Assembly: GCA_002688105.1 (NCBI GenBank)
Contig: NZBQ01000022.1
Coordinates: 1 to 37,004 of the forward strand
DNA: 37,004 nt
Source: Dehalococcoidales bacterium
GTDB taxonomy: Bacteria > Chloroflexota > Dehalococcoidia > Dehalococcoidales > GCA-2688105
Reading direction: 5' to 3'
In this document: positions 1-37,004 of the stretch, piece by piece
Numbering within the stretch: the stretch's first letter is position 1
Layout of the letters: each line of letters opens with the position of its first letter
Made by a program: the position numbers and the translations under genes
Notes under the pieces: generated by a model
Databases searched by the model: none
Seen by the model: only the letters and a program-made list of their open reading frames with translations
Told to the model about the DNA's origin: nothing

Positions 1-103
1 TGAGTACAAGTAATGCGGAGATTGCAGCAAGCACCCATAGCGGATACTCAAATGCTCTCGCAATCCATTGCAGGTAAAACTGTACCGCGCCCATCGTTTC
101 CAT
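1..103 (-). CDS. Partial N-terminus of a probable membrane protein (METMGAVQFYLQWIARAFEYPLWVLAAISALLVL...), continuing past the left edge
   Basis: Open minus-strand frame from ATG (complement of 101-103) preceded by GGAGTAAAG-type SD; hydrophobic segment; no stop before window edge. Confidence 0.45.
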   Translation of the reverse strand, partial: METMGAVQFYLQWIARAFEYPLWVLAAISALLVL

Positions 104-405
104 CACTTTACTCCTGCCAGACTTTTCTTTAAATGACAGTATAATATCCTACACGATGAAGCACAACTAAGATTGAGTAAAAAGGTCTGCGTTGGACTAT
201 GTTGTGGTTCATTTCCTCGGGTTGGTCTAATCGGGCACGCGAATCTATTATTAGGCCAACTGCTATCATTCTTGATAACCCACTGAATATTATGACGAAA
301 TGTTACCTTAGCCTGTCGTCAGCACTACCTCTCTCTCAATAGTTTGAACTGTTTTCTGCACGGGTGGGCGTGCGGAATGTAGGCAAAGCTCAGGGAAGAA
401 AGTAT

Positions 406-1176
406 TTACAGACCCCGTGCCCATTTAACTGCGTTTAGAAAAATCTGAAAGCCGTCTCCGTGCTCCCGGGCACCCTCTCTTGTCCAGCGGGGGTGCTGGG
501 TACCTCTAATATGACGTTCAGGGTGAGGCATCAGGGCAAAAATACGCCCCGAAGCGTCACAAATGCCAGCGATATTCTCCAACGAGCCATTAGGGTTAGA
601 CGGATAGCCGGCATGACTGTTTCCATACTCGTCAGTGTAATAAAGGACGACATTTAAATTAGATAAGGTCCCGGGGTCAGCCACCACCTTGCCCTCGCCA
701 TGGGCCACCGGGAGATACAGACTGTTTATGCCCCGGGTAAATATGCAGGGACTTTGGCTATTTACCATCAGATGCACCCACCGACACTCAAATTTACCGG
801 AATCATTGGTTGACATGGTTAATAGTGGCTGGCTATCCCCTGATGACCCGGGCAGGAAGCCGACTTTCACCAGCACCTGAAAGCCATTACAGATGCCTAA
901 AATTAATCCCCCGCCGCCAATAAACCTTAATACATCGTCACCAAGCTTTAATCTAAGCTCATTGGCCAGCACCTTGCCCGCAGCAACATCATCGCCATAG
1001 GTAAAGCCACCGGGAATAACCATTATCTGGTAATCGGAGAGGCGTTTTTCACGGCGGATTAGCTGGTTAATATGGACTGAATCCACTAATGCCCCGGCCT
1101 GCTGAAAAGCGAAGACAGCCTCAGCATCACAATTTGTCCCCGGAGCCCGCATCATTATCACTCTCACCCTGCTCAT
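406..1176 (-). CDS. purQ: Phosphoribosylformylglycinamidine synthase, glutaminase subunit PurQ
   Basis: Class I glutamine amidotransferase motifs: GGFTYGDDVAAGK, GICNGFQVLV, MPHPERH; lies 11 nt downstream of purL. Confidence 0.95.
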   Translation of the reverse strand: MSRVRVIMMRAPGTNCDAEAVFAFQQAGALVDSVHINQLIRREKRLSDYQIMVIPGGFTYGDDVAAGKVLANELRLKLGDDVLRFIGGGGLILGICNGFQVLVKVGFLPGSSGDSQPLLTMSTNDSGKFECRWVHLMVNSQSPCIFTRGINSLYLPVAHGEGKVVADPGTLSNLNVVLYYTDEYGNSHAGYPSNPNGSLENIAGICDASGRIFALMPHPERHIRGTQHPRWTREGAREHGDGFQIFLNAVKWARGL

Positions 1177-1187
1177 CTGCCTTTATC

Positions 1188-4079
1188 CTACCACCTGATT
1201 GGTCTCTGCCAGGCTTCTTTCAATTCACCGAGAGAGGCGGTTATTAACTTCCTGCCGCCCCTACCATATACCTCGAGCACTTCAGAATCGGTAACTTTAC
1301 CAATATCAGCCAGGCTAATGCCAGCCATCACCTCTTCAAACTCGTCCTTGTGCTCTGGTGCTACTTCGACTAGGAACCGAGTATTTGATTCCGAGAAGAG
1401 GATAAAATCATCCCGGTCGATAGGCTCACCCAGAGGAACGGACGACAGGGAAATTGTCGCCCCCAAGCCCCCGGCAAACGCCATCTCGGCAATAGCAACA
1501 CCGAGGCCCCCCTCGCTACAGTCATGACCGGCCCTAACCAGGCGCTTCTCGGTAGCCAGACCCAACCTATCCATCAGCTTTTTCCCCTGGTGCGGGTCCA
1601 CCTTAGGCACACTGTTTCCGGTAAAACCGTGAATCTTCAAATATTCAGACCCCCCCAGCTCGTTCCGGGTAGTGCCCACCAGGTAAATCAGGTCGCCAAC
1701 CTTCTTGAAATCCATGGATACAGCGCGGTTCACATCCTCCATAACACCGATAGACGAGATAAGCAGGGTATGGGGAATAGAGATAGTCTTACCTTTATAT
1801 TCGAACTCATTGTAGAGGCTGTCCTTACCCGAAATAAACGGGGTCTCATAGACAATGGCCATATCGTAACAGGCCTGAGCGGCCCGGACCAGAGCCCCGA
1901 GTATGCCAGGCTGCTGGACATCACCCCAACAAAAATTGTCCAGCAAAGCTACCCTGTTTAGATTGCCCCCAACGGCGATAATCTGCCGCAACGCCTCATC
2001 AATAGCCGACGCCGCCATCCAGTAGGGGTCTATTCCCCCATAATCAGGATTGATGCCGTTGGCGACAATTACCCCCATTTCAGAATCTAAAACCGGTCGG
2101 ATAATGGCGGCATCGCCCGGTCCATCGCTATTGTTACCTACCAGAGGTTTGAGAACACTACCCCCCTGCACCTCATGGTCGTACTGACGTATTACCCATT
2201 CCTTGCTGCATACATTCCATGAGCCGAGAATTTTATGTAAAGCTTCAGCTAAATCCGGTGGTGGGGCAAAGTCAGGCTCCTTATACCGTGGCGGCTTCCA
2301 TACCGCCTCCCTCTCTACCTGAGGCAGACCTTTATGCAAAAACCCCATATCCAGGTCACCGACTAAATTACCCTGATAAAAAAGCTGAAGGCGTTGGTCG
2401 CTGGTAAACTCACCGATGACCGCCGCCTCTACATCTTCGCTGGCAAAAAGGTTCAATAGCTCATCAACACAGTCCGGCGGGGTAGCCAGCACCATCCGTT
2501 CTTGAGATTCAGATACCCATATTTCATCATAGGCAAGCCCGGCATATTTTAGAGGCACTCTATCCATGTCAACCCGCACCCCGGTTTCGGCAGCCATTTC
2601 ACCCACGGCTGAGGAGAGACCACCGCCTCCACAGTCAGTTATCCGACAGTATAGCCCGCGGTCTCTGGCTTGAAGCAGAACATCAATAAGTTTCTTCTCC
2701 ACGATGGGATTGCCAATCTGAACCGAGCTATACGAAGCCTGAGCTGATTCCCCGGTAAGCTGTTCCGAGGCAAAGGTTACCCCGTGTATCCCATCGCGCC
2801 CGGTTCTACCTCCCACCAATACCACTAAATCGCCAGCTTGCTGCTTGCCCCGGCGGGAAAGTTCCTTGGGTAATAGACCCAATGTCCCACAGAAAACAAG
2901 CGGATTTGCCATATACCGTTCATCAAAGAGTATGGCGCCGTTGAGGGTAGGTATCCCCAGACGATTGCCGTAGTCAGCCACACCCGCCCTGACCCCCTTA
3001 AAAATACGCCGCGGATGTAACACCCCGCCAGGCAGCTTTTCATAGGGATAATCAGGGGGACCAAAACAGAATACATCTGTATTCAATATTGGCTTGGCGC
3101 CCAACCCGGTGCCCAGCGGATCGCGCACCACCCCACCTATCCCGGTTGAAGCTCCCCCATAGGGCTCAACCGCCGAGGGATGATTATGGGTCTCAACCTT
3201 AAAACACAGGGCAGAACGACCGTCAAAATCAATCACCCCGGCATTATCCTCAAAGACAGAAAGACACCATGGTTTCCCCAGCTCCTCGGTTACCTTCATA
3301 ATAGTGCTTTTGAGCAGGTTATCAATGGTTGTTCTGCCCAGAGAGATTTTGCCCTTAAATGTTTTGTGGACACAATGCTCAGACCAGGTCTGCGCCAGAG
3401 TCTCAAGCTCAGCATCGGTGGGGTTTCGCTTTTGCTTCTGGAAGTAGCCTATAATAGCCTGAAGCTCGTCATCGCTAAAGCCGAATTGTTGTCTGACTTC
3501 CCGAAGCCCGGCATCGTCTGCTTGCAGAATATCTACCTGCTTCAGCCTGAATCTATACCGGGGATTTTCCGGAAACCAGACCTCTTCCTGTTCAACGACA
3601 TGCTGAATAATCGGGTTTACCAGTAATCGGCTGCATATAGCCTCTAGTTGAGGCTCATCCAGTTGTCCTTCAATAATATATCGTCGGGCGGTTTTAACCG
3701 CCCTTACCCCCTCCACCCCCAGGTCCTGGAGTGCCTTCATGACCGTGCCCTCAACCGGGTCGGCAACACCGGCATTGTAAGCGACCTCGATAGTATGAAA
3801 TTGCTTATTAACCTTATCGGAGGGGGTTTGCCCTTTACGATTCCCCTTGATATCGGTAGGAGAGGTAATAAGCTGATATTCCTGAGTTACCTGGTCAGCC
3901 AGCAGGCTCCGACAAACCAGAGCCAGCCTATCTGGCGTCAAATCTGCGTCCAGCCAGTATATACCCGCCACATGAACACCGGAGACCGTCTTTATACCCA
4001 GGTCGTGTATATCCTTAACCAGACCAAGTCCCCAGGCATCGGGCAGGTGACTCTTCAGACTAACTTCTACCCTGTACAT
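1188..4079 (-). CDS. purL: Phosphoribosylformylglycinamidine synthase PurL with two PurS-like N-terminal domains
   Basis: 963 aa; PurL motifs (TWSEHCVHKTFKG, VETHNHPSAVEPYGGASTGIGGVVRDPLG, SGKDSLYNEF, HDCSEGGLGVAIAEMAF); about 170 N-terminal residues read as tandem PurS-like units. Confidence 0.93.
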   Translation of the reverse strand: MYRVEVSLKSHLPDAWGLGLVKDIHDLGIKTVSGVHVAGIYWLDADLTPDRLALVCRSLLADQVTQEYQLITSPTDIKGNRKGQTPSDKVNKQFHTIEVAYNAGVADPVEGTVMKALQDLGVEGVRAVKTARRYIIEGQLDEPQLEAICSRLLVNPIIQHVVEQEEVWFPENPRYRFRLKQVDILQADDAGLREVRQQFGFSDDELQAIIGYFQKQKRNPTDAELETLAQTWSEHCVHKTFKGKISLGRTTIDNLLKSTIMKVTEELGKPWCLSVFEDNAGVIDFDGRSALCFKVETHNHPSAVEPYGGASTGIGGVVRDPLGTGLGAKPILNTDVFCFGPPDYPYEKLPGGVLHPRRIFKGVRAGVADYGNRLGIPTLNGAILFDERYMANPLVFCGTLGLLPKELSRRGKQQAGDLVVLVGGRTGRDGIHGVTFASEQLTGESAQASYSSVQIGNPIVEKKLIDVLLQARDRGLYCRITDCGGGGLSSAVGEMAAETGVRVDMDRVPLKYAGLAYDEIWVSESQERMVLATPPDCVDELLNLFASEDVEAAVIGEFTSDQRLQLFYQGNLVGDLDMGFLHKGLPQVEREAVWKPPRYKEPDFAPPPDLAEALHKILGSWNVCSKEWVIRQYDHEVQGGSVLKPLVGNNSDGPGDAAIIRPVLDSEMGVIVANGINPDYGGIDPYWMAASAIDEALRQIIAVGGNLNRVALLDNFCWGDVQQPGILGALVRAAQACYDMAIVYETPFISGKDSLYNEFEYKGKTISIPHTLLISSIGVMEDVNRAVSMDFKKVGDLIYLVGTTRNELGGSEYLKIHGFTGNSVPKVDPHQGKKLMDRLGLATEKRLVRAGHDCSEGGLGVAIAEMAFAGGLGATISLSSVPLGEPIDRDDFILFSESNTRFLVEVAPEHKDEFEEVMAGISLADIGKVTDSEVLEVYGRGGRKLITASLGELKEAWQRPIRW

Positions 4080-4219
4080 TACCTGATACCATTATACTGA
4101 GACAAATACGACATTATATCCGAGCCACTTATCAAGGATAGCTTGAAGGAAACAAATAATTAACACCCGCTCACCACAAAAAGAGAGAGAAATCAGGTCA
4201 CCTTATTCTAACCAATTGA

Positions 4220-4678
4220 TTATGAGCCAAGCAATTCGGTTACTACGGCGTTTACTTCCCGCCCATCGGCTTTCCCTTTAAGCTGAGCCATAAGCTGAGG
4301 CATAACCTTTCCCTTATCAGCGGGGCTCTGTGCCCCTACCTCCCTAATCACCCGGCGCGCCTCAGCGATAATCTCTTCTCGAGTTAATTGCTCAGGTTGA
4401 TACCCCTGAAGGATAGCTAACTCCGCTTCTTCCTGAGCCACCAGGTCATGGCGATTTCCCTGCTTGAAGGCCTCAATGCTCTCACGACGCTGCCTAACCT
4501 CTTTGGCGATAACCCCAAGGATACCTCCATCATCCAACTCAGCCTGCCGGTCAATTTCAGCATTCTTAACGGCCGCCATTACCAATCTGATAACGGAACG
4601 TTTTACCTTATCCCCGTCTCTCAATGCCTGCTTAAGGTCATCCGTCAGCTTTTGTTTTAATACTGCTGCCATTTTCAC
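4220..4678 (-). CDS. yqeY: GatB/YqeY domain protein
   Basis: LKQALRDGDKVKRSVIRLVMAAVKNAEID...GNRHDLVAQEEAELAILQGYQPEQL; typical YqeY, beside rpsU. Confidence 0.9.
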   Translation of the reverse strand: MKMAAVLKQKLTDDLKQALRDGDKVKRSVIRLVMAAVKNAEIDRQAELDDGGILGVIAKEVRQRRESIEAFKQGNRHDLVAQEEAELAILQGYQPEQLTREEIIAEARRVIREVGAQSPADKGKVMPQLMAQLKGKADGREVNAVVTELLGS

Positions 4679-4699
4679 CCGCTATCAAAGTAATATTAG

Positions 4700-4897
4700 C
4701 TAACCTCTTGGTGTTCTCGGTGCTCTTGCTGTCTTGCGTCGCTTAGCCGCTGCCTTCCGCTTACGCTTAACACTGGGCTTCTCGAAGTGTTCTCTACGGC
4801 GTACCTGAGCGAGGATACCACTCTGCTGCACCCTTTTGTTAAACCGCTTGAGTAAACTCTCAAAGCTCTCCTTATCCCCAGTCTTTACTTCAGTCAC
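4700..4897 (-). CDS. rpsU: 30S ribosomal protein bS21
   Basis: ESFESLLKRFNKRVQQSGILAQVRRREHFEKPSVKRKRKAAAKRRK. Confidence 0.92.
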   Translation of the reverse strand: MTEVKTGDKESFESLLKRFNKRVQQSGILAQVRRREHFEKPSVKRKRKAAAKRRKTARAPRTPRG

Positions 4898-4963
4898 ATA
4901 GCATCATCCTCCTTCCTAAAAACCCTGACTATAATATTTTTACCTTGGTTGTTTATTATAACC

Positions 4964-6307
4964 CTAATGTCCACTTCTGCTTAAAATCTCACGAGCCGCC
5001 ACCACCCCCGAAGCTGCTGCCTGGATTAAACCACGACTAACCCCAGCTCCATCACCAACGGCAAACAGGTTGCTCACCTCAGTCTCCAGGCTGGGGCTAA
5101 GCTGAGGTCGCCAGGAATAGAACTTGACTTCAACCCCGTAAAGCAAGGTATGACGTGAAGCCACACCAGGAGCCAGCTTATCCATTGCTTGGAGCATCTC
5201 TATCAGCCCGGTAAGGTGGCGATAAGGAAGGACAAAACTAAGGTCACCCGGGACAGCCTCCTTCAAGGTAGGCTGGACCAAGCCCCGCTTAATCCGGGCT
5301 GGGGTAGAACGCTGACCCTGCATCAGGTCACCCAAACGCTGCACCAGAATGCCACCGCTAAGAATATTAGCCAGCCTAGCCAGATACTTACCATAGGCAA
5401 TAGGCTCCCGGAATGGCTCAGTGAAGGTGGTACTTACCAACAGGGCGAAATTAGTGTTGTCACTCCTATGCTCAGCATAGCTCTGCCCGTTAACCGTGAC
5501 TACCGGGTCTCTACCCCCGGTAGACTCGATAATCACCTCACCACCGGGACACATACAGAAGGTTCTGATACGGTCATCAAAACTCTTTGATAGGAACTCC
5601 AATTTTGCCTCATATAATACATCGGTCAATTCTTCCATAATTGTCACTGGCACCTCAACCCTAACTCCGACATCAACAGGGTTACTATGCATAGTTAATT
5701 TTAGCTGGTTAGCCTCTTTAGCCAACCAATCCACCCCTTCCCTGCCTGGAGCCAGAATCAGATAACGGCAGTCAAACCTGTCCCCGGCTTTAGTTTCAAT
5801 TCCCTTAACCTCACCGTTATTAACAATGATAGTAGACGCCTTTACCTCAAGCTGAAGTTCCAGGCGCGACAGAAGGTAATCCCGCATCGCTTTAAGCACC
5901 AACCGGCAACGCTCAGTACCTAAGTGCCGCAGAGGCACCGGCACCAGACGCAATCCCGCCCGACACGCCTTACGGCGCAACCCATCAACCTCATCCCCAA
6001 CCCCATAGAGCTTATCCAAGGCACCAAACTTGAGGTATATGCCATCAACATACTTAATCAGTGCCTCGGTATCACCATCCCAAAGGTAATTCTTGAGCCG
6101 CCCCCCGATCTCCCCGGTTAACGTCAGTTTGCCATCACTAAAAGCGCCGGCCCCGCCTAGACCACTAACCAAATTGCTGCGCTTATCAATATCCTCACCC
6201 TTCTCTATCAGCAGGATATCCAGGTCGGCTACCTGGGACAATTCTAGAGCAGCAAAGATACCGGCCGGACCCCCACCAACAATGATAACGTCATATTTCT
6301 TTGCCAT
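4964..6307 (-). CDS. FAD-dependent dehydrogenase/oxidoreductase (COG2509-like)
   Basis: Rossmann GGGPAG motif in KKYDVIIVGGGPAGIFAALELS; C-terminal FAVGDGAGVSRGLIQAAASGVVAA. ORF track starts at 6352; ATG at 6307 (MAKKYDVIIVGGG) is the more natural start. Confidence 0.85.
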   Translation of the reverse strand: MAKKYDVIIVGGGPAGIFAALELSQVADLDILLIEKGEDIDKRSNLVSGLGGAGAFSDGKLTLTGEIGGRLKNYLWDGDTEALIKYVDGIYLKFGALDKLYGVGDEVDGLRRKACRAGLRLVPVPLRHLGTERCRLVLKAMRDYLLSRLELQLEVKASTIIVNNGEVKGIETKAGDRFDCRYLILAPGREGVDWLAKEANQLKLTMHSNPVDVGVRVEVPVTIMEELTDVLYEAKLEFLSKSFDDRIRTFCMCPGGEVIIESTGGRDPVVTVNGQSYAEHRSDNTNFALLVSTTFTEPFREPIAYGKYLARLANILSGGILVQRLGDLMQGQRSTPARIKRGLVQPTLKEAVPGDLSFVLPYRHLTGLIEMLQAMDKLAPGVASRHTLLYGVEVKFYSWRPQLSPSLETEVSNLFAVGDGAGVSRGLIQAAASGVVAAREILSRSGH

Positions 6308-6597
6308 CTTATTCAGCCATACCATTGTATAACCCCCAGCTTTAGCCGTCAAGGAATAGGGGCGTTTACCCCAGGCAGGACTAGATTTTAACGAAATCTT
6401 AACGCCAGTTTTATGGGCAGTTAATCTTGACAGCCTGTATTGCCCGGTTAGATTTTATCCAGAACATACTTACCTCAGCCTCCAGAGGGCAGCCAGCCAC
6501 GATAACGGCAATACTCTGGTGGTAAATCTAGCTCAATCTCACTCGCCAACTCCGAATCCATAACCTGCCATTCCAACGAACAATACGATATCAATAA

Positions 6598-6642
6598 TAG
6601 TACATATGTTCTAGAACCATCAACAGGATTTTGTCGCCTTTT
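6598..6642. repeat. Dispersed box, copy 1: acatatgttcta...cagg(a)ttttgtcgcctttt
   Basis: Same bipartite string as 10913-10955. Confidence 0.65.
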
Positions 6643-6648
6643 CCAGAC

Positions 6649-6677
6649 TTGACAAACATATTTATTGGTGCTACTAT
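6649..6677 (+). promoter_or_regulatory. Candidate sigma70-type promoter for the HTH gene: TTGACA-N17-TACTAT
   Basis: Read directly; perfect -35, 17-nt spacer, 4/6 -10, about 37 nt before ATG 6714. Confidence 0.45.
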
Positions 6678-6713
6678 TGCTTTAATAAAGTAATATTTAC
6701 CTGGTAGAATATT

Positions 6714-6920
6714 ATGGTTCTTTTAGAAAGTTATGTTAATGTGATTGAGGCAGGTCATCGTCTTAAAGTTCATCCGGAAACGGTGAAGCGGTTGTGTCGT
6801 CAGGGAGACCTACCGGCAGTAAAAATACATAATACCTGGCTAATTGATAAGAATATTCTGGATAATTTTGCGGGAACCTATAATCCAAAACGTGGTGCTA
6901 GAAAAAGACTGATAACATAA
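6714..6920 (+). CDS. Small helix-turn-helix DNA-binding protein (excisionase/MerR-like HTH)
   Basis: YVNVIEAGHRLKVHPETVKRLCRQGDLPAVKIHNTWLIDKNILDNFA. Confidence 0.75.
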   Translation: MVLLESYVNVIEAGHRLKVHPETVKRLCRQGDLPAVKIHNTWLIDKNILDNFAGTYNPKRGARKRLIT

Positions 6921-6947
6921 ATAAAGAGTATATAAGGTAGGCTGCCG

Positions 6948-8468
6948 ATGAAAAATATTAAAATACTCGGCATCATAGTTATAGCTAGTATCCTGTCTCT
7001 ACTGGGAGTGGTCATACCCGCCACGCCGGCTCTGGCTCAACCCACCGTTACTCTGTCCCCCACCTCCGGCTCAATAGGCACCAAAGTGACCATCACCGCT
7101 ATAAATTTTGAATCATTTAAAAATACTAATGTCAGCATTTTTTTCAACGGCAAAGAAATCGATAGCAGCCCTAAAACCGTCACTGATACCGGAAGTTTTA
7201 CCGCTGATTTTCATGTGCCGGCTGACACCATGCCCGGAACAGCCCAGGTTATGGTTAGCACTGTAATTGGAGGTCAAGTAACTGCCTCGTTTACCGTCCA
7301 GGGCACCTCAATCTGGTTACAGCCCAGAGATGGTCCGGTAGGCACCATGGTAACCCTTGACGGCAGTGGTTTTTATGCCAGCCAGGTGGTAACCTTCTCC
7401 TATTATCCTGATACTCAAGTTGTGTTAGGCGCCGAAGAGGCTACCTCCACCGGTGAGTTTAGTTACAGCTTTGCCGTCCCGGAGAGTACTGCCGGCAATC
7501 ACCGGGTAGTGGCACAAGATGACTGGGGTGGTTGGGCTGAACTCAATTTCAAGGTAATTCCCACCGTTACCATTGAGCCAGAATCAGGGGCTATTGGCGA
7601 TGAGGTAATAGTCACCGGCACCGGTTTTGGCAACCAGAGCCGGGTCAACATCTACTTCAATGACGATAGGGTGGCAACATCTAAGACAGATAAATACGGC
7701 AGCCTTGAACTCGCCTTTGATATGCCCATAACGGAATCCGGCACCTACGATGTCGAGATAGAGGATAAGGATGGCAATAAAGACACGGCAGAGTTCACCA
7801 TAGCGGCTGGAGCCAACCTCAGCCCGACTACAGGCAATGTGGCCACCACACTTACCGTTAGCGGCGTCGGGTTTAAAGCCGGCGGAACCGTTACCATTAA
7901 GTATGATGATACCCCGGTAGCTACCGCTACGGCTAATGCCAGTGGTGGCTTCTCGCTTAATTTTAAAGCTCCCGTCAGTATTGGTGGAATTCACAGTATA
8001 ATCATCACCGACGGCGATACTACAATAACACAGCTTTTTACTATGGAGTCAACACCACCATCAACCCCAGCACCACTATTACCCGAAGATACCGATAAAA
8101 CTAAGGCAAAGATATACTTTGCCTGGGATGATGTTACTGACCCCAGCGGGGTAACCTATACCTTCCAGATTGCTACCGATAAGGATTTCACTTCTATTGT
8201 GCTGGAGAAGGCAGAGCTGACCTCTTCCAAATACAACATCACCGGGGTAGAGGAGTTACCGCCAACCGTAAAGGAAGCCCCCTACTACTGGCGGGTAAAA
8301 GCCATAGATGGTGCCTTCAATGAAAGCGAGTGGGCAACTGCCAGGTTGTTCTATGTCGTCTCTGCCTCTGGCTTTCCTAACTGGGCTAAAATTACATTGA
8401 TAGTGCTGGGGATACTTGCCGCTGCTTTCCTGGCCTTCTGGATGGGCAGAAGAACCGCTTATCGGTAA
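6948..8468 (+). CDS. Secreted/membrane-anchored surface protein with TIG/IPT-like Ig repeats, FnIII-like domain and C-terminal TM
   Basis: Signal peptide MKNIKILGIIVIASILSLLGVV..ALA; repeated 'P.SG.IGT.VT..G.GF' units; YTFQIATDKDF...YYWRVKAIDGAFNESEWA; C-terminal TM then GRRTAYR. Confidence 0.8.
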   Translation: MKNIKILGIIVIASILSLLGVVIPATPALAQPTVTLSPTSGSIGTKVTITAINFESFKNTNVSIFFNGKEIDSSPKTVTDTGSFTADFHVPADTMPGTAQVMVSTVIGGQVTASFTVQGTSIWLQPRDGPVGTMVTLDGSGFYASQVVTFSYYPDTQVVLGAEEATSTGEFSYSFAVPESTAGNHRVVAQDDWGGWAELNFKVIPTVTIEPESGAIGDEVIVTGTGFGNQSRVNIYFNDDRVATSKTDKYGSLELAFDMPITESGTYDVEIEDKDGNKDTAEFTIAAGANLSPTTGNVATTLTVSGVGFKAGGTVTIKYDDTPVATATANASGGFSLNFKAPVSIGGIHSIIITDGDTTITQLFTMESTPPSTPAPLLPEDTDKTKAKIYFAWDDVTDPSGVTYTFQIATDKDFTSIVLEKAELTSSKYNITGVEELPPTVKEAPYYWRVKAIDGAFNESEWATARLFYVVSASGFPNWAKITLIVLGILAAAFLAFWMGRRTAYR

Positions 8469-8489
8469 AAACTGAGAGTAGATTGATAA

Positions 8490-10097
8490 ATGAAATACAG
8501 CAAAATCTTTCGAATCCTAGTAGCCGCCGCCATAATTTCGTGGCTGGCATTGGTTATACCGACAGCACCGGCAGCGGCTGTCACTTACCTTAGTGTGAGT
8601 CCAACTTCGGGTCGTGCCGGCGATACCGTTACTGTTACCTTAACCGGGCTTAGCGGCACTACGGCTGTGCTAGTCTTTAATGACACCAATCCAAAAACTG
8701 TTAGCATTACCACCTCCTCATACATTACCTCCTACACTATACCTACCAGCGCGACTCCAGGTGGACCAGATGGGACTGGCAACCAGATTAAAGTCATTGA
8801 CCATGCCTGGTGGCTATCTGGTGCCCCGGGGCACATTGAGGCTGTCACTTTCACGGTAATCACTGCCGAGATAACCATAGACCTAGACGAAGGTCCGGTG
8901 GGTACCGAGGTTGAGATTACCGGCACCGATTTTGATGATGGTGAAGATGTTACCATAGACTACGATGGTACCGATATTACTGATGACATAGTTGATGGTG
9001 AGACTTCAACCGATAGCAACGGCGATTTTACCAGCACCATTAGCATCCCGGAGAGCACTACCGGCAGCCATACCATAACCATCACTGGAGCCACTTCGGC
9101 TTACACCGAAACAGCTACCTTTACCGTTGAGTCTGAAGCAAGCCTCAGTCCTACTGAAGGCGGCGCCGGAACCGGGGTAACCGTCAGTGGCACCGGGTTT
9201 AAGACCAGCCAGTCAATAACCATTACCTTTGACGATGAGGAGCTTGATACCACCATTGAAACCGACACCAACGGCAGCTTCAGTGGTGCTTTTACCGTTC
9301 CCACCAAGGCCAAAGGCACCTATGAGGTAGAAATCGGTGACGGCACCAATAGTCATAGTTTCGACTTCGACATCTCAGCAAATGCCAGCCTCGATCTGGC
9401 CACCGGGCATATTGGTACCACGCTTACTATTAGCGGTAACGGATTTGTTGCCAGCGGAACCGTTACTGTTAAATATGGTGATACTTTAATAGCTACCACT
9501 ACGGCTGCTGTAAACGGTGACTTTGAGGTTATCTTTGAAGTCCCCGCCAGTCAATCTGGGGACCACACTATAATCGTCAGTGATAGCATCAACATCAAGC
9601 AATTTACCTTCACCATGGAATCAGAAGCACCACCAATACCGCCGCCACTGTTACCCGAAGATGGCTCAAAAGTTGAGGCGGAGGTATACTTTGACTGGAA
9701 AGATGTCGACGACCCCAGCGAGGTAACTTATACCTTCCAGATTGCTACCGCTAAGGCTTTTACCCCCCCCTCTATAGTGCTGGAGGAAAAGGGTTTAACC
9801 AGTTCGGAATACACCATCACTGAAGAAGAGACGCTGGAACCAGTAGGTGAGGATGAGCCCTACTATTGGCGGGGAAAAGCTATAGATGGTGCCTCCAATG
9901 AGAGCGAATGGACAGTCCCCGACTCATTTCACTTTGGCTCTCAACTTGTATCTCCTGTATCTCCTGTATCTCCTGTATCTCCGACGAAGAAGATAGAAGA
10001 TTGGCTTCTATACACCTTGATAGGTGTTGGGGCATTCCTGTGTGGTCTCCTCGGCTTTTGGATTGGCCGGAGAACCGCCTATTCTTCATATTATTAA
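8490..10097 (+). CDS. Paralogous TIG/IPT-repeat surface protein
   Basis: Same architecture as 6948-8468: signal peptide, TIG-like units, FnIII-like domain, (PVS)n linker, TM, WIGRRTAYSSYY. Confidence 0.8.
   Translation: MKYSKIFRILVAAAIISWLALVIPTAPAAAVTYLSVSPTSGRAGDTVTVTLTGLSGTTAVLVFNDTNPKTVSITTSSYITSYTIPTSATPGGPDGTGNQIKVIDHAWWLSGAPGHIEAVTFTVITAEITIDLDEGPVGTEVEITGTDFDDGEDVTIDYDGTDITDDIVDGETSTDSNGDFTSTISIPESTTGSHTITITGATSAYTETATFTVESEASLSPTEGGAGTGVTVSGTGFKTSQSITITFDDEELDTTIETDTNGSFSGAFTVPTKAKGTYEVEIGDGTNSHSFDFDISANASLDLATGHIGTTLTISGNGFVASGTVTVKYGDTLIATTTAAVNGDFEVIFEVPASQSGDHTIIVSDSINIKQFTFTMESEAPPIPPPLLPEDGSKVEAEVYFDWKDVDDPSEVTYTFQIATAKAFTPPSIVLEEKGLTSSEYTITEEETLEPVGEDEPYYWRGKAIDGASNESEWTVPDSFHFGSQLVSPVSPVSPVSPTKKIEDWLLYTLIGVGAFLCGLLGFWIGRRTAYSSYY
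9948..9982 (+). repeat. 9-bp in-frame tandem repeat (gtatctcct x ~3.9) encoding a Pro-Val-Ser linker
   Basis: Read directly: gtatctcct gtatctcct gtatctcct gtatctcc. Confidence 0.95.
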
Positions 10098-10104
10098 GAT
10101 GTTT

Positions 10105-10153
10105 TGGGGGATTTCCCCCACCCGCGACTCCCTCTCCGTAAAAAGAGAGGGAG
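10105..10153. repeat. Two-hairpin intergenic element, copy C (possible terminator)
   Basis: TGGGGGA-tt-TCCCCCA (10105-10120), then CTCCCTCT-N10-AGAGGGAG (10128-10153). Confidence 0.6.
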
Positions 10154-10182
10154 ATTTGTTTATAATAGGAACGCTACTCATG

Positions 10183-10347
10183 TTAAACTCCCATAGCCCC
10201 CTGTGGTGAGTATCGGCTAGCGGCTTCGACCAGCAATGCCAAGCTCATCAAGAAGTCATCATACCCCTGGGCCGGGTCAACATAGAAATTCATGGTCTGG
10301 CTGGGACGATACTGGCTCTTGGCTTTCTCCAAAACAGGTTTGGCATT
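10183..10347 (-). pseudogene. 3' remnant resembling a phage terminase large-subunit-like C-terminus
   Basis: Minus-strand open frame with no start: ...AKPVLEKAKSQYRPSQTMNFYVDPAQGYDDFLMSLALLVEAASRYSPQGAMGV*; TGA directly upstream. Confidence 0.4.
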
Positions 10348-10594
10348 TCAACCTCCCCATCCACCGGGTGTAAAACTTATCTCCGGGTGGATTGCTGGTC
10401 TCAATTATCTAAGACTATAGCATACCAATTGCAGCTAAGTTTATTACAATACCGCGCTGAACAAACCGCTAAATTGTGACCTTAATCTGTATATAGTCTG
10501 ATCTCTGAGACACTCTAAAAGGGTAGGGTCTTGTTGATATTCAACAAGAGCTGTATAATCGGCATAGCTAAAAGGACTTCATTTCGGAGCAAGC

Positions 10595-10789
10595 TCATAC
10601 TTCCACTAGGGGGTAAGGAGGAATAGGATGCCCATCATCAATACCCTCAACGCCAGTAGCTAGCTCAAAATCAAGCTGCTCTGCCTCATCAAGAACCTTA
10701 GAATAGAAACCATGTTTACGAGCGTTCTGATTTCCTTCTGGGGCGCCTCGTTTTCTTTTCACTTCCGCAGACATACGGCTTATCTCCAC
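10595..10789 (-). pseudogene. Truncated small protein with KRGAPxGNxNAxKHGFYS motif (terminase-small-subunit-like / mobile-element associated)
   Basis: MSAEVKRKRGAPEGNQNARKHGFYSKVLDEAEQLDFELATGVEGIDD then unrelated tail. Confidence 0.5.
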
Positions 10790-10919
10790 TATTCAAGAGC
10801 CTGGCCGTGGCCAGGACAAGGGTATGGGCGGCTAAGTCCCATCTCTGGCTCTCTACGGCTAACCTCAATAGCCTCATAGCCTTCCCCTTTCTACATACAT
10901 CGGTTTCATAAGAGCACAT
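10716..10919 (-). CDS. Small uncharacterized protein overlapping the start of the GAPxGNxNA ORF
   Basis: RLLRLAVESQRWDLAAHTLVLATARLLNSG; 74-nt overlap with 10595-10789 in another frame. Confidence 0.35.
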   Translation of the reverse strand: MCSYETDVCRKGKAMRLLRLAVESQRWDLAAHTLVLATARLLNSGDKPYVCGSEKKTRRPRRKSERS

Positions 10920-10955
10920 ATGTTCTAAGATGGCTATCAGGTTTTGTCGCCTTTT
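10913..10955. repeat. Dispersed box, copy 2: acatatgttcta...caggttttgtcgcctttt
   Basis: Shared with 6598-6642. Confidence 0.65.
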
Positions 10956-10967
10956 GGACCTTTCGCA

Positions 10968-10995
10968 TTGATATTGACGGCATACCCGTTATAAA
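10968..10995 (+). promoter_or_regulatory. Candidate promoter for the zinc-ribbon/RNase H operon: TTGATA-N16-TATAAA
   Basis: Read directly, about 20 nt upstream of ATG 11015. Confidence 0.4.
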
Positions 10996-11014
10996 ATGAG
11001 CCAGGACGGAAAAG

Positions 11015-11710
11015 ATGAGTGTTGCCAAACGACTTAACCAGCTACAGAGGATTGACCTTGAAGTTGAGTCTAAAGAGCAGGCTCTCCAGCAGATTACCAG
11101 CCAGCTCGGAGACAATCAGACAGTGGTCAGGGTTCAAAACAAACTTGCCCTCGAAACCCATAATCTGGAAGAATTGAGGAAGCAGCAGCACTCCGCAGAA
11201 TGGGAGATAGATAGTCTGGAAAGTAAACTCGCCACGGTTGAAAAGGAGCTATACAGTGGCCGGATAGGAAACCCCAAAGAGCTGACCAACCTCCAGCATG
11301 AGGTTGACGGATTGAGAGCCAAACGCAGCCAACTGGAGGATGAAGCACTGGAGATAATGGATAAGGTTGAGTTGACCGAGGCAGGCGTAGCTACACTAAG
11401 TAATGAGCTTAAAACAGTGGAGACGAAGTGGCACCGCCAGCAACAGCAGCTATCAGCCGAGATGAAGGAAATCAAAACCAAGCTGTCTGACCTCAAGCAT
11501 AAGCGGCAGGTGCTGTTAGCCGAAATTGACCCCAAGGCAGTTGAGTTATACCATGAACTCAGCAGACAAAAAAGACAGGCAGTAGCTAAAATAGAGCAGG
11601 GAATATGCGGCAGTTGCCGCATATCGTTACCAATTACTGATTTGCAGCGGGCGAGAAGTGGTGACCTGGTGCAATGTAGCAGTTGTGGGCGTATCTTGTT
11701 CCAGGCTTGA
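11015..11710 (+). CDS. Coiled-coil protein with C4-type zinc ribbon (PF02591-like)
   Basis: Long coiled coil, then CGSCRISLPITDLQRARSGDLVQCSSCGRILF. Confidence 0.88.
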   Translation: MSVAKRLNQLQRIDLEVESKEQALQQITSQLGDNQTVVRVQNKLALETHNLEELRKQQHSAEWEIDSLESKLATVEKELYSGRIGNPKELTNLQHEVDGLRAKRSQLEDEALEIMDKVELTEAGVATLSNELKTVETKWHRQQQQLSAEMKEIKTKLSDLKHKRQVLLAEIDPKAVELYHELSRQKRQAVAKIEQGICGSCRISLPITDLQRARSGDLVQCSSCGRILFQA

Positions 11711-11725
11711 AGCTGCCAAAAAGGG

Positions 11726-12157
11726 GTGAGGTTGATAAATAATCCAGAAAAGATGACGAAGGTAGAGAGAGTGGTAATATGCGCTGACGGTGCCTCACGG
11801 GGCAACCCCGGGCTGGCAGCGATAGGAGCTACCATAAAGGACAGGCAGGGCAGGCTCATTGCCTCCGTCTCTCAATGCATCGGCAGGACGACCAATAACC
11901 AGGCGGAATATAGAGCACTTATCGCTGCCCTAGAAGAAGCCACCAGGCTGGGTGCCAGGGAGGTAGCTATAAATTTAGACTCACAGCTAGTAGTGAGGCA
12001 AATCAGGGGCGAGTACCGGGTGAAAAAAGCCGAGCTTAAACCCCTATACCAACGAGTAAAGCAACTGCAAAGTTGCCTGGAAAGCTGCACCATCAATTAT
12101 ATTCCACGCCAGCAAAACATAGAGGCTGACAGGATGGCAAACAGCGCCTTAAAGTGA
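11726..12157 (+). CDS. Ribonuclease HI family protein
   Basis: CADGASRGNPGLAAIGATI; NNQAEYRALIAALEEA; NLDSQLVVRQIRGEYRVK; ADRMANSALK. Confidence 0.9.
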   Translation: MRLINNPEKMTKVERVVICADGASRGNPGLAAIGATIKDRQGRLIASVSQCIGRTTNNQAEYRALIAALEEATRLGAREVAINLDSQLVVRQIRGEYRVKKAELKPLYQRVKQLQSCLESCTINYIPRQQNIEADRMANSALK

Positions 12158-12210
12158 TTAGTTAGCTACCATTCATAGTTGACTTATATTGTCTTCCATA
12201 CTACAGTATA

Positions 12211-12571
12211 AGTAGGTCAAGTAAACCGGGTGACCGCTCGCTTTAAGCGGGAGGAAAGTCCGAGCTCCACCGGGCAGGATGCTGGGTAACACCCAGGAGG
12301 GGTGACCCTACGGAAAGTGCCACAGAAACATACCGGTCGCCCATGGCGACTAAGGGTGAAATGGTGAGGTAAGAGCTCACCAGCGGCTGGGTGACCAGTC
12401 GGCTGGGCAAACCCCATCCGGAGCAAGACCAAATAGAGGGACTAAAGGGACGCCCGGCCTGTTCCCCGGGTCGGTCGCTTGACCCTGATGGTAACGTCAG
12501 GGCTAGATGGATGGTCACCGCTCCGACTCGTCGGAGTACAGAACTCGGCTTACAGGTTTACTTGACCTGCT
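12211..12571 (+). ncRNA. rnpB: RNase P RNA (bacterial class A-like)
   Basis: Conserved core: gaggaaagtccgagctcc...gggcagg, acagaaacatacc, agggtgaaatggtg, agaactcggcttacag; P1 helix aggtcaagtaaacc (12214-12227) pairs perfectly with ggtttacttgacct (12555-12568). Confidence 0.95.
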
Positions 12572-12769
12572 GCTCTTTTTGAGGCTCATTGCTTGCACGC
12601 TTTTCCAAGCGGTTACTTTTTCAAAATAAACTTTTCATTTCCAGATGGAGGTGAGAAAAGGGAAGTAAAAGTGTAATAATCGGACGGCTTAAGGTCTAAT
12701 CAAGGTTAAAAGCATAGCGCCAACAGCCGTCAACAAGTTTGCCAGCCAACTCAGTGAAGCATATAGTAT

Positions 12770-13036
12770 ATGCTTATGGAAACCCTTAATCCCGTAGCTC
12801 ATGACTTCGTTCTCTATTGCGTTCAACGCCACGGGAAGGAATGGCCAGCTCTCTACGATGAGATGTGTTGGGTAGCTGGGCATCGCTTGTTCAGGGGGCT
12901 GGGCTATGCCGATTTAAGAAAGCTGGGGATATCCCTAAGTCTTACCAATATAGAGGATACTATCAGGATGGTAGATATCGTCACCGCTGAAAAGCATGGG
13001 GCTTATAGCCGTAAAGACACCGATTCTGCCGCCTGA
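12770..13036 (+). CDS. Small conserved hypothetical protein
   Basis: NPVAHDFVLYCVQRHGKEWPALYDEMCWVAGHRLFRGLGYADLRKLGISLSLTNIEDTIRMVD; protein-like composition; start may be the internal ATG (METLNP). Confidence 0.6.
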   Translation: MLMETLNPVAHDFVLYCVQRHGKEWPALYDEMCWVAGHRLFRGLGYADLRKLGISLSLTNIEDTIRMVDIVTAEKHGAYSRKDTDSAA

Positions 13037-13178
13037 ATGAATATTGCACCACCCTGCTTATAAATTTTAGCTTTGTTTAGCAACCCTATCCCCTAGTTAT
13101 CCCTTTCATTCTCAAGCTTTTCTTAATGAAGAATCAATTCAATTTTGCCACCAAACACTTTAAGGGAGAGTAAGTCCG

Positions 13179-14321
13179 ATGTCAAAAACAATAAGAATTA
13201 CGGCGATAGTTCTATTATTAGTGGTGAGCCTTGCCTTTGCTTTTGGAGCTGGCTGTGCTCTAGGTTACAAAACTCCACCAGTCCCAAGGCAGGGTTTTGA
13301 TACCGTGGCTGAGGTATGGAACCTAATCCTCCAAGATTACGTGGACAAGGACAGCCTTGATACCAGCCTCTTGAGCCAAGGAGCCATCAAGGGGATGTTA
13401 GAGGCACTAGATGACCCCTATACCTCATACCTGGATGCTGAAGCCTATCATCTGGCTTCGGGTAACATGGAAGGAAAATTTGAGGGTATTGGTGCTGAGG
13501 TAGCCGTTGAGGACGAGCAGTTAATGATTATCGCTCCTATTGCCAATTCACCAGCGGCTAAGGCAGGTATTAGAGCCGGTGATAAAATCATAGAGGTCGA
13601 TGGCAGGCCTACCTCAGAGATGAGTCTAGCTGAGGCGGTGCTTAACATCCGTGGCCTAAAGGGGTCACCCGTCAAACTCCTCATCCTTCACCAAGGTGAG
13701 AGCGAACCGGTGGAAATTGAGATAATTAGAGCTGAAATTGAAATGTCCAGTGTCAACTATGAGATGAGGGGAGATATCGCTTACATTGGCATTACCCATT
13801 TTTCTCAGCGCACCAATGAGGAGTTATCCCATGCGCTCCAGCTTATAATCGATGAAGCACCTACCGGTATCGTCCTTGACCTGCGCCGTAATCCCGGAGG
13901 TATACTCCAGACAGTGATTGATGTAACCAGCCACTTCTTGGAAGATGGTGTGGTCGGTAATGTAGTGGATAACCAAGGCAATAGTTCGGCTCTCACGGTT
14001 AAATCAACTGGAGTGGTTACTGACCTGCCTTTAGTAGTTCTAGTAAACAGCTATAGTGCCAGCGGCAGTGAGTTATTGGCTGGAGCCCTGCAAGACTATG
14101 CTCGTGCCACCATTGCCGGCACCCAGACCTATGGCAAAGGCAGTGTCAATGTCCTGCGTCAGCTCGGCGATGGTTCAGGGTTACGTATAACCACGGCTCG
14201 CTGGTTTACCCCCAGTGGTCGTCAGATAGAAGGTGAAGGGATAGAGCCTGACTATGAGCTTAAGCTTGAGGGAGAGGCTGCTATCCAATGGGCTATTGAC
14301 TACCTGAAGAGCAATGAATGA
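13179..14321 (+). CDS. S41 family C-terminal processing peptidase with PDZ domain
   Basis: GIGAEVAVEDEQLMIIAPIANSPAAKAGIRAGDKIIEVDG (PDZ); GIVLDLRRNPGG; NSYSASGSELLAGALQDYARATIAGTQTYGKGSVN. Confidence 0.92.
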   Translation: MSKTIRITAIVLLLVVSLAFAFGAGCALGYKTPPVPRQGFDTVAEVWNLILQDYVDKDSLDTSLLSQGAIKGMLEALDDPYTSYLDAEAYHLASGNMEGKFEGIGAEVAVEDEQLMIIAPIANSPAAKAGIRAGDKIIEVDGRPTSEMSLAEAVLNIRGLKGSPVKLLILHQGESEPVEIEIIRAEIEMSSVNYEMRGDIAYIGITHFSQRTNEELSHALQLIIDEAPTGIVLDLRRNPGGILQTVIDVTSHFLEDGVVGNVVDNQGNSSALTVKSTGVVTDLPLVVLVNSYSASGSELLAGALQDYARATIAGTQTYGKGSVNVLRQLGDGSGLRITTARWFTPSGRQIEGEGIEPDYELKLEGEAAIQWAIDYLKSNE

Positions 14322-14332
14322 CAAATAGGTAA

Positions 14333-14431
14333 GCTAATGGAGTCAGGGACAATAACCAGCTCGTATCCAATATAGCCGATTGGCTAGCCGGCCCCGCTGA
14401 GGGGGAAGAAAAGGAAGCGGAAGAGGATTAG
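14333..14431 (+). pseudogene. Isolated 3' gene remnant (...ANGVRDNNQLVSNIADWLAGPAEGEEKEAEED*)
   Basis: Short protein-like frame without start, between ctp-like and zincin genes. Confidence 0.3.
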
Positions 14432-14434
14432 GCT

Positions 14435-14806
14435 ATGGACAGAGAAAAATTTGAGTGGCTGGTAGCGAAGGCAGTGGATAGTCTGCCCGAAGAGTTTCGC
14501 ACCAAACTAGCCAACATCGATGTGGTGGTGGCGGATTGGCCAACTCAAGGTCAATTGGCTGAGGCCGGACTTAAACGCGGTCATACTTTACTGGGTCTTT
14601 ATGAAGGTGTGCCCCTAACCAAACGGGGCAGTCACTACGGATTGGTGCCCCCGGACAAAATAACCATCTTTCAGAAGCCGATTGAGGCTGAGGGCAGACA
14701 TGAGGCCGAGATTATTGCCGAAATACAGAGGGTAGTGAGGCACGAAATAGCCCACCATTTTGGCATTGGGGATGCCCGGCTGAATCAGCTCGAGAAAGGC
14801 ATATAA
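14435..14806 (+). CDS. Zincin-like metallopeptidase family protein (PF06262-like)
   Basis: RHEAEIIAEIQRVVRHEIAHHFGIGDARL: HExxH zinc motif. Confidence 0.85.
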   Translation: MDREKFEWLVAKAVDSLPEEFRTKLANIDVVVADWPTQGQLAEAGLKRGHTLLGLYEGVPLTKRGSHYGLVPPDKITIFQKPIEAEGRHEAEIIAEIQRVVRHEIAHHFGIGDARLNQLEKGI

Positions 14807-14815
14807 AATCATGGG

Positions 14816-16195
14816 CTAAAGATTCTTAACCATATAGTTTCCCTGCAAGCTGTAGTCAAACTCGGAACGATAGTATTCTCTGGCGCCAACCCCACTCAAA
14901 ACAACCATCAGCTTCACCTGAAACTCATTAGCCGCAATTCGCTCAGCTTCCCTCAATAGTGCCTTGCCCAGACCTTTATGCTGGGCTGCCTCTTCCTTCT
15001 GCTCACTGAGAGGAACTTCAGGACCATATATGTGTAACTCACGTATAATGGCTAAATTTCCTTTAACCTCCCGGCTCAGCTTATCTATGGGCTTAGATTG
15101 AATCCTCATCCGCAGCAAGCCAAATAACGTCTCATTTTCATCCTCAAAGGATAGAAAAACCTCTCTACCCCCTGAAGCCTCATAATCCATTCTTACCAGT
15201 CGGGGTTCGCCTGTTTCCCAGCCATCCTGCACCCGGTGACCATACTCCCGGCACCTGATACACTTACATTCAATAGCCAGCTGTTTCATTCGCTCTCTGA
15301 CCACCTCCCGTATTGATTCCTTCAAACCACCCGTAATAAACTTGGCCGGGATATCACGCAGCAGTCTTGAAATTCTGACATACTTGGGCACCATCGACTT
15401 AATCTTAACCAGCAGATCAATCATCGTGTCCGGAGGGTATGGCTGATAGCGCCCGTCTTGATACCATCTCTCCAGCTCGGTGCCCTCCACCACCATAGTG
15501 GGATATAGCTTCAAGCCATCCGGTTTAAAACGAGCATCGTTAAATAGCCTCGCCGAGAGCTCCAAGTCCTTTTCCGGAGTTGAACCGGGTAGCCCTGGCA
15601 TCCAGTGGTAGTGTACCTTGAAGCCATGCTCTCTGAGCAATGCGGTAGCTTGAACCACATCCTCTACCTTATGCCCTCTTCTTACCAGTCGGTAGATTTC
15701 GTCGTCCAAGGTCTGAACCCCAAGCTCTACCCTGGTGGTGCCAAACTCGAGCATCCGGTCAATCTCCTCCTGCCCGCACCAATCGGGCCTAGTCTCTATG
15801 CATAGTCCGGTGCCGCGGTGGGAAGCCGTTTCGTTTAGCTTCTTCGCCTCTTCCAGCGTAGCCGACTCCTCACCATTCAGGGCATCATAGCAACTTTTAA
15901 TAAACCGGTATTGATACTCCTGAGGATAGGCGAGGAAGGTGCCTCCCATCACTATCAACTCAACCTTATCGGTAGGGTGACCCATCTCGGATAGAATCTC
16001 TAGTCTGAGTTTAACCTGCCTCTCAGCATTATAATCACACTTTATACCACGCAGCACTGCTGGCGACTCAGGGGTATAGCTCTGGGGTGCAGTCTGGTAG
16101 GTAGGGCAATAGATGCACTGTCCCGGACAATCCATCTGCTGGGTCATCACCGCTACCGGGGTAACCCCGGATATTGTCCTTGTGAATTTTTTCAT
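14816..16195 (-). CDS. elp3: Elp3-family tRNA uridine(34) acetyltransferase/radical SAM enzyme
   Basis: Radical SAM CPGQCIYCPTYQ; ELGVQTLDDEIYRLVRRGHKVEDV; KVHYHWMPGLPGSTPEKDLE; C-terminal GNAT (QHKGLGKALLREAERIA...VLSGVGAREYYRSEFDY). Confidence 0.93.
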   Translation of the reverse strand: MKKFTRTISGVTPVAVMTQQMDCPGQCIYCPTYQTAPQSYTPESPAVLRGIKCDYNAERQVKLRLEILSEMGHPTDKVELIVMGGTFLAYPQEYQYRFIKSCYDALNGEESATLEEAKKLNETASHRGTGLCIETRPDWCGQEEIDRMLEFGTTRVELGVQTLDDEIYRLVRRGHKVEDVVQATALLREHGFKVHYHWMPGLPGSTPEKDLELSARLFNDARFKPDGLKLYPTMVVEGTELERWYQDGRYQPYPPDTMIDLLVKIKSMVPKYVRISRLLRDIPAKFITGGLKESIREVVRERMKQLAIECKCIRCREYGHRVQDGWETGEPRLVRMDYEASGGREVFLSFEDENETLFGLLRMRIQSKPIDKLSREVKGNLAIIRELHIYGPEVPLSEQKEEAAQHKGLGKALLREAERIAANEFQVKLMVVLSGVGAREYYRSEFDYSLQGNYMVKNL

Positions 16196-16281
16196 AGTAT
16201 ACTCCCCTTAGGATCATAGCCAGTTTAGCAGATTTTGGCTAGTGGCAACAGTGAAAATTGCTTTGAGATAATACGAGGGGA

Positions 16282-16347
16282 GTCCAAGAGGGGAGCGAAG
16301 CCCCCTCTTTAAGAAATTCCTCCCCCTCTCCTTTGAAGGAGATAGGG
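16282..16347 (+). repeat. Two-hairpin intergenic element, copy A
   Basis: AAGAGGGG-agcgaagc-CCCCTCTT (16286-16309), spacer, CCC(CC)TCTCCTTtgAAGGAGataGGG (about 16324-16347). Confidence 0.65.
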
Positions 16348-16361
16348 ATATAGGGGGTAAG

Positions 16362-17018
16362 GTGGCTACCGATTCAAAAGACATCTTTAATCAGATAGCT
16401 CCAGGCTGGTATAGCTTCAGGCACTGGTCTATATTCCGCAGCGAACTGGAGATGCTGGCACAGCGGTGGCAAAAGGGCCGGCTGCTTAATATCGGCTGTG
16501 CCCACGGTCCCGATTTCCTACCCTTTACCCAGATCTTTGACCTGTATGGCGTGGATTTTTCCACCGAGATGCTAAAATTGGCTCGAAAATACTCACAAAA
16601 GTTTAAATTCCCCGTTAGCCTATCGGTGTCTGATGTCAGCCACCTCCCCTATGCTGATGAGACCTTTGACTGGGCAATCTCAGTAGCTACCTACCACCAT
16701 ATCAAGGGCAAGAAGGAGAAGCAGGTTGCCCTGAGCGAGCTGAGACGAGTATTAAAACCAGGGGGTGAAGCCTTTATCACCGTGTGGAACCGATGCCAAC
16801 CCAGGTTCTGGTTTAAGCCGAAAGAGGTAGCCGTGACGTGGCGAAAACGGGATAAGACCCTAGAGCGCTACTACTACCTGTTCTCCTACCCGGAGCTGGA
16901 GAAATTGGTAAAGAAGGCTGGCTTTGAGGTGCTCAAATCCTTCCCCGAAAGCTCCTACCGCCTACCGATAAAATTTTTTTCAAAGAATATATGTCTTCTG
17001 GTGAGGAAGGGTGGTTAG
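16362..17018 (+). CDS. Class I SAM-dependent methyltransferase, Trm9/ALKBH8-MT-like
   Basis: FNQIAPGWYSFRHW; LLNIGCAHGPDFLPF; YGVDFSTEMLKLA; LPYADETFDWAISVATYHHIKGKKEKQVALSELRRVLKPGGEAFITVWN, resembling Trm9 'ETFDFAISIAVVHHWST..RR...GG.ALIYCWA'. Confidence 0.8.
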   Translation: MATDSKDIFNQIAPGWYSFRHWSIFRSELEMLAQRWQKGRLLNIGCAHGPDFLPFTQIFDLYGVDFSTEMLKLARKYSQKFKFPVSLSVSDVSHLPYADETFDWAISVATYHHIKGKKEKQVALSELRRVLKPGGEAFITVWNRCQPRFWFKPKEVAVTWRKRDKTLERYYYLFSYPELEKLVKKAGFEVLKSFPESSYRLPIKFFSKNICLLVRKGG

Positions 17019-17102
17019 AATGAAATGGGGTCTCTAGTTTCTTTATGAACCTCGCCCCCTTTAGATTTTTATCAGGTAACCCTATCCCCTTTATCCCCTT
17101 GC

Positions 17103-17290
17103 GGAATAGATAATCCGACCCATATTATACCATTCTTAACTGAGCTAGATGTCAAACCCAAACAGCTCCGAGCGCTGAGGTCATTATTAGAATTGGTTTG
17201 GCAATTGTACGTTATGGTAAAGGTGTTAACTTACACCACGTAGAACAACTATTGAATTCTGCAGGGTATTCTTTAAAGATGAAATATTAG
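17103..17290 (+). pseudogene. Decayed gene 3' end split by an apparent frameshift
   Basis: Frame 1: CGIDNPTHIIPFLTELDVKPKQLRALRSLLELVWQLYV; frame 2: VRYGKGVNLHHVEQLLNSAGYSLKMKY*; together they read like one protein. Confidence 0.35.
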
Positions 17291-17363
17291 AAAATCCTAC
17301 ATTTTTTATCGCTATTCTCTATGCCTAGCCATCAAGTGTGAAATCTGGCGGGCCTTTTTATAT

Positions 17364-17465
17364 GTGGATTCAGCAACGACGAAGTTGATAGAACATGAGC
17401 GGGAAGAGTATAATCACAATCGACCATCAGCACCTAAAGCTAAATTGACTTCAACCCTAACATAA
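17364..17465 (+). pseudogene. Remnant of an IS3/IS481-type transposase C-terminus
   Basis: VDSATTKLIEHEREEYNHNRPSAPKAKLTSTLT*, resembling ...W..EYN..RPHSSLGYRPPAPEAKLT with the HSSLGYRP block missing. Confidence 0.45.
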
Positions 17466-17510
17466 GAAGTGACATCATTTTTAGGGACATGCCAGGGGGA
17501 TGCAAATAAT

Positions 17511-18041
17511 ATGACCGGACAAATCTCCGATACAATTATCTACAAGGGGGAAAACTACGACCTGATTGGTATTAAAGGTGAACTGATTTCACCTAAGAAG
17601 TTTGGAATGAGTACGAAGGTGTATTCTACTGGCTGCTGGCGTGGGTTCTACGCTACCTATGAAATTACTGAAGCAGGACTCCGTCTCCGAACGTTAACAC
17701 TTAGCGAAAAGGATAACAAATACCAGCCAATAAACAATATTCGGCCTGAAAAGGGAACATGGGGTGAAGCAACCTATAACAACTTGGATGTTAATGTCCC
17801 CTTTAGCGGAACAATCCGATTGGCCAAAGATTTTATTTGGGAACTCTATATACATATGGGTTACCAAAAACCAACAGCATTCAAGACAGTCTATGAAATA
17901 ACTCTTGAAGACGGCAGAGTCGTAAAATTACAGGATAAGTCGAAAGAAATGGAGGAGAAACGCGGAGCCTTTAAGAAGGCCTACGAAACAGATGGAAGAA
18001 CTATAGCTGACGCATTCAGCCTCAATATGGAACTAGAATAG
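17511..18041 (+). CDS. Conserved hypothetical protein
   Basis: MTGQISDTIIYKGENYDLIGIKGELISPKKFGMSTKVYSTGCWRGFYATYEI...; ATG 17511 preferred over upstream GTG 17469. Confidence 0.65.
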   Translation: MTGQISDTIIYKGENYDLIGIKGELISPKKFGMSTKVYSTGCWRGFYATYEITEAGLRLRTLTLSEKDNKYQPINNIRPEKGTWGEATYNNLDVNVPFSGTIRLAKDFIWELYIHMGYQKPTAFKTVYEITLEDGRVVKLQDKSKEMEEKRGAFKKAYETDGRTIADAFSLNMELE

Positions 18042-18166
18042 AACAACTAAACCCCCTTTGACCTGCCCCCCAGAAAATAGTCCAGTTATAATATGAGAAA
18101 AACGAACCATTCCGCAACAGGTCCTGTATCAGGGGGAAGTACCGGAGCCGGAAACTGCGCTGTTCG

Positions 18167-18232
18167 TTAGTTCCCCTTCCCCTTGATAAGGGGAAGGGGA
18201 ACTAATTATACAAGGGAGGCTCCGCCTCCCTT
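18167..18232 (-). repeat. Two-hairpin intergenic element, copy B (inverted)
   Basis: Perfect 18-bp stem TTAGTTCCCCTTCCCCTT-gat-AAGGGGAAGGGGAACTAA (18167-18205), plus 9-bp AAGGGAGGC-tcc-GCCTCCCTT (18212-18232). Confidence 0.8.
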
Positions 18233-18335
18233 TGACTTTCCTTTCAAGTGATAGGTTACAAACTTGCCTCTTTAGAGCTACACTGATAGAATTACTAACC
18301 ACAACTATGATAAGCCAGATGCCAGGAAAACTCAT

Positions 18336-18863
18336 ATGAGTGAGACAAGGAGGTTTTCAGGAATGCTTGTCCCTACCATAATAATGGGCGTAATTACCGT
18401 TGTCCTTCTCATTATTGGCTATCAAAAAGGAGAGGGAGAACACATTCTGGGATTAAAATCAGCCGGGAACATACTACTGCAAATTATCCCCTTATTAATT
18501 TTCGCCTTCATAGTAGCTGGCATGATCCAAGTTCTTGTTCCTACTGAAATGATATCCAAGTGGGTAGGCACTGAATCTGGTTTTAGAGGTCTCTTGATTG
18601 GGTCAGCTCTTGGTGGTCTTATGCCAGGCGGTCCCTTTATTAGTTTACCCATTGCTGCCGGACTGTTGCGTACCGGGGCAAGTATCGGCACTATGGTAGC
18701 ATTTATAACAGCCTGGTCATTGTTGGCAGTTAGCCGGTTGCCCTTGGAAACAGGCTTACTGGGTTGGAAGTTCACCGCAATTCGTCTAGCTTGCGTCTTT
18801 TTCTTCCCTCCGATAGCTGGACTAATAGCTAATAGATTCTTTTCAGATGTCAGCGTTACATGA
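18336..18863 (+). CDS. Half-size permease (PF03773/DUF318-like)
   Basis: Four to five hydrophobic segments; ILLQIIPLLIFAFIVAGMIQVLVPTEMISKWVGTESGFRGLLIGSALGGLMPGGPFISLPIAAGLLRTGAS. Confidence 0.78.
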   Translation: MSETRRFSGMLVPTIIMGVITVVLLIIGYQKGEGEHILGLKSAGNILLQIIPLLIFAFIVAGMIQVLVPTEMISKWVGTESGFRGLLIGSALGGLMPGGPFISLPIAAGLLRTGASIGTMVAFITAWSLLAVSRLPLETGLLGWKFTAIRLACVFFFPPIAGLIANRFFSDVSVT

Positions 18864-18983
18864 ACTATACGATTAAGAACCAAAAATGTCCAAAAAAACA
18901 TCCACTGAATAGCTAATTTGCGTCTTTCTGGTTTTATTGACAGAGTTATTATCAGGGACAAGATTCAACAAAAGGAGACAAGA

Positions 18984-19022
18984 ATGCCAAATAAAATAAG
19001 AGGGAGCAGAATCAAGTTATGA
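18984..19022 (+). CDS. 12-codon upstream ORF (MPNKIRGSRIKL) overlapping the start of the zinc-ribbon gene
   Basis: Strong SD aaaggagac; TGA stop overlaps ATG 19019 (ATGA). Confidence 0.3.
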   Translation: MPNKIRGSRIKL

Positions 19023-19237
19023 TATTCAAAGTCAAATGTCCCGAATGTGACGCCGAGAGTGGTTTCTCACTGGTTGAGCCAGACTATGAAGGTCCTTACC
19101 GTTGCTGGAAATGTAGAGGGGCCTTCACCATTGCCATAGAGAATAACGAGCTGAAGTCCTGTGAACCCCTCAGCCAGGAGGAATTCGATAGACAACAAGC
19201 CGCCAAAGACCTGCGAGACAAGTTTAGACGTGGCTAG
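19019..19237 (+). CDS. Small zinc-ribbon protein
   Basis: VKCPECDAESGF...YRCWKCRGAFTI. Confidence 0.7.
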   Translation: MIFKVKCPECDAESGFSLVEPDYEGPYRCWKCRGAFTIAIENNELKSCEPLSQEEFDRQQAAKDLRDKFRRG

Positions 19238-19273
19238 CTAATTAAACCCCATAGTTGGGATAAGGAGTGACCT

Positions 19274-19729
19274 ATGAATGCTGAGAGTATGCTACCTATT
19301 ATTGCCATAGTTCTTTTTATGGTGGTCAATATTTTTCTTAAGCGACGCACCGCAGAGAAGACAGAGATGGGAAAGGCTATCAGCCTGCTGACCGAAATAA
19401 ATCAGAACCTGAAGATTATAGAAGCCTTTGCCTACGACTTACGAGCCAAGAAATTTAAGATAGGCAGTTGGAACAGAAATAAGGCCAAGCTCGATTTTCT
19501 GGACGAGAGGTTACACACTGCCCTAGTCAATACTTTCAGCATGACTGAGGAGTTTAACCGGGAGATAGATGCGGCTAAGAAATACAAGTCATCCAGCTAT
19601 CTAGCCAACATTGAGGTGGATAAGCTAAGAGAGTCACTTACCAGAAGTAAACAGGGGCTTGAGGAATGGTTCGCCGCCAACAAAGATAAAAAGGGGTTGA
19701 TGCCGAAAAGGCGCAGTCTATTTGGCTAG
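19274..19729 (+). CDS. Membrane-anchored hypothetical protein (N-terminal TM, helical)
   Basis: SMLPIIAIVLFMVVNIFL TM, then charged helical region. Confidence 0.6.
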   Translation: MNAESMLPIIAIVLFMVVNIFLKRRTAEKTEMGKAISLLTEINQNLKIIEAFAYDLRAKKFKIGSWNRNKAKLDFLDERLHTALVNTFSMTEEFNREIDAAKKYKSSSYLANIEVDKLRESLTRSKQGLEEWFAANKDKKGLMPKRRSLFG

Positions 19730-19732
19730 TGA

Positions 19733-20389
19733 TTACCGAGCAATTTGCTGGAGGGCTGCCCCCTGCCTGCTGGCGTAAGCTTGCTTTAACCGCTGAAAAT
19801 GTGCCTGAAATGAGGCTGAGTGGATATCTTCGGTAGACATCAGTACGCCGTCTTCCTTCTCACTTACATAGTAGCCACGTCGCAGACCTACCTGAACGAA
19901 GCCATACTTGTTATAGAGACTCTGGGCAGCAGTATTGAAGGCACGCACCTCAAGGGTAATGATGCGGGTATTCAGTCCTGCTGCCAGGTCGATGATGGAT
20001 ATGAGCAGTAGCTCACCTATTCCCTGATGGCGATGAGACTTCCGCACGGCAATATTAATGAGATGAGCTTCATCAGCCATAACCCAGAAGCCAGCAAAAC
20101 CGATAATATATTCTCGACTTGATGGAGACGCTTCCCCACCAAAGAAACGCCCATAGTTAAACAGCCGCCTCGCCCTGGACATCAGCCCGGAGAGACCTCC
20201 CCCTGAGGCAACCTCTACCCCTGACTCCTCAGCCGTTTTTCCAACCTCGCAGGCTACGATATAGTGGGCTAACCGATTCTCTAGCTCACGCTTATAGTTA
20301 GCCGGTGGCCATTGGGTAGGGAAGGCTTCGCGGTCAATCTCAGTGATCTGGGCAATGTCTCCCCTGCCCATCCGACGTATACAAGGCAA
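19733..20389 (-). CDS. rimI: RimI-like ribosomal-protein N-acetyltransferase (GNAT)
   Basis: IRRMGRGDIAQITEIDREAFPTQWP; AHLINIAVRKSHRHQGIGELLL; LEVRAFNTAAQSLYNKYGFVQVGLRRGYY. Confidence 0.88.
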   Translation of the reverse strand: MPCIRRMGRGDIAQITEIDREAFPTQWPPANYKRELENRLAHYIVACEVGKTAEESGVEVASGGGLSGLMSRARRLFNYGRFFGGEASPSSREYIIGFAGFWVMADEAHLINIAVRKSHRHQGIGELLLISIIDLAAGLNTRIITLEVRAFNTAAQSLYNKYGFVQVGLRRGYYVSEKEDGVLMSTEDIHSASFQAHFQRLKQAYASRQGAALQQIAR

Positions 20390-20422
20390 ATCTCTATCCT
20401 CTTAAAGAAGGTATGTTATGCT

Positions 20423-21406
20423 TCACCACAGGGTTGGCTGAGGAGGTTTTTCCTTATTATAGGGCAGACCGAGGTGTTGATATGCCAGCTGAGTGGCTAA
20501 TCTGCCGCGGGGGGTTCGTTCCAAGAAGCCCAATTGCAGAAGATAAGGCTCGTAGACATCCATAATAGTATCTGCCTCCTCGCTGATGGAGGCAGCAATC
20601 GTATCCAGGCCTACCGGACCGCCATTAAACTTGTCAATGATAGTATGTAATACCTTGTGGTCTACCCCATCCAGACCTATATGGTCGACTTCAAGCTTGG
20701 ACAGTGCCTCCGTGGCTACCGATTCGGTAGCTATGCCATCCGCCATTACCTGAGCATAATCTCTGACACGCTTGAGCAATCGGTTAGCCACGCGGGGAGT
20801 GCCTCTAGCCCGACGAGCTATTTCCTTCAGTCCTCCAGCCTCCGCTTTTATCTGAAGAATGCGGGCTGAGCGCTTGAGAATGGTTTCTATAGACGCCTGG
20901 TCATAGAAATCCAGGCGATATACAGCGCCAAATCGGTCTCGGAGAGGCGGGCTCAACAGGGCAAAGCGGGTGGTAGCACCAATGAGAGTGAAAGCGGGCA
21001 GCTTTAGTCTCAGGCTTTTGGCACCAGGGCCCTTACCGATGATAATGTCCAGGGCAAAGTCTTCCATAGCCGGGTATAATACCTCCTCTACCGCCCGATT
21101 CAAGCGGTGGATTTCATCAATAAAGAGCGCATCATGGCTACGGAGATTGGTTAAGATAGCGGCCAGGTCCCCGATGCGTTCTATCGCCGGACCTGAGGAA
21201 GGCCTGAGGTTAACCCCCATTTCAGCAGCTATGATATAAGCCAGGGTAGTCTTGCCCAGTCCGGGCGGACCGTAGAGCAGAATATGGTCTAGCGCTTCAT
21301 CCCTGCCTTTAGCCGCGGTGATAGCTATCTTCAAATTGTCCTTAATCTTAGACTGCCCAATAAAATCCTCAAGGTTCCGGGGTCGAAGGCTTGTTTCAAG
21401 TGGCAT
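20423..21406 (-). CDS. ruvB: Holliday junction branch migration DNA helicase RuvB
   Basis: [78 protein letters not shown]. Confidence 0.97.
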
Positions 21407-21523
21407 ATCCTCAACGCTGGGTTTACCCGATATAATGCGCTCTATTTTAACCTCACCCCCCTCAATAAACCACCTTATTATATCACATCCGCACCTGAGC
21501 TATGATAACTCGACAATAAAATA

Positions 21524-21552
21524 GAGCCGCCCCGATTAAGGTAAGACGGCTC
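21524..21552 (-). terminator. Putative intrinsic terminator of rpoBC
   Basis: Inverted repeat GAGCCG...CGGCTC, followed on the minus strand by TATTTTATT, about 30 nt past the rpoC stop. Confidence 0.55.
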
Positions 21553-21580
21553 CACTTATTAACCATAATGCCAAGACAGC

Positions 21581-24500
21581 CTAGATAGCTAGTATCTCTG
21601 TGTCCTCCCCATCTTCTTTATCTTCTTTACTGACTTCTTCACTACCTTCCTCAATAGCTAATAACTCCGGCACCTCTAACTCTTCCGGGGCCTCTTCAGC
21701 AACCGATTGACCAGCCGGAATCAGTCTGCCAATGATTACATTTTCCTTAAGCCCCGTTAGCCTATCTATCTTGCCGGAAACTGCGGCTTCGGTAAGCACC
21801 CTAGTGGTCTCCTGGAAAGAAGCTGCTGCCAGCCAGCTATCGGTACTTAGCGAGGCTCTGGTTACACCCATTAACACCGTATGGGCAGTAGCTGGCTCAC
21901 CTCCTTCAGCCAGCACCTTGGCATTAATATCCTCATAATGGAATCTATCTATCAACTCCCCGGGCACTAGGTCAGTATCACCCGAGGAATCAATACGCAC
22001 CTTGGACAGCATCTGATGGACGATAACTTCAATATGCTTATCGTTTATACTCACCCCCTGGGAGCGATATACCTTTTGCACTTCTTCCACCAAGTGCCGC
22101 TGGACTACCTCCCTACCTAGAATATGCAGTATATCCTGTGGGTTAATAGTGCCATCCGTAAGTTGCTGTCCGGCTTTTACCTGGTCTCTGTCTTGAACAC
22201 GAATATGAGTGGCCGCCGGAACAACATACTCCCGCTCCTCTTCCTCCTCATATATGATAGACAACCGTCCATCTTCAATAACTACCTTACCCGTCACACG
22301 AGCCAGAATAGGTTGAGTTTCAGTAGTCAGGGCGGCTGATTTTGATTTTGATTTAGGTTTAGCCTCAGGGGCTGGGCCGGCTAGCACGATTCCTATATCC
22401 ACCTGCTGACCATTGTCCACCAGAACCTGCCAGCCAGAGGGCAGGGAATATTCATCCTGGAATGCCTCAGAACTGGTAACCTTAATTATCTTCCTATCCT
22501 CACTGTGAATTACCTCAGCCATTCCGTCTATCTCGGAGAGAATAGCTTGAGCTTTAGGGATTCTTACCTCAAAGAGTTCCTCTACCCTGGGCAGACCGCT
22601 GGTGATATCGAGTTCTACCACGCCGCCAGTGTGAAAGGTGCGCAGGGTTAGCTGGGTGCCAGGCTCACCAATGCTCTGAGCGGCAATTATGCCTACTGCC
22701 GTGTTGAGGTCAACCAGATGCCCGCGGGCGAGGTCCCTACCGTAGCATCGCTGACAGGCACCCTGCTTAGACAGACAGATAAGAGGTGACCTGACATGAA
22801 CCTTTTCTATCCCAGCCACCATAATTTCACTTGCTTTCTGTTCATCAATTTCCTCATTCCGGTCAACAATGGTGTCTCCAGTTTGGGAGTTAACCACTTT
22901 GCTGGCCGCCAGCCGACCCGTCATTCGCTCAGCCAGCGATGGTAGTAGCCCCTTTTCCTGTGGTTCAGATACCCATAAACCATCGGTAGTGCCACAATCC
23001 TCCTGAAGAGTGATAACATCCTGGGCAATATCAATAAGTCGCCTGGTGAGATAGCCGCTGCCTGACGTTCTTAAGGCAGTATCGGCTAGCCCCTTACGAG
23101 CGCCATGAGTAGAGATAAAGTATTCCAGAACGCTAAGCCCTTCACGGAGGCTCGCCTTAATCGGCAGGTCAATTATTTTGCCGGAGGGATTAGTCATCAA
23201 TCCCCGCATCCCCGCCATCTGCCTAATCTGGGAAATATTACCCTTTGCCCCTGATGTCGCCATCACATAGATACCACCGTAGCGGTCAAGAGACTTAGAG
23301 ATGGTATCAGTAATCCTATCAGTAGTTTCCATCCACGCTTCTATAACGCCATTATACCTTTCATCCTCAGTAATTAAGCCTCGGTGATACTGATCTTCAA
23401 CGAGGGTAGCCTTTTCCTCAGTCTCTTTTATCAGCTCTGGTTTACTCTGAGGAACTTCAATATCGCTCATGGCAACGGTAATCCCTGATTTAGTGGCGTA
23501 GTAGAAGCCCAGCTTCTTGATATTGTCCAGTACCACTGCCATATCATCATTGCTTAGTATCTTATAGCAGTCGGTTACTATCTGCTTCAAGCTTGACTTA
23601 TCAATTGCTTTGTTGTAGAAGTCTAGCTCTCGAGGCAAAGCCTCATTAAAGATGATACGGCCCACGCTGGTCTTAATCCTTTGCCCGTCTTTTTCCTGAT
23701 CCCTGACCTCAATCTCAACCCTAAGGTCAACAACGCCAAGGTCATGAGCAAGCTTCGCATCCTCAAAGCTACCAAATATCCTGCCTTCCCCTTTGCCCCC
23801 GGGCCTGATATCAGTCAGGTAATAGCAGCCGAGAACCATATCCAGGGTTGGGGTTACTACTGGCTCACCACAGCTTGGCAGCAGCATATTGCGCGTGCTG
23901 AGTATCATTTCCCTGGCCTCCTTAACCGCCGCCTTGGACAGAGGAATATGAACTGCCATCTGGTCACCATCAAAATCAGCATTGAAAGCAACACATACCA
24001 GGGGGTGAATCTGGATGGCACTACCATCAATGAGCACTGGCTCAAAAGCCTGAATGCTCAGTCGGTGCAGGGTGGGAGCCCGGTTGAGTAATACCGGCCG
24101 CTCATGAATAACTTCCTCCAGTACATCATATACCTCTGGTTTAGCCCTTTCCACCAGTCGTCGGGCATTCTTAATGTTATAGGCAAGGCCTTGCTCCATC
24201 AGCCGACGCATAACAAAGGGTTTGAATAGCTCCAGAGCCATCCGTCTGGGCAAACCACACTGATAAAGCTTGAGCTCCGGGCCAACCACAATGACCGAGC
24301 GTCCGCTATAGTCAACTCGCTTACCTAACAGATTTTGACGAAAGCGCCCCTGTTTACCCCTGAGCATGTCAGAAAGCGACTTCAACTTATGATTACCATT
24401 AACCGAGACGGCTCGTCCCCTCCTACCATTATCAATGAGGGAATCGACCGCCTCCTGGAGCATCCGCTTCTCATTGCGAATGATTATTTCTGGAGCCTCT

Positions 24501-25516
24501 ATCTCCAGCAAGTGGCGTAATCGGTTATTACGGTTAATAACCCGCCGATACAGGTCATTGAGGTCGCTAGTGGCGAATCTACCTCCGTCCAACTGAACCA
24601 TCGGTCGAAGGTCAGGAGGTAGAACCGGCAACACAGTTAACATCATCCACTCCGATTTATTGCCACTGCGGCGAAAAGCTTCCACTACCTGTAGTTGCTT
24701 GCTTGCCTTCCTACGACGTTGACCTGAAGTGGAACGGGTTTCCTGAAGTAACTGGTTACGCATTTCACCGAGGTTAATCCCCTTAAGAACCTGGATAATA
24801 GCTTCGGATCCCATCCTCGCCTCAAACACCTGGTCATATTTCTGTTTGCGCTCCCGATAATGATTCTCAGTAAGTAGGGCGCATTCCCTGAGGTCCTTTA
24901 GTTGTTCCACATCGGCGGCAAGCTGCTCTTCCAACTGCGCCCTTTCCTCAGCAAAATTTCGCCGAAGCTGGTTTACTTCCTCTACCGTGGCTGCCTCCAT
25001 TTCGTCGATTCTGGCCTCAAGTGTGACTTGGCGCTCAGCTATTGCCTGAGAGCAGTTTCCCTCAAGCTGTTCCACCGCTTCCTGGCGTGCCTTCTCATCT
25101 ATGGAGGTAATGAGATAATGGGAAAAGTATAGAACACGCTCCAGGCTTCGTGGGGATAGGTCAAGAAGCAGCCCTACCCGGCTAGGCGTCCCCTTAGCGA
25201 ACCAGATATGACTCACCGGGCATGCCAGTTCAATATGTCCCATCCGCTCTCGACGCACCTTGGCTCTGGCCACCTCAACGCCACACTTATCACAAATAAC
25301 TCCCTTATAGCGTATCCTTTTATACTTACCACAAGCACATTCGAAGTCCTTAGTTGGACCAAAGATCCGCTCGCAGAAAAGCCCGTCCCTTTCTGGCTTC
25401 AGAGTACGATAGTTAATAGTCTCCGGCTTGGTTACCTCACCGTACGACCAGCTCCTAATCTGCTCCGGTGAAGCTAGTGAGATACGAACAGCATCAAAAT
25501 CATTAACCTCAAACAT
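21581..25516 (-). CDS. rpoC: DNA-directed RNA polymerase subunit beta'
   Basis: [24 protein letters not shown]...[32 protein letters not shown]. Confidence 0.98.
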
Positions 25517-28500
25517 TTTCTTCCCTTACCTCCCCTAAAGTCTGGTCTTCACTAATCTCACCCTCCGGCTCCGGTTTAGAGACCTCCCCACTTTCTTCAA
25601 TGGGCGTCGCCTTGTCTTCGGTCACCTCAATTAAAGCCTGACCTTCTCCAATCTCACCCTCCGGCTCCGGTTTAGAAACTTCCCCACTGCCTTCAACAGG
25701 AGCTGCCCTTTCCTCTTCATTAATCACCTCAACGGCAAGACCTAAGCTTTGCAATTCCTTAACCAGTACCCTGAATGATTCCGGCACTCCGGGTTGGAGA
25801 ATATCCTCATTCTTAACTATAGCCTCATAGGTTTTGGCTCGACCGGTCACATCATCTGACTTGATAGTCAGAATTTCCTGAAGGTTGTGAGCGGCGCCAT
25901 AAGCCTCAAGCGTCCATACCTCCATCTCACCAAAGCGTTGACCACCGAATTGAGCCTTGCCACCCAGAGGCTGTTGCGTAATTAAGGAGTATGGTCCAGT
26001 AGAGCGGGCGTGAACCTTATCCTCAACCAGGTGAATTAACTTCATCATATAGATGTTGCCCACCGTTACCGGCTGGCTAAATGACTCACCACTACATCCG
26101 TCAATAAGTGTAACCTTGCCCATAATAGGTGGTGAGAGATCCTTCTCCGTCTTTACCTTAGCTACAACCTGTTCCAACTCTTCCCGGTTCAGGTCTCGAC
26201 CGGCTATACCCAGCTCCTCGAGCCATAGTCGCAGGCAAACCTCTTTTGCCTCTCCGGGATAATCATCGCTAAACACTCTATCATTGTCAAAGCCCTGATT
26301 CTCAAGCCATACCTTAACCAGCTCCAGTTGCCCGGTGGGATCCCCATCACCAGACTCAAGATTTACCGCTCCTGCCTTTTGAGCCAACCAGGCTCTGGCT
26401 AAGGAATCCTCAATAGCAATATCGTCGTAACCACCAAAGACGGGGGTAAGCGCCTTGAAGCCTAACATCTGAGCCGCCCAACCCAGATGTGTTTCCAGAA
26501 CCTGCCCAATATTCATCCGTGATGGGACACCTATAGGATTAAGGATAATATCTACCGGGGTGCCATCAGGAAGGAAAGGCATATCCTCAGCCGGGGCTAC
26601 GATGGAAATGACCCCTTTATTGCCGTGTCGTCCCGCTAGCTTATCCCCTACCGAAATCTTGCGCTTCTGGGCAACCCAGACCTGCACCCATTGGTTAACC
26701 CCAGCAGGTAGCTCATCACCAGAGAAAACCTTAACATTAATCACCTTGCCCCACTCACCGTGAGGCACTCGTAGAGAGGTATCTTTCACCTCCCGGGCTT
26801 TCTCACCAAAAATAGCCCGCAGTAGTTTCTCCTCAGCCGATAGCTCAGTCTCCCCCCTTGGAGTGATTTTACCGACGAGTATATCGTCCGGATTTACCGT
26901 AGCGCCAATCCGAATAATGCCATACTCATCAAGCTCACGCAGATTTTCTTCGCCCACATTGGGTATATCCCTAGTGATTTCTTCAGTCCCTAACTTGGTA
27001 TCTCGTGCCTCTACCTCATATTTCGAAATATGAATGGAAGTAAACCTATCACGCTCGGCCAGACGACTGCTAACGATAATAGCATCCTCAAAGTTATAAC
27101 CTTTCCAACTCATAAAGGCACAAAGCATATTTTGCCCCAGCGCCAGTTCTCCCTGCTCAGTAGCTGAACTATCAACTAGAACCTGTCCCGACTCTACTCG
27201 GTCACCCTTGTTTACTATGGGACGCTGGTTAATGCAAGTCCCTTGGTTAGTGCGCACAAACTTCATTAGCTGGTATGTGTCCTTATTGCCATCATCCCTA
27301 ATAACCTCAATTTGTGAACTGTCAACCGAGGTTACCGCTCCAGCCTTCTGGGCGAAGAGCACCTGTCCGCTATATTTGGCGGTCTCCATTTCCATACCGG
27401 TAGCTACCAGAGGTGCTTCAGGGCGAAGCAACGGCCCCGCCTGCCGCTGCATATTAGCCCCCATAAGAGCACGATTAGCATCGTTATGCTCCAGGAAGGG
27501 TATCAGTGATGTGGCGACACTGACTATCTGTTTGGGTGATACATCCATAAAATCAATACTATCGGGCACTTCCCTCAGGTAACGGTCACCCAATCTGGCT
27601 TCAACCTTTTCATCAACGAACTGATTATTTTGGTCAAGCTTGACGTTAGCCTGAGCAATGGTAAATTTATCCTCTTTATCAGCCGATAGGTAAACGACAT
27701 CATCAGAGACAAAAGGCACCACTTTTACAGTTGTAGAAGACAGGCGATGTAGCTTGGCAGCTAGCTGAGGAGTAATAGTCACCCCAGCTTCTACCACGGT
27801 GTTACCACTTTTATTAAGCACCGCTTCCCGGGTTATCTTACCCACCAACCCTTCATGGGTATTACTCACCTCGGAGGTAACCCGGCGGTATGGTGTTTCA
27901 ATAAAACCATACTGATTAACCACGCCATATGTAGCCAGAGAACCAATCAGACCGATGTTAGGTCCCTCTGGTGTCTCAATGGGGCAGATTCTACCGTAGT
28001 GAGAGAAGTGGACATCCCGAACCTCAAAGCCAGCGCGTTCGCGAGATAGACCTCCCGGACCCATAGCTGATAGACGACGCTTATGAGTTAGTTCTGCCAA
28101 GGGATTAGTTTGGTCCATAAACTGTGATAGCTGTGAGCCGCCAAAGAATTCCCTGATAGCGGCCACTACGGGGCGAGTGTTAACCAGAGCCGCAGCTGTA
28201 ACTGCCTCCGTGCTGATAATGTTCATCCGCTCCTTAGCTACCCGCTCCAAGCGAGCCAAACCAACACGAAACTGGATTTGAACCAGTTCACCAACAGTAC
28301 GCACCCGTCGATTGCCTAGGTGGTCAATATCATCGGGGGTGTCACTGCCATTATTAATCATAATGAGGCGCCTGGTTATCTCTACAATGTCTTCCTTGTC
28401 TAGAGCTCGTATCTTTTTCGTATCATCAAGTCCCAATCGCTTATCAAGCTTATAGCGACCTACCTTGCCAAGGTCATAATGGGCGGGATTAAAGAACAGA

Positions 28501-29306
28501 TTGTTTACTAGTTTTCTGGCATTCTCAATATTAGGCGGGTCACCAGGACGCAACTTCTTATAGATATCAATTAGCGCCTCTGACTCATCCGTAATTGAAG
28601 GCTCACGTTCTATAGCCGACTTAATAAACTGGTGTTCCGGAGAATCATCCTCAGGGAACAGGTTGAGCAGTTGCTCATCACTGCTGTAACCGATAGCACG
28701 TAGCAGCGTAGTAACCGAAACCCTCCGTTTACCGTCTATCTTAGCTGAGATTACATTCCGGTTGCTGGTCTCAAACTCCAGCCAAGACCCACGGGTAGGG
28801 ATTAGCTTAGCTTGGCACAATTCGCGCCCACTACTGGCGTCCTCAGCCAGGGTGAAATAAACGCCAGGAGAACGGATTAACTGGCTCACTACTACCCGTT
28901 CAGCACCACTGGTGATAAAGGTGCCTTTAGCTGTCATTAGGGGAACATCACCAAAAAATAATTCCTGTTCTTTGATTTCTCCCGTTGCTTTAACCAGCAA
29001 CCGTGTCTTAATATAGAGCGGAGCTGAGTAAGTCAGGTCTCGCTGGCGACACTCTTGCTCAGAGTGACGAGGGCTACGGAATTCGTAGCCGACAAAGCCC
29101 AACGCCAGCCTGTTGCCGGTGAAATCCTCAATAGGAGAAACCTCCTCCAGTAACTGCATCAGCCCCTCTTCCTGAAACCACTGAAACGAGTCTAGCTGAA
29201 CTTTGATCAAATTAGGAACATCTAGTATCTGGGGTAAGCTGGCATAAGATTTTCTAGAAACGAGGGGTGCTCTACTTTCAGTATGCGCTGACGCCATAAA
29301 AACCAT
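25509..29306 (-). CDS. rpoB: DNA-directed RNA polymerase subunit beta
   Basis: [99 protein letters not shown]; overlaps rpoC by 8 nt. Confidence 0.98.
25554..25689 (-). repeat. Two copies, 96 bp apart, of a repeat in the rpoB 3' end
   Basis: aatctcaccctccggctccggtttaga at about 25554 and about 25650; encodes [13 protein letters not shown] twice. Confidence 0.9.
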
Positions 29307-29440
29307 ATCTAACCCTACTCCCTATACAGAATACAGAAATTGACACACTATTGTGGCACTAATTCAAAATAAGACCTGTGGCTAAAGAAAATGAAGAGAT
29401 ATAATAAGGTGAAACTTAAGGGGAATAATCACAAACACGT

Positions 29441-29469
29441 ATCATACTACTATTTTTAATATTTGTCAA
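29441..29469 (-). promoter_or_regulatory. Candidate strong sigma70-type promoter for rpoBC: TTGACA-N17-TATGAT
   Basis: Minus strand TTGACA (29469-29464), 17-nt AT-rich spacer, TATGAT (29446-29441), upstream of rpoB start 29306. Confidence 0.65.
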
Positions 29470-29511
29470 TAGGTTTAGGTAAATTTTTTTGATTAATTCC
29501 ATAAAAACTTA

Positions 29512-29541
29512 TTGACAGCTATCCCTTGGCTATGGTAGACT
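29512..29541 (+). promoter_or_regulatory. Candidate promoter for the str/S10 block: TTGACA-N18-TAGACT
   Basis: Read directly; upstream of rpsL. Confidence 0.45.
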
Positions 29542-29620
29542 TCCCAATTAGCGCCTGATAATTCAGCTGCTAGTTGATAGGTTGAAATTAAGTGTTCAAT
29601 CTATGATGACAGCGTTTATT

Positions 29621-29640
29621 GGATGAGCTTTGGCTCATCC
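29621..29640 (+). promoter_or_regulatory. Leader hairpin GGATGAGC-tttg-GCTCATCC upstream of rpsL
   Basis: Perfect 8-bp stem, 4-nt loop, 15 nt before SD gaggGAGG. Confidence 0.55.
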
Positions 29641-29671
29641 TTTAAAATTGTGTGGGATAGGAGGGAGGCAA

Positions 29672-30103
29672 TTGCCTACTATTAATCAGCTTGTCCGCAA
29701 GGGACGCAAGAAGACGGCTAAGAAAACAAAAACGCCAGCCTTGCGGATCACCTATAATGCCTTAAAGAATAAGATGATACAAGGCAAGAGCTCTCCACAG
29801 AAGCGAGGGGTCTGTGTTCAGGTTAAGACTACTACCCCTAAGAAGCCTAATTCGGCACTGCGCAAGATAGCCAGGGTGAGGCTGACCAACGGGATGGAAG
29901 TAACCGCTTATATCCCTGGAGAGGGGCATGAGTTGCAGGAACACTCTGTTGTCCTGATTCGTGGAGGACGGGTGAAGGATTTACCCGGTGTTCGTTATCA
30001 TATTGTTCGAGGAGCACTCGATACCAGTGGTGTGGCTAACCGCCGTCAAGGTCGCAGCAAGTACGGAAGCAAACGAGCCAAAACCATGGATGAGGTTACT
30101 TAA
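29672..30103 (+). CDS. rpsL: 30S ribosomal protein uS12, TTG start
   Basis: [23 protein letters not shown]...[19 protein letters not shown]...[27 protein letters not shown] just upstream. Track start 29630 is too early. Confidence 0.96.
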
Positions 30104-30117
30104 ATCAAGGAGATAAG

Positions 30118-30588
30118 ATGCCAAGACGAGCCCGAGTCATAAAAAGAAACATACCCCCTGATGCCAAGTATAACAATACCACCATAGCCAGGTTGATTAA
30201 TAAAATAATGATGCATGGTAAAAAGAGCACAGCCGAGAGAGTAATATATGATGCCCTGCAGATTATAGAGCAGCGGGAGTCAAAAGACCCGGTCAGTATC
30301 TTGGAACAGGCAGTAAAAAATGCCACGCCGCTGCTTGAAGTTAAGCCACGCCGTGTCGGCGGCGCTACCTATCAGGTACCAGTAGAGGTTAAAGCTGACC
30401 GTAGCTTTTCTCTAGCCCTACGCTGGCTGGTAACATCAGCCAGAGCCAGGGCGGGCAAATCTATGGCAGAGAAGCTGTCGGCTGAACTCAGTGATGCCTC
30501 AAAAAGGCAGGGGGCAACTATCAAAAAGCGTGACGATACTCATAGAATGGCTGAAGCTAATAGGGCTTTTGCTCACTACAGATGGTGA
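30118..30588 (+). CDS. rpsG: 30S ribosomal protein uS7
   Basis: [47 protein letters not shown]. Confidence 0.97.
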
Positions 30589-30658
30589 GGGATTAGGAAT
30601 TATTACATCTAATGTTACCGTAAAAAAACCGGAAGCAGAAACACTCAAGGTAAGGGAG

Positions 30659-32740
30659 ATGACTGTGCCTAGGAGCTTCCCTTTAGAACGAATACGAAAC
30701 ATAGGCATCATTGCCCATATTGATGCTGGTAAGACCACTGTTACCGAAAGGATACTATACTACACCGGTCGTACCTACAAGATTGGTGATGTGGACGAAG
30801 GGACAGCGGTGATGGACTGGATGGAGCAGGAAAAAGAGCGCGGTATTACTATCACTGCGGCGGCTACCACCTGTTACTGGCAAGACCACCACATCAATAT
30901 CATCGACACTCCGGGACATGTAGACTTTACTGCTGAGGTAGAGAGGAGCCTTAGAGTATTGGATGGCGGGGTAGTGGTTTTTGATGCCGTGGCTGGAGTT
31001 GAGGCACAATCAGAGACAGTGTGGCGACAGGCTGATAGATACCAGGTGCCCAGGATTTGCTTCATCAATAAGATGGACCGAATTGGTGCCAACTTTAACC
31101 GTAGTTTGTCGATGATTAAAGAACGACTAAATGCCAACCCCTTGCCCATACAATTACCTCTAGGCATTGAAGCCTCACATGAGGGTGTTATCGACCTCAT
31201 AGAGGATAAGGTATGGAGGTTTAGTGATAAACTTGATTCAGAACCAACCGCAGCAGCTATTCCCGAGTCAGACCAAGCCAGATATACCGAGCTTCGCCAG
31301 GAACTTATTGAAAAACTGGCTGAAATCGATGACCACATTATGGCAGCTTATCTTGAGGGCAGTAGTATTACTGCTGCTGAGTTAAGAGCCGCCTTGAGGA
31401 GGGTAACCTTAGCCAATAAGGGAGTGCCTATTCTCTGCGGCAGTGCCCTGAGAAATAAGGGCATTCAGCCATTACTTGACGCCATCGTAAGCTATCTTCC
31501 CTCCCCGTTAGATATGCCACCGGTAAAGGCTATTAATACCAGAGCCGGAACCGAGGTACTTTACCCTGCCAAAGATGACTCCCCCTTTACCGCCCTAGCC
31601 TTCAAGGTAGTCTCAGACCCCTTTATGGGTAGACTGGTTTATCTCAGGGTGTATTCGGGCAGAGTAAAGGCGGGAGCACAGGTATTCAACTCAACCCGAG
31701 GCAAGAGAGAGCGCCTGGGACGACTATTATCAATGCATGCCAACCACCGTGAGGAGGTAACTAAAGCCGACACCGGGGCTATTGTAGCCACTCTAGGTCT
31801 TAAGAATACCTTTACCGGCGATACCCTGTGCCCTCCTTCCCAACCTATACTTCTCGAAGCTATTCGCTTCCCCGAACCGGTTCTCTCTATTGCCATTGAG
31901 CCCAAAACCAGGGCTGACCAGGACAAAATGGATGGAGCCCTGCAAAAGCTGAGCGAGGAAGACCCTACCTTTAAGGTGAACTACAATCAGGAGACGGGGC
32001 AGACAATTATCTCGGGTATGGGCGAACTCCACCTGGAGGTCATATTAAATAGACTGCTCAGTGAATTCAAGGTGGGAGCTAAGGCAGGTAATCCTCGGGT
32101 TGCCTATAAGGAAGCCATTACTACACCGGTAGAGGCTGAAGGCAGATTTGTTCGGCAAACCGGAGGCCACGGCCAATACGGTCATGTTTATCTCAAGCTT
32201 GAGCCTATGGAGCGTGGTAGCGGCTTTCAATTTATAGAAAAAATTAAAGGTGGTACTATACCCAAGCAATATATCCCGGCCGTGAAGACTGGTATCAAAG
32301 AAGCTATGGAGACAGGAGTATTGGCTGGCTATCCTGTGGTTGATGTTAAAGCCACCATGTACGACGGTAGCTATCATGAGGTCGATTCTTCAGAAATAGC
32401 CTTTAGAATGGCTGGCTCCATGGCTCTTAAAGATGGTGTTCGTAAAGCCAAACCTATCCTTTTAGAGCCTATTATGAGACTGGAAGTAGTGTTGCCGGAG
32501 CAGTTTCTTGGTGAAGTAATCGGTGACCTCAGTTCAAGAAGAGGACATATTGAGGCTATAGAAACCTATGAAGGAATGCGCGCGGTTCATGTCTTTGTTC
32601 CCTTAGCCGAGACCTTTGGCTATACCACCAGTCTCAGGTCATCAACCCAGGGCAGGGCTACACATTCTATGGAATTTTATCAATATCAAAAGCTACCAGA
32701 TGAACTAGCTGACCAGATTAAAACTACGATTAGAGAATAG
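30659..32740 (+). CDS. fusA: Elongation factor G
   Basis: [53 protein letters not shown] 30659 preferred over track start 30491, which overlaps rpsG. Confidence 0.97.
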
Positions 32741-32775
32741 TAAACTTTTCAGCATTTTGGTGAGGTATTTTTCAT

Positions 32776-33084
32776 ATGCCGAAACAGAAGATTCGTATTA
32801 AGCTAAAGGGTTTTGACCACAAAATACTCGACCAGTCTGCGGAGCAGATTGTAGCCGCCGTGGAGCGGACCGGAGCGATCGTTTCTGGACCGGTGCCTCT
32901 GCCTACCCATATCCAGAAGTTCAGCGTTATCCGTTCCCCATTTACAGACAAGGACTCTCAGGAACAGTTTGAAATCCGAACTCATAAGCGCCTTATCTAT
33001 ATCGTAGAGACGACCTCAAAAACAATAGACGCCCTGACCAGTCTGAACCTGCCGTCAGGAGTTGAGATAGATATTAAGTTATGA
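32776..33084 (+). CDS. rpsJ: 30S ribosomal protein uS10
   Basis: [31 protein letters not shown]...[19 protein letters not shown]. Confidence 0.97.
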
Positions 33085-33101
33085 AGAGTGTATGAACCGC
33101 T

Positions 33102-33746
33102 ATGTCCAAGACGACTGAAGATATGATTCAAGGTATTATTGGCAAAAAGCTAGGCATGACTCAGATATTCGAGGATAACGGTAAAGCTGAGGCAGTAACC
33201 GCTATTGAAACTGGACCGTGCCTGGTAACCCAGATTAAAACGAGGGACAAGGAAGGATATAATACTGCTCAGCTTGGATTTGGTCAAGCCAAACGGCTCA
33301 AGTCTCCTCAACTGGGACATCTCAAGGAGCTGGGACAGTTTAAGCATCTCCGAGAATTCAGGGTTAGCCACACCAAAGGTATTAAAGTCGGAGACAAGGT
33401 TAAGGTCAGCCTCTTTAAGGTGGGTGACCTGGTTGATATTACCGGGGTGTCAAAAGGAAAAGGTTTTGCTGGCGTAGTAAAACGCCACCACTTCAGCGGC
33501 GGACCCAAAACGCATGGGCAGTCCGACCGACATCGTCACCCGGGCTCTATAGGAGCTTCCGCTTCGCCAAGTAGAGTACTCAAAGGAACACGTATGGCAG
33601 GACATATGGGGAACAGGCGAGTGACAGTATGCCATCTGGAGGTCTTTGAAACTGACCCTGCCCGCAACCTGCTAGTGGTTAAGGGAGCAGTCCCTGGAGC
33701 TAAGAACGGACTACTATTAATAAAGAAATCAGGCGGGGAGGAGTAA
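33102..33746 (+). CDS. rplC: 50S ribosomal protein uL3
   Basis: GIIGKKLGMTQIF; HFSGGPKTHGQSDRHRHPGSIGASASPSRVLKGTRMAGHMG. Confidence 0.96.
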   Translation: MSKTTEDMIQGIIGKKLGMTQIFEDNGKAEAVTAIETGPCLVTQIKTRDKEGYNTAQLGFGQAKRLKSPQLGHLKELGQFKHLREFRVSHTKGIKVGDKVKVSLFKVGDLVDITGVSKGKGFAGVVKRHHFSGGPKTHGQSDRHRHPGSIGASASPSRVLKGTRMAGHMGNRRVTVCHLEVFETDPARNLLVVKGAVPGAKNGLLLIKKSGGEE

Positions 33747-33750
33747 GGAA

Positions 33751-34407
33751 GTGCAAGTCCCGGTTTACAGCCTTACCGGAGAGGTAGTTAAGCAAATTGA
33801 GATAAGTGACGAAGTTTTTGCTGTGCCGTTTAATGAGGCAGTGGTGCATCAGGCACTGGTAAGACAGCAGGCAAACGCCCGTCAAGGAACTGCCAGCACT
33901 AAAACTCGTAGTGAGGTTTCTGGCAGTAGTCGGAAGTTGTTCCGACAGAAACATACCGGTTCGGCTCGGGCTGGCAGTCTAAGGTCGCCGTTGCGCCGAG
34001 GGGGTGGCATCACTTTCGGACCTAAGCCAAGGAGCTACCACCAGGCGATACCTAGGAAGATACGCCAGCTAGCCTTAAGATGCATTCTATCCGCCAAGGT
34101 TAAAGACGGAGAGTTAGTAGTCATGGAGGAATTGAAGCTTGATGAGCCCAGGACAAAGGAGGTGGTAAGGATTTTGGCAGCGCTGGGGGTGGATTCCTCA
34201 GTTCTTATCGTTACCGCTGAACCAGAAGATAATGTAATTAAATCAGCTCGTAACCTGGAAGGGACTAAGACAATGCCCGCCAGCTTACTTAGCGTGGTTG
34301 ACATGCTTTCCTACAAAGTGTTGCTAATGACTGTTCCTGCCGTACGCAAGGTGGAACAGATATGGAAAAAGAGATTGCCTCAAGAGGTGAGCAATGCATC
34401 CGTATGA
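33751..34407 (+). CDS. rplD: 50S ribosomal protein uL4
   Basis: [57 protein letters not shown]. Confidence 0.96.
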
Positions 34408-34678
34408 AGTGTTGCGTCGTCCGTTAATAACTGAGAAGGATTCCATGCTTCAAGCTCAAGGCAAGTATGCCTTTGAGGCAGCGGCAGAGGCCAATAAACC
34501 CCAGATTAAACAGGCGGTGGAAAAGGCATTTAATGTCAAGGTGACCGCAGTTAATATAATGACAGTACCTGGCAAGAGGCGAAGAATTGGCAGACGAGTA
34601 GTGTTGACACCATCATGGAAGAAAGCCATAGTAACCCTACAGCCAGGGGGTAAGATAGAACTATTTGAAGGTGTTTAG
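34394..34678 (+). CDS. rplW: 50S ribosomal protein uL23
   Basis: [51 protein letters not shown]. Confidence 0.95.
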   Translation: MHPYEVLRRPLITEKDSMLQAQGKYAFEAAAEANKPQIKQAVEKAFNVKVTAVNIMTVPGKRRRIGRRVVLTPSWKKAIVTLQPGGKIELFEGV

Positions 34679-34700
34679 ACTCTATGAAGGGGGAATTTAA

Positions 34701-35531
34701 GTGGCTCTGAAGGTATATCGTCCCACCTCTCCCGGTAGGCGGGGGATGAGCGGCTCTACTTTTGAAGAAATAACTAGAAGTAAACCAGAGAAATCGCTGC
34801 TCCTACCTCTGAAAAAGAAGGCGGGGCGTAGCAATCAGGGGAGAATAACCATTCGCCACCGAGGTGGAGGGGCGAAGCGGAGGCTGCGCATTATTGACTT
34901 TAAACGTGATAAGCTTAATGTGCCCGGCAGGGTGGCGACTATTGAATATGACCCCAACCGTTCGGCATATATTGCTCTCATTCACTACGCTGATGGGGAA
35001 AAACGCTACATCCTTGCCCCCTCAGAGCTTAGTGTCGGAGATATCATAAAGTCTGGTAATGAAGCAGAGGTAAAACCAGGCAACACTTTACCCTTGAAAC
35101 TAATTCCAGCTGGTAGTCTGATTCATAATATTGAGTTACAAGCGGGGAAGGGTGGACAGCTAGTGCGGAGTGCTGGAGTGGCCGCTCAACTGATGGTGAA
35201 GGAAGATAAATATGCCCTAGTTCGACTACCATCTGGTGAGGTGCGGCGCATTCTCAGTAATTGTCTAGCTACCATCGGACAGGTAGGGAATATTGACCAT
35301 CGGAGTATTAAACTGGGCAAGGCAGGTCGCAAACGGTGGTTAGGCTGGCGCCCAACAGTAAGAGGTTCAGCGATGACCCCACGTGACCACCCTCATGGCG
35401 GAGGGGAAGGCAGGTCACCAATAGGTTTGCCCGGACCTAAAACGCCGTGGGGCAAGCCAGCTCTGGGCTATAGGACTCGCAAACCTAAGGCTTCAGACAA
35501 AATGATTGTTAAACGAAGAGGGAATCGGTAA
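34701..35531 (+). CDS. rplB: 50S ribosomal protein uL2
   Basis: RNNQGRIT-like, [40 protein letters not shown]. Confidence 0.97.
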
Positions 35532-35532
35532 A

Positions 35533-35826
35533 ATGTCAAGGTCAACGAAGAAGGGTCCTGCGGTTGATGCCAAACTGCTGAAGAAGGTAGAGGCGCTTCG
35601 CCGCTCTGACCAGAAGGCAGTAATAAAGACCTGGGCACGCGCATCCACCATTCTGCCTGAAATGATAGGGACGACCATCGGGGTGCATGATGGCCGGAGA
35701 CATGTGCCTATCTTTATCACTGAAAATATGGTAGGTCACAAGTTAGGTGAGTTTGCTTTAACCCGAACCTTTAAGGGACACACCACTAAGGTAGAAAAAA
35801 CTACCCAGGTTAAGAAGAAAAAGTAG
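35533..35826 (+). CDS. rpsS: 30S ribosomal protein uS19
   Basis: [19 protein letters not shown]...[46 protein letters not shown] 35533. Confidence 0.96.
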
Positions 35827-35859
35827 ATTATGGTTGGTACAGTTTAGGCAGGATATGAA

Positions 35860-36198
35860 ATGGAAGTAAAAGCAGTAGCTAAAGACACCGGCGTATCACC
35901 TCATAAAGTGCGCCTGCTAGTAGATATGGTACGGGGCAAGACGGTAGACGAGGCGCTAACCACGCTTAGATTTACACCAACACCTAACGCTAGTATCGTA
36001 GCTAAAGTGATAAAATCAGCCGCCGCAAATGCTGAGAACAACTACCAGATGTCACCATCGGATTTGAAGATTGTTAGCATTTTTACCGATGAGGCACGAC
36101 CTCTGAAGAGGTTTCGTCCCAGGGCTAGAGGGCGAATCAGCCATATCCTTAAACGATCCAGTCATATTACAGTTATTGTTGCCGAGAGGGGGAACTAA
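35860..36198 (+). CDS. rplV: 50S ribosomal protein uL22
   Basis: [36 protein letters not shown]...[24 protein letters not shown]. Confidence 0.96.
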
Positions 36199-37004
36199 TG
36201 GGACGCAAGGTTCATCCGATAGGCTTTAGGATTGGTATCATACGCGATTGGCAAGCCAGGTGGTATGCCGATAAGCATTATGTAGAGTTTCTGCACGAAG
36301 ACCTGAAGATTCGACAGGCTATCCAATCCAAATACTTGGAAGCCGGCATTTCTCAAGTTGAGAGCGACCGCCAGGCAAATAAGGTAGCGTTAACTATCCA
36401 TACTGCCCGGCCCGGCATTGTCATCGGGCGTGGAGGGCAGAGAGTTGAAGAAATGAGGCAAATCCTAGAGAGCCTTATCGGAAAGAAAGTTCAACTGAAT
36501 ATCCTAGAGATTCAACAACCCGAACTTGATGCTTATCTGGTGGCTAGAGCCATAGCTGAGCAGCTTGAGCGCCGCATTGCTTATCGCCGGGCGATGAAAC
36601 AAGCCATTTTTCGCACTATTCAGGCAGGGGCTAAGGGAATCAGAGTCAGTTGCTCCGGTAGATTAGGTGGTGTCGAGATTGCCCGTCGTCAGATTATGCA
36701 TGAAGGACAAGTTCCCCTGCATACCATGCGGGCTGATATTGATTACGGCTTTTCCGAGGCACGCACCGGCCTAGGACGCATTGGGGTAAAGGTGTGGATA
36801 TATAAGGGTGATATTTTTCCCGAAGCTAAGGTGGCTGAGGAAGCCAAGGCAGTCGAGGAACCCGTGGCAACCGAGGAGTTAAAAGTAGCCGAAGAAGCTA
36901 AGGCTGCCGAGGAACCCAAGGCTGCCGAGAAACCGGAGAAGGCCAAGAAACCCAGAGCCGCCAAGAAACCCAGAGCCGCCAAGAAACCCAGAGCCGCCAA
37001 GAAA
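36198..37004 (+). CDS. rpsC: 30S ribosomal protein uS3 (partial; open at right edge) with repetitive C-terminal extension
   Basis: [39 protein letters not shown]...; ATG overlaps rplV stop (taATG); no stop in window, so absent from ORF track; tail ...(KKPRAA)n. Confidence 0.95.
36947..37004 (+). repeat. 18-bp tandem repeat aagaaacccagagccgcc in rpsC 3' region
   Basis: Three consecutive copies running to the window edge. Confidence 0.95.

Follow-up and report, generated by a model that had tools for sequence, protein, structure and literature searches.

What kind of element left a broken terminase cassette on the minus strand of a Dehalococcoidales contig: a compact mobile module, an old prophage or something that belonged to the host? 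The window analysed here is the whole stretch of 37,004 nt from a Dehalococcoidales bacterium (assembly GCA_002688105.1, contig NZBQ01000022.1, positions 1 to 37,004, forward strand). A first-pass annotation of the window had described the region 10955-10183 as a decayed phage-type terminase cassette, and this description holds: along the minus strand a promoter box comes first and a conserved small ORF second, followed by the start of the gene for a terminase small subunit (TerS) and by the end of that for a large subunit (TerL), which together we refer to as operon A (Table 1). The box sequence AGAACATATGTGCTCT lies at 10926-10911 (-). The small ORF overlaps the TerS start, and the 74-nt overlap of the two reading frames noted earlier is confirmed. 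TerS residues 1-47 are encoded at 10774-10634, with 94% identity to locus L085 (E 1e-25) and a match to PHROG terminase small subunits (7e-6); the similarity ends at residue 47, the break after VEGIDD that had already been observed. The C-terminal fragment was correctly assigned to a terminase large subunit: it corresponds to TerL residues 425-472 of 477 (10332-10189, 88% identity to L084, E 1.5e-21). The distance from the TerS start to the TerL C-terminus is ~0.5 kb in the window and mostly 1.6-1.9 kb in relatives, so about 1.1 kb is missing from operon A. The ~300 nt between the two remnants show no similarity to any related locus compared.

Table 1. Features of the two operon remnants and of their surroundings in the window
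Feature	Position	Strand	Remark
Operon A promoter box	10908..10948	-	consensus over 38 related loci
Operon A box, GACAAAA element	10948-10942	-
Operon A box, LexA-type site GAACATATGTGC	10925-10914	-
Operon A box, -10-like TCTTAT	10913-10908	-
Small ORF MRLLRLAVESQRWDLAAH..	ATG 10877 to stop 10716	-	same ORF precedes TerS in dozens of related loci
TerS remnant ORF, GTG start	10595..10789	-	residues 1-47, then unrelated codons until stop
Internal-deletion junction	10333..10633	-	~1.1 kb lost
TerL remnant, last 48 residues	10183..10332	-	nuclease motif III + C-terminus
Operon B promoter box	6594..6635	-
Operon B box, GACAAAA element	6635-6629	-
Operon B box, -35-like TTGATG	6623-6618	-
Operon B box, LexA-type site GAACATATGTAC	6611-6600	-
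Operon B box, -10 TATTAT	6599-6594	-
Operon B HTH remnant MDSELASEIELDLPPEYCRYR..	6475..6561	-	similarity to intact HTH proteins stops at 6499
Operon B hub remnant	6420..6509	-	residues 102-131 of ~670, 60% identical, E 1.2e-4
CT398-like zinc-ribbon gene	11015-11710	+	divergent neighbour of operon A, relatives too
RNase H-like gene	11726-12157	+	divergent neighbour of operon A, relatives too
HTH_17 gene between operons	6714-6920	+	same position in relatives
Two Ig/TIG surface proteins between operons	6948-8468, 8490-10097	+	same position in relatives
YqeY	4220-4678	-	far flank; also beyond operon B in L213
PurL-type gene	1188-4079	-	far flank; also beyond operon B in L213

The cassette had been thought to lack other phage genes, which turns out to be wrong. 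A second copy of the box, with 2 mismatches, lies at 6612-6597 (-) and is followed by the remnants of an HTH gene and a hub gene, here called operon B. The window contains 3 box matches where 0.21 are expected, and in the whole assembly only two sites fit TTAGAACATATGTGCT at <=2 mismatches, namely the boxes of operons A and B. Within the HTH remnant (6561-6499), 21-32 residues match the HTH protein of intact relatives (E 2e-4); the hub remnant is in another reading frame, and the start of the HTH gene is joined to this scrap of the hub. Internal deletions have taken part of operon A and left almost nothing of operon B, and the locus is therefore unable to make a particle: it is almost certainly a dead, decayed copy, a pseudogene remnant and not a gene transfer agent (GTA). 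In the genome to which the window belongs, the capsid gene was not found and TerL is present only as the 48-codon remnant. Another species of the genus (G001) has no TerS match, and the CT398 gene was not found in its assembly.

Intact copies elsewhere had been anticipated, and they exist: all three peptides have homologues that cluster in the order seen in the window. A search with the TerS piece retrieved 80 loci from genome contigs, mostly labelled Dehalococcoidia or Chloroflexi, and 80 loci from IMG/VR. The order of the intact operon A (box, small ORF, TerS, TerL) recurs in dozens of related loci. The intact operon B comprises the box, the HTH gene and genes for a portal, a scaffold, an HK97 capsid, accessory proteins, an adaptor, a hub of ~670 residues and an OB spike of ~70 residues. 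The structural and packaging genes descend from tailed phages, as Pfam and PHROG matches show, with PHROG matches for TerL and TerS: the portal is of the SPP1 type (PF05133, 2e-26), the major capsid protein is of the HK97 type (major head protein phrog_212, 1e-69), and the HTH protein has a distant match to a phage late activator. In TerL, the Walker A, Walker B and nuclease residues hardly vary across 43 chromosomal and 21 phage rows. The ~70-residue protein is confidently predicted as a five-strand barrel (pLDDT 91); the Mu baseplate and P2 gpV are among its top PDB hits, none of which has an E-value <0.001, and generic OB folds rank equally. The model of the ~670-residue protein (mean pLDDT 69) matches Mu gp44 and injection-system hubs, but also lectin propellers, and from the sequence and strand pattern we read its C-terminal half as the hub and its N-terminal half as a lectin propeller. 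In PHROG and Pfam scans of selected proteins and in ORF maps, neither the chromosomal sets nor their phage relatives showed a recognisable tail tube or tape measure, and no lysis gene was recognised in the chromosomal sets.

We interpret the boxes of both operons as LexA/SOS-type promoters, with predicted binding of LexA. Of 59 chromosomal loci, 38 have the pattern GAACN4GTNCTA at most 350 nt upstream of TerS, as against 2 of 36 IMG/VR loci, with a background of 0.4% in random windows from the same chromosomal loci. A box scan covered 19 genomes, in which 20 matches were read and the genes were named by eye from sequence. Six loci, including one from the genus of the window, have the box immediately before lexA, and it also precedes uvrA, imuB-type genes, dinB and an sbcC-like gene; these 20 sites were selected for matching, so that they identify the motif and say nothing on the completeness of a regulon. 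The lexA and repair genes have GAACN4GTTC-type sites, and a closely similar sequence, GAACATNTGTGC/AC, stands in the phage operons; the pattern used found no lexA site in the window's own genome. In operon B promoters the LexA-type site is placed between a TTGAC -35 and the -10, and the promoters checked have a GACAAA-like element 24-25 nt upstream of it. None of six lexA promoters has such an element at that position, and GACAAAA may be the site of an activator.

The chromosomal site is shared as well. Three stretches of neighbouring genes (11015-14321, 6714-10097 and 1188-4678) are common to the window and relatives from the same order, and similar flanks occur in other families of the order (L194+L213, L023, L030, L039). 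The layout in these relatives has the RNase H-like and CT398 genes on one side, the Ig/TIG and HTH_17 genes between the operons, and YqeY and PurL beyond. The excisionase-like HTH_17 gene recurs beside operon B (window 6714-6920 (+); L194 12955-13182, reverse-complemented; L023 9302-9505) and could either have a regulatory role or be left over from a phage. The two Ig/TIG genes of the window (6948-8468 and 8490-10097) form a diverged tandem, with a repeat D1 of 77% identity over 155 nt. Farther away, at 18167-18205, the window has perfectly inverted 18-nt arms around a 3-nt loop, which may be a terminator.

These data bear on the proposal that the box, small ORF, TerS and TerL make up a compact stand-alone mobile module with its own ends. 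Operon A is often found apart from operon B, with unrelated genes between, as such a module would be. However, CT398 adjoins the locus in 32 of 59 chromosomal loci, no recombinase, element ends or target-site duplications were found, and no direct repeat >11 nt is present within 10100-11020, a result that also speaks against an integrated prophage. The box was considered as an element end and rejected: it is a promoter whose LexA-type site is common to lexA and uvrA. We regard a mobile module as very improbable; operon A appears instead as one of two co-regulated operons at a conserved site with mostly vertical inheritance.

A more serious alternative is that of ordinary cryptic prophages, which would have inserted repeatedly near the same site and decayed unequally, the window holding one old remnant. 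Free phages with the same virion set do exist. The best-covered IMG/VR contigs encode TerS, TerL, portal, scaffold, capsid, adaptor, hub and OB spike, and several carry integrase-like genes; a hub search in viral contigs returned 2 loci at first and 80 with an alignment-based query. Chromosomal and phage copies also interleave in trees: 2 label changes are needed for TerL, 4 for the portal and 5 for the capsid (~17 in shuffles), with the phages partly nested. A single clean domestication with phages as the outgroup is unsupported by these interleaved labels, and the interleaving suggests repeated capture from, or exchange with, phages. The chromosomal set resembles what would be left of a small phage lineage if only its structural module were kept, with no integration and replication functions. 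Many genomes are without the genes, as would also be expected of prophages: the capsid was found in 127 and TerL in 167 of 294 sampled Dehalococcoidia genomes. Against this reading, the carriers span dozens of families and usually have one copy each, next to the same neighbours across families. No integrase or replication gene was seen by eye in ORF maps of the intact cluster regions read, and the integrases present elsewhere in these genomes lie outside the cluster, where helper genes may also be encoded. The host-type LexA promoter, found at most chromosomal copies, is nearly absent from the IMG/VR ones.

Phylogeny and selection also speak against independent prophages. A tree built from the joined sequences of capsid, TerL, portal, adaptor and hub has 13 of 22 splits in common with RpoB (permutation mean 0.2, maximum 2), and single-gene trees have 8/26, 10/25 and 14/22 in common, with Mantel r of 0.41-0.80 for single genes. 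Several other splits contradict RpoB, and the cluster tree gives good support to some of these. The gene set thus appears to have been inherited mostly vertically and to have co-diversified with its hosts. Values of dN/dS are low in all genes—0.05-0.18 over nine genes between G264 and G230 (YqeY 0.11) and 0.07-0.32 between G190 and G084, all approximate with dS near saturation—and point to maintenance by purifying selection. All or most of the set was recovered in 31 genomes, contiguous or split between places, and several complete single-contig genomes of the order carry it. Relatives of the capsid occur in 17 genomes of other Chloroflexota classes (44-53% identical, nearly all single-copy; G341-G610). 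Taken with the promoter and the shared site, phylogeny and selection make the prophage reading unlikely.

Some of the IMG/VR contigs deserve a separate remark: the short contigs L084-L086, L264 and L352-L429 resemble pieces of chromosomal loci, some with the box and the HTH gene. IMG/VR probably contains misfiled host loci, a warning that such loci are partly filed as viruses.

We consider it probable that the window holds a decayed copy of a host-owned, LexA-controlled, GTA-like system of Dehalococcoidia, and that the lineage of the window has probably lost the gene-transfer particle. The comparison of sequences supports this through gene content, gene order, site, promoter, TerL residues, selection, the mostly host-congruent phylogeny and the decay in the window. 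A GTA function is the best-supported reading of the intact form, for which we infer that LexA binds the promoters, that the HTH protein activates, that particles form and that these package host DNA and transfer genes. LexA would repress both operons at the site between -35 and -10; DNA damage would lift the repression, and a factor, perhaps the HTH protein of operon B, would bind GACAAAA. With TerS and TerL as the packaging proteins, host DNA would pass the SPP1-type portal and fill HK97-type heads that had been assembled on the scaffold, while the adaptor, the hub with its lectin-like propeller and the OB spike would close the head and contact recipient cells. Points against a GTA are the interleaving of phage and chromosomal copies, the splits that contradict RpoB, and the fact that no lysis gene or tail tube was recognised to account for release and delivery.

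The same two absences would suit a domesticated particle with a use other than transfer, such as a DNA-filled or empty capsid directed at competitors, or a packaging motor for DNA handling, and the lectin-like propeller of the hub would also fit. A further point in its favour comes from single-contig genomes of one genus (L201, L202, L203), which looks like Dehalococcoides: the box, TerS and TerL have stayed at the shared site, operon B is either missing or inverted, with a deletion that joins the portal to the hub, and no capsid gene was found. TerS and TerL in L201-L203 have a dN/dS of about 0.02-0.13, indicative of purifying selection, which suggests that these Dehalococcoides-like genomes possibly retain them for another reason. 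On the other hand, many genomes keep the full chain of terminase, portal, capsid, adaptor, hub and spike, as packaging and delivery require, and the catalytic residues of TerL are conserved. A use other than transfer strikes us as quite improbable for the system as a whole. For the GTA-like system, we lean slightly towards a class-wide and possibly phylum-wide GTA of Chloroflexota that would be of a new kind: a minimal particle of capsid, portal, adaptor, lectin-propeller hub and OB spike without a tail tube, with chromosomal operons that are dispersed in some lineages and under direct control of LexA, by which damage would trigger the sharing of DNA, and which was lost in some small-genome lineages, that of the window among them.

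GTA families with an established genetic basis have been formally proposed only for Alphaproteobacteria and Brachyspira (PMC9662315). The RcGTA-type elements (Rhodogtaviriformidae) and the Caulobacter GTA resemble the Dehalococcoidia set in having phage-derived head and packaging genes that are host-owned, lie at several loci, are inherited vertically over a wide clade, are kept by selection and answer to host regulators; the Caulobacter GTA is repressed by the LexA-like protein RogA (PMC9662315, PMC9632790). Compared by description, the Dehalococcoidia set differs from both in its phylum, its SPP1-type portal, the lack of a recognised tail tube or tape measure and an ordinary LexA/SOS-type site in place of that of a dedicated regulator, and transfer is here a prediction. 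BhGTA/VSH-1 of Brachyspira (Brachygtaviriformidae) is similar in its single-copy terL apart from the structural cluster and in its co-diversification with the host, but its particles possess a tail of 65 nm, and an endolysin gene is present (PMC9662315); in the Dehalococcoidia set no tail tube and no lysis gene were recognised. Small temperate phages from IMG/VR (L346, L342, L348) have the same virion set; they differ in that several possess integrase-like and other genes, the HTH gene between TerL and portal is missing and nearly all are without the LexA-type box.

In the open literature, subscription journals being largely outside the search, no published account of a GTA from Dehalococcoidia or Chloroflexota came to light. 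Dehalococcoidia include organohalide respirers with mobile dehalogenase genes. If the proposed reading is true, a usually single-copy, mostly vertical, SOS-driven GTA would extend such systems to another phylum and link them directly to DNA damage as a trigger. The question of why bacteria keep GTAs would then become testable, since the set is present in several complete single-contig genomes of the order.

Two further observations concern the relatives. In L285 (G192:C23, reverse-complemented, 8510-9409 and 12435-16612), the capsid gene is located near imuB-like and dnaE2-like genes. In two genomes of one genus, at L244 (G264:C14) and L263 (G230:C49), a third box controls a pair of small genes, MWKIDRG.. 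and MTNKYHSD.., with look-alikes at 16696-18008 in the free phage L345; this pair may belong to the same particle as one more dispersed operon.
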